A stretch of 64,000 nt of DNA, from contig JADQAV010000023.1 in the NCBI GenBank assembly GCA_019775845.1, forward strand, positions 1 to 64,000, read 5' to 3'. The DNA is from Myrmaecium sp. VS I D KN 1 (lineage: Eukaryota > Ascomycota > Dothideomycetes > Valsariales > Valsariaceae). Every line of letters begins with the position of its first letter. Positions within the stretch are counted from its first letter, which is position 1. Positions 1-64,000 of this stretch are shown piece after piece. The notes beneath the pieces are model-generated. The model did no database searches and was not told where the DNA came from. It saw nothing but the letters and a program-made list of their open reading frames with translations. The position numbers and the translations under genes are program-made.

Positions 1-1374
1 CCCCCATCCCCTCCCCATCCCCCCCATCCTCAACATGCCTCACAACCCCCACACACCCACCCCCCACCACATCCCACCCAAACACGCACCCCCCAACCTC
101 ACTCCCCGCCAGCACCCCCTCATCCCCCCCCATCAACGCGCACCGCACCCGCACCCCCTCCGCCCGATACCCCTCCGCCGCAAACGCCTTCAACAACCGT
201 CCGCTCCGCGCATCCATCATCCGCACCGCGCTGTCCAGCGTCGCCGCCACGTACGCCTCCCCCGCCCGCGTCCACGCGACCCCCGTCACCGGCGCCCCCA
301 GCACGTCCGTGCTCAGCCGGCCCGCCCGCACGTCGTACACCCGCACCCGCCCGTCCGCCGCCGCGGCCGCGAGCCGCGGTCCGTGCACGGCGAGCGCGGT
401 CACGCTGTCGCGCGCCTCGGTCAGGGTTTGCAGGGGCTTGCTGTGGTGGTGCGGGGCGCGGAGGTCCCAGAGTTTGACTGTCGTGTCGAAGGAGCCTGTT
501 GCGCGGTAGGTTAGCTAACAGGCTCCAAGCGGAAGGGAGAAGGGGAGAAAGGGGGGAGTAAAGCATCCTACCAGTCACCACCACGCTCTCCCCCAACCCA
601 TCCTCGCCTCCACCCCCTTCGCCGCCCAAGGCGACGCAGTTGACGCGTCCCGCGTGCGCGCCCGCCCAGCGCCGCACCGGCGTGCCGGCGTCGGCCGCCA
701 CGTCCCAGAGGAAGACGGCCTTGTCGCCGCCGACGCTGACGAACTTGCTGTTGTCGGCGACGACGGCGAGGTCCAGGACGGCGTAGGCGTGGCCCCGGTA
801 GGTTTGCACGAGCTGCTGCCCCGAGGCCCGGGCTGGGTTGAAGAGCCGGATGTGACGGTCGGCGGAGCCGGTGAGGATCTGTGTGGAGAGGGGGGAGGGG
901 GGTTAGTTGGTTGCTTTTCCTTCTTTTTCTTTCTGTTTTCTTTTTGGGGGTTGGCGACTTCTTTCTGATGCGCTCTGATGGGAGGAAAACACGGACGGTC
1001 GATAGAAAGAAAGGGCGGATAGACGACAGAATGGAAAGAGATAAGAAGACAGAAAGAAAGGAAAGAAAAGAAAAGGAAGAAAGTCATAGGCAAGAGAGGA
1101 AGAAGGAAAGAAAAAAAGAAGAATCGTACATACTGCCCCGTCCTGGCGCTGTACGTCACAGCATGTACGGGACCTGCGAGGAAGCGTGTGTCACATCACT
1201 GTTCTCCATCATTTTATCCTTGACTCCATCGTCGGCGACAGAAGGAGGAAGGAAGGGCAGGCGGGGGAAGGATCGATATATAGAAATACCATTATGACCC
1301 GCCAGGACCGCGACCGGTCGCTTCGGAAGTTGGAACGTCGACATCGCATTGGGTAGAGGTTTGGGAGTAGTCAT
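1..1374 (-). CDS. WD40 repeat protein, WDR83/MORG1-like (3' end beyond the left edge)
   Basis: The protein is a small WD40 propeller. It opens with a short leader and the blade PVAVLAGHNGPVHAVTYSA, followed by repeats with typical SADRHIRLFNP, DKAVFLWDV, DTTVKLWDL and VRVYDV strands. Order and spacing match the WDR83/MORG1 family, a scaffold linked in animals to MAPK modules and to the spliceosome. Four exons are inferred: 1290-1374, 1130-1173, 572-878 and 495 down to the edge, with phases 1, 0 and 1 that all join in frame. The start at 1374 is the first ATG; a second in-frame ATG lies ten codons later. The last exon is still open at base 1, inside what looks like the final blade (FGWDVVGG), so the C-terminus is missing because of the window edge. 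The 251-bp second intron carries a long pyrimidine tract on the sense strand. Family assignment rests on recall of the family pattern. Confidence 0.8.
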
Positions 1375-1910
1375 GATTTGCAGATGTGAGGGAGGAAGGT
1401 TGGTTGATGGAAAGCGGCAGATTGAATGAGGTTGGCTGGTGGTGGTGAGCTTCCCCGACGAACGACGGGAGCTTAGAGGTCCCCACAAAACCACCCCTGC
1501 CACAACTCCCACCTTCAGCCTCGCACCAAGCACAGATTGTCTGCTCACATGGACAACATGATTCGATCAGGAGATAGATACGAATGAGTAAATTGAACAA
1601 AACCGAAGGTATAATAAATTATATCCCTGATATAGTAGCTACAAATCTTAACGGCAAGGTGACGTCTCCCACAGGCAAACTTTTCTCGCCTCAACCTCCA
1701 ACGGGTGGAACTGGTCAAAAAGTGGAAACCCCTGCTCCTTGCAAGCTAGAAAACACACAAAAGAAACAAATTCTCTGCTCGAGAGCGGACCGAAAGGTTG
1801 CGGTGACCCTTTCCGCCGTGTGAGGAGCCATTATAAAGCTACAAATATAGTAAAGAGAAGGAGAGGTATCTTGAGAAGGTGATAGAAGTGGTGCAAGCAC
1901 TGCGACCCGT
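1375..1910. promoter_or_regulatory. Spacer: septin 3' end and WDR83 promoter
   Basis: No gene is seen here. The stretch lies between the stop of the septin gene and the start of the WDR83 gene, both on the minus strand. It contains an AT-rich patch around 1580-1660. It should hold the septin 3' UTR and the WDR83 promoter. Confidence 0.5.
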
Positions 1911-3324
1911 TCAACGACGGCCGTGGGAGCGGTTGATGCTTCCCTGCAATTGCTCCACCTCGGCCTCCAGCTGCTTGATAACAGCGTGGCTCTGTTCCAG
2001 ATCCTTGTTGAGACGGTCGCGCTCGGCAATAAGCTTCTGCTCCCACTGGCGGAACCGTTGCTCCTCGATCTTGACCTGCTCCGTGAAGCGCTTGCGCAGC
2101 GCCTCTTCTTCCTCCTTGAACTTGGGGTTATCCAGCTTCCTCGGGCGAGCCTCGCCAAATTTCCTGGTCTCCATCTGCTGTGCCCTGTAGGCTTCGTAGT
2201 GGTTCTCCTCGGTGGTGTGAATGAGATCCAGCATGTGAGTACGGATGAGGATGGCGCGAAGCTTCTTAAAGTCGCAGTGCTCCTCATTCTCAACCTCAGC
2301 AACACCCCACGCGTACTGACGACCCTTAACGGTGCGGCCGTCGTTCGTCTGGACATCCTTCTCAGAACCAATGACGGAGAAGGGCATGGCAGCGATCAAG
2401 CTCCTTGCATGCTGGAGACCAGCCTCATCGTCCTCCTCAAGGGGAGGAGTATAGATCTTGATGCCTTGGGCCTCGATGACGGCGCTGATCTGTAGATTTA
2501 TCAGTATCAGTGGCTACTACGGGAAGTAATCCGAAGAACCTACTCTGCTCTTGAATCTCGCCAGATCCGCAGGGCTGAGAGTATCAGCCTTAGCAATAAC
2601 AGGAATTAAGTTGACGCGCGTGCAAAGACGCTTCATCACCTCAATGTCAAGAGGCTTCAAAGTGTGGCCAGTCGGCCTAATGAAGTACAAGCAGGCGTGG
2701 ACACGCAGATCGATCTTGTCCTGGCGGCGGGGCTGTTGCTCCTGGAGCATGTAGGACTCGTGCTGGTCGTCCAAGAATTCGATAATGGGCTGCCATGAGT
2801 CACGGTTGTTGACGTAGTCGCCAAAGCCGGGCGTGTCGATGACGGTCAGACGGACTGTGCATACGTTAGAATACAGGAGACACAGGCCATCCGTTGTCTC
2901 TCGTACCCTTGAAGAACTTCTCTTCGAGCTCCGCCTTTGTGATCTCAATCTCGACGGTCTTGTCGATCTGTTTTTGGTGTCGGCGCTTGTTATCGGCGTA
3001 GTTCTTGATGGTTGTTGAGAAAAGAGTGTTGATGAAGGTCGTCTTTCCGAGCCCTGATTCGCCAGCAACCTGATTTCAATGAGCAACGTTCGAAACGACC
3101 GATATTAGGGAGCTGGGATGTACCATAATAGTGAAGGCGGCACCACGCTTCGCTACGATCTTGTGGCTAAGTTCGAGTTAGACCCGCGCTCTGTTGCGTA
3201 ATCAGCCTTGGAGACAAACCGTTGGTTGGGAAGCTGCGCAAGAAGTCAGTCAGGCAAATCGAAAGCAATGCAGACGAGAGGTACGTACGTTGGCAATGCC
3301 AATTGGGGATGCTCCTTCAGCCAT
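1911..3324 (-). CDS. aspC: Septin of the Cdc12/AspC class
   Basis: This is a GTP-binding septin of 381 residues that forms hetero-oligomeric filaments at septa, hyphal tips and branch sites. Visible features: the opening GIANLPNQRHKIVAKRG, P-loop GESGLGKT (residues 34-41), switch-2 region DTPGFGD, AKAD guanine-specificity motif, a septin-unique element (KGRQYAWGVAEVEN) and a C-terminal coiled coil from about residue 320. The LPNQRHKIV start and overall length match Cdc12/AspC rather than Cdc3, Cdc10 or Cdc11. Six exons are inferred: 3289-3324, 3220-3233, 3124-3166, 2907-3069, 2544-2854 and 1911-2489. Together they give 382 codons including the stop, and all introns are 52-55 bp. Exon 2 is only 14 nt. 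The gene is divergent from PWP2 across a 459-bp spacer. Confidence 0.93.
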
Positions 3325-3783
3325 ATTGAGGATGATGTGTGTAGACGGAGTCGCGTGGTAAGAGAATGTAGGGTACGTAACGAGCGGCTTCTGGACAAAC
3401 GTTAGGAGCTGCCTGGATAGCTTCGGTCAGAAGGACCCACCGAAACGGCAAAGAACGGAACGTGAACAGATGCGGCACACGCGACAGGGACGACGAGCAA
3501 GGTGGGATAGAGGTTGTTCGGGTGAGGTTGGGCGGACGGCGATGGAAAGCAGTCGGCCCTGGGGAGACGTGCAGTTGTCCCCTTAATGATTCTCAAAGAG
3601 GCAAGGTCGCCTGGAGACCCTTGCAGTGATGGGCCAATGCTCGAGGTAAGTCCGAGCTTCACCGCCCACGGTTTTGATCGGATAAGATTAGATCGAGCCT
3701 CATCTCAGAAAAGTTTCGAGACGGCGGCCGACGACCTGCGAGTTGCGACAATGCATGCGTGAAGGCAGTGATCTGGTTACAGG
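3325..3783. promoter_or_regulatory. Divergent promoter between septin and PWP2
   Basis: This 459-bp head-to-head spacer separates the two start codons. A CCAAT box is present at 3634-3638 on the plus strand, a candidate site for the HAP/CBF complex. No other gene is seen. Confidence 0.5.
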
Positions 3784-6637
3784 ATGAAAACGGACTTCAG
3801 AGTGAGTGCCACAGTCCGCAAGGAGGCCGTGTTTGCCAGCTGACTTCCCTCTCCCCCAGTTCTCGAACCTCCTGGGAACCGTCTACACCAGAGGCAACCT
3901 GCTTTTTGCGCCGGATGGCACATGTCTGTTCTCGCCCGTAGGGAACCGTGTCACGGTGTTCGACCTCGTAAAGTGCGTAGGGGACGATCTTCAGGCTGCT
4001 TACACTCTGGGCTAACTGGAACCTCCAGTAACAAATCATATACCCTCCCGTTCGCGCATCGCAGAAATATCGCCAGACTCGCTCTCAACCCTCGAGGCAA
4101 CCTCCTCCTCACCGTCGACGAAGATGGCCGGGCGATCCTTACCAATGTCCCTCGCCGAGTAGCGCTCTACCACTTCTCCTTCCGGAGTCCCGTCTCCGCT
4201 CTTGCTTTCGCGCCGTCGGGCAAACACTTCGCAGCCGCTATAGGGAGGAAGGTCGAAGTATGGCACACCCCGTCCACGCCGGAAACAGGGGCGGACGGAG
4301 AGCTCGAGTTCGCGCCGTTCGTTCGTCATAGGGAGCTTGTGGGACATTTCGACAACATTCAGAGTATAGAATGGTCCTACGACTCGCGATTTTTCCTTAC
4401 TGCCTCGAAGGACCTTACCGCGAGAATATGGAGTCTGGACCCGGTGGAAGGATTTGTTCCCACAACGCTTGCTGGCCATAGGGAGGGCGTGCTGGGCGCA
4501 TGGTTCTCCAAGGACCAGGAAAGCATCTACACGGTCAGCAAGGATGGTGCGGTGTTCAACTGGCAGTATATGCCGAAACCTTCCGCGCCGCAAGACGAGG
4601 AGCTGAGCGACGAGCATATGCAATGGAGGATCGCGGACAGGCACTACTTTATGCAAAATAACGCCAAGGTCACCTGCGCTGCGTTCCACCCACAATCCAA
4701 TCTGCTTGTGGTCGGCTTCTCCAGCGGTATCTTCAGTATCTACGAAATGCCGAACTTCAGCCAAATCCAAAATCTAAGGTAGGTCATGAGGTGCCTCCAG
4801 TCAGACCAGCCATCCACTAACATTGCGTAGTATATCCCAGAACGACATCGATAATGTCTGCATCAACAAGTCGGGAGAGTGGCTAGCTTTCGGCGCATCC
4901 AAGCTGGGCCAATTGCTCGTCTGGGAATGGCAGTCGGAGTCCTACGTGCTGAAGCAGCAAGGCCACTTCGACTCGATGAACGCCATCGCCTACTCACCGG
5001 ACAGTCAGCGCATCATCACCGCCGCCGATGACGGCAAGATCAAGGTCTGGGACGTCAACTCCGGATTCTGCATCGTCACATTCACCGAGCACACCAGCGG
5101 CGTCACCGCGTGCGAGTTTGCGAAGAGAGGGAACGTTCTTTTCACCGCCAGCTTGGACGGTTCCGTGCGAGCGTGGGACTTGATCCGCTACCGAAATTTC
5201 AGAACCTTCACCGCGCCCACGCGGTTATCCTTCTCTTCGCTCGCGGTGGATCCCACCGGAGAAGTCGTCTGCGCGGGTTCGATCGATTCATTCGACATCC
5301 ACGTGTGGTCGGTGCAGACCGGACAGCTTCTGGACCGGCTGGCCGGTCACGAGGGCCCGGTGTCGTCTCTGGCGTTCTCCCCGGACGGCGGCACCTTGGT
5401 GAGCGGCAGCTGGGACCACACCGTGCGCATCTGGAGCATCTTCGCCCGAACACAGACGAGCGAACCTTTGCAGGTGCAAGCAGACGTCCTCTGCGTGGCA
5501 TTCCGACCGGACAACCGACAAGTCGCCGTCAGCACCCTGGACGGGCAGCTGACGTTCTGGTCCGTTGGGGATGCCACGCAGCAAGGCGGCGTGGACGGTC
5601 GACGGGATGTGTCTGGCGGACGGAAGATCAGCGACCGTCGGACGGCGGCCAACTCGGCCGGGACGAAGTCCTTCACGACCATCCGCTACAGCGCGGACGG
5701 GACCTGCATCCTGGCGGGCGGGAACAGCAAGTACATCTGCCTGTACGACGTGCAGTCTGGGGTGCTACTGAAGAAGTACACCGTCTCCGTCAACCTCTCC
5801 CTCGACGGCACCCAAGAATTCCTCAACAGCAAGCTCCTCACCGACGCCGGCCCCCGCGGCCTCATCGACGAGACGGGCGAGGCCTCCGACCTGGAGGACC
5901 GGCGGGACACGACGCTCCCCGGGGCCAGCCGGGGCGACGCCTCGGTCCGCAAGACGCGCCCGGAGGTGCGGGTGCCGGCCGTCGCGTTCGCGCCCACGGG
6001 CCGGGCGTTCTGCGCCGCCAGCACGGAAGGGCTGCTGATCTACAGCCTCGACCACGCCGTCGTCCAGTTCGACCCCTTCGACCTGGACGTGACGGTCACG
6101 CCCGCGACCACGCTGGCCACCCTCGCCCGCGGCGACTACCTCGCCGCGCTCGTCATGGCCTTCCGCCTCAATGAGCGGGCGCTGATCGCGCGCGTCTACG
6201 CCGCCGTTCCCCCCGCCGATATCCCCCTGCTCGCTCGCGACCTGCCTGTTCTCTACCTCGGCCGCTTGCTCCGCTTCGTCGCCGCGCAGGCGGAGGAGAG
6301 TCCGCGGCTGGAAATCAATCTGCGCTGGATCGACGCCCTGCTCGCCCGCCACGGCCGCTATCTTAAAGACCATGCGGCTGACCTTGCTGCTGAGCTGCGC
6401 AGCGTGCAGAAGGCGGTCTCGCGCATCCAGGGCGAGCTGAAGCGGCTGGCGGATGAGAATGTGTATGCGATTGATTATCTGCTGGCACAGCCGCGGCCGC
6501 AGGAGGAGGAGGATGGGGAGGGGAAGAGGTATCGGATTGATTTTGGAGATGAGGAGGAGAGGGAGAAGGAGGATGAGGTTATGGGGGGTCAGGAGGATGC
6601 GGGGGAGGAGAGCGATGAGTGGATGGGTGTGGATTGA
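3784..6637 (+). CDS. pwp2: PWP2/UTP1, WD40 subunit of the SSU processome
   Basis: This 895-residue protein matches Pwp2 (Utp1), a UTP-B component needed for U3-dependent pre-18S rRNA processing in the nucleolus. It begins MKTDFRFSNLLGTVYTRGNL, as in the family. Two WD40 propellers follow, with blades such as RIITAADDGKIKVWDV, LFTASLDGSVRAWDL and LVSGSWDHTVRIWSI. The C-terminal Utp12-type helical domain lies roughly between residues 700 and 840, followed by an acidic tail. Four exons are inferred: 3784-3801, 3860-3972, 4029-4778 and 4831-6637. They sum to 896 codons including the stop, with introns of 52-58 bp. The first coding exon is just six codons. It is divergent from the septin gene and convergent with RTT109. 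The match spans the full length, so confidence is high. Confidence 0.95.
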
Positions 6638-7266
6638 TTGTTTGATCGATCGGGACTGAATGAGGGATCTTGTGGGATGGGTTTGATTGTGCGTGCGGGA
6701 ATGGAAGAGGGAGAGATATCATCCTCAATTGCATCCAACGGGTCGTATGGGGGAGTTCCGGGTGTCTTCTCTTTCTATCTTTCTGTATATGTGTATCTGG
6801 ATGTATCTTACCTATATCCGTCTGTTTTCATTTTTGGGGAAAATAGGTAGGGGCAGGAAAAGTCGACATTAACAATGTTTTTTCAAGGGCTTTCTGAAGG
6901 ACACTGGTGCGAGATGCGACATTTCTTGCTGTTTACTTGATTTAATCCGATCTCGTAGGTACCTAGCGGTGACGATATGTCGGCGTCCCACGGATCCATC
7001 CTGCCTAGAACCTATCCAAGCCCATACCCGCTCTCCCCTCCCTTGCCTTCCGTAAATACTGCTTCAAAGAGCACAGATAACCCCAAAAATAAAAAGGAAA
7101 AGAACAAATCGGCGCCGGAGCCAAACGAACAAAAAAAACCCCCCCCAGTAGGTACTCTCCAGCCACGGCCAAAATTTCCCAAATGGCAAACAATAAAGAC
7201 CCAAGAACAAGATAAAAAAGAAGAAAGCAACAACGACGGATTCCCCCCGCCCCCAACAGTGCATTC
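6638..7266. other. Convergent 3' spacer between PWP2 and RTT109
   Basis: No gene is seen. This 629-bp stretch should carry the two 3' UTRs; it contains T-rich and A-rich patches (around 6770-6840 and 7080-7220) suited to polyadenylation. A TAGGTACCTA palindrome lies near 6956-6965. Confidence 0.4.
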
Positions 7267-8952
7267 TCACGTCTTAACCTTCTTCCTCACCAACCCCTGT
7301 CCCAGCACATTAACCCGCGGCCGCTCACCTGCCCCCTCCCCCTCCCCCTCCATGCTCATCCTCTCCCCCTCCCCTTGGCCATCCTTCCTCCTCTTCCTCA
7401 CCCCCAGCACATTCACATTCACCTTCCCCTCCCTCCCCTGCTCCCCCACACCCTCCACCTTCCTCCGCCCCACAACCCTCACCCCAGAAGACACCGCCGC
7501 GGAAGCAGCTTCGCCGTCAAGACCAGCGAGCACGGCGACCTCGCGCAGCCAGGTGCGCGTGCTGCGCGCGGCGGCGGGGCGGGTGGAGAAGTCTTGCTTT
7601 AGAAGCAGGTCGTGGGCGCGGGCGTAGGGTTTGGCGTCCAGGTGGAGGGGGGTTGGGGGTGGGGGTAAGGTTGTGGAGGTATGGGTTATGGTGGTGGTGG
7701 TGCTGTTTGAGGTTTTGATGCGAGGGAGGCGGGGGATGATGGGGCCTGTGAGGCGGGGACGGCGGAGGGGGCGGCGGTTTTTGTGGGTGTGCTGCTTGAG
7801 GGCGCGGGGTGTCGGGGTTGGGGTGGAGGAGCGGCTTTCTTTTTCCTCGGGGATGGGGTCGGTGGTGGTGGTGGTGGTTGTTGCTTGTGAGGAGGATGAT
7901 CGAGGACGTAGATCGGGCGGGGTAAAGACAACCCAGATGAAGCCGACGAGGCGACCGGAGGAGCATTCCTGGCGGAACGCCATCATCTCCCAGAACTGGG
8001 CGAGGCTGCGGACGCTCTTCCACGCACCGGTGCCGCGGGAGGGCGTGCTGGCGGCGGCGGCGGCGGCGGATTGTGAGCTGGCCGGGTCGTGCTGGCTGTT
8101 GTTGGTGCTGGCGTGGAGCTCCTCGTCGAGCTCGTCGAGGTAGCGGGCCTTGGGGTCGTCGGGGAAGTGGGGGACGAGGCAGCGGGGCGGCGCGGTGGGA
8201 TACGGGGCGATGTCTAGCAGCGGGTGGCCGGGCGTCCAGCGGGCGTTCGCGCTGGAGGACGGGAAGAAGCGGCGGGTCTCATGCGGGTCGAAGCCCGGAA
8301 CGGTGAGGAAGGCGTGCGCGGTCGGTTTGCCGGGTGCTGCTGGTCCTCCCGCGGACGTGGTCTCCACGTCCTCTTCCGTCACCGGCGGTGTCTCTTCCGG
8401 GCCGTATTCCTGCAGCAGCGGGTCAAGAACCCGACACCACCACTTCACCAGCCCTCGGTCGTCCAGGACGTGCTTGCTAGTGTTCTCGACGCTGCCGGGG
8501 AAGAGGTATTGGTCTTGCGCGCGAGCGAACAGGGAGACGACCAGCCGTCGGTCCGGCCGCTGCTTCTCCCGGACGAGCCAGGAGATGAAGGTGCTCGCGA
8601 TGGCTCGGAGCGGGGAGCCGTGCGATCGGGGGAGGTCGAGCAGGCTGAGGAAGCCGGTCGAGTCGGCTTTGGAGACGAAGAGGGTGGTGAGGCGCTTGGT
8701 GGAGTAGACGAGCACCTCGATCGCAAGCGCGAAGAGCTCGTCGGCGTCCGGCTCGTTCTTCGGATGCACGCCCACGGCGAGGAAGTGTGATTCGCATGTC
8801 GTCTTCTCCGGGCGCTGGCCTGGCGGTGCAGCGAAGATGGCGGCGCATTTGGTCGGCGGCGTGCGGAGGTGGTGAATGCGGAAGGGAACCTGGTCGGGGA
8901 GGGCGTCGGCGAGGAGCTCCTCGAGGCTCTTTGGCGTCGAGGTTGAGGCCAT
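7267..8952 (-). CDS. rtt109: Histone acetyltransferase Rtt109 (KAT11)
   Basis: The single-exon 561-residue protein resembles fungal Rtt109, which acetylates newly made histone H3 (Lys56 and N-terminal lysines) with Asf1 and Vps75 during replication-coupled nucleosome assembly. The N-terminal stretch LEELLADALPDQVPF, with TPPTKCAAIFAAPPGQRPE and CESHFLAV, is the family opening. KWWCRVLDPLLQEY and WKSVRSLAQFWEMMAFRQE sit in the catalytic fold, and KPYARAHDLLLKQDF near residue 440 is the conserved C-terminal helix. A long low-complexity insert (Thr, Ser, Pro and basic residues, about residues 340-435) interrupts the fold. The basic tail contains the VNVLG motif twice. It is divergent from mL57 across 510 bp. 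Only fungi carry this family, which supports the taxonomic call. Confidence 0.92.
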   Translation of the reverse strand: MASTSTPKSLEELLADALPDQVPFRIHHLRTPPTKCAAIFAAPPGQRPEKTTCESHFLAVGVHPKNEPDADELFALAIEVLVYSTKRLTTLFVSKADSTGFLSLLDLPRSHGSPLRAIASTFISWLVREKQRPDRRLVVSLFARAQDQYLFPGSVENTSKHVLDDRGLVKWWCRVLDPLLQEYGPEETPPVTEEDVETTSAGGPAAPGKPTAHAFLTVPGFDPHETRRFFPSSSANARWTPGHPLLDIAPYPTAPPRCLVPHFPDDPKARYLDELDEELHASTNNSQHDPASSQSAAAAAASTPSRGTGAWKSVRSLAQFWEMMAFRQECSSGRLVGFIWVVFTPPDLRPRSSSSQATTTTTTTDPIPEEKESRSSTPTPTPRALKQHTHKNRRPLRRPRLTGPIIPRLPRIKTSNSTTTTITHTSTTLPPPPTPLHLDAKPYARAHDLLLKQDFSTRPAAARSTRTWLREVAVLAGLDGEAASAAVSSGVRVVGRRKVEGVGEQGREGKVNVNVLGVRKRRKDGQGEGERMSMEGEGEGAGERPRVNVLGQGLVRKKVKT

Positions 8953-9462
8953 TGTGGTGTTGTAAGAAGAGGGAGATGCGAAGGAGTGAAAGAAGAATAA
9001 GAAGAAGAAAGAACAGAGAGGGTGAAGAAGTTGAGAAGGAAGAAGAGGTGAGGAATTGAGGGAGAGGAGGACAAATAGTGAATGAGTAGTAAAAGGTAAG
9101 GTATATGATCGATGCGCGCCGGAACGCGAGGCGTCAAGGCGACGAAAGGCGAGCGAGGGAGAGCAATCGAAGTGCCCGATCGGGCGCTAGCGTCAAATTA
9201 TTTCCGCCGACCAACCACTCTGGTCTTTGCACTCGCACTCGCAACTCGCAACCTCTGAGAATCCGCCCAGCTCCATCGACTTTCTCTTCTCCCGGCACAT
9301 GCGACCACGCCCATCCCGTCCAGCCGCCAATTCCCTTCCGCCGCCGCCGCCGTCCTTTTCCTCCTCCTTGTGATCCCGCTGCCGACCTCATTCACATTCC
9401 CCTCCGGCCGTCCTTTTCCGCCGCCGTCCGCGGTCCGCAGCAACTCCGCTCGTTCTTTCCTC
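8953..9462. promoter_or_regulatory. Divergent promoter between RTT109 and mL57
   Basis: A 510-bp head-to-head spacer. The RTT109-proximal half is purine-rich on the plus strand, i.e. CT-rich on the RTT109 sense strand, as is common near fungal transcription starts. An in-frame upstream start candidate for mL57 lies at 9370. Confidence 0.4.
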
Positions 9463-10664
9463 ATGGCATCCGCCTCGCCGCTCCGTCTCCTCTTCGCCGC
9501 GAGCAGACCCTGCGCTCGCCGGGCAGCATCAGCATCCGCATTGTCTTCCTCCCTCACCACCACCACCGCCGCTCGTCCCACCAGCTGCTCCAGCACCACC
9601 ACTACTACCACCGCCGCCGCCTGCTCCCACTTCTCCACCGCCGCTCCGAGATCCCAGGACGCCGCCGTCGTTGCCGAGCAGGAGCCGCTGCCGCGATGGC
9701 GCATGACGCCCAAGGCCATGACGGCGCCCGTGCGGTCGAGGCCCGCGCCCCCGGGCCCTCAATTCAAGGTCAATGAGGACCCGGATAAGCTGGACGAGGT
9801 CTACCGCCGCCTGTTGGGCAAGGGCGGCGACCAGATGCTGCGGGACGATGTCAAGTGGCTGGTTGTGACGCATAAGAGTTTTGATCATGGACGGCAGGGA
9901 TTCAATGATCGGCTGGCGTTGTTGGGTGAGTTCAATTGCTCCCTTCATCCTCTGTTCTTTTCAGTCCTTCTCCTCTCGATAAGCTTGTTCAAAGGGTGAA
10001 TGGCAGGGTGATAGGATGGGTTATGATATGCAATGGGAACGGGATCATACAACATGTCATGCTGGAGGTTCAATCAGGCGTGGCAAGAGCGTATCACACC
10101 CATCCTACACTGAGAAGGAAGAGAGAAAAAAGAGAGAGAGAGGAAGGGCGAGAGAAAGTGGAACCAAAAGAACACAAGCAACCCCCACTAACAAACCCAC
10201 CAGGCCGACGCATCGTCGAGCTGCAAACCTCGCTCGCCCTCCTGCACGTGGCCCCGCCGCCCAAGCTGGTCGAGGAGCTCGCCGAGCTGCGCCAGCGGGA
10301 CCCGCGCGAGCCCTCCGCCCACCCGAAGCTGCAGGGCCTCCCCAACGTGTCGGAGAAGACGAAGACGCTCGTGCTGACGAGCGCCCGCCTCGCCGCCGTC
10401 GCCCACGAGTACGGCCTCCATCGCGTGGTCAGGTGGAAGCCGAAGCAGGTGCGTCCTTCCTTCCAGATCATATGTGCTGTCTTGCACTTTTTCTTCTTTT
10501 TTACTGATCCCCTATAGGTTAATAATCTGGCGCGCTCCGGCATGGATGCCGTTCTGGCTACGACGCTGTATGCGGTTGTGGGCGCGGTCGCGCTGCAGAA
10601 GGGTGGTGAGGTTGCGAATGAGCTTGTTCGCACGAAGATCTTGCAGCCGTTGCGGTTGATATAG
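9463..10664 (+). CDS. mrpl15: Mitochondrial large-subunit ribosomal protein mL57 (MrpL15), RNase III-like fold
   Basis: The 284-residue protein has a Ser/Thr/Arg-rich, acid-poor leader typical of a mitochondrial presequence, then an RNase III-like domain. Recognisable pieces are DVKWLVVTHKSFDHGRQGFN, DRLALLGRRIVELQ and the C-terminal NNLARSGMDAVLATTLYAVV. The helix that would bear the catalytic acidic residues of a true RNase III (ExxxD) is not seen, which fits a structural role. No dsRNA-binding domain follows, so mL57 (MrpL15) is preferred over mL44 (MrpL3). Exons are 9463-9925, 10204-10448 and 10518-10664, summing to 285 codons including the stop. The ATG at 9463 gives the more usual presequence; an in-frame alternative at 9370 adds 31 residues. 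It ends convergently with the DUF3405 gene. Confidence 0.85.
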
Positions 10665-11654
10665 AAGAAGCGGGTGGGGGGTGTGAGGGTTTGGGTTAGA
10701 AGGGGAGGGAAATCTAGGTGTGAGGGTGGGGGTTGGGTGGTTGGAATGGCACGAGGCAGGTGAGAAGGCAAACCCGGGAATATGACGGTTGATATGTGGG
10801 ATCTGAAAACTCCAAAACGATGGGATGACTCCTCCACGCCAAATGGGAAAAAGGGGAAAAGAAAAGAATCACTTAAGGAAAATGGAGGGGAAGTTATGTG
10901 AAGCTGAAGGACCTTCTTGTTCATATTTTTTTCCTTCTTCTTCGTCGGTGGTGTATGGGATTGTGTGTGTGTGTGCAGTTTATATCTCCTGTATTATTAT
11001 TATTTACCTGTTCGAAACCGTATCATCGCTCACTCTTCTATCGCCTCTCTCGTCTTTCTTTTCTCTTTCGGTCTTTCGCGGATGAAGGGGGTCAAGGTAA
11101 AAGTAAAGGAGACAGCTGTGATACATACGGTATGCTGGTCCACCGTGCGAGCAAGGGTGGGGGACGGTACGAAATCTAGCTCTGGACGTAGATTGGAATG
11201 TTTAAGTGACGGAATCATATACATGTCTCTCTCGCTCTCAGAGAAGCGGACACGACGAGAAGATAAATCTGCTGCTTTTGGATGCGGGGTTTGTCCTACC
11301 CGTGCTGAAGCATATCCATATATATATCCATGCATACTTCCTCCCCTAGGTAGGCATGAGGACGAAGATATCAAACAAGGTAATAAGATGGGACGAAAAG
11401 GTTTCTAAGAGAAAAACAAAAGACACTGGAAAAGAAGAAAATAACTAGGTAAGAGCGATAGAGAAGAGCCATGGTCCCAGACAGCAACGAGACGAAACCA
11501 TAAAGATTATAGAAGGTGAATCAAGACGCCGAAAGATAAAGAAAGGTATACAGTACTACACAGTTCCAGCTTTCACCTTGCAACATAAGAGACCAGAAAA
11601 ATACATCTAGAAGAAGAAACATCAACGTCAACATCACACCTCCCTTCCACATCT
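10665..11654. other. Convergent 3' spacer, mL57 to DUF3405
   Basis: 990 bp with no supported gene. It holds T-rich and GT-rich stretches (around 10920-11000) and purine-rich sequence on the plus strand near 11400-11600, consistent with two long 3' UTRs. Confidence 0.4.
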
Positions 11655-14183
11655 CTACGACACATCCGCCCACCCCATCCGCTTCACCGGATGCAACAGC
11701 ATCCCCGGCAAACACATGCGCTCCTCCCCTTTCCCACCCCGCACCACCGTCGGACCCCGTCCAAACACATCCACCTCCACCCCCAAGCCCATCCAGCGGC
11801 GATACAACTGGCGCGCAAACCTCGAATCAAAATACCACGACCAGCCCGCGAAGTTATGCTCACGATCATGATCGTACACGCTATCCGCAGCCTCGGCCCA
11901 GCGACCGGGGACGCCGCCGCCGTCGGCGTTGAAGACCAGATCCGCGTAGGCCGGCGGCCACCGGCGGTCGGTCCAGATCGGGTGGGGCGCGTGGACGGCC
12001 TTGAGGCCGTGCTGGAGCGCGACCGAGGTCGGCCACATCTCCGCCTGCATCGACCGGCCCGCCACGTTCTCCGCGTGCATCGCCCGCAGCAGCGGCCGGC
12101 TGAAGCGCACGACCGTGTTGATGTAGGCCCGGCGCGGCACCTGGGCGAGGTCCGGGTGGTCGAAGTGCGCGTCGATCGGGTCGTCGGTGAAGTTGGGCGC
12201 GACGCCCGGCACGTAGTTCCAGATGTGGTTGCGGTACGACCATTCCGTCCGGGTCGGGTCCCAGATGGGGAGGAGGGTGATGAGGTCCGCGGATTCGCCA
12301 ACGCCCCAGCTGAAGTTGTCCTCCTCCTGGGTGGTTGGTGGCGTGGGACCGAGAGGTTTCTGAGGCGGGTCGGCCCCGACGTAGGGCTGCGGTCCCCAGA
12401 CGGGCGTGGGAATCAGCCCGGAGCGCCAGGAGGACAGGATGGTGGAGTGGGTGTCGTTGACGAAATCGTCCCAGGAGCCGTGGACGGCGGGGAGGTAGAA
12501 CCGTTTGTTACGTTCCCACAACAGCTTGCGGGGCTGTTGGCGGGCGAAGGCGGACACCGCTTCGAGAAAGTGGTAATGGTTGCCGGTGTAGCGGGCGTCC
12601 GTTTCCCAGTTCCAGATGTAGTCGAACTCCGGGTGGGTGAGGGAGAACCACTGCACGGCCATGTACTGGTGCCAGTAGACCTGCCAGTCGCCAACCTTGG
12701 GGTACCAGGACTTGAAGATGGCTTCGTTCCAGAGGATAGCCATGCTGCGGAACTCTTCCGGAACCGAGGCATTGACGACCTTCTCGTACGTGGCCGGGTC
12801 TTCGAAGATCGGAAGGGATTCGTCCTTGACATTGACGAAGATGAAGATTTGGTATTCACCGCCGCTGAGGAGGGAGAGCTCGGAAGTCATGGCTCGGAGG
12901 GCTTGCAGATCGTTCTCGGTGTACTCGTATATGGTCGTGGTGCGGTAGAGCACGGCGGTACGGTGGTGGAACTTTTGCTTGGAGTACTTGTCACTTGCAG
13001 CCTTTGACTCCTTCTTGGGCTTCCCAGCCTTCTCCGTCTTCCCTGGCTGCGGCTCTTCCTTGAGCGCTGTCTCTGCTCGGACCTCCTTGCTCTTCTCCCT
13101 GGGAAGCTCAACTCCAGGATTCAGCACTGGCACCTTCCTCGCCTCCGGAGCATACCTCGCGCGGTTTTGGACCAAACATTCGTTCTGCAGCTTCCCCCAG
13201 TCCACCTTCTCCCATTCCACCTCTGCCTCCCTCTTCCCAGCCAGCTGCGACTCTTGAAACCCATAAGCGCCATACCTGCCGTTCCGCTCGAAGCAGACAT
13301 TCCCTTCCAGCCCCAGCACATCGAAGCCGCCCACCATAGGCTCCGGGAACCCCTCCGGCAAGCCATAATACGCCTTCACCAGGTCCTCCGCGCTCACGTT
13401 CAGCGGCTTGCCGTGCGGGCCCATGCACGGCACGAACTCGCCCTTCCACGCCCGCTGCCAGGCCGGGGTGTTGTATCGCGGGTAGGGGATGTAAGCGGAC
13501 GGTTGCTTGGCGGGCAGCGCCCCCACGTGGCTGTTGCGGAAGAGGCGTTCGTCCCTGATTCGGTCGGGCTCGCCGTCAGCAAATCACAGTCCGTTTTCTC
13601 CCTCCCTTTTGCTCCCTCGTTACACCATCATGCAAGTAATCCCGCAGGTGCATATACGAGGACGAAGCGAAAGGATGGAACCTCGATAGAAAAAAATATG
13701 AAGAAATAGAAAAGAGACAAGAAGGGAAAGCAAGTGAGCGGTGACGCACCTTTCGAACCCTTCCCAGCGATTCGGATCGTAATCGGTGTCTTTATACCAG
13801 CCATAGGGCGGATAGTGAACGGGCTCCGTGTCCTCCGGGCGGTCCCAGTCCAGCATCTTCTTCATGTACTTCTCCACCTCCGCGGGAGACGAAGGGTATT
13901 CATCATCGGCCGACGACGACGACGGAGAAGGAGGAGGCGGAGGAGGATAATCCGCAGGAAAGGGCGCGCCATCATAATCATCCACGCCCTTCATTCCCTG
14001 GTCCTCCGGACGATGTCCGCCATGCGGAGGAGGAGGAGGAGGAGGCGGGCCGCCGTGGTGGAAGTAACGGTCGTGATGCGGCTCGTAGAAGTCATTCGTG
14101 TACTGCGCGGTGTGGTAGAGGACGAGGAGGACGACGCCGGCGGTGAAGGTGAGGAGGAGCAGCCTCCGGGGCGACTTCAGCAT
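11655..14183 (-). CDS. DUF3405-family type II membrane protein, probably Golgi-located
   Basis: The 777-residue protein starts with a basic stub and one hydrophobic signal anchor (LLLLTFTAGVVLLVLY, residues 8-23). A Pro/Asp-rich stem with poly-proline runs and then a large luminal domain follow. The luminal domain shows the DUF3405 pattern as I remember it: RTAVLYRTTTIYEYTENDLQ, SGGEYQIFIFVNVKDE, YMAVQWFSLTHPEFDYIWNW and ETDARYTGNHYHFLEAV. The WNWETDARYTG block resembles a nucleotide-sugar/metal site, so a glycosyltransferase-like role in the Golgi is plausible, but no activity is established for the family to my knowledge. Two exons are inferred (13750-14183 and 11655-13554), joining in phase 2 to 778 codons including the stop. 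A Lys/Glu-rich insert near residues 310-330 of the protein looks disordered. Confidence 0.82.
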
Positions 14184-14234
14184 GGCTTTTCGCTTTTGCG
14201 CCGCGGCTGCGGGCGACCGAGGGGGGAGTTGCCC

Positions 14235-14270
14235 GCTTGCTTGCTTGCCTACCTGCCTGATTGCCTGCCC
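14235..14270. repeat. TTGC/CTGC tetranucleotide microsatellite
   Basis: A run of TTGC and CTGC/CTAC tetranucleotides just upstream of the DUF3405 start codon, in its likely 5' UTR. A second tetranucleotide run, (GCCA)4, lies at 14654-14669. Confidence 0.7.
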
Positions 14271-15113
14271 GTTTGTCTGCTTTCGTTTGAGCGGAATGGA
14301 AAGGGAGGGTGAAAGCGCAGTTGGGCGAGGGGAGACAGGAAGTTGCACTTGAGCAGGGCAGGTACAGGGCAGTAGGTATTGGAGCAGGTAGGCAGTAGGT
14401 AGGTCGTCCACCAGCACGCCCTTAGAAGAGAAAACAATCACAGAAACGACGGGATCGTCGGAGGAGAGACGGGAGAGGGGAAAGCTTGCCGGTAGACACC
14501 ATACGGCGGGTCCCTCATCTTCGGACGGAAAGGTGCACCCACCCCCTGGGTGAGAGGTGGGAGGGAGGGGAGCATGCATGTGCTTCGTTGCTGCCGCTGC
14601 TGCTGCTGCTTTGCGCCGGGAGGAGAAAGAGCACGGAACGGCAGGGCAAACAAGCCAGCCAGCCAGCCAGCCCGCCGATGTCGATCCCCTCCATTCCAAC
14701 AAGTCCCTCCCCCCGATCCTCTCCTCGGCGTGGGGCAAGGCTGAGTGAGCTAAAGGAAAAGCTTGTCTCTCCAATCTCTTTTCCTCCCTCTCTCTCTTTC
14801 TTCTATCGACGAGAAGGGAGGGAAGGGAAAGCCACACGTACCTCTTCGATCTCGAAGCCTCATCCCTTTTTCCTCATCTCTTCCAACCAAGTACACAGGT
14901 ACCGCTGTATCAAGCCAGGAGACCGAATACACAAGACCGTGTACAACAATTTCACATGCAACCTCACACACAGACAAAAAGTGTACGCAAGCAGCTCGAC
15001 AACGGAGCACCCAGACCACAATCAACATAACGTTGCACCTAAAACCATTTTCCATCCCAGACAAGCATATCCTCAGAATGGATGGACAGATGAATAGGAT
15101 GACGATCATCCAT

Positions 15114-15131
15114 CTACCTAGGAGTAGGTAG
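15114..15131. repeat. Perfect inverted repeat CTACCTA-ggag-TAGGTAG
   Basis: Seven-base arms (15114-15120 and 15125-15131) flank a four-base loop. It lies about 700 bp downstream of the SHP1 stop. The arm is the same TAGGTA/TACCTA motif seen in many other spacers of this window. Confidence 0.7.
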
Positions 15132-15849
15132 GAAAAAAGATGAAACAACCTACCCCTGGTCCCCTTAGTTAAAGCCACCGGCTGCGCCCCACCCAAATGA
15201 CAGACGCCTAAACGGGATTTGGGGAAAGGGGGGGTGGGGGTGGTGTTCCCCACCGGCGGCGCGCCTTTGCCGCGTTGTGGCTTTGGGACTAATGGGTGCT
15301 GGTAAAGACCTTTAGCTCCTTCTTGTCGTCCGTGACGGCACAGATATTTATGACTTTTTTGGAGAAGTGAAGGAGCGGAGGGAAGAGAGGGGAGGGAAAA
15401 AAGAATAATCAGGTAGCCTAGTGATTATTATTCTGTACAGGTACAACAAACAATGAATCCAGCGGAGAAGAGAAAAACATCAAAACAAAAAAGAGCAAAG
15501 GCGCCGATCACCTCAGTCGACCCGTAAATCGCGCGAGCCATTTACACACGGGCTGCTGCTCCGCCGGTTTGTGACGTGGAACAAGGGGGGCAGAGAACTC
15601 AAGGCACCAATCAGCAGAAGCGGTTCGCAATCTAAGCCTCGTGCAAGCTTCATGATTAATTGTATGTCTAATCGAACCCCTGCCATCACGAACGGTGCCC
15701 CGGGAAATACTAATCTCCCTCGGTTCCTCCTGCACTTGCAGGATGGCACGTCCACTTGTGAAGAGACTCTGCTTGATCATGATACTTTATTTTCCGTACA
15801 AGTCGCATCGTGCTGGCTTCCTTCGCAGTACCATACCTATGCTCCCGTC

Positions 15850-17222
15850 TTAGTTCCACTTCTGAACGATAACCCCGCCACGCTTGAACTCAGGCAAGTC
15901 ACCCAAAGCCGTACCCTTCTCCGACAACTCCTTACTCGGGAACGTGGTCATGAGCGCGAACGACCGTTGTGCGCTCGCTGGACTGGCCCGGGTGACGAAG
16001 TCGTACACGTCGCCGATGGTATGGGTCGTGTTGAAACGGGACTGGAGACGGGTGCCGTCGCCGAGACGGATTTGTAGAGTGACGGTGGGTTGAGCGTCGT
16101 CGACGTTCATAGTAGGAGGACCCGAAGCAGATGCAGAGGAAGGGCCTGCGGAGCTGCTGGGAGCAGGCGGGGCATGCGCCGACGAAGCCTCAGGCACAGG
16201 ACTACCCAACCGGTGGCCCTGACCGGCGAAGGGCTTGTACTTCGGCTTCGGCTGAACGTAGTCCTCTTCCTTATGGGCATGAACCTCAACATCCACCTCT
16301 TGACCTTGCTCCACATCCAGGATATCCAAAGGTGCATGTCCAGTGTTGATCATCTCCAATGTCCGCGCGTTGGCCGGATCGTCATACCGGTAGAGAGGTC
16401 CGTCGTCGACCGAGAACCCATTACGCCAGAGATGAAGTTGACGATGCACACGAGGTGCAGGTGCAGGAACATTGGCGCGAGGATCGGGGATAACACGGCT
16501 AGGTGCATCATCTCCTCCAAGAGTCACTCCAGAGCCTCTGAAACGGGAAGTTTGCACTGGCTCTTGGTCGCCACCAGGCCTCTCGGCGTTCCTGCGTGCT
16601 GTTAGCGACAGATGAAGCAGATATGTCAGGGTTCCCCTACCTCCTAGCCCTCTCCAAAATCCTGTTGATCTGGTCACGAGGATCGCGGCCCTGGCCAGGG
16701 TTCTGAACTGCAAGGCCGGACTTCTCCCCACCCGCAAAAAAGTCCGTGTCGTGTTCATCGTCTTCTTCGTCTTCACCATGACTGTGTCCTGAATTGCCAG
16801 CGCTCTGGAGATCTTTGAGTGTTCTTAAGCCGCGCTGAGGTTGTTGGCGACGGGGAGGTTGCGACGAGGAAGAGGACGAAGCGACGTAATCTGGAGGCGG
16901 AGGCCCACCTCCAAGGGTGCGGCCACCACCAGGCAGCTGTGACGTCGACTGCGCTGGTTGGGAAGGTCCTTGGTTTGAGGCCTCTGGTTCATTGGGCTCA
17001 TCGCCTGTCGTTGTCATATAGTAGAAAGAGACAGCTGACTCTACGTCCCAATTGTTGGCTTTAAGCATCATTTCGGCCTATTCTAGGGTCAGCATCACCC
17101 ATGGTAAAAACGGTATTTGAAAGCAGGCGGCAGAGAAGAGGTCTTACAAGTTCAGGACCAGATTCCTGGGTGACACTGCAAAATTGTGCGATCAACGCAT
17201 CTTTGTCGGTAGGCTCCGCCAT
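15850..17222 (-). CDS. shp1: Cdc48/p97 cofactor of the Shp1/p47 type (UBA-SEP-UBX)
   Basis: The 417-residue protein has the three-part layout of Shp1/p47 (NSFL1C), an adaptor that brings ubiquitinated cargo to the Cdc48 ATPase in membrane fusion, autophagy and Glc7 regulation. A UBA-like helix bundle occupies about residues 1-45 (DALIAQFCSVTQESGPEL, then MLKANNWDVESAVSFYY). A SEP domain spans about 220-300 (LHLWRNGFSVDDGPLYRYDD). A UBX domain occupies about 338-417 with the TTFPSKEL loop at the site that binds Cdc48. The linker is acidic and glycine/proline-rich and includes the FRGSGVTLGG motif, a known Cdc48-binding type segment in the family. Exons are 17148-17222, 16641-17077 and 15850-16591; they give 418 codons including the stop. 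It is divergent from MIM1 across 362 bp. Confidence 0.94.
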
Positions 17223-17584
17223 AGCTTGAGGTGGGGCAGGCGTATGTCGTTGCGGCGATATTCAGAGACCGCAGTTCGCGAGATGACAGGTAGTAATCAA
17301 CAGGAGGTCCAGCAAGTTTCAGATGTCCTCAGGATGGTTTTTCGGCACGAATGTTGGGGGAAGAACGGTGCTGGTCCTAGGCCGTTCTGGAAAAAGCAGT
17401 GTAGGTGGTTGAGCTTCGGGAAGGTCGAGCGGAGCGAGACGTCAGACCTCGCCCCGGGAATCTGGAGCTTGGCGGATACGTGGGACCGCAACACCGCAAC
17501 AACTCTCCTCGGCCTCCGCGATACAGCCTCTCCTCCCCCCAGGACACCTCTCTTCCGTGATTTACCGCTAGACTATACATTGCC
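17223..17584. promoter_or_regulatory. Divergent promoter between SHP1 and MIM1
   Basis: A compact 362-bp spacer between two start codons, GC-rich towards MIM1. No clear factor site stands out to me. The two genes probably share or overlap control regions. Confidence 0.45.
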
Positions 17585-18085
17585 ATGGCTGGACGTTCGA
17601 GCTCCGGGCCGCACAATCTCTCCGAATCATCCATGACGATCCCCTCGGACAGCGAGAACTACGATGGGAATAACGAGCTCTCACCCTCCCCGCCTTCCAC
17701 ATCCAGCTCGCCTCTCATACTATACTCGCCTCCGACACTTTGGGGCCTAGTTCGTGGTGCCGCGATCAACCTACTGCTGCCTTTCATCAACGGTCTCATG
17801 CTCGGATTCGGAGAGCTTTTGGCGCACGAAGCTGCATTCAGATTAGGATGGTCTGGCACGAAGGTATGGCAACGCTGTTCAACTGGACGTGGAGGCTGCA
17901 AGATGATATACCAGATGATATACATTTATTCTCCGCTACCTTAGACCTCCGCCACATAGCTAACCGCCCGTGGACAGATTTTTCCCAGTTACCGGAACTC
18001 TAGACCTGCCGGTCCAGGCGTCGAGGTGCGCGGTGAGCCTGTCGAGCGCAAACGGAGCAACTCCAATCTCGGCCGTTGGTTGTAG
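17585..18085 (+). CDS. tom13: Mitochondrial outer-membrane import protein Mim1/Tom13
   Basis: The 128-residue protein matches Tom13/Mim1, the core of the MIM complex that inserts single-span and multi-span helical proteins (for example Tom20 and Tom70) into the mitochondrial outer membrane. The hallmark is the block PTLWGLVRGAAINLLLPFI followed by NGLMLGFGELLAHEAAFRLG. This is one hydrophobic helix holding a GxxxG oligomerisation motif (GLMLG). The N-terminus is Ser/Pro-rich and disordered; the C-terminus is basic (VERKRSNSNLGRWL). Exons are 17585-17863 and 17978-18085, phase 0, 129 codons including the stop. The 3' part of the coding sequence was placed by its in-frame KIFPVYRNSRPAGPG continuation after the intron. 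Oxa1, another mitochondrial insertase, lies next on the same strand. Confidence 0.9.
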
Positions 18086-18538
18086 GCTGCTTTGGGCGGA
18101 GTGCTGAGATGCTAGATTGGCCGGGTGCTGGTGGGAAGCAATGCGGGATTGTAAATAGAAGAACGCGGCGCTGCATCGCAGAACCGATGACAGTATATGG
18201 GAGTAGAAGCGGCAGGCGCGGGCGTTAGTGGTACTATGATTGCTAGGTAACTGGTAACGGTCTGATTCAATTATGAGATTACATCGATCTGGACTAAAAT
18301 AAATAAAAGAACTAAATAAAGATTGAAGGCTTAATCCTAAAATTTATCTGCCTGATATACCGAGCAATAAGCTATGTTTGATTGGGTACTATACAGTAGT
18401 TCGACATAGGCCGTCCGTATCGGGGTGGATGTCAGTCGGCCACCGGCTGCCCATCGGACGGTCTTGGCTCATCGGTCCGTGGTGTTGCATCTCCCTCCAA
18501 TCTCCGCGACATCCAAGAAAAAGTCAACCCCAGCAACT
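18086..18538. promoter_or_regulatory. Spacer MIM1 to OXA1
   Basis: 453 bp with no gene. An AT-rich patch at about 18265-18350 follows the MIM1 gene and may hold its poly(A) signals (AATAAA-like runs near 18298-18320). The part near 18400-18538 is the likely OXA1 promoter and 5' UTR. Confidence 0.4.
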
Positions 18539-20209
18539 ATGCTTCCAAGTCGAGGGCTGAGGCCCGCTGCGTTCCTTTCTACGGCCTCACGATCTACTTT
18601 CGCCCCCTCCCGCCTGAATGGCTCCAGAAAGGTTCGTTACCGTGTCTGCCTTGCCAAAAATCTGGCTCTTTGCTTCCTCGATTGCAAAATCTCTATAGGC
18701 GCGACAACCGTGCATGACGTTGCATTGCGATTGTTATAGCGCGCATGAAAGACTACCGCTATCATTGTTTTCTTCTCAGATACAGCGATCTCTAATATTG
18801 GAGCAATAGATATCTACCGGTATCCTCAGGCCCTCGAATGCCATCCTGAGCAGCCGGGGTATAAGCCCGCTGCGCTCGAGTCGATTGAGGACAAATGCCA
18901 TCACCGCGGCCACTATCCCCACCCTCTCCTCGCTCCGCTATAACTCTTCAAAGCCGGCACAAGTCGCTGAGTCCGCCGCCGCCTCCGCTGATGGCACCGT
19001 CGTCGCAGCTCAAGCTACGACGGAGGAGGCTCTACCGACTTTGAGCGAACTTACCAAGGACCTGACGGCAGAAGATCTCGTGAGCATGCCGGAGAGGATA
19101 GGATACCTTAAGGACATAGGCCTGGACTATGGCTGGGGTCCTACAGCGGTCGTGGAGTGGATGCTTGAGCACGTGCATATTTACACCGGAACTCCATGGT
19201 GGGCCTCAATCATAATAACCAGCCTCGCTATGCGTCTCTTGGTTGCTCCTCTCTACATCAAGGCATCCGACCAGTTGGCGAGACAGCACGCTCTCAAGAC
19301 CATCATAGACCCGATCAACGAGCGTATGAAAACTGCGATGGCGAGCGGGAGGACCGATGAGGCACAGCTTGCCAGACAACAGCTCAGGATTGTGTTGAAG
19401 GAAGCCGGTATCAGCCCTCTTGCATCCCTGAAGGGTCCCATCATTCAAGGGTTACTGGGTTTTGGTGCATTCCGTCTTATTAGGGCCATGGCCGACCTCC
19501 CGGTTCCTGGACTTTTGACCGGCGGTTTCGGCTGGATACGCGATCTCAGCATTGCTGATCCATACTTCATCTTACCTGCTACCATAGCAGGCTGTATGCA
19601 TCTTGTTGCGAGGGTAAGTCCAGGTGCTGTTGACATCCGCTACAGGGATAGCGACTTCACGATTTCGATTCGTAAACTGACATCTTGGTTTAGGCTGGCG
19701 GTGAATCGGGTGTTCAAACTTTGAGTTCGTCCCAGCAGAAGATTATGCTTTACGGTCTCCCGGCCATTTCCGTTATGTTTGTCACCTTCATGCCGGCGGC
19801 CCTTCAGCTCACCTTTGCTGTCAGCAGCGCCTGGGGTCTCCTTCAAACCAAAGCTCTGCGCAGCGAGCGCGTTCGGAATGCACTCGGGATTACTCCGATT
19901 TACAACCCCTACGCCAATCTTCAGGCGGATAACGGCCCCCGTCTGAACATAAGCCCGAAATACCAGCCTCCGACTGCCAGGGGTATCATCCAGGACGCAC
20001 CGGCTAAGGAGGTGGACGAGGGCGTGATAGGCGGGATGAAGAGCGGCTTCAAAGAGATGGTCACAAAAGCTGCGACGCAGGCGCAGGCCTACGCGCAGCG
20101 AGGCGAGAAGGCTGAAAAGAAGGGGGGAAGGTCGAAGAAGTACCTCAAGGAGGCCGAGAAGTTCGAGCAGGAGTGGCAGGAGCAGCAGAAGCTTAAGAAC
20201 TTGAAGTAG
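18539..20209 (+). CDS. oxa1: Oxa1, mitochondrial inner-membrane insertase
   Basis: The 470-residue protein belongs to the YidC/Oxa1/Alb3 family and inserts mitochondrially and nuclear encoded proteins into the inner membrane from the matrix side. An Arg/Ser-rich presequence is followed by the core fold: the first span in VHIYTGTPWWASIIITSLAM, a matrix helical hairpin (QLARQHALKTIIDPINERMK), a second span near IIQGLLGFGAFRLIRAMADL, and two later spans (DPYFILPATIAGCMHLV and MLYGLPAISVMFVTFMPAAL). The C-terminal tail is Lys/Glu-rich and probably coiled, as expected for mitoribosome binding. Exons are 18539-18631, 18810-19613 and 19694-20209, all phase 0, 471 codons including the stop. For exon 2 the acceptor at 18808-18809 was chosen because it alone keeps frame with exon 1; an earlier AG leads to a stop. 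Confidence 0.92.
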
Positions 20210-21172
20210 GCGAGCGGACTGCTGTGTGGCGATCAGGGAGAAGCATTGCGGAACGGAACGGGGATGTTCACTGATGTACGATGAAATGTACGATGACGAT
20301 GATGTGAACTAGGTGCCTTTGGATCTAGACGTTACATTTTTTTACCACTCCTCTTCTGTTGGAGGTCGCGGCAAATGGCGGAGAAGATATCATGTTTGAC
20401 AGTTGTTCGTCTTGGTCCGGTCTAGCCGGCCTGTCGACCTGCATTACATGTATATAGCATCGCAACTTATGTGTACAATGCGAACTCCTTTACAGTGATC
20501 GATGTGACTGCTCGGCGTGAAGACATTTCCAAGCCATCCGCGACATCTCCCCCGCGGAAGAAGGAAGGGTTTCATCGACCCTCGACCACAAAAACCGTAT
20601 CAAGACGGACGGACGCCCATCGCGATCAGAAGATGCACACAATGCACAAGGTACGACGCTACATCATCACCAAAACCCAACAAATGTACAGTCAAAGTAG
20701 TAGGTAGTAAAGCAGATATGTACGGTCCCTCTGACACCGCCCGCGCCATCTCAAATAAAAAAAAGCGCGGCCAGCTCTTATGGGACCTTTCAAAAGGGGT
20801 TTCTTCTCCGCATCATAACTAAATCGTAAACGGATCAACGGAAAAAGGACGTCCCCCGCGCCTCCAGGATGGAGGGCAGAAGACGACGTGTTTTGGTGAT
20901 GGGTTACACTGTCTTTTGGATGCGTTGGGGAGGAGAAAAGGGGAGTGGGTTGCAGGGGGGTTTTTATACTTCTGGGTGGGGGGCGCTTGGCGGGTTTTTT
21001 TCTTCTGTCGGTTGTGTGGTGTGGCTGGTGGCTGGTGGGGGGTTCGTGGCTGTGCGTGTGTTTGTGGGGGTCTCCTACGTCGGTTCCATACTGTCCTGTA
21101 GTTTCCTCTCTTTGGATTACTTTTCTCCTCTTCGCTCAAATTTTATTTCGACTCTCATCTTGATCTGGAGAA
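20210..21172. promoter_or_regulatory. Spacer OXA1 to thymidylate kinase
   Basis: 963 bp without a supported gene. It should contain the OXA1 3' UTR and the thymidylate kinase promoter. A GT-rich region (20940-21080) precedes a pyrimidine-rich stretch right before the start codon. Confidence 0.4.
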
Positions 21173-22037
21173 ATGGCGAGAGGAAAGCTGATCGTGTTCG
21201 AGGGCCTGGATCGGTCGGGCAAGTCGACCCAGTGCGCGACGCTGGTTGAGCGATTGCGGAATCAAGGCCAGCGGGTGCGGTTCATGAGGTTTCCAGGTAC
21301 GGGTTCTATTCTCTCATATTGTTACTCTGGTTGTTCTGGTCTTTCTCAATCAAGTTTATATGTTTGTCATACGCTTTTTTTTTTTTTTTTTTTTTTTTTG
21401 GCAGATTCCCACAGTCGTTCAAATCAATTCTTTTCTTTTAATGTTTCCATTTCCTATTTCCTCGCTCCCCTTTCACGGCGAGACGCATGAGAAGACCAAC
21501 ATCCCCACAGACCGCACCACCCCCATCGGCCAAATGATCGACGCCTACCTCCGCGGGCAAAGCTCTCAAGACGACCACGCAATCCACCTGCTCTTCGCCG
21601 CCAACCGGTGGGAAGCCGCAGCCGGGATCCGGTCCGCCATCGAGGACGCCGGGGAAACCGTCGTCGTGGACCGGTACGCGTACAGCGGGTGCGTCTACAG
21701 CGCCGCCAAGCGGCTGCCCTCGCTGCCGCTCGGCTGGGCCTGGCAGGCCGAGGTCGGCCTGCCGAAGCCGGATCTCTGCGTCTTCTTGGATATCGCCGAG
21801 GAGGCGGCGGCGGCGCGGGGAGGGTTTGGCGAGGAGAAGTATGAGACGGGGGAGATGCAGGGGCGGGTGCGGGAGCTGTATGCGGAGTTGCGGGTGCGGT
21901 TGCCGGGGCAGTTTGCGGTGGTGGATGGGGGCAGGGAGAGGGAGGTGGTGGCGGATGATGTGCTGCGGGTGGTGGAGGAGGCGTGTAAAAAGGTGGATGA
22001 GGAGGGTGGGGGGTTGGGGGTGTTGGAAGGCTGGTGA
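21173..22037 (+). CDS. cdc8: Thymidylate kinase (dTMP kinase, CDC8)
   Basis: The 216-residue enzyme phosphorylates dTMP to dTDP, the step that feeds dTTP synthesis for DNA replication. It shows the P-loop FEGLDRSGKST (residues 8-18), the substrate motif MRFPDRTTPIGQMIDAYL, HLLFAANRWE, the DRYAYSG motif and the partner region LPKPDLCVFLDI. Length and order fit yeast Cdc8. Exons are 21173-21296 and 21511-22037; G+AC at the junction makes the Asp of FPDRTTPIG, giving 217 codons including the stop. The 214-bp intron contains a 25-T tract and a decoy acceptor. The C-terminus is unusually Glu/Gly-rich. The gene ends only 128 bp from the convergent SLX1 stop. Confidence 0.94.
21375..21399 (+). repeat. 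Homopolymer T25 inside the thymidylate kinase intron
   Basis: Twenty-five consecutive T residues are followed by GGCAG. This forms a very strong-looking polypyrimidine-AG acceptor at 21402-21404, about 107 bases ahead of the acceptor that keeps the reading frame. Confidence 0.85.
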
Positions 22038-22165
22038 GGTTCTTGAATTGGCAGGCTGGGGATTCTCACTTCTTGAAGGCATAGACGAGGACGACGTGGT
22101 TGGCGAACAGGAGGGGTATCAAGTTTATTCATTGTAATCAAAATTATGGAGGCAGCCGGATCCAA

Positions 22166-23652
22166 TCAGCCGGGACTGAGCGCATCATCGGACTCACTGT
22201 CTTCTATGACGATGAGTGCACTGGAAGGTTTTTTCGTGAAGGAGCGAGGCGGCGGCGTCTTCTTCTTCTTCTTTGGTGGCGAGGGCTTGGAAAGTTCAGG
22301 GAGATCATCTTCCGAAGAAAGCAGGCCGTCCATCTGAAATACCGGGCCGCCACCAGGCGCTTTGGATCCGACACGGCTGGGTTTTACCAGCGGAGCTATC
22401 TTGTCTATGTCCTCGAAGTCGGAGTAACCGACATGGTCCGTTTCCGACGCATTCGCTTCCTCCTCATCAGATGGTTCTGGATCCGCCGTCTTCTGTGCCG
22501 CGGTTTTCTTCTGCCTGGGTTTCTTGAATAAAGCGTCCATCTCCTTCTGACCGCGGAGTCGGAGACTCAGGCCCTTCACCATGGTGGACCATTGTATCTG
22601 CGAGCGACAGCTCGGACAGTGCCCGTGAGTGGGAACAATCGCATCTCGGTCAACGTCCTCCGACAGGAAGTGCTTCGATAAGCAGGTGAGATGCGAGGTC
22701 ATCTCACAGTCCCCCTCGGGACAAACCAATAGTAGTTTGTCCTTCGCCGGAGCCAGAGGCTCTCGACATACAGCGCAAACACGTCGCTTTTCAGACTCCA
22801 AAATCGTTTTGGTCTTTTCAAGATACGGCTTGCAGTGAGCATATCCAAAATCAAGGGCGTATACGCCCGTGTTCTGCGGGTCCGCGGCCGGTGCAGTGAT
22901 GACGCCTTGGTCGTTCGTCGTCGGGAAGCTGCGGCCCTCGGCAGGCAAGTATTCAATCTTGATGCTGTCTCGAAGCTGAAGGGCATTGCGGCCTTTGCAG
23001 TACGCCTCCCATTTCTTAAACACGTCCGCCGCGAAGAATTTCACCGTCAGCGGCCAGCGCCTGAAGCTCTTCACGTGCAGTAAAAGATGCAGATTCTTGA
23101 GATTGGCGTCGATGGTCAGGCGCGGGCGAACGATGCGTTTCCGCGTCTTGCCTGACCGCGAGGTGTGGTTGTAGTGCTTGCGGGCTTCCAGCCGGTCTTC
23201 CTCCGACGTGTGACGGCTGAGGTGAGTGTGTTGCCAGGCCCACCTAGGACAATGTCAGCCGGAAGGGTTGAAACAGGAGAGGAAGGCAAGAGCAAGGAGG
23301 CAGTTCAAGGGTCGGACAAAGAGAATTTTAGCTTTCAAAGGGCGACAGCAGCCAACATAGAATTGCGCGACACAAGCAGGAAGCCAAGTGTGGCAAACTT
23401 CACTTTCGCAGGGGAGACATACTCGAATTGCAGCGCTGCGATCTTGGAGGGGAACCCGGTGACTATGCAGGCCATCTCCCATGGCCTCAGGCTCGCCCTG
23501 GACGTCCGGACGGCGCCGCCCTTGCTCTCGCCATTGTGCTGCTTCAGACGTCTGACGGCATGCGGAGTGCTCCCGATATACGGCAGAGCTCTTTGGCTCA
23601 CGGTCGAGCGCAGGAGATAACAACAATAAAAAGCCGGAATTGGTCTGTCCAT
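22166..23652 (-). CDS. slx1: SLX1, GIY-YIG subunit of the Slx1-Slx4 structure-specific nuclease
   Basis: The 435-residue protein carries an N-terminal GIY-YIG nuclease domain ([10 protein letters not shown]..., [40 protein letters not shown]). After the [11 protein letters not shown] segment and a linker comes a C-terminal zinc-binding RING/PHD-like domain ([36 protein letters not shown]). This is the Slx1 layout; with Slx4 it cuts branched DNA such as 5' flaps and Holliday junctions. The last 110 residues are acidic and lysine-rich, including [10 protein letters not shown] and [11 protein letters not shown], and look disordered. Exons are 23423-23652 and 22166-23243, joining GA+G to restore the conserved Glu-Trp, with 436 codons including the stop. 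It is convergent with thymidylate kinase and divergent from the KDM5 gene. Confidence 0.94.
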
Positions 23653-23747
23653 TCAAAGATACTGATGTGTAAGTATCCAAAGAGTGAAGACGGGGGATGG
23701 CAGCAATTCAAGCGAAAGAGCGACGGAGGTAGAAAGGATGGACTGTG

Positions 23748-23777
23748 CTACTGCTGCTGCTACTACTGCTGCTGCTG
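23748..23777. repeat. Trinucleotide run, ten CTG/CTA units
   Basis: Ten consecutive CTG or CTA triplets, followed by CCG and GCC triplets. It lies about 100 bp upstream of the SLX1 start codon, so on the SLX1 sense strand it reads as CAG/TAG repeats. Confidence 0.8.
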
Positions 23778-24354
23778 CCGCCCGCCGCTGCCACCGCTGC
23801 TTGCGTGAACCGGCGGTGGTCGTTTGTTGTTCTGCGGCTTGCCGAGGGCGTCCGCTGATTGGTGAAGCGTGACAGCGGCCGTTAAAGGCGCACCTCACAC
23901 ATCGGAGGCCTTTGACTCCATGGCTCCATGGCCAACCAACTGTCTTGGCATTGCGATGCCTGTCGATGAGAAGACTCGACGGAAAATGAGACGGAAAACT
24001 CTGCGGTCATGCGGGGAGTGAGAGAAAGTCTTCTCTTCGATGATGCTGATGACTGTGGCTACCGTTTGTGGCGTCGGCCTGCATGGGACACGGAAGGCTC
24101 GGTGAGGCGAAGACTCATCATGAGAGGCTCGAGTGCCGACGTGTGAATGCACACGGTGGCCGTGCTGGGTGGGAGCCGAATTGATAGGCACGCCAACAAA
24201 TGCAAGTTTTCTGTCTGCAGTGCATGTGAATAGAGATTCGAGACTGCAATGCTCGCTATTTCGCTCCGAGGAGAATGGTTAAAGTCTTTGTGACATGCGC
24301 ATAAGTTACCAGATACATTCGATACTGTATCCGTCAGCCGCATCTGGAGAAACA

Positions 24355-24365
24355 TTAGGGTTAGG
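24355..24365 (+). promoter_or_regulatory. Telobox-like site TTAGGGTTAGG
   Basis: Nearly two copies of the fungal telomere hexamer TTAGGG lie about 475 bp upstream of the KDM5 start. Such sites bind Tbf1/TRF-type factors in fungi. A functional role here is inference. Confidence 0.45.
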
Positions 24366-24822
24366 TTCCACTAGCCGGCCGCCTCTTCTCTCACTCTCTC
24401 GGCTCTACCTGATACCCGCAGTCCCTCCTTCCACCTGCATCGACCTGCCGAATCCTGCTACGCCCCTGAACCGCACGAGCGAACCGTCGGACGAGCCTTC
24501 GATTGCGTCTGCGCATGATCCGCCGCGAGGACGTCCGCCCGTTATCCCCGTCGCTTCGTGAATGACCGAGATACGCCGCACAGTCCGTACAGTACATAGT
24601 ACCTAATACCTTCTCTACTGTCCCGTACCCAGCCTGTTCGGCAAGGGAGCTCGCAGCGACATTCGCATACATCCGAGTCACCAACGGCCTCCTCCTTCTC
24701 CGGAAACGTCGCTCTTGCAGTCGCCTGCCTCGCCGCCGTCGTCCCTTCCTAATCGCACGGGCTATACCTCCTTCCTGCCTGCGGTGCGCGCTGGCTCCGG
24801 CAACCGACACCAATCTGGATAA

Positions 24823-30326
<5,504 letters not shown>

Positions 30327-31964
30327 TATGGTACTTGGGTTTCTATCACTCTCCGCTACGGTTGCTATGTCGGTGCGCCGGCTCATCTTATGACCATGTA
30401 ATATCATCGCCGATCGGTTGCGACATGCTCCACGGCTATTCTCAGTTCTGGCACCGGCGTTTGGGATACCATCGGGAAATGGCTTTACCACGATTATAGC
30501 TCACTTTCAGGTTCGGGATCTTCGGGAGCTTCTCTCCCTCGGGTCTTAGGCGATATTGCGACTTACTTCTTTCTTTCTTCTTTCCCTCCTCGGTTCATTT
30601 ATGTCTTACACTCTCGATGGCGGAGTCCACGATGTTCGCGGGGCATTTATATGTCATCCTTCTTCAGCCACCATGTTTATTTATTTTCTTTTCTTTTTCT
30701 TCAACTCGCAAGTGGGGGAATATCAAGGAGCCATGGATGGATGGGATAGGATGGGATAGGTTCAAAGACGGCGGGTTTTCCATGTTTAGCTCTGTCTGTT
30801 TTTCATGTCCTTTTTTTTCTTTTTTTATGATTCTTTCTTCTTACCTGTATTTCTCATATATGACAACCCTTTTTTGATTCCCTTCTTCTCTTCGCTTTCC
30901 TTGCTTCGGGCACTTGAGGGGGGTTATCGGGTGCTTAGGTTGTTGGCTCCGTGTTGTGCGTGGTGGTGGAGGTGGTGGATGTGGTAGCAGTAGCAGTATC
31001 AGGCTCTTAGAGCGAACATAGCTGTGTGTTTTACTTTGATCTATGGAAGAAGGAGTATAACCCTCTTTTTTTGCTCTTCATGTTTCCCTTCCTCGTTTGC
31101 TGCCTTTTTTTGCTTGCTTTCACGGCGAAGAAAGAAAGGGGAAGAAAGATAAATTGGGTGGGTATTGGGTAGTAGGTGATAAATGATGGATGATCGGATG
31201 ATAGGCGATGTGGATGTGTTGTTTTCACTAGGAGTACTGTTGCTGCCCTTCCTGTGATATACTCTGGAGTACATCGGTACGTGGAGGAGCGAGAGTAATA
31301 TCCATCCTCCTCCTACCCTCAGGCTATTATTATTCTACTGCGGTGGTTTGCCGAGATAAATGCTTTACTATCATACTATTTGCCTTTTCATTCCTTTTTC
31401 CCTTCTTTTCCTTTATCCAGCTTTTTTCTCTCTTAAATATTTTTTTTTTCCAGAAAAAAAAAAACTCTAATTATTAATTTTCTTCAAATACTTTCCTTCC
31501 TTTTCCTATATCGTGATTTATTTCCTCTTTCCTCTCCTTTTCCCTTTGATTTTACTATTCGACGAAGCGTATACTAGATACTAGTTAATGAACCGTGTTT
31601 GCATCGGAGTGACGGGAATATCGGTTTTCGATTTTATGTAAGGGCCTTGTTCTCCTCTGAGGTAGGTAATGCGGGGTAGTGGCAGGGAGGGCGGGGTACA
31701 TCTTTCTTATACCGGTAGGAACTCTAACGAGATGATCAGACGTTTAACACAGGACAGCCAAGTTATTTCAAAGAGCTTTACACTTTTATATTGTATATGG
31801 GGGATATATATCTAGATTATTTTCATCTGGCTCTTATATTTAGAAGAGAGATGAAAGGAAAACAAAGCTCGCCCTGCGTGTCTGTTTTCGTCCTTCTCCC
31901 TTCTCTTTGTTTCAACCACCCCTTCCATCCCTTGGTGACGTGAAATGGCGTTCCGTGTGCGCGT
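30327..31964. other. Convergent 3' region, KDM5 to the SDR gene
   Basis: 1.64 kb with no supported gene. It is strongly T-rich on the plus strand (30550-31560), with long T and A runs around 31440-31480. It probably contains both 3' UTRs and polyadenylation signals. Confidence 0.4.
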
Positions 31965-33011
31965 TTAAGGAAGGCAGTAACCGCCGTCGACCTAGAAAGA
32001 AAGAGTTAGTGAGCACGTCATGTTGTACGCCTTGGTTTGGGGTGCAGGAAAGTCTACATACCACAATGTCGGCACCGGTGGTGTAGCTGGAGGCGTCGGA
32101 GGCGAGGTAAAGGAAGGCGCCCTTGAGCTCGTGGGCCTCACCCTCGCGGCCCATGGGGATCTTGGACTTCCAGATGTCCTTGGTCTCCTGGGGGATGAAG
32201 TCGGAGATCTCGGTGGCCATGTAGCCGGGGGAGACGGAGTTGGCGCGGGCGAACTGGACCCACTCGACGGCGAGGGAGCGGCAGAGGTGGATGACGCCGG
32301 CCTTGGCGGCGTTGTAGGCGGCCTGGAGCTGGGGGATGTTGACGATGTGGCCGGACATGGAGGCGGTGGCGACGAAGGAGCCGTAGGTGAAGCCCTCGAG
32401 GCCCTCCTGCTTCTGCTTCTTCCAGATCTTGCCGGCGGCGCGGGCGCAGTAGAAGGTGCCGTCGAGGTCGGTGGAGATGACCTTGTGGTAGTGGGAGATC
32501 TCGCCGAAGAGGGCCTCGCCCTGGGTCCAGGGGATGCCGGAGTTGGCGATGAAGATGTCGAGGCGGTTGTTGAACTCCTTGGTGATGTCGTTGACGGCCT
32601 TCTCGACGGCGGCCTCGTCGGTCACGTTGACCTGGTAGGCGCGGGCCTTGACCCCGTACGTCTTCTCGATCTCCTCGGCCTTCTGGATGGCCTTCTTGTT
32701 GCTGTTGTACCAGATGGCCACGTTGGCGCCGGCCTCGGCGAGGGCGTGGGCGACCGCCAGACCGATACCAGCGCCAGCGCCGGACACGATGGCGGTCTTG
32801 CCCTTGAGGGAGAACAGAGGGAAGACCTTCTCCTCCTTGGGTGCGACGGTCTGTTTGATGAAGGGAAAGAAGTGGTTAGCGATTGAGTGAAGGAAGGCCA
32901 AGGGTGATTGAGGCGGGGTAGCGAGGAGCGGTGAAGGTGGCATGAGAGGGAGGGGCATGGACATACGTTGTTGTGGGCGAAGACGCCGTTCTTCATCGCG
33001 GTGTCAGACAT
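31965..33011 (-). CDS. Short-chain dehydrogenase/reductase, polyol or ketose reductase-like (mannitol/sorbose/L-xylulose type)
   Basis: The 286-residue enzyme is a classical SDR. Motifs: cofactor-binding SGAGAGIG after FSLKGKTAIV, a following YNSNKK stretch that suggests NADP(H), IANSGIP, catalytic Ser181 in TASMSGH, Tyr194 and Lys198 in YNAAKAG, SPGYMATEISDF and the C-terminal VDGGYCLP. The family includes fungal NADP-mannitol dehydrogenase (Alt a 8 type), Sou1 sorbose reductase and L-xylulose reductase; these cannot be separated by eye. Exons are 32967-33011, 32062-32850 and 31965-31991, 287 codons including the stop; the last exon has only nine codons. Almost every third base is C or G, far more biased than the neighbours, and the sense strand upstream is CT-rich, so strong expression is likely. 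It is divergent from a large orphan gene. Confidence 0.88.
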
Positions 33012-35451
33012 GGTGGATGGAGTGGTGGTGTTGTAGTCGTAAAGGAGGAAGGAGAAGAGTGGACGGAAGGGGTATCAATTGGAAGGGAGCAAGTGAAGTT
33101 GAGGATGGAATGAGGAAAGGAAAGAGGGAAGGAGGGACAGAGGGACAGAGGCCGCTTTTGTATGGGAATAGATAGCTGGCGGGGCGGGGCGGGGGGGCCT
33201 GTCATCAGACATGGATGGCCGAAGGAGGGAGGAGGGGGGCAGGCAGAGAGGGACTAAAGTTTAGTGAGGGGGGAGGGGAGGGAGGGAGCCACGGAGGGAT
33301 GTGGCAGGCGGCGGAGCTTCATCGACTGGTAGTGAGTGAGTGAGTGGATGGTTGGCCCATCGTTGGTCCATCATTGGTCGATCCGGCTGGGTTGGACCTG
33401 GCCATCTCTCCCCAAACGGTGAGCAGCAGTCCATCCCACCAACCACATTGATGTCGGCCTTGTCGCCGTGATCTTCAGGGTACCTACTGCCTGCCTTATG
33501 TAACTATTTACTGCCAGACCTCACCACCACCGATCCCTTTCCTCCTTCCCTTTTCCGAATCCCCTCGAAGAACGACGATGGCGATGGCGGGGGAGGGGAA
33601 AGAGTGAGGGGTGAGGGGTGAGCATCGATGGTCAGTCCCGCGATCTCGATGGCCAAACATCCGACGACGTCATCCGAAGCTGTGGACCGGCCACCTACCC
33701 CATCAATCGGAACATCGCCCGGCGGCGAAACCCACAGAAAAGCCGACGGCCGACCTGCTCATCCTCCACCGCTACTGGCAAGCTCCCGATGTGCGAATGC
33801 CTCCTCCATCATCGTTTCTCTTGCGCTGTTGATGGTCTCTCTTGCCAGCCTGTTGCTCTGTCAGGTAAAATGCAGGATCACGACCGCCCAGGCGAGCATG
33901 TAGTATCGGAGGGATACCAATTGCATGATAATACAGTATATGTACGAAGATATATGCTCTTTATCCTCCCAATGCTGCCTACCGTCCGCATCCGGTGGTC
34001 TGGGGTCGCGGAACCTCATGGAAAACCAGGCTCGACTTCCATCTGCTTGCCATTGCCGTTCTCTACCGCCCGCAACCGTCCGCAGCCGACCATACCGACA
34101 GACAGACACGCCTGCTTGGCTGCACTTCGCCTACCAGCCGCATACAGGTACAACTATGGTACTGATCGTGTATCCGTTTCGTTTGCCTCATCCTACTACC
34201 TAGCAACCGACAACGGCGGTGCCAACGGCAACGCGCGCGAGCTACCTGAACACAGCCGCGTCTCTATCCATATCCCTCCAACGACAACCGTGCAGCATCC
34301 CACCTCCCTACCACGCCAGCTCCCAGTCGAGCAACGCATCAAATCATCGTTGACGCGTGAGCGGCTGCTAGCATCCCGCGTATAATGGGGACCTTCCCGC
34401 TCGTCGAGCTCGCCGTCCTGCGAGCGCGATGGGTCTTCGGGACAGGTGGAGCTCAGCTCGGGGAAACCCTCCGCATGCCGCGCCGCCGATCGAAGAATAA
34501 CTGCGAGGGCGCTCTCATGGCACGATACGAGGTCATCGATGGGTGCCGTGCCTTGAGTAAATATTGTAATAATGTGCACGAGATGAGCTGGCTTCGGCCT
34601 AGGGCGATGATCGCATAGGAAAGGGAGCTGATTCGGAGTATTTAATTGATGGAGACACCATTTGTATGTGTTCTCACTCCGTATGAACCCGCAACCCGTG
34701 AGGCTGTCAGGCACCGATGCGATCTGCACCACCCCCTGCCTCGCTTATTCTCTCCTGCCCCTCTTTCTCTCACCAACGTCGTCTCTTGTCTTCTTCATGA
34801 GCTCACCTCTTCTCAACACCTTGTCCCATGATCTTAGAGCATCGTCGCGATGTCGCCAACGGTTCCGCTCATCCTAGCAAAAGCCTTCCGTTCTCCTGCC
34901 CAGAATTTCATCTCGTCTGTCTGGAGGTGTTCGGGTTCCGGGCCAGTGTCATTTCAGTAAACATTCCATTAACCCCATCCAGTTTAAGTCCAATTTCTCA
35001 CACCCGCATTCTTGACCTCACGCTTTGTTTTGACAACCACAACATGCCAGTCCCTAATTAAGAACAAAAGTACTCATCTCACTCTGCTCTCTGTCTGTCT
35101 TGTCGCCTTTTCTTCTCTTCGCTCGTTCTCGTTGTGCTTCGACGTGTCTTTCTTGCGGTTGCGTGACTCTTGATTCCCTCTCGAATCTCTTTCCGGTCCT
35201 TATCACGCGCAGAACCGATTCCATTCGTTTACCCTCGGACAGCGTTGAAATCGTACCATCCCGTGAAGCTTTCCAGCATTCATTCCTTCTTCATTCCTGG
35301 AATCCTTACGCCCACGCTCATTCCCAAACTAACGACAATCCTAATGAACCCTTCCGCTCTCTAAACCATCACGAACTGATCCAATACTTACATCTAATCG
35401 ACCTCACGAACCCTCACGATCGATTCCGTCTGATGCGCGCGTGACAACACA
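33012..35451. promoter_or_regulatory. Divergent region between the SDR gene and the 1324-residue orphan
   Basis: 2.44 kb with no supported gene. Near the SDR gene (33020-33300) the plus strand is purine-rich and includes repeated GGGG blocks, so the SDR sense strand has many CCCCT-type stress-element cores. Towards the orphan it is pyrimidine-rich (34720-35300), likely promoter and a long 5' UTR. Short open frames are present but none looks like a protein. Confidence 0.45.
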
Positions 35452-38400
35452 ATGGCAGAAGCGTCTGGATTGAGCACCACGGCTCTGGCCGCCATCTTAT
35501 CCAGTGTGGGCACCGTCCTGTCCTGCGCGCTCGTCGGCATTCTATGCCTACTGATCCGCGCCCATCGCACGCACAAACGGTTGCTGAAGGACCTTGAGGA
35601 AAGAGGCATAGTCGTCGACAAGCAGCGGCAGCGCATACGCAATGACGAGCCGAAATCAAGACCGCGCAGTGTCCTCCAGCGACGCCTCCTACTACCCTAT
35701 AGTAATCAGACCGCGTGGGACACGCTGACTTCGCAGGAGACTGTGCGCCCGCATATCAGTGATCCCATTCTTCCGGCCCTGCCTGAGACCAGAGAGGACC
35801 GTTCGCATCCTCCAAAGGGGTTATGGCCGTTTGGAAGGCGCCCATCCCAATCGCAGGGCACGCAAGAGCCGGTCAATGTCCGCTTGTCTGTCATCGCTGA
35901 GAGTCCGCGCCAGGCGAAGAGCTCAGCAGAACCGGTCGAGCTGAGTACCGATCACGAGCATACGCGCAACACCTCTCTTTCCCACCACAGCCATACGTCC
36001 TCGAAGAACGAGCATCGTCCATCGCAGGACGGTCGGTCGACGATCGAACTGGATGCTTCAATGACACCTGAGCCGCTCTTTTCTTCTTCCGTCTTCCGAG
36101 CCAACACCACCTCGAACACAGTCACTCCTAGGAAGAGGGCCGTGCCGAACCGGGCCAATTCGCTGGCCGCGATTCCCGTCCACTCCATGACTGGGGAGTC
36201 TGATATGGATGATGATGCTCGCCGGCGCCACACCAGGTCTATCAGCCTCTGTGGCCCCCCGGGCCATGCGCCGGAAGTTCCTGTACCACCTCTACCCCTG
36301 CGCATCGCGAAGTTGACCGAGCGGCCTCGGTCGAAGAGCGCTGTGGAGCGCAGCCCTTCGCGTTACTCCATATCGAGCCTTGAGTCTGCTGGCAGTTCCA
36401 TCCTTACAGGTGGAAACGGCTTGATGAGAACTCGTAGCAACAAGGTCCAGTTCAAGGCGACGGGGAATTCTTCTAGGACCGTCCGGCCCCGCGCGGAAAG
36501 TGACACCGCTATGTACAAGGCACGCGGCCGTTCACAAAATTCAGCTCGCAGCAATGCCGCTGTGCTCAGCTTGGAGACCACTCCTACAAGCAAGTCATCC
36601 CCGGCTGGCAGCATGAAGCTTGCTTCGACTGGCAAATCCCGGAACTCTGGTGGGAATCCCATGTCCGCCGAGTCCAACCGACAGCGCCGCATGAAGTCCT
36701 TAACGCCCTCACCGGCCACCACCATCGGTACTCCGAAAACTCGAAGGTCTACCGTCACCGCTTTTGGTTCGCCCAATGAGCGCAAGAAGCTCTCACCGCT
36801 GAGAGACGTGTCTGGTAACGAAAGGATACCAGTACGCCAGGATTCTCAGACTTCCCTGGTGTCTTCCACGAGGAGCAGCATGGGAAACCCCTTCCAATGG
36901 GACCCTTCCCCTCTCAAGTCCAGCAAGCCGTCTGCCTTGAAGGGCAGTCCGACATCCAAAGGCCATCGCAGACAAAATTGCGTGAGATTGTCTTTGGCTC
37001 CGACGGTCCTCGGCCCCCCAAGCCGTTCCACCAGTCCTTCCCACTCTGTGATGGACGACATCCAAGAGGAGGGCACCGATGGTCAGCCGCAGGTGAAGGT
37101 GCAGAGGCGCTCCGGAATGGGCTTCTCTTCGACACGCGCACTCCCACGCCCGCCGAGTACCTCCATCTTCGCACCGGAGGTCAAGTTTAACGCGGCGGGG
37201 TACCGCTCTTCGCTAACCCCCAGTTCTCCGGCATCCTCCATGGCGGATTACTTTGTGAGCAAGAACAACTACTCCCCGACGATTGGCAGCTACTACGCTT
37301 CTTCTTTGATCTCGCAGCGCAACTCGGCTCGTCTGAGCGGGAGCTCGGCATTCAGCATCCCTTCTTTCCCTAGCCCGGCTCACACAACCCCGCAGACGAC
37401 CCAGCAACTGCAGCCCAGTGATGCTCCGACGTTGTACATCTCCAGACCCTCGGTAGACATGGATGCGGAAGACTACACTGGTTTGGCTTCTTCTCCTGGC
37501 AGCATGACCTCGGTGCATACTACCGAAGCTCCTAAGGACACAACAACTGTTACTCAGCCCACGGATTCAAAGGACGAGTACGACCCCACTCGCCCAGGCC
37601 TTGTATTTTCCTCGGCCAACTCAAGCCCTCGCAGCTCTAAGAAACGCCCCGCTCCTATCGACTCCACGCTGTCCCCGCCCTCCTCACCGAAGGTCGGTGC
37701 AACCGAGAACACTGGACCTGATTTTGTGCCTCTGTCGCGCAGCCCGTCCCCGCCAGCCTCCATCGCCACCTCTATTACCTACGCAGCCAGCCACAGCAGC
37801 GCCGCCTTCCCCAGTACCATCGACCCCTCCCTGCTCACTTCCACCGCAGGAGCTTCTTCCCCTACCTTCTCCACCACGACTACGATCTTACCTACTCCAA
37901 CCTTCGCTCCAGCCACCATGGCCACCAGCGCAGGCAACCCCAACCCGTTCCTCACGGCACCCACTCTTCACCCGTCCCCCAACCAAAAACCGCAGATCGA
38001 CATCGAGCTTCCCATTCCCGGCCTTGGTGCCGGCATGAGGAACGATATGCCCCAACTCGTGCCCGCCGGGCCCCGAGCCGAGCCACCGCGCCCGCTCGGC
38101 CGCACCGTTGCCGCTCTGCGCCGCATGAACAGCGACAGCAACCCCGACCACCGCGCGGGCAGGCGGTACCTGCGCATGGGCCGCGAGGCGACCGACCCGA
38201 ACCTGACCCAGGATATCGACGACAGCGGCATGATCGACCTCGACGCCGCCACTGTCGATGAGTCGGCGTTGGGGAACTTCTACGCCGGCACCAGCATCCT
38301 GGGCTTGGATAGCCTGGACGATAACCCGATCGACACGAGCCTGGCGGCTCCGGCCTGGAAGACCTGGGGTTGGAGCCCAAGCCTAGCCTCGATGAGCGAG

Positions 38401-39426
38401 GCGGGCGGCTGGACGCCGTTGCCTGGTCTCAACGGTGGGGAATGGGGCCCGATAGGCTCACAGGGGACGTGGACGAACAATTCAAGCCCGACGCTTGGAG
38501 AAGGTAGTTTGGCCAGCGCTGGGGGCCAGGGCCAGAGCCCGGTGTTGGAGAAGGTGCAGGAGGACCCGGAGGGTGAGGTGACGCCCACGGAGGAGAGGGC
38601 AGCAGCGGACGAGGAGGATAAGGAGAACACGCCGCCGCAGCAGGTCCAAGAGACGACGAAGGAAGACAAGCCTGTGGGGGAAGAGAAGCAGCAGCAGCAG
38701 CGCGAGTCCAAAACCTTCAGCACGCCCACGAAACCCAAGCGGCACTCGCGCACCGGAAGCGTCATCGCATTCGGCACCGTCAACGCAACAGGCAAGGACG
38801 GCTCGCCCGGCAGCCTTTACGACACCGACGGCTTCCTCAAGGCAACCCCGCGCAAGGAGCGCGAGAGCATCCTCAGCCAAACCCTGCTCCAGGATTCTCC
38901 CGGCTCCCTCTACGACCCGGACGGCTTCCTCCGCTGCACGCCCGCTAACAGCAGCACCAGCCAGAACCAGCAGCCCGTAGTGCGCCGTTATTCGCTTCGC
39001 GAAAGCGTCAGCCTCTCGCAAGCTCAACTCGCCCAGCAATTCGAACAACAACAGCAACAGCAACAACAAAACACCCCAGCCGCTCGCCACAGCCTCTACG
39101 ACGCCCAAGGCTTCTACGCGACTCCGAGCCAACAGCAACCAACGAACACCAAAACGGCCCTTCAGACCCCGGGAAGCACGAGAAGTCTGGGCTTGTATGA
39201 TAGCCAGGGGTTCCTGAAGGGTGTGCTTGAGGAGGATGAAGATGATGAAGGAGAGCAAGAAGAGGATGCGAGCCCCTTGGTCCGCCGACATGCGGGACGC
39301 CTGCCGGGGGTCCTGGGCGTGATTCGCGAGGTGGAGAGTAGTCCGGTTGTTGGGGTGGGGAGGAGTCCGGTGGCGTCGCCGTCGCCTTCACCGTCGCCGG
39401 TGAGGGGGAGGGGGGTGGTTGTGTGA
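35452..39426 (+). CDS. Orphan single-pass membrane protein with four C-terminal SLYD-x-x-GF motifs
   Basis: I do not recognise this 1324-residue protein. It has one hydrophobic segment at about residues 10-36 (ALAAILSSVGTVLSCALVGI), then a basic stretch (RAHRTHKRLLKDLEER). This predicts an N-out or signal-anchor single-pass protein with a long cytosolic tail. Nearly all the rest is Ser/Pro/Thr/Arg-rich and disordered, with many RRxS/RxxS sites typical of kinase targets and conserved-looking short blocks such as GRTVAALRRMNSDSNPDHRA and AGRRYLRMGREATDP. Near the C-terminus the motif SLYD-x-x-GFL occurs at residues 1121, 1152, 1214 and (as GLYD) 1247. A Gln-rich run sits between the second and third motifs. 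It is one uninterrupted exon. The coding call is firm from the length of the frame and sense composition; the function is unknown. Confidence 0.88.
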   Translation: MAEASGLSTTALAAILSSVGTVLSCALVGILCLLIRAHRTHKRLLKDLEERGIVVDKQRQRIRNDEPKSRPRSVLQRRLLLPYSNQTAWDTLTSQETVRPHISDPILPALPETREDRSHPPKGLWPFGRRPSQSQGTQEPVNVRLSVIAESPRQAKSSAEPVELSTDHEHTRNTSLSHHSHTSSKNEHRPSQDGRSTIELDASMTPEPLFSSSVFRANTTSNTVTPRKRAVPNRANSLAAIPVHSMTGESDMDDDARRRHTRSISLCGPPGHAPEVPVPPLPLRIAKLTERPRSKSAVERSPSRYSISSLESAGSSILTGGNGLMRTRSNKVQFKATGNSSRTVRPRAESDTAMYKARGRSQNSARSNAAVLSLETTPTSKSSPAGSMKLASTGKSRNSGGNPMSAESNRQRRMKSLTPSPATTIGTPKTRRSTVTAFGSPNERKKLSPLRDVSGNERIPVRQDSQTSLVSSTRSSMGNPFQWDPSPLKSSKPSALKGSPTSKGHRRQNCVRLSLAPTVLGPPSRSTSPSHSVMDDIQEEGTDGQPQVKVQRRSGMGFSSTRALPRPPSTSIFAPEVKFNAAGYRSSLTPSSPASSMADYFVSKNNYSPTIGSYYASSLISQRNSARLSGSSAFSIPSFPSPAHTTPQTTQQLQPSDAPTLYISRPSVDMDAEDYTGLASSPGSMTSVHTTEAPKDTTTVTQPTDSKDEYDPTRPGLVFSSANSSPRSSKKRPAPIDSTLSPPSSPKVGATENTGPDFVPLSRSPSPPASIATSITYAASHSSAAFPSTIDPSLLTSTAGASSPTFSTTTTILPTPTFAPATMATSAGNPNPFLTAPTLHPSPNQKPQIDIELPIPGLGAGMRNDMPQLVPAGPRAEPPRPLGRTVAALRRMNSDSNPDHRAGRRYLRMGREATDPNLTQDIDDSGMIDLDAATVDESALGNFYAGTSILGLDSLDDNPIDTSLAAPAWKTWGWSPSLASMSEAGGWTPLPGLNGGEWGPIGSQGTWTNNSSPTLGEGSLASAGGQGQSPVLEKVQEDPEGEVTPTEERAAADEEDKENTPPQQVQETTKEDKPVGEEKQQQQRESKTFSTPTKPKRHSRTGSVIAFGTVNATGKDGSPGSLYDTDGFLKATPRKERESILSQTLLQDSPGSLYDPDGFLRCTPANSSTSQNQQPVVRRYSLRESVSLSQAQLAQQFEQQQQQQQQNTPAARHSLYDAQGFYATPSQQQPTNTKTALQTPGSTRSLGLYDSQGFLKGVLEEDEDDEGEQEEDASPLVRRHAGRLPGVLGVIREVESSPVVGVGRSPVASPSPSPSPVRGRGVVV

Positions 39427-39447
39427 GTAGAGGAGCTGGGGCTTTGA

Positions 39448-39474
39448 TTTTTTTTTTTTTTTTTTTTTTTTTTT
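39448..39474 (+). repeat. Homopolymer T27 after the 1324-residue orphan
   Basis: Twenty-seven T residues start 22 bases after the stop codon, with further T9 and T13 runs up to about 39522. This lies in the presumed 3' UTR. Confidence 0.85.
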
Positions 39475-41153
39475 GCGTTGTCTTTTGCTTCGTTTTTCTT
39501 TTTTTTTGGTTTTTTTTTTTTTCGGGATGATCATGATTGATGCTCATGTTGGGAATATGGTTTATGGCTTATAATGTCTCTGTCTCTGGTTTTGTTTTCC
39601 CTCTTCTTTTTCATGATGGATTTTCAAGGTCTTGGTTGTCCTTGTTCTTTTCTCTCTTGCTTACTCTTTCTTTCTTAACTGTAATACCCCTCTTCCTTCT
39701 TCTCCTCACCCTTCTTTCTATTATTCACCGCTTTGGCGTTTTTTTATCCTTGCGATGCTTTTCCTTCCCTGACTGCTTTGGTTCCGTATTGTATCGCGTT
39801 GCCGTATACGTTCCAGCGTTTCTCGTTTTCTGTATGGGGAGAAGGGAGGAAAAAACGGTTATGCCCTAAGGTAACGGGAGATGGGGTTTCGTGGGATCTT
39901 CGGACGCGGTTTTTCGGCTTTCGGTTTTCTTGTGGTTTTTCTTTCATGAAGGGAAGGAACACGATCCATACGAAGAAGAGAAAGGAAAGTAAAAAACAGA
40001 AAACGACAATGAGTGATGGATGAGGATGTTTCTATGGGTACTACTTCACTTCTAAATGATGGAAGACGATCATCGGAAATGGCATGATATATGAAACACC
40101 ATTCGTTTTACTCTTACTCCTCTTACTCTGATTATGCTGCTCATCCTCCTCCGTCCCGCTCCTTCTTTACCCCCTCGGAGAATCGTGTTGCGATCCCGTG
40201 CTCTCCGACTTCTCCCGTCATCCCGCCACGCCGGCAGGCATATTGTGCGGCCTCGGGAATTCCCATCGGCTAGGCCATCGCCACGCCGAAAAGAGAACAA
40301 AAGAAAGAGAGCGGATGGCCCTCATACTACTTACCTCGCCAACGATGTTCCTTCCCCCATCCTCCCCTTTTGGAAGTGAGATCACGCTTTCAGACTCGGC
40401 TCGTAGTCATCCGATTCGGCCCAGCCCGACTCGACCAGAGTATAGGACGTGTAACACCATTTTACCCTACTCTTGACGGCTAAGCTTCCCGCAGTCCGCT
40501 ACCCCCTTTCCGAAGCCTTCTCGGTCTTCACATCTTATGGGACCATCGGAGCTTAGAAAAGCGTGGTGCTGCCCTCAAAGCAAGAGGGGCGATATGGATG
40601 AGCTTCCTCTAGGGGGTTTTTTGGGTTCAACCTGCCGCGGTGGTTGAGTGGTGATTGTGTATCTTGTTGTATCTTTGGGGCAAAAGTGAGGGAGAGACGA
40701 TGGGCCAAATACCACGGAGAAGCGGGGCAAGAAGTTAGTGGACAGCATCTGGGATGGGACGCGGAAGGGGAATCACATTAACACATACATTATCATGACG
40801 GGCGGAGAAAAGAGAAAGAAGCGGGCGGATCAAAACCCGAAAGATGAAGAATAAAAAAGGCAGAATAGGAAGAGGTTCAGATATCACGAACCACCCGTTT
40901 ATTTCCTAAAAATAGAAAGCCCTTACTTACTTATTTAAACAGATAACCTGGGCCTAAGGGCAATGGAACAGCAACAACACGAAAAATGAAGAAATAAGGA
41001 AGACGGAAAGAAAGAATAGAACAAAAAAGGTAGACCGTCCCATCGGACGCCCCGAGAGTAGCGGTAGCTTGCGAAGGTGCACAGCACATAGCACACACAC
41101 ATACCCCTTGCAGCGCAGCGCAGTAGTGCAACGCAGGGGGACGCCTTTATTTT

Positions 41154-41235
41154 TCAGCCCTTCAGCCCTGCCCATCAGCCCTACGCATAGCGCATAGCGC
41201 ACACACAACGCACGTCCGTCCGCACGCACGCACAT
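41154..41235. repeat. Cluster of short direct repeats (CAGCCCT, CGCATAG, CGCA)
   Basis: TCAGCCCT occurs three times, GCGCATAG-type units twice, and then GCACG/CGCACA units follow. It is simple-sequence-like DNA inside the gene-poor region. Confidence 0.6.
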
Positions 41236-44200
41236 AAAAGTCTCGGAGTACCCGCCGTTGGCCGACCCTAGGGAGGAGGGGTGGTCTATTTTGGTATTTT
41301 CTTTTTCTCTCCTTGGGGGGTGAATAGCCGCGCATAATATAGGTATGTAAGTGGAGTGCTGGTGCTGTGGCAGATCTTTACCTTAGTGTTGCTGGAGGAA
41401 AGGCTCGTGTATGTAATCCTTTACGTGGAGGGTGAGACTGCGTACGTGTACTGTATGTACAGATGCATGTTTTTTGTCTTTGTGTCTTTGATCGAAGGAG
41501 GAGGTGCTGGCGGGTACCTGAAGGGTACTGTACCTTAGCGATAGACAGATACAACATCTGTCTGATAATCGCTGCACAGCGACCTGAGCTACATGATTGT
41601 TTCCCTTTCCCTTTCAGACATCTCGCAGCCAAACCAGGGCTTCTCCCCTGTCGGCGGATGAGCTGTCGCTGTCGCCATCGTCGTCGGCGCCGTCGTCACT
41701 ACTACCCTCCGAAGGACGTTTCAGATACCGAGGCACAAGGACACAGAAAAAAACCATGCACCAAAGCGTGACACGCTATTTTTAGTAGGGATATGATGTC
41801 ATCCGCTCAGGAACAACATCCGTGTTCCTTTTTGTCTCTTTGCAAGAATAGTAGATGTGGGGACGGGCAGAGACAAGCAAGGACGGCCTGGAACATGAGT
41901 GACAGACTATCTGCGGATACTCTCCGGTCTTGTGTCGGGGGGGCAAGGCGAAAGGGCTCGAAGTTCAAGGCTTCTAGAAGATCGGTGGAAGGAAAGATGA
42001 GGGAACATGAGGCGAAAAGGGTACTAGAAGGATGAAGAGATTCCTTCCCTCCTCTCTTCGCCGTTGTGGCGAAAAGCCGTGAGACTAGCTGCTCGCAGGC
42101 CATCATCGCATTTTCTCTGTGGGGGAACGACGATCTCGCTCGTGAAGGAAAACGGGGCATCTTGACACGAGCGGTTGGTGCGGGTCGCCGTGCCTCGCCT
42201 TGGCACATGCATTTTGTGAGCCTCAGGTTTTTTTTTCTGCGGCTGGTGAAGTGTGGCGAAGGTGGATTGTGAGTGACACTTTTCCATTTTCTATCCCATC
42301 CCCGTTCGGCAGGTTCGGCAAGGAAGGGGAAGCCACCCGGGGACCTTTGAACAACGGCGGGGGGAAGCGGAAAATTTGCTAAGGCCGAGTTCGCTCGAAG
42401 CCGACGGGGGACCGAACAAGATTCCATCACCTCCCGCCGCTTCTCCGTCTCCCGCTCCCCTTCAGGTCGTCATTCATTATCAAGACGAGTGACGAAAATA
42501 TGCGATCGGTGGTTCTCTGATGTCAGTGGACGGCATGGCATCGCATCGGGACGGGAGGAGTGTTTCAGAAATTCGGGGGCGGTCCCGACACACTTCAGGC
42601 GCAAATCAGCGCGGTTTGGTTCCTGGACGCGCGCGCGCGGGAGATGGGCACTGTCAAACCTGTCCCTTCGACGCTTAGCGCTTTTTTACACAACCTGGCG
42701 AACCCTTGTTTGTCACGAGGGACCCAGGCATCGTCGTCAGTGATCGCGGCTTCTTCCATCTGCTGGAAGCGTTCGGATCTCGAACGAGGGGGGGCGCACT
42801 TTCAGATTCCACGATCCCCCATCATTATTTGGCGGAACGGACAGAGATGGAAGGAAGGGATCTCGCTCGGAGATGGCCGGGAAAGTCGATGGGTACCTAC
42901 TTTGCGAGATCTCGCATGCAGAAATTCCCATGGGCTCTAAAGTCTTCCATGTGTGTGTGTGAATATGTGGGATGGAAGAAGCAGCTGGCTGCAGGCAGAA
43001 AGCGCACCATGCCCCGGCGGGCATGGACGCCATAGCTGGGGTACTAGTTGAAGAAGATAACGAAGCGCCCAGGGAAGATCCGACACCGCCATCAGAGATC
43101 TAGCAGGGAATCGTGAATTTTGTTGATGGGCGGACGAACCGCTCGGAACCCATCCGACCCTTCCCACGCTTTCGAACCGCGGGGTTTTCTTTTTCTCTTG
43201 CGCCGCGACCGTTGAGCGACTCGATCCTCGCGCGCAGCGGACTGCGGTGGCAAAGGGCAAGGGCGCGAGCGTGAAAGGAGACGGCCGAAAAGAGTTGGTG
43301 AGGCCTGGAAGAAGGTATGAGGCCGAGCAGCGAGGGCGAAAGGAGACCAAGTGTTGACGTTCGCGGGAAGGGAGATGGCCTGATCGATCTGGTTTTGAGG
43401 TGGGGAAGAGGTCCTTAGTCCCTTGGTTCAAGAGAGGGTTTCGCTGCTAGGCCGGTTTGGCACGTTGCCTTTCGCCGTCAATCGCACCCAACCTGCCCTA
43501 GCGGCCGACGGCGCGAAGGACGGTGCTCTCTCCCTCCCGCTCTTCTTGCTGCCTGCTGCTTTTTGCTTGGGAGCATGCCATCTATCTCCTCGAGCCCGTC
43601 GGCCGCGAGCTGATAACATGGCGAGCGCTCGGACGACGAGCCTGGTGCGAGGAGAAGTCCTGGGAAACCAGGGGGGGCCATCGGGGTTTGTGAGGAGCAT
43701 CGGGGGACCGAGGGGATTAGCGCATCCGGCACATCTCCATTACATACTATGTAAGTACATCTCGCAGTATCGACAGGTTGTGCGCGTGGTTTCTCGTCAG
43801 TCGAACCAAGCTACCGACCGACCTGCTAGTAGTTACGGGGGTGCGGGTGGTGCGGGCACGGGTGCAAAAGAACGGTATTGTAAGATATACGATACAACCG
43901 TGGATCTGACGCGTGTCAGCGGACGACAGGACCGAGGAGCGGGATCATCGTTGAGATGGATGGATGCCACTCTTCGCATCACATCCCAAAACGTCAGCGT
44001 CGAACGGATCCTCTCTCTTCCCCCTCGTAGGGCTCAGGAACACGGCAGTTTGGCTCTGTCCCCCGTTCACTACCTACTTGCACGCCCGGTTCGGGTAATC
44101 GTGTTCGCTTTCGGAACGCGGGACAAAACCCCCTCCACCCCCCTCCCCCCCCCCTTTTGTCGTCATTTCTGTGGATCCTGGTGTGGCTGAGAAAGCGCCC

Positions 44201-44366
44201 GTCGGCCGGATGGGGTGGAGGGGGTGGAGGGGGGAGGGTTGCCTTCGCCCTGCCCGCTCTAAAGCCGCCTATTCGCTGCCGTCGAGCAAGCCACCGTTGA
44301 AACGTTACATACATACGTGACCGACGATGGACGATACCGTGCTGCACGGTGGTCACTTGTACATGC

Positions 44367-44389
44367 AGTATGTATGTACAGTACATACT
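44367..44389. repeat. Perfect 8-bp inverted repeat AGTATGTA / TACATACT
   Basis: The arms are at 44367-44374 and 44382-44389 with a 7-base loop (TGTACAG). The loop itself carries the self-complementary TGTACA. Confidence 0.7.
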
Positions 44390-45589
44390 ACCTACTCATC
44401 CGTACATGCCGTGCTTTCAGCATTACAGCTATACCGCCTCATCATTCATCAAGCGGATGTGAACGGAGAGCGACGGAAATTGAAGCGAGACTTCCGGACA
44501 TCCTTCATGATGAAGGGCGTGCCCATAGCACCCAGCAATTTGCGGTGCTGAAACGCAAGGCTTCCGGACGTTATCAGCTCTCGTCATCACATCACGCTTC
44601 ACTGATCCAATCGGATCCGTCGCAGATGCCCACGACGGCGGCGACGACGACGACTAAGCAGTGCGAACGTAGTATGTAACCGTAATGTAATTATCATCAT
44701 GCACGTTTTCGCACTCGTACCCGTAAGCGAGATTTCCAGCCTCCCGCGGCATCCTTGCAGCTTCTTGCACTGTGCAGGTCCCCGGTTAGCAGGCTTTTTT
44801 TTATGCAAGCGCTGCCATCACCGTGGGCGGTCATAGCTCCTCCTCTCCGTGTGCGGATGGTAGGTCGCAGTTAGCCGTCGTAGCGCGCGTGGTGGGTTGG
44901 ATGCAGCGACGGGCGCGAGGAGGGGAAGAGAGTGTGAGTGTGAGTGTGTGTACCAGAGGAAAATCCCCGCTGAAAGGTGCCTTGTTCCTCGCTCGCTGAG
45001 TCCCTTCATGGATCCCGCTCCCCACCGGTCCATTCTTCCATCCGAGTTGCCGTGTGCCGTATAGGATGGATATACGCTGTGGTGCAGTAGTCACTGGTGC
45101 AAGTGGTGCAAGGCAGTTGATGTTTGTCGATTCCTATCGATATGCCGTCGGTGCCCATCCCTGCCTTCTTTTGAGGCCCTAGTAAGTAACGTGCGCTCCA
45201 TCCTCCGAGTCCCTCCCACCCAACAAGGCACCGCGCCGCAAACCGGCTGGCCGACCACGCTGTGCGGTGATGATGCTTGCGGTAGGGATATCAAGAGTTA
45301 CATTAAATCGTAGTTGAAGGTCAAGGCGGATCATAAACCGATGCCCGTTCCCGCTTCCTGTCCTGCCTGACCTGACCTGTTCTTCTCCTCTACCTACATA
45401 CACACGACCCAGCATCACTCATCCCTCACTCATCACTGGCATCCCTCGAGATCCTCGTCCAATCCATCTCTGCCACTTGCCTGCGCACGCTGATGCGACT
45501 CTGACCTGTACACTCCCGTTCAACCCCACATCGTCCCATTGTCCACCATCGACGGGCGGGCAGGCCACAGGCCCCAGTACCTACCTAGC

Positions 45590-45641
45590 CCACAATCCAC
45601 AGTCCACAATCCACAGAAAAGTCCACAGCGTCCACCGTCCA
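45590..45641. repeat. Direct repeats CCACAATCCACAGT (x2) and TCCAC units
   Basis: The unit CCACAATCCACAG occurs at 45590-45602 and again at 45604-45616. GTCCAC/TCCACC copies follow to about 45641. It lies about 600 bp upstream of the 46238 gene. Confidence 0.7.
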
Positions 45642-46237
45642 CCATCCAAGCACCGGCCGCCCCGCCCCGAGCACCCGAGCTTCTCTTTGTTTCCGTCAAG
45701 CGTGCCTGGCCTGCGAGGGGGACCCCCCAGCTGATCGATCACACCAAGTCTCGCGCCAGCCGGCCAACCATTCGTTAGCTGCGAGCACGCTTCCAGCATC
45801 GCTGCAGATTCCTCCACCAGCTCAGCTCGACGCGACCAGACAAAAAAACCTCCGTTCTCCGTTCCCATACATACACACCTTCCTGCGACCTCCTGCGACC
45901 TCCATTCCTTCTCCCTCTCCTCCCTCTCTCTCTCACTCTCCAAACCGATCTCACCTCCTCATTCCTCCCTCTTCTCTTCTCTTCTCCCTCCGGTGCTAAT
46001 CAACGCCTCCTGCACCTCGGCCGCCCTAAGATCGCACGCTGTACACTACACCTGCCACACCACTCTTCGCCCACCAACCAGCGCCGGCCTGCCGATTGCT
46101 CCCTCGCTTTTGCCCTTTGAGGAAGCGATTAGCCGCCGCTCTGGCAGTACCACAACCCGAGCTCTTTGTTTCCCTACCCACCGACCAACCCCCTCTCCCA
46201 CCCTCATCTGAGAGAATCTCTGTCTCTCGCCGCTACC

Positions 46238-47488
46238 ATGACCACCATGGTAGATAGTTACCGTACATCCCAATACGGTCAATTACCTCATCGCAAACCG
46301 CTGCCCGTCCAGCAGTTCCACCAGCCCGGCGCGGCTAGCACCCGCCGCATACCGACATCGCTCCTGGTCCCTGAACCAAGCCAGCAAACCTTCTCTCACA
46401 GCCGCACGCGAACCACTTCCTCCTCCACCTTCCCCGCCATCACCTCTCCGACAAACCCTCACTCCAACGCCTACACCACCACCACCGCCGCCGCCAACAT
46501 GTACGCCGCAGCACCGTCGCCGAACCCGTACCAGCCGAATTTCAACTATCATTCCCTCAACCGTCGCACGCTCTCCAACGCTACCACCTCCACCACCTCC
46601 ACCAACACATCAGGCAACTCCAACAGCGGTGCACTGCCCAGTCGCGCGCCGGGCAGCTCTGGCTCTCTGCGCCGTTCTTCCTCGTCCCGCTCGCAGCCCA
46701 ATGCCTGCTCCTACGTCGCTCTCATGCGCAAGCAGAAGGCGACCGTCTGGTGCGACCGCGCCCAGCACGAAGATCCTCGTCTACAAGCCGCGCAGCGAGC
46801 CGCGAAGCAGCGTGCCGCCATGGAGGTCGTGGGCGGGCCCGTCGCCTCCGGGAGCTCGAGGAGCAACACCGGCTCCTCCGGCGTGGCAGCGGGCGTGCGG
46901 AGCAAGATTCGCCACCACGGCGCTCCGAAGGCGAGCCTGTACGCTCCCGCCAACCTGGCTAGCGGCGGGGTGCCCATGCGGCTGAGCGCGAGCGAGGTCG
47001 ACGAGGGCGACAGCGAGGATGACAGCCTGAAGCGGGGTACCAGCAGTAGCGGGAACATGAACCACCACCGGAGCGGAAGTGGAAGGAGCTCGCTTGGCAG
47101 CGGCCGGAGAGCGTACACATTCGGCGGCGCGCCGCCGCAAGGTCGATACAGCACCAGCAGTACGCCGCCGAACGGGTCCGCGCACGGCAGCAGTCCTGGA
47201 GGCTTGCCGGAGGAGACGCCGGTTCCGGGCCAGTATGGCAAGGATTACTTCCACTCCAACACGATGAACACGACGAGCACGGGCTACAGCAACGGAAGCA
47301 TCAGTTCGGGCGAGCGGGAGAACATGTTTGGCAATCTGAGCAACATGCCGCAGCAACGACGGCTGAGTGACGACGAACACTCGAAGACGAGCGAGGAGCT
47401 GAAGCGGAGAGGCTCCGTGGACGATCGGACCATGACGATGAGCGGCAACGTCCGATTGTTTGTCGCCAACCCGGACCTCAGCGATTAA
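46238..47488 (+). CDS. Disordered orphan protein with one conserved-looking block
   Basis: I do not recognise this 416-residue single-exon protein. Most of it is Ser/Thr/Asn/Gly-rich and disordered. One block, residues 152-200, has a different, dense composition: QPNACSYVALMRKQKATVWC, then DRAQHEDPRLQAAQRAAKQR. It contains two Cys and an Ala/Arg-rich helix and looks like a folded or binding segment. The last residues (NVRLFVANPDLSD) are also non-repetitive. Several basophilic kinase-type sites (RRLSDDE, KRRGSVDD) precede the end. The ATG at 46238 is preferred because ACCATGACCACCATGG gives good start context; an in-frame ATG at 46166 would add 24 residues. The 5' leader is long and pyrimidine-rich. 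The coding call rests on length and clean sense composition. Confidence 0.85.
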   Translation: MTTMVDSYRTSQYGQLPHRKPLPVQQFHQPGAASTRRIPTSLLVPEPSQQTFSHSRTRTTSSSTFPAITSPTNPHSNAYTTTTAAANMYAAAPSPNPYQPNFNYHSLNRRTLSNATTSTTSTNTSGNSNSGALPSRAPGSSGSLRRSSSSRSQPNACSYVALMRKQKATVWCDRAQHEDPRLQAAQRAAKQRAAMEVVGGPVASGSSRSNTGSSGVAAGVRSKIRHHGAPKASLYAPANLASGGVPMRLSASEVDEGDSEDDSLKRGTSSSGNMNHHRSGSGRSSLGSGRRAYTFGGAPPQGRYSTSSTPPNGSAHGSSPGGLPEETPVPGQYGKDYFHSNTMNTTSTGYSNGSISSGERENMFGNLSNMPQQRRLSDDEHSKTSEELKRRGSVDDRTMTMSGNVRLFVANPDLSD

Positions 47489-48770
47489 TCAATACATACA
47501 TACCCTCACCTGCTTTTCTCTTTCTTTATCCTTCCGCATCCATCCTTTCATCCATCGATCCCTCGATTTATTACACTTGGGGGCGGGCCACGCAGCCATA
47601 GGAGGAGGCTTCTAATTTCTTCTTATTCTAACGGAGCATCATTATCATCATCCTTTGCTTTTCCTTTCTTTCCAAACGGCGCATATGCAATTCCGATTCC
47701 CTCGTTGGTCATTCCCGGGCAGATCTCCTTGCGTTTTCGTTCTTCTTTCACCTGGCGCTTTGCTTTTTTCCTTTTCAGATCTCATCATCATCAAGCAGTC
47801 AAGCATTTTCCGTGCATCATCATCATCATCATCGTCATCCTCGCGTTTCTCCTTGATCCATCCACTCGCTCACTCGCTTCCATATACCACTCTCGTTCGG
47901 AAAATTCCCCTTGCACTTGCACTTGCACTTGCGCATGGTTTTGTTTATTGCTCTTTTCCCTCTACAGGTCATTGTTCGACATCGGACGTTCGTTTCCTTA
48001 TTTCCATCCAGAAGACATGGGGGCTGAGAAAGTTTTTCTTTATTCTTTTTTTGCTATTGTTTTCACCGCGCGCGGATGGCGGAGGGGATACCACGTACGT
48101 ACGTAGGGATAGGGGGTTTTTGCTTATTACAGCTCGTTTCGCGGAAGTTGATACCGCTTCTTACCCTTTCTATTCTCAGTCTACCTGGGGAATGTGTTTC
48201 AATGCTTCCCTCTTACTATAGAACGGGAGGTTATTGCTTTTCTCTATCATATGTATCTTTCCGATCCACCTTGCTCACCTTGCTGGCATGAGGGAGGAGG
48301 GAGGAGGGGGCAATAAAATGGGGGGGGGGGGATGTAGTGCTTTGGCTTTTTGGAATTTTACTTTCTTCGCCTTCTTTTTCGTGCTACGCTCTTGCCTATC
48401 GTCTGCGCTATCTCGTTCTCCTGCAAGCACGCATCAAATCTTACCTTCTAATTCTTCATGCATTTTCTCTATGCGTTGTTTCGTTTGCTGCGAGGCGAGC
48501 GTCTGAAATGTACAGCGGAGCAGAGAGAGAGGGGAAGGAACAGGGGAGTACTGAGTACCATGCTACCACATACAACATTGCTACATTCTTCTTCTTCTTC
48601 TTCTTTTGCTGAAAGGTTTATGGTGGGTGAGAGAGGCTGAGGGCGGGGGATCAGTGTGCGGTTTGCTACTCCGTACCTTGATGGGTATACCGTATGATGG
48701 GAGGAGGAGGGGGTGGCGAGGAGGTTGGGAAGGCTGCTTGCTACCTAGGGAGGGGTAAGATGAGGCCGGG

Positions 48771-48800
48771 AGCGGGGTGAAGCGGGGTGAAGCGGGATGA
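48771..48800. repeat. 10-bp unit AGCGGGGTGA, three tandem copies
   Basis: Two exact copies and a third with one change (AGCGGGATGA) follow each other directly. Confidence 0.85.
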
Positions 48801-48899
48801 GAGATACCTTACTTACTCCTGCTGTACTGTAGTAGCCTTGTGTCTTATGTGGGGTAGGTATCGTACGGTATGCTGCAACTTGGTGTGTACATACAGGAC

Positions 48900-48920
48900 A
48901 TGTAGCTATGTAGCTATGTA
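48900..48920. repeat. 8-bp unit ATGTAGCT, two and a half tandem copies
   Basis: Two exact copies are followed by ATGTA, next to TACATAGGTAGGTA. Confidence 0.8.
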
Positions 48921-50240
48921 CATAGGTAGGTACTTGGATGGTACATCGAGGAGTTCACTGCAACCTGCAGCCGCGTTGAATGGATTAGATTTTCCCCTTC
49001 CCAACCACCCTCTCCTCCTTCCCCTCCTTCTTCTTCCTTCCCCGCCGCTCAACAAAAACAGTGAAGGCGGGGGTAAAGGATTCCATTTATGATCGTACCA
49101 CCTCAGTCGCAAACCCAGACCTGATTGACGTTCGGAAGGTGGACCGAGTCGAATCGGCACGATGGAACGAAGGAACGAAGGAAGATCTCTTGCTGTTTGT
49201 ATCCTTAGTACATATACCTACTACTAGTGAAGGTAACATGGATACCGCTGCGGTACATCGGTGGTTACAGTACTAGGTATGTAACTGGGTCGTGTTTGCG
49301 AGCTCCCTTTTTCACATCATGTGAGATCATCCTTACTATCTTCTTCTTCATCTCTCTTTATGTATTTATGTATCTCCCGTTCTTCGTGCAATCCAATCCA
49401 AGCCAGCGATCCCTCGCTCCTCAGCCTCAATCCCTGGCCCTGAATCCTAGCTCCAGCTCCAAGCCCCCGCATCAGCTCAACCAACCGACCTGGCTGCTCG
49501 CCTCTTCGGATCTCGGAACGTGATGGCTCATCCATGGCTCTTCTTCCTCGCGAATCCCTGTTACTCCCCGACTGTATCCGTAGGAAAGTCCTGATCCGAC
49601 CCCTCATCTTCGTTCTTTCTCGAGCAAGATGCTGCAATATACTGTAGTGAACGCATGCCATAATTTTTCTACTACGAGATACGTGGAAATGCTGCTGTGC
49701 TATATGAATTTTATACTTACCCCGCCCTCGACCGCGGGAGGGAAAAAAAGTGGAGAAAAGGATGCCTGGGGGTTTGGTGGAGCTTCCCACTTTTTTGCCC
49801 GAGGCACGAAATTATTATATGCCTGAGGCATGAATAAACCGGGGAAAGCCGAACGGAATGTCGGGTGCCCCTGCCAAGCATAGAACCCGCTGTGCCGCTC
49901 CAGACTTTCCCCCTTCCGCGTCCCTGCGGAGGCTGAGCATGTGCATATCTGATTGATACTGTACATCCGGTTGAACACGGTACTTGCTGCGGCTGGGTCT
50001 GTTCACTTTGTAATTCTTCGTTCTGAACGCTTCGGTGCGGATTCTCGTCAGCTCCTGGACCTGTCCTTCTCTATCGTCCGAGCTTTTTTGTGCTGGAGGT
50101 TGTTAGGTGTGAATACCGTGAGTAGTAACCTGTGCCTGCTGACCCCACGCGCCATTGTCGTACGAGAGGATCTCTCGGGAGCTTCGGCTGTGACGACGAC
50201 AACGACAACAACGACCACCTTCATCACTACCACTACCGGA

Positions 50241-50257
50241 TATCACCGTGTATCACC
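50241..50257 (+). promoter_or_regulatory. Direct repeat of TATCACC upstream of ERG7, possible sterol-element half sites
   Basis: TATCACC occurs at 50241-50247 and 50251-50257, one helical turn apart and about 280 bp before the ERG7 start. ATCACC is the first half of the sterol regulatory element ATCACCCCAC. The second half is not conserved, so this is only a candidate. Confidence 0.25.
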
Positions 50258-50526
50258 AAGCGCTATACTGAGACACGACGAGCGATTAGGGCTCCTCCGC
50301 CATCCTCCGCGCATCTCCAGACCGATCACACCGTCCAAACCCCGGCCCTCCATCATTGTCATCCGGCACCGAAACTTCTCCATCCGTGCCTCGCTCCCAT
50401 AAGCACGCCGAACGACCTCCCCAACGACAATTTCCGGTTCTCCGGAGACGGTCAAACCCCCATTTTCGCTGAATCAGACGCGTCCAGAACCCCAACGCAC
50501 GCGACTCATACCGGACCAGCGATCAT

Positions 50527-52967
50527 ATGTCTCCCCACGCAACCTCTACCGCCGTCCCCAGCGGCCCGCAGACCCGCTCCCGCACCGCCAAGGCCGGCGG
50601 ACAGGTCCCCCTCACGACCGATGAGAAGCAGACGCGATGGAATACGGCGGTTGAGGATGTGAAGACGGATTATACGCGCTGGCGGCTCCGTGATGTGCGT
50701 GGTCGGCAGACGTGGCATTATTTGGAGACGGATGAGGAGGTGCGGGCTTGGCCGCAGAGCGTGGCGGATAAGTGGTTTTTGGGGCTGGACACGGTGAGTT
50801 TGGAGACTGAATGAGCGAGCTGCTTCAGCTTGCAATTCGAAGGAGCAATTGCTGATGCATAGCCGGAACATAGGGCCTTCCTGATCTCCCACCAGCCAAG
50901 ACGCCCATGGCTGCCGTCCGCAACGCGCTCACCTTCTTCTCTCATCTCCAGCTTGAGCCCGGGAACTGGGCGTGCGAGTACGGCGGTCCGATGTTTCTGC
51001 TGCCCGGCTTCATCGTCACCTGGTACGTGACCAAGACGCCGATCCCGGAGGCGTTCAAGTACGAGATCAAGAACTACCTCTTCGCGCGGCAGCACCCGGT
51101 CGACGGCGGGTGGGGCCTGCACATCGAGGGTGACAGCTCCGTGTTCGGCACGGCGATGAACTACACGGCGCTGCGGCTGCTGGGGGCGTCGGCGGAAGAC
51201 GCGCGGATGGCGAAGGCGCGAGCGCTGCTGCACAGCTTCGGGGGCGCGACGCAGGGGCCGCACTGGGCCAAGTTCTGGCTGTCGGTGCTCGGGGTGATGG
51301 AGTGGGAGGTGGTGAACCCGGTGCCGCCGGAGCTGTGGCTGCTGCCGGACTGGGTCCCCTTCGCGCCGTGGCGGTGGTGGATCCACATGCGTCAGGTCTT
51401 CCTGCCGATGGGCTTCGTGTGGAGCCGGCGGTGGCGGTACGAGGGTGACGCGCTGACCGAGGAGCTGAAGCGGGAGCTGTTCGTGCAGCCGTGGGAGCGG
51501 ATCGAGTGGGCGGCGGAGCGGAACAGCATCAGTCCGCGGGACAACTTCCACCCGAAGAGCTGGCTGCTGCGGTTGTTGAACTGGGTGTTGGTGGCGGTGT
51601 GGATGCGCTGGCTGCGGACGGCGTACATCAAGCGGAAGGGTGAAGAGTGGGCGTACTGGCTCATCGAGCGGGAGAACGAGAACACGGTGTATGCGGGGCT
51701 GGGGCCGGTGAATCAGCCGATGAACCTACTGTGCGCGTACATCAAGGAAGGGCCGGCCAGCGAGACCGTGGAGCGACTGCGGGAGCGGGTGCACGATTTC
51801 CTCTGGGTGAAGAGCGAGGGGATGCTGGCGAACGGGACGAACGGCGTGCAGAGCTGGGACACCAGCTTCCTCATCCAGGTGGTGGTGGATGCTGGGCTGG
51901 CGCAGGAGGAGCGGTGGCAGCCGATGCTGCGCAAGGCGCTCGCCTTCCTGGAGGATCAGCAGATGCGGGAGAACTGCCGGGACCAGGAGAAGTGCTACCG
52001 CCATCCGCGAAAGGGCGCGTGGGGGTTCAGCACGCGCGACCAGGGCTACACGGTCAGCGACTGCACGTCCGAGGCGCTGAAGGCGGTGCTGATGCTGCAG
52101 AACGAGGTGGGGCTGGAGCGGCAGCTGGAGGACGCGCGCCTGTTCGAGGCGGTCGACATCATCCTGACGATGCAGAACCGGTCGGGCGGGTGCGCGAGCT
52201 ACGAGCCGACGCGGGGCGGGGAATGGCTCGAGTACCTGAACGCGGCCGAGGTCTTCGGCCGGATCATGATCGAGTACGACTACCCGGAGTGCACGACGGC
52301 GTGCGTGACGGCGCTGGAGCGATTCGGACGGCACTACCCGGACTACCGGGCGGCGGAGCGGCGGGCGTTCGTCGACCGCGCCCTGGCGTACATCCGCCGC
52401 GCCCAGCGGCCCGACGGGAGCTGGTACGGCAGCTGGGGGATCTGCTTCACGTACGCGGGCATGTTCGCGCTGGAGAGCCTGGCGTCGGCGGGCGGAGAGA
52501 CGTACGCGAACTCGGACCGCGTCCGCCGCGCGTGCGACTTCTTCGTCGGCAAGCAGATGGCGGACGGCGGGTGGGGGGAGAGCTACCGCAGCTGCGAGAC
52601 GGGCGTCTGGCATGACCACGAGCGTAGCCAGGTGGTGCAGACGGCGTGGGCGGTCATCGCGTTGCTGGAGGCGGGATACCCGCATCGGGAGCCGGTTCGG
52701 CGTGGTGTGAGGCTGATTATGAGTCGGTTGCGGCCGAATGGGGAGTGGTTGCAGGAGGCGATTGAGGGGGTGTTTAATAAGAGTTGGTGAGTTTCTTCCT
52801 TCCTTTTTCTTGTCTGGTTGAGAGGGGGGGTGGGATGATTTGATTGCGGATTGAATGACTAACGATTGGTGACCAGCATGATCTCGTACCCGAACTATAA
52901 GTTCATCTTCCCGATCAAGGCGTTGGGTATGTATGCGAAACGGTGGGGGGATGAGGAGATTCTTTGA
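50527..52967 (+). CDS. erg7: Lanosterol synthase (oxidosqualene cyclase, ERG7)
   Basis: The 756-residue enzyme cyclises 2,3-oxidosqualene to lanosterol, the first sterol of the ergosterol pathway, at the ER or lipid droplets. Several QW repeats are visible (for example [16 protein letters not shown] and DGGWGES). The acid motif reads DCTSE with the catalytic Asp at residue 485; yeast Erg7 has DCTAE. Near the C-terminus the sequence NKSCMIS spans the last intron; as I recall, fungal lanosterol synthases have NKSCAIS there while protostadienol synthases do not, which supports ERG7. Exons are 50527-50793, 50874-52786 and 52877-52967, 757 codons including the stop. The second acceptor (50873) was chosen because it alone gives the family stretch [10 protein letters not shown] in frame. 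Codon use is GC-rich. Confidence 0.95.
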
Positions 52968-55028
52968 GGTGGAGGAGGGCAGAGAGGGGTGGAGAGGGGT
53001 GGTAAACGGTTTCGAAGGAGTTTTTAGTTCTCTTCGATGTTTGATGGCAGGGGAGGGGAGGTAATGAGATGCCTTCGTGATTTGAAGGTTTTCTGCTCTT
53101 TTTAAACGAATATATATAATATGATTATTAGGTTTATAATACCTTGTCGGTATGTGCAGTTGATCTTGCAATTAAGTATATTATTTCTTCTCCAGTTTTT
53201 TTTTTTTTTTCTTATTTAAATCACTTTCTTCAAATGATGCTATATTTTATTCTAAATCTGAATGAAACTGCAGGTTTCTTTACAGAGGTACGGTTTAACG
53301 TCATCTTCTTTAGTAAAGTGTTTTAGAGGCATCGCGGATATTATAGTGAACACACATATATATATATTTATATATATTAAAGTGAATGGAGAAATGAACT
53401 ACGCCTCCTAGGGATACCTCCCACTTTCCTCGCCGCCATTCCGGCATCCTCTTCGCCACTTGTTGGGGTGATGCTTTTGTATTATGGTACGGGTGGTCTT
53501 ATTGGTTCTTTGGCAGATAAATGTATTATGTACAAGCCTAAGTATATACGTATATACTGACCAAGCATACAGACAGACAGCCACACCTCACCCCCTCCTC
53601 CCCTCCACCCACTCCCTCCACGCCCGCTCAAACCGGGCCCAGCCGCCTGTGAGAGCGTCCCACAAGCCCCAACTCGCGCACGCACATCTCGTACGCGCCG
53701 TCGGCGAGCAGGCGGCCACCGCAAGACGTTCCCGCCCATAGCGACGTTAAGCGTGCTGGGACTGCGCGAGCGCAAGGATGTCCACTGCAGCGTGTTGCCC
53801 GCGGCTTCGGCTTTTGCCCCGGCCGTGGTCGCTGACCTTGGGAGTTCGTGGCGGAAGTGCGCGGTGAGTGGGGTGGTGGGGTGTTAGGATGGTCGTGGGG
53901 TGGGGTGCTGGTCGGGGTGGGGATGGGCGGATTGATTTGGGTTGGGTTCCTGAGGCATCGAGATACCCGTGCGCACGGACGCGCCAGGCATCAACACCCA
54001 CTTTCCCCACGTCCACGTCCACGTTCGACTTCACCTCATCTCCCGACTTCGACTTCGAACCTGCGCGTGTGCGGTCGCCACGGTAAGATGTTAAGCGTCG
54101 TGTAAGGATCTTTGTAGTTGGTCCACGGATGCGGTTACTTTGCTATTCTCTCGGTCGTTTTGTCACGTCTTCACTTTCGCTTCTTTCACTGTGTGTGTAA
54201 CCGTTGTTACAGACGTTCGTTTGACCTTCACTTTTTCTCTTTTTCTATATGTCACTCGCGCATGTCGTTGTCAATATGTCAAACTGCTTTTCTGTAGAGT
54301 CAGTCGCTCGTTCGTTGAGCCTTTCCGGACCCTTCCTGTTCTGGAATGGAGCTACTTGCTGTTTGAGTCTGGAACGGCTGCTTTGTTCCCAGTTGCGCCT
54401 TTCGGATATCTGCTTCGTTTGTGCGGGCGACTCTCTTTGTTTGCAGGTGCAGCCATAACTTCGAGATATCTTCTTCTACATCTTCAATTTCAAGTAGTCT
54501 TTCATCCCACAGCGGCATTCTGCGTAGATTCCTTGGTGGTGGTAGAGCTTTCTGTACAACTTCATATTTCTTCGCTTCCCTTCTCGTCATGTCACCTTTC
54601 CAACCGTCAGACCGTGTCAAGCACTTTTGGAGCTCAGAATGACAAGCAAGCTGCATGTGCTAGCTGCTTCTCCCGCGAGTCGAGTAAAATGCTGAGCGAT
54701 CATTGGACGGTGAGCGTTCACATGCCTGCCATTTCCGACGGTCGACTGTCCTGAGCTTGAATCATTGTCATGGGCAAATTGCTCCCAACTTCACCGCCCT
54801 TCGTTGACGGTTGTAGCCTTGTTACTGCAGGTGTGTCGTCACGTTGCTAGGCGACTGTGTCTGCTGCGACTGACCTCTCCCGTCCACAAAAGTTCGCCTG
54901 CCGCGACGCAACTTCAGCCTCTTTCCTTTCTCTCTCCAACCATTCCCCAGCTCCTTTCTCGCACTCCCACAATCTCAACGACACCAAGCCATTTCCAACC
55001 CTCCTTCACACGGACAAAATTCTCCATC
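52968..55028. promoter_or_regulatory. Spacer ERG7 to the membrane orphan
   Basis: 2.06 kb with no supported gene. The first 450 bp are AT-rich with a (TA)n run at 53356-53380. The region 54100-54760 has weak open frames on both strands that look like chance. The part just before 55029 is pyrimidine-rich and is the likely promoter and leader of the next gene. Confidence 0.45.
53356..53380. repeat. (TA)n dinucleotide run
   Basis: Alternating TA with short interruptions, in the AT-rich 3' flank of ERG7. Confidence 0.75.
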
Positions 55029-58000
55029 ATGACTTTCTTCGAGATTTCCAAGAGTGCAGCACTCTGCATTGCAGTTTGCTGGGCGTTCTCCCTCGCTGTC
55101 AACGGGTCGTCAGGCTCTTGCAGCTTCGGTCTTGCCTTCGTGCAGACCATCGTCACTGGCCTCCTGCACGCAAGTGCAGCCCAGTTCCCGGTCGCTTCTG
55201 GCCACCGTGCCATTTTCGACCTTTCCTCCAGCTTCGTAAGTTACCCATTGTAGAACGCTGCGTCGTTGACCGTCGTTGGCCGTCATGGACCGAAGCTGAC
55301 CATCCCACAACAGATGGGCGTCACCGGCGTCCATAAGCTTCTGGTTTTGTCGGTCGGGTTCGATCTGTTCGTCGACTGGCTAATAGCACCGTGCACATCA
55401 ATATTGATGATGGCGGTTGCTGCCGGTGCACGCATTGGCTTCCGGTTCACCGGCACGGTTGCATTGGTAAGTCCTCCAGTCGACGGATGTGATTTGACTT
55501 CGAAACTGACTGTTGCAAATAGAGTCGTCTAGCGTACGATCTCGAGTATGCTTCCGCTGTTTTCGGTGGGCCGGGGCCTCTGCTGTACGGCTTCTGGTTT
55601 CTGGTCGTCAGTTCTGTAAGTTGCCTTTATTCGTCTTTATCTTGAACGCATGCACTAATACCTCCTCAGTGTATTGGTGCCCTCATGATTTCCATGTTCC
55701 CGTTCGGGATGCAACTTCTTTTTTTGCGAGCCGGAAAGGCCCCGAAGTGCACCGCCAAGCTCCAGCTCCTTCGTGCAGAGGATGAGCCTACGGCTCTTGA
55801 TACTGGTGACATTCGTGTCGACCACGTTCCTGCCGAAGGAGCTGCCGCTGAGCCTACCATGGAAATCGTTGAGGAGCAGGCTGCGAAGCCTGCACCTGGA
55901 ACTTCCACTGAGCAAGTCATTCAACATGACGAGCAACCAGTGGTTGATATCCCAAGAACTACGATTACAGAGGTCACTGCTGGCTGTTCTGCCGAGAGTG
56001 ATGACGGTCTGCCCCCACCAAAGGCCGCTCGATCACTCACAGAACCAGCCAAGCAAACCACAGAACAGCATGCGGATGACATTTCAAAGTCTCCGACTCC
56101 CAAGCATGCTGATTATAACATTGGCTCCATGCGACCCATGCCGTCCTTCGCCATCAGGCGTCGTATTCTTTCAAGGTTACCTGCTGAGGATATTTCCAAA
56201 GCAGCGCCAAAACCTTCCAAGAAGCCAATGCCGTCGAGGATCCCGGTCCGCAGGCCTCAGCCGTGCAGACAAATCTCCGTTCCTGCGCACGAACTGGCGA
56301 CGGTCGTGCAAAGGACTGCAGATAAGTCAACGCAGACTGACCTGCAGACGTCCGCGGGGGAGACGGCAGACCGCGCGACGCAGACGAGCGACGAGACATC
56401 GAAAGATGTCAGTCAACGCCATGGTCGTCGCATGGAGCCCACAACACCGAAGCCCGAGGCGGACGACGTCCCTCGAGTGGTGAAGCGCCCAATCGGCCAT
56501 ACAATCTCGTATGCGCCGAAGCTCAGAATGGTGATCACCGAAAGGTCCACTGAGTATGAGCGGCGCCTCCACTTGAGCCAATGGCTCCACGATGTTCACA
56601 ACCCGTCCAGGGTGCGGCCGCGAGCATCATCGTCGACGAAGCCTGCCGCCAAGGCTGAGATCGTCGATGTTGCTTCCCCCGCCGCTTGTGAAGCCATGTC
56701 CGACGACGTCGTTCTGCCTTCGGGCAATTCTATTTCTCCTCCGGCTGGTGCCGTCGTGCCTTCAAAGGCCGAAGAAGACGAGCTTACCAGACATGATCCT
56801 GTGTCCGAGACCACTCCGGTGGTTCTCGCGATAGACAACGGCGGCGACGCCAATCATGCTTCTGGAAGCTCCGAAGAGCCCCCAGCCGACCAAGGGAGCG
56901 AAATCGCTTCCAACCTGGCCCTTGCGGCCACGATTTCTCTCCCGCCGTCCCCGCCGTCCTCACCGGCGCTGGGTCCCGCTCTTCCGTCTTCGCCGGCCGT
57001 CACGGCTACGGCTCCTGGGCCCTCTGTGCCCGCACCAGCTGCCGCGATCGTTCCGATCGCACCTCTTCCGGCTTCTGCGCCTGCCGCGCTGCCGATTTCT
57101 TCCGCGATGTCTGTCCCGCTGGCACCTCTGGTGCGCAAGCGCCCTGCATCGCCCTCTGTGGAGTTCTTCCAGAGCTTCAAGAGGAGGAAGATTGAAGCGC
57201 CGGCGCAGTTGCCGCTTGGCCCCATCTTGACAGCTTTGCCTACACAGCCACAGCTGTCTCCGCTCGCGCTTGTGGAAGTGTCTTCGCAAGCCACTCCGGC
57301 TCCGGCTGGAGCTTCGACGGCACCTGAGTCCGACCAGATAATGGCGGACTCGGTGCCAGAGAAGAACGAAGGCACTCACATGGCCGGAGACGAGCCCTGT
57401 GTGCCGGCCCTCACGGGTCCGGTTGAGCAAGTTGTCCCCTCGGTGGCCATCACTGGTCCCGAGGTGCAGATGGAAGAGGCCACCACCCCTCAAAAGGTGG
57501 TTATTCAAGAGGCTGCATCTGTTCCTGAGGTTCAGATGGAGGAGATTTCGTCCCCAGCCCCTGTCCCAAGCCCGACCTCAAGGTCCGGTCCTTCGCCTGC
57601 GGGTGCAGCTCCGCGCGACGTCAAGACCCCAGCCGCCTTTAGGCTGGAGAGAGTCGCAGTTGCATCCGCCAATCTGGCTAACCCCATCTGGGGCGAGAAC
57701 ACCTTTCTCAAGCCAGTGGCCGAGGAGGCGAAGCAACCGGACCAGAAGAGGACGGTTAACAAGGGCAAGGTGGTCTCGGCCGTTGACGATCACGATAACT
57801 TCATCTGGTTGAGAGGCCAGATTGAACACATTGGAAAGGGCTTCGGCGTTCTTTCCCAACCCAAGTCCAGCAGCAAGGGGCAACCTCTGCTCGACAAGGA
57901 CTTCACCATCCAAGCTTTGGGGGTGATGTGGTCGGTCACTCACCATATGAGCCTCTTGTATGGAGAACATAAAGAGGAGCTCATGAGTACCGGCCTCTTG

Positions 58001-58957
58001 GAGTTGGCGGCAAAGCTTCGCACGACCGCCATCCTTTGTGCCTCCCACGACGACAAGCTTGCGACCTGGTTCAAGTGGCCAGCCCATAAAAAGGGGCATG
58101 GCCCGCTTGCCAGCGAGCTCGCTGTCGTCTGCGGGAGGGTTATCGAAGACGTGTTGCGCCGCGCGTACCGCCTTCCCGGCCAGCCCTTCGAGCTAGCCGG
58201 TCTTGACGATGTCAACACTGGTGATAGGGGAGATCGGGGTGTCTTGAACCCGTTCTTCCGCATCGAAGTGGCCAGCGCCGGCTGGCAGGAGCGCGTGGCC
58301 ACTGTCTGGGCCGCATACGTCGGAGCCGTGGAGAGCTTCGACGTGGCCGTCAACACCGCCGGTTCCATCTGGGACAACGGCGCAATCTCCCCTCGTCTTC
58401 TCGCCGCCCGGCTCCGGCACTGCCTCGAGGCGGGCCGGTGGCTCTGCGATGGCTGGCCGCAAGAGCCAAACCGGCGGAGGCATTCCGAGCTCCGCCGCCA
58501 ACGCGCCGAGGACGCCGAGAGACTCCTTGGGATGGTGACTTCCTGGAAGCCGGAGCAATCCGACGAAACCTGGGGCCTGCTGAGCCAGCGCGCCAGGGCC
58601 CTCCACAGCATGCTCCGGAATGGGGGGCGTGCTCTCGACGTCCGTCACGGGGCGGGCTGGGAGTACGTCGACCGGAAGGACGAGCTGTGGGGGGAGGATC
58701 TCGCCATCTGGGAGGCGGAAGACGAGAGGAGGTTGTTCGGGGACGACGACGAGGACGTCGAGGGCGGCTCGGGGGCAGCCGTCGCCAAGGTGGACATCGC
58801 CCGTCTGCCTTGGGTCGAGTACACTGCCAACCGCTATTGGGAGAGCGGTTGGAAGGTGCGCGATCTCGAATATCGTCCGGACAAGGCCCCATACGACAAG
58901 GATCGTTGGGGCCAGGGAGTGAGCGGTCCTATCAAGAGGAAGCGAGACACGCCTTGA
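55029..58957 (+). CDS. Orphan multi-pass membrane protein with long disordered middle and helical C-terminal domain
   Basis: I do not recognise this 1246-residue protein. Four exons are inferred: 55029-55235, 55314-55466, 55523-55615 and 55670-58957. All three introns are phase 0 with GTAAGT donors. Exons 1-3 and the start of exon 4 encode about 180 residues with roughly four hydrophobic segments: ALCIAVCWAFSLAV, FGLAFVQTIVTGLLHASAAQ, the exon-2 pair around LLVLSVGFDLF and ILMMAVAAGARIGF, and YGFWFLVVSSCIGALMISMF. A Pro/Ala/Ser/Glu-rich disordered stretch of about 550 residues follows, with TQTD/TQTS and PEVQMEE repeats and a basic FKRRKIE patch. The last 420 residues (from about FRLERVAVASANLANPIWGE) are dense and helical, Trp-rich, and end in an acidic segment plus KRKRDTP, a possible nuclear-type basic tail. 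Function is unknown. Tandem repeats start 27 bases after the stop. Confidence 0.82.
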
Positions 58958-58983
58958 GAAAGCGGCTCGCGAAAGGCCTCACC

Positions 58984-59860
58984 CCGATAGAGGGGGAACG
59001 CCTGGTCCTGGGCAAAATGACCTCATCATAAAAAAGGCCCCTTTGGTTCGTTTCATGAAAACCTTTCTTTTCTTTTCTTTTCGTTCGTTTTTTTCTTTTC
59101 GGAGGCTTCCCATCTCGAAGGACGCCTTGTCCTGGGCAAATATGACCGTAACGAACTGCCCCTCAAGGCCACCCTCTGGGCGCCTGGTCCCAAGCAAATA
59201 TGACCTCACCAAAAAAGGCTTCCGACTCCATCACCCTCTCTCGGAAGGCTACACTATGGGCGCCTCGTCCTGGGCAAATATGACGGTAAACTGCCTACTC
59301 TCTCTCTTTCAAGGCTGCCCTTCTGGGCGCCTCGTCCTGGGCAAATATGAGTCGAAACTGCCTACACTCTCTTCTGGGCTTCCCACATGGGCGCCCGGTC
59401 CCGGGCAAATATGACCGTAAACTGCCTACTCTCTCAAGGATTCCCTTCTGGGCTCCTGTCCTGGGTAAAATGACTCGAAACTGCCCAATCTCACTCAAGG
59501 CCACCCTCTGGGCGCCTGGTCCTAAGCAAATAAGACCTCACCAAAAAAGGCTCTTCTCACTCACACACAAACACACTCACTCAAAAAAAAGCCTCCCGTC
59601 AAGGGCGCCTGTCCTAGGTAAATATGACCATAAACTGCCTACACTCCCTCATGGGCTTCCTGTCAAGGCGCCCGGTCCTGAGCAAATACGACCTCACCAG
59701 AAAAAAAGGCTCTTCACTCCCTCAAAACTAAAAAAGGCCTCTCATTGGGGACGCCTGTCCTGGGTAAACATGACGATAAAACTGCCCACAACAAGGCTAC
59801 CTCAGGGCGCCTGGTCCTCGGCAAAGGTGACCTCATCAAAAAAAGGCCCCACTGATTCGG
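58984..59860. repeat. Degenerate ~60-bp tandem array with two interleaved unit types (about 12 units)
   Basis: Each unit has the core CCTGGTCCTGGGCAAA or a close variant. Core GCAAA/GTAAA positions are 59012, 59136, 59194, 59274, 59341, 59405, 59465, 59526, 59618, 59682, 59764 and 59821, with a stray GCAAG at 60053. The spacing is 57-92 bp apart from one 124-bp gap that holds a TTTTC-rich insert. Two tails occur. Type A runs into ACCGTAAACTGCCTAC. Type B runs into ACCTCACCAAAAAAGG. The order is B A B A A A A B A B A B. Length polymorphism and unit loss are evident, so the array is old or fast-changing. No known repeat family is recognised. Confidence 0.85.
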
Positions 59861-59910
59861 AAAGGCATTTGGGTGGAGGTTTATGGTTTTTCGGTTTCTT
59901 TTGGGTTTAC

Positions 59911-60004
59911 GGAGTTGGTGGTTCTTGCTTTGGGAAGGGAGTTGGTGGTTCTTTCTTTGGTTTACGGAGTTGGTGGGCTCTGCATCGGATTACGGCGTTG
60001 GTGG
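59911..60004. repeat. 28-bp tandem array, four copies of a GGAGTTGGTGG unit
   Basis: GGAGTTGGTGG starts at 59911, 59938 and 59966, and GGCGTTGGTGG at 59994, giving a period of 27-28 bp. Between cores lies a variable TTCTTGCTTTGG/GGTTTAC stretch. It directly follows the ~60-bp array. Confidence 0.85.
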
Positions 60005-60720
60005 TTGATTTTGGGGGGTTTTGCTGCATTCGATTTCCTTCGGTGGTCCTGGGCAAGGACCTCAGCACAAAAAGGCCCTTGACTTTCGACGGGCTGTTGC
60101 GGTGCAGCTCATGACGATGATTATGATGAGAACGGCGTTGGGGAGTTCTTTCTTTTTACTTCCTTCTGAAAGCATACATACCCAAGTCTTTCAGCGAGCT
60201 TTTGCTCATTACGACCGTCACGACCATCATGAAATCAATTGTCTTATTACTTGTCCGCATTGATTCTTCTTTGATCTGATCATGTAATTCATGTTCTCTA
60301 TTCTCTCTTCTTCCACCCGCTAAACCTCCTTCGCGCAACCTGGATCTGCCGCTTTGGCTCAGGACCACGGGAGCTCTTTTGACCCGCGCCTGACTTCACA
60401 GAGCTGCATATTCGATGCGTACAGTCACCCGAGCGAGCAGTTCATGGGCGATCGGGACAGCAGCCTGGCGCTTCTCTTAACGGCGCTGCATTTCAGCAAC
60501 CCCATTCACTGTTAGGAAGATCAGACAGCGATCCCAAGCCGAGGAAGGGCTCTTCATGACCAGGTTCTCGAGGCGACGACTTCCGAAGAGCCTTGATATG
60601 TTTGCTCTGCCCTGACGAGGACGACGTCCAGCACGGCAGGCATGCCGATATCGATGGGGGTGTTTGTGTATGAGGCCAATGCATGCAGAGGCAGCATGCG
60701 TATGGTACTTTTCTGCTCCT

Positions 60721-61576
60721 TCAAAGCACAAGGAGCAGGACCAAGAGCAGTATGAGCACGAAGATCAGCACCGCTATACAGCAGCTGGACCATCGGTCTG
60801 CAGGCGACGCGTCAGTTCACGGCCAACGATGCAACATGAAGAGAAACCGGGAAACTCACCCTCATTTTGTCGAATGACCCAGCCCACCTTCTTGATCCCC
60901 GTCTGGATCTTGCCGCCAACTCGATCTGCGACGTTGTCGACCTCCTCCAGGATATGCGCTTGCTCCTCCAGTTCCCGGCCCATATCATCCGCCTGCTGTC
61001 GCAAGTTGCCCACCGTCCGGAAGACGCCATCCAGCGCCTCGTCCTGCTCATGCAAGATCTCCATCTGCCGCTCCTGCTCAAACGCCGCATAGTCATCATC
61101 CTCACCAAACGAATCCGGATCCGGCAACGCATCCTCGCTGCCCGGCGCGCCCTTGCCCTGGTGCTGCTGCACCTCCGCGACCGTCTTCAGCAGCTCCGTC
61201 CGCATGTCCTCGACCTCCTGGCCCACGTCGGCGACCAGCTGGCGCCGCCGCTCCACCTCGTCCAGCTCTAGCCCGTACCGGTACGGGTCGTGCTCGACCG
61301 CCTTCACGCTCTCGACCAGGTCCTGCAGGTCGGCGGAGAGGTCTTGCAGCGTGTCCTCGAGCTCCTGTCGCGCCTCGACGAGCTCGGGCGAGCGCGCGGA
61401 CGAGGCGCTCGAGCGGATTCGGATGTAGCTGTCGAGCTGGGGGCGGCAGGTCGAGAGGAGGGCGAGGACGTCCCTGGGTACGGAGAAGAGGGTCAGTTCG
61501 GATGCGAATTGGCTGGGGGATCGCGGGCCGGGGAGACAAACTCTTGTACTTGGAGGAAGGGATCTTCGTTGGCCAT
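60721..61576 (-). CDS. tlg1: Tlg1/syntaxin-6-type Qc-SNARE
   Basis: The 241-residue tail-anchored protein resembles Tlg1 (syntaxin 6/10 group), a SNARE for fusion at the trans-Golgi and early endosome. It starts MANEDPFLQVQEDVLALLST, the family opening. An N-terminal helical (Habc-like) region follows. The SNARE motif runs from about EQERQMEILHEQDEALDGVF to GIKKVGWVIRQNE; LEEQAHILEEVDN supplies the central Gln of a Qc-SNARE. The last exon codes a 20-odd residue membrane span (CCIAVLIFVLILLLVLLLVL) right at the C-terminus. Exons are 61542-61576, 60860-61473 and 60721-60797, 242 codons including the stop, with phases 2 and 1 that both restore frame. The 35-nt first exon was placed by donor GTTTGT and by the expected QxDVL junction. 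It is divergent from the methyltransferase gene across 403 bp. Confidence 0.9.
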
Positions 61577-61979
61577 TTTGGTCTCAGATCGTACAAGATC
61601 TTCTGGACAAACGCTAAGAACGCAAGATGTGCTGCAGGCAAACGGGAGCGGTGGACACGCTGTGGATATCTTCGGAGGGCAGAGGCTGGGGTACGTAGCA
61701 CCAAGAGCTCAGGTACTGAGATTCCGGGGGGCAGCTTGACGTTTCGGCGATTTGCCCGCACAATCTCCGCGTCACGTGGCTGTCATTTTTCCAGGGTCCG
61801 TCAGGAACGGTTAAAAACGATCGAGAAAAATGTATGTTACCGTTATTACATACCCATGATAATATTTTGACAGAGGAGGAGCTGTTGATTCTGGATTTTC
61901 TTTGACCGGGGGACCCTATATTGACTCTGAAATCTTTGTGACAACTCCCTGGGAGTGACTTGGGAGGTTTGCGAAAGAA
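61577..61979. promoter_or_regulatory. Divergent promoter between TLG1 and the METTL25-like gene
   Basis: A 403-bp head-to-head spacer. No gene or clear factor site is seen. Confidence 0.45.
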
Positions 61980-64000
61980 ATGGGTCCGGATCAGGCACTT
62001 CCACTTCCGGAAGGATTTCGAGAACGAGGTGTCGAGGCATACATAGATTCTCTCCTGGACTTCGGGACCCGGTCATGGCTCCTCCAGACGCTCTGCGGCG
62101 GCGTCCACATCTTGGATTTCTTCACCCGGGACCCGGACCTCTATTCCCTAATCATCCCGGCGGAATGGCGAGCTTGGTTCAAGAGCAGGGATATCATGGA
62201 TATCTTGGACCTCTTTATGAGGGAAGACCTCCAGCAGTTAGAGGAGCATCCGGAAGAGTCAGGGGAATGGCGGGGTGGGCCTGCGCCGCCGCCGTCGTTG
62301 GTGAAGTACCTGTGGGATGTGAGACGGCATCTTCTCGATCGGGACTTCCCTCCAAAACGGTCGGGACTGGAAGTGCCCAAGGAACCCACGATGTCACGCC
62401 AGATTTCTCTAGGAATGAAGGTCAAGAAGATTCATGAGGTGGACAATTTCGCCCGCTATGTCGACCGTCTGACTGCCGATATCGCGGCTACGAAGAAGAC
62501 GGAGATCACCCATATAGCGGACTTCGGATCGGGCCAAAACTACCTGGGACGTGCTCTTGCCTGTAAGCCATACAACAAGCATATCGTTGCTGTGGAAAGC
62601 AAACATCATAATATCGAAGGTGCCATGAGCATGGATATCATGGCCAAACTGGTGGAGAAGCCCATCGTTATGCGGAACAAGAAGGAGTTCCGCAAGGCTG
62701 CGAGAGCTGCAAAGGCTGCTAAGAAGGCGGGATGTGGACCCAACGGATGTCCACCTGTCGAGTCGACAGAATCAGATGATGACACGCCTTCAGAGGAAAG
62801 GTCACAAGAGACAGTGCCGACAATCGACGACAAGGCTATCGCTACTAAAGGTGAACAGCTTAAAGTAATCTTACACGAACTCAACATCCCCGCCGACCAG
62901 AAGATCGCGCACCTTCACACCTTCAGCGACGGTCAAGGTAGCATCCAATACATCGAGCACCGCATCGAAGACGGCAACCTCGCTCCCGTCATCGAGCAAA
63001 TCGTCAACACGCCCTCCTCCACCACATCCACCACCACTCTCGCCAGCACCACCGCTCCAACCTCCAACAACTCCACCGCCACCCCGGAAACACTCGACCT
63101 TACCGTCGCTCCTGTAACCAAGGACCCCAATTTGATGGTCATCTCCCTGCACTCCTGCGGCAACCTTCTCCACCACGGCCTCCGCAGCATCACGCTCAAC
63201 CCCGCCGTCAGCGCTGTCGCCATGATCGGCTGCTGCTACAACCTTATGGGCGAGCGGCTCGGTCCTCCCAGCTACAAACTGCCCTCCCTCCGTCCCCACC
63301 ACCCACGACTCGAAACCACCTCCTCGTACGACCCGCACGGCTTCCCCATGAGCGACCGACTGGCGACATACATCCCTCGTTCAGCCCCCACGCACCACAC
63401 CGACGACGCAGACCATCCGGACGACGCCCCCGACGACGCGGGCGTGCGCTGGAACATCACCGCGCGCATGATGGCGGTGCAAGCGCCGCAGAACTGGGGG
63501 CGGGAGGAGAGCGATGCCTTCTTCACCCGGCACTTCTACCGGGCGCTGCTGCAGCGGGTCTTCCTCGACTGCGGGGTGGTGGAGCGGCCGAAGGTGGGCA
63601 AGGAGGGCACGCTGCTGTGGGGTGCGGGTCGGAGTCCCGCGGGCACGGGTAGCCCGACCGCGGGGGAGGGCGGCACGGAGCCGATCATCGTGGGCAATTT
63701 AAGGAAGGGGGCGTATCGGGATTTTGTGACGTATGTGCGGAGTGCGTTGGCGAAGGTGGAGGGGAATGGGGGGGAGAGGGGGAGGTGGATTAGGGAGGTG
63801 GTGGGGGGGTTGAGCGATGAGGAGATTAGGGCGTATGAGGAGCGGTTTGGGGAGAGGAAGAAGGATTTGAGTGTGGTGTGGAGTTTGATGGCGTATAGTG
63901 CGGGCGTGGTGGAGGCGATGATTGTGGTGGATCGGTGGAGTTGGCTGAAGGAGCAGCCGGAGGTGGGAGAGGCGTGGGTGGAGGCCGTGTTTGATTATCG
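61980..64000 (+). CDS. METTL25/RRNAD1-like methyltransferase (3' end beyond the right edge)
   Basis: The frame is open from the ATG at 61980 to the window end (673 codons seen), without an intron. Features typical of the METTL25/RRNAD1 group: an N-terminal segment ending in TLCGGVHILDFFTRDPDLYS, the S-adenosylmethionine-binding motif ADFGSGQNYLGRALA (Asp at residue 181), SLHSCGNLLHHGLRSITLNP and GCCYNLMGERLGP near residue 417. A Lys/Ala-rich and Ser/Thr-rich insert (about residues 220-375) separates the two halves of the domain. The substrate of this family in fungi is not established to my knowledge. The truncation at the 3' end is only the window edge. The start agrees with the typical short leader before the first conserved segment. 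Confidence 0.88.
   Translation, partial: MGPDQALPLPEGFRERGVEAYIDSLLDFGTRSWLLQTLCGGVHILDFFTRDPDLYSLIIPAEWRAWFKSRDIMDILDLFMREDLQQLEEHPEESGEWRGGPAPPPSLVKYLWDVRRHLLDRDFPPKRSGLEVPKEPTMSRQISLGMKVKKIHEVDNFARYVDRLTADIAATKKTEITHIADFGSGQNYLGRALACKPYNKHIVAVESKHHNIEGAMSMDIMAKLVEKPIVMRNKKEFRKAARAAKAAKKAGCGPNGCPPVESTESDDDTPSEERSQETVPTIDDKAIATKGEQLKVILHELNIPADQKIAHLHTFSDGQGSIQYIEHRIEDGNLAPVIEQIVNTPSSTTSTTTLASTTAPTSNNSTATPETLDLTVAPVTKDPNLMVISLHSCGNLLHHGLRSITLNPAVSAVAMIGCCYNLMGERLGPPSYKLPSLRPHHPRLETTSSYDPHGFPMSDRLATYIPRSAPTHHTDDADHPDDAPDDAGVRWNITARMMAVQAPQNWGREESDAFFTRHFYRALLQRVFLDCGVVERPKVGKEGTLLWGAGRSPAGTGSPTAGEGGTEPIIVGNLRKGAYRDFVTYVRSALAKVEGNGGERGRWIREVVGGLSDEEIRAYEERFGERKKDLSVVWSLMAYSAGVVEAMIVVDRWSWLKEQPEVGEAWVEAVFDY

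Follow-up and report, generated by a model that had tools for sequence, protein, structure and literature searches.

A degenerate tandem array of a hairpin-forming repeat beside an orphan gene of Myrmaecium sp. VS I D KN 1, probably a nuclear minisatellite

Background

Just downstream of an orphan open reading frame in the ascomycete Myrmaecium sp. VS I D KN 1 lies a tandem array of short units in which two unit types are interleaved. Is this array a minisatellite, a series of structured RNA modules, a cluster of protein-binding sites or a coding sequence? We addressed this question in a window of 64,000 nucleotides (the whole stretch of DNA analysed, positions 1 to 64,000 of contig JADQAV010000023.1) and by searches of the genome, which comprises 25,660,682 bases in 66 contigs. 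The answer that we favour, with a probability of about 0.6, is that a low-copy hairpin-forming repeat has given rise here to a degenerate minisatellite of the nuclear genome, unusual though basically ordinary.

Organization of the array

The 12 units of the array were defined by hand alignment on a core whose 23-base consensus is GCCTGGTCCTGGGCAAATATGAC. They share a layout that includes short inverted repeats, which the earlier note on this DNA did not mention: an arm AGGC or a variant of it, an inner part, an arm GCCT entering the core, an A-rich stretch and a linker, the linkers being mostly pyrimidine- or A-rich. The inverted repeat upstream of the core (AGGC..GCCT) is here called S0, and its inner part has the form CCC-loop-GGG in 7 of the 12 units (by eye). 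The other, S2 (GGGC..GCCC), has its first arm in the core and its second (GCCC or GCCT) in the A-rich stretch of the tail. The 12 units follow each other head to tail on the plus strand at 58974-59860, and a degenerate thirteenth lies at 60029-60081:

58974..59040, plus strand: unit 1, type B; S0 AGGC/GCCT, S2 GGGC/GCCC; followed by a 62-base T-rich linker
59103..59161, plus strand: unit 2, type A
59166..59221, plus strand: unit 3, type B; S2 AAGC/GCTT; 95% identical to unit 8
59246..59296, plus strand: unit 4, type A
59312..59363, plus strand: unit 5, type A; plus-strand pairing probability 0.95 for S0 and 0.96 for S2
59376..59427, plus strand: unit 6, type A; S0 GGGC/GCCC (both sides changed)
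59437..59486, plus strand: unit 7, type A; S0 AGGA/TCCT (both sides changed), S2 GGGT/GCCC
59498..59553, plus strand: unit 8, type B; S2 AAGC/GCTC (one mismatch)
59589..59640, plus strand: unit 9, type A; S2 AGGT/GCCT, S0 with one mismatch
59653..59712, plus strand: unit 10, type B; S0 GGGC/GCCC, S2 GAGC/GCTC
59735..59787, plus strand: unit 11, type A; S2 GGGT/GCCC
59794..59849, plus strand: unit 12, type B; S2 CGGC/GCCC (one mismatch)
60029..60081, plus strand: unit 13, found by covariance model; a degenerate solo copy of type B in which S0 is not recognised

The array lies on the plus strand, at the coordinates given by the earlier note, and hand alignment on the core reproduces exactly the order of types that it had read, B A B A A A A B A B A B. 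Its count of about twelve copies is right within those coordinates, the thirteenth copy lying beyond them. The 16-mer CCTGGTCCTGGGCAAA, which it had proposed as the common core, is exact in the first unit only, every other unit differing from it at one position at least. Chance does not account for the array: allowing at most one mismatch, we count 11 copies of the 11-base core word TCCTGGGCAAA in the window, of which 10 lie in 59006-60057, against 1.53 +/- 1.23 in shuffled sequence, with none of 100 shuffles reaching 11. A tandem-repeat search, which the earlier note had suggested, detects the middle of the array (59256-59485 with a period of 131, and 59257-59536 with a period of 64), the rest being invisible to Tandem Repeats Finder alone.

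Core-to-core spacings among the 12 units are 124, 58, 80, 67, 64, 60, 61, 92, 64, 82 and 57 bases. The covariance model, trained without unit 13, gives that unit 20.9 bits, with E 1.8e-5 in an unfiltered scan of 1,351 bases. With default filters, a scan of the whole window recovered it again (E 8.4e-4) along with 11 of the 12 training units, unit 2 being the one missed.

The division into two types is borne out by the tails once these are aligned on the core. What sets A apart from B is the sequence that follows the core, up to where the second S2 arm closes, and also the linker. In the sequence from core to arm, units of one type share 79-81% identity and units of different types 44%, whereas identity in the core is 80-84% in both comparisons. 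Mean identity is 81% in the core and 38% in the linkers, the latter figure being depressed by length variation. All these identity and spacing statistics refer to 12 of the 13 units, unit 13 being left out.

Growth of the array

The interleaving of types had been attributed to duplication of a two-unit A+B block. Were this so, the identities of partner units should be concordant; we found a correlation of 0.65 for B followed by A and of -0.14 for A followed by B (six non-independent comparisons each). The closest pair of units is 3 and 8 (95%), followed by 4 and 5 (88%), all other pairs being 60-85% identical; units 4, 5 and 6 make up an A cluster (81-88%). Beside the closest pair, the flanking units are only 75% (units 2 and 7) and 79% (units 4 and 9) identical. 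The 131-bp period reported by the repeat finder represents A-A pairs (units 4-5 with 6-7), and a 106-base direct repeat of 73% identity joins units 5-6 (A-A) to units 9-10 (A-B). Copying of several units at once may therefore have occurred, but the A+B dimer is not clearly supported, and identities among the 12 units are patchy rather than dimeric.

Genomic setting

We take the array to be nuclear, given the length of its contig (172.9 kb) and the G+C content of the window (0.46-0.64). The open frames next to it are:

55685..58957, plus strand: upstream orphan open frame of 1,090 aa (predicted ORF; start and exon structure putative)
60774-61307, minus strand: downstream frame of 177 aa (from the ORF list; overlapped by other frames)
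61102-61761, minus strand: downstream frame of 219 aa (from the ORF list; overlapped by other frames)

The earlier note had called the upstream gene an orphan, and database searches agree: the 1,090-aa frame has no match in Pfam at E 0.001, in NCBIfam at E 0.1 or among PDB sequences at E 1, and no convincing second copy in its own genome, where the sole other match has E 0.09 and 26% identity. Its stop codon ends at 58957 and the first hairpin arm of the array begins at 58974, 17 positions further on, where the earlier note had let the array begin 27 bases after the stop. As the two downstream frames are on the minus strand, the array probably lies between convergent genes, and a location within the 3' UTR of the orphan gene's mRNA is plausible from the sequence. 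The window contains no tRNA gene, and a bacterial promoter and terminator scan, of a type unsuited to this organism, gave nothing above its own shuffles.

Distribution of the core

The whole array matches only itself in the genome, match counts being lower bounds, in keeping with a low copy number. The strict 23-base core with up to three mismatches has 14 forward and no reverse matches in the genome, and a reversed control pattern none on either strand. Eight of these matches are in the array and six on another contig, C7. Since this pattern misses 5 of the array's own 13 units, which carry indels or more changes, degenerate copies elsewhere may escape it. The C7 matches fall in two places 5.3 kb apart, a solo copy at C7:679164 and a five-copy cluster at C7:684492-684685, in which four cores follow at 29-base steps and the fifth lies further on, in a sequence context unlike that of the array. 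A short open reading stretch of the same orientation (about 115 codons, possibly not an exon) ends about 170 bases before the first core of the cluster, and above this stretch is a P-loop frame with sub-threshold AAA/helicase matches. Because these copies share the core in a different context, it is the core itself that repeats; the 29-bp array on C7 keeps it largely without the S0 and S2 arms, and the arms are not fully kept at the other places either.

A further copy at C64:244517 is doubtful. This candidate has one mismatch in 18 and scores 19.1 bits (E 0.0015 in 39 kb, for a locus picked beforehand by pattern from 25.7 Mb), and it overlaps an open frame on the minus strand. By eye, CCC-loop-GGG hairpins lie upstream of the core in the C7 solo copy, in the last copy of the C7 cluster and in this doubtful one. 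The solo copy, in a stretch without a clear gene, has such hairpins on both sides of its core. Looser core patterns, whose yields come partly or entirely close to those of their controls, give 62, 60 and 53 matches, the array's own units included, against 22, 36 and 46 for the controls. Among the loci read by eye and those scanned with the covariance model (19 in one scan, 13 in another), many loose-pattern matches being outside this set, nothing better than E 0.2 was found apart from those on C7 and C64.

As far as these searches reach, the repeat belongs to no known family, as had been supposed. The window has no Rfam match at gathering scores, and at an E limit of 5 the region 58900-60250 has a single one, a minus-strand match to DUF805b that scores 17.6 bits where the gathering score is 35.6; this speaks against a known ribozyme or cis-regulatory RNA. 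IMG/VR has no match to two exact core patterns, and the two core-pattern matches in bacterial contigs are not above chance (about 15 expected by our own estimate for the pattern length). None of six core strings occurs in the main texts of the open-access papers searched, and among those listed by topic we recognised none on this repeat.

Covariation of the hairpin arms

The main alternative to a minisatellite is that the plus strand encodes a functional RNA, either a 3' UTR element of the orphan gene's mRNA or a non-coding transcript in its own right. Its units would be tandem modules, with two hairpins in type A and alternative hairpins in type B, presenting the loop AAATATGAC to a protein in the manner of other tandem structured RNA repeats. 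If transcribed, the array would share with two such repeats, the XIST A-repeats and the roX boxes, a layout of structured cores and pyrimidine-rich linkers. The start of the array 17-27 positions past a stop codon on the same strand agrees with such a role.

The arms do vary in a matched way between copies, S0 occurring as AGGC/GCCT, GGGC/GCCC and AGGA/TCCT. We scanned all 4-bp helices between seven block pairs and compared them with 1,000 permutations; to be ranked, a helix had to be at least 80% paired. The blocks had been placed by eye to fit the arms, a choice that biases the scan towards structure. Within their blocks S0 and S2 rank first, as a functional RNA would predict: over all units the family-wise values are 0.000 for S0 and 0.004 for S2, and within type 0.006 and 0.011. 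A helix shifted by one and overlapping S2 reaches 0.012 (all units) and 0.040 (within type). Four of the other five block pairs have values of 0.20 or more and one is without any paired helix.

A second test used the covariance-model alignment. It contains 8 cells changed on both sides, compared with 3.3 +/- 1.4 in shuffles (none of 500 reaching 8), which also favours RNA; its covariation score is reached by 1 of 500 shuffles and its number of paired cells by 6. The two other measures of the five fall within the shuffles and count against it, namely the pairs with two-sided change (4, reached by 72 of 500) and the further pair types (6, reached by 435 of 500). The hand blocks make the better covariation test, as S0 is misplaced in several units both in a MAFFT alignment, where it is off by one, and in the model alignment, which keeps some of these shifts and has S0 only 73.5% paired.

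The number of events behind this signal is small. Two-sided S0 changes are GGGC/GCCC in units 6 and 10 and AGGA/TCCT in unit 7, and the former may be one event, as both units lie within the 73% direct repeat. Without units 5, 8 and 10 the permutation values are 0.014 for S0 and 0.033 for S2; leaving out unit 6 as well raises S0 to 0.13 and leaves S2 at about 0.03 (0.029), which weakens the case for RNA. Within types, S2 covaries in B units (0.034) but not in A units (0.57), a further point against it, and S0 in A units (0.024) but not in B units (0.20). Perhaps four to six events are involved in all. Arm covariation thus passes permutation, yet on few and partly related events, and we regard it as a hint.

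We also considered an H-type pseudoknot in which a helix S1 (GTC/GAC) interleaves with S2, and set it aside as undemonstrated; it lends a functional RNA no support. When G-U pairs are allowed, permutation reveals no covariation of S1 (0.20 for all units, 0.71 within type), its family-wise values in the helix scan being 0.20 and 0.70. With Watson-Crick pairs only, the values are 0.019 and 0.27.

Predicted folding

On the plus strand, S2 has a pairing probability of 0.80-1.00 in all seven A units, against 0.00-0.31 on the minus strand in six of them (0.76 in unit 2), and its cells pair in 50 of 52 cases as plus-strand RNA and in 45 of 52 as minus-strand RNA (13 units). These figures point to an RNA read from the plus strand, but in the six B units S2 forms poorly on that strand (0.00-0.34), and S0 shows no preference for it. 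S0 cells pair in 47 of 48 cases as plus-strand and in 48 of 48 as minus-strand RNA (12 of the 13 units, unit 13 being excluded), and the probability of S0 is higher on the minus strand in 7 of 12 units (0.99 against 0.01 in unit 12, for example). Its plus-strand values are 0.66-0.95 in units 4 to 7 and 0.00-0.15 in units 2, 9 and 11 among type A, and range from 0.01 (unit 12) to 0.99 (unit 10) among type B.

Fold energies, which are not clearly better than those of shuffled sequence, likewise argue against a functional RNA. None of the 13 units on either strand is clearly more stable than 200 dinucleotide shuffles (best z -1.26 on plus, -1.69 on minus). Windows of 150 bases taken every 100 bases over 58401-60550, with 40 shuffles each, give no consistent excess of stability over the array; within it, 59301-59450 has z -2.95 on the plus strand (0/40 shuffles as low) and -2.26 on the minus strand, and the two strongest z-values, at 58601 and 59901, lie outside. 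Together with the near absence of the arms in the C7 cluster, this leaves a functional RNA as an unlikely reading, though the strongest of the competitors. A more specific version of it seems improbable. In this version a nuclear family of short hairpin elements would have expanded within the 3' UTR of a lineage-specific gene into an array in which two RNA folds alternate; selection would maintain the pairing of the arms, and the array would act as a tunable, copy-number-dependent regulator of the mRNA.

Origin of the array

The weak folding, the small number of events, the lack of strand preference in S0 and the C7 core largely without arms make a minisatellite the cheaper reading. Minisatellites have units of 10-100 bp repeated head to tail at one locus, and the array has 12 such units with the thirteenth nearby, one spacing (after unit 1) being 124 bases. 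A low-copy element of about 50-65 bases, made of the GC-rich hairpin S0, the core, a tail with the second S2 arm and a linker, would have grown to 13 copies mainly through copying of single units or short runs, along with local conversion, the two tail versions A and B coexisting. No function would be required for the array. Its matched arm changes would probably stem from template switching at quasi-palindromes, or from weak selection for hairpins.

Covariation is customarily taken as evidence of RNA selection. Template switching can, however, produce multi-base compensatory changes in both arms of a stem, as stated in a passage of PMC8794818; a tandem array with palindromic arms would be a likely site for it, and it could account for the matched arms as easily as RNA selection. 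Two observations stand against a pure minisatellite, the covariation of S0 and S2 beyond permutation and the better preservation of the core than of the linkers. As a neutral tandem array should diverge evenly, it is possible that the core is under constraint, or that the core alone is mobile.

Should the arms be kept by selection, the array would be a natural and compact set of structured RNA repeats within a UTR; should they be kept by mutation, it would be a nuclear example of how template switching could alter both arms in concert and thereby imitate what is normally read as a sign of RNA structure. In both cases it calls for caution when tandem repeats are tested for covariation. If it is a plain minisatellite, its main interest would be as a possible strain marker.

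The closest described kind that we found would be the repetitive hairpin-forming elements of mitochondria. Passages of PMC2800124 describe those of sponge mtDNA as short, both dispersed and tandem, with some units differing by complementary substitutions, and its reference list includes double-hairpin elements of Allomyces mtDNA. Like the sponge elements as described there, the units of the array are short, tandem and hairpin-forming, with pairable arms in each copy (picked by eye, and of fold energy not clearly above shuffles) and some complementary substitutions. Unlike these mitochondrial elements, the array is taken as nuclear, its covarying arms are only 4 bp long and its best-kept part is the core, not the arms; dispersal of the core amounts to the two places on C7 and the doubtful one on C64. 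A part of PMC4560493 reports 23- and 39-nt repeats in the rDNA intergenic spacer of Colletotrichum lentis, the 23-nt ones said to form hairpins. These are likewise tandem fungal repeats of tens of bases that form hairpins, but the array lies near an orphan gene instead of in an rDNA spacer, has two tails and consists of more degenerate copies.

Other readings

The core could instead be a putative DNA-binding site, recognised perhaps by a transcription factor or a chromatin protein, with the array as a cluster of sites between two probably convergent genes and the arms as incidental. Preservation of the core in the 13 units and the six C7 copies, next to diverged linkers, is consistent with this, as is a GTC...GAC half-site palindrome found in 12 of the 13 units, with a spacer of exactly 12 bases in 9 of them. 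However, all core copies within each locus have the same orientation, as tandem copying alone would produce, and a factor with only three or four target loci in 25.7 Mb would be unusual, allowing for degenerate sites that may be missed. We know of no factor for this core, and consider the reading rather improbable.

That the array encodes a repeated peptide is very improbable: an open frame of 255 aa with a TTG start (59347-60114) crosses several units, but it has no NCBIfam match and only 2 of the 11 spacings are multiples of 3, so that the frame would be broken unless splicing restored it. Since the unit spacings shift the reading frame, this open frame is probably due to chance.

Neighbouring sequences

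Near the end of the orphan frame, at 58601-58750, the plus strand folds far better than its shuffles (z -4.90, 0/40) and the minus strand does not. About 50 bases past the array there is a second, different tandem repeat, at 59911-60016, of four copies of about 27-28 bases (GGAGTTGGTGG...). The segment 59901-60050, which spans this second repeat, also folds better than its shuffles on the plus strand (z -3.13, 0/40).
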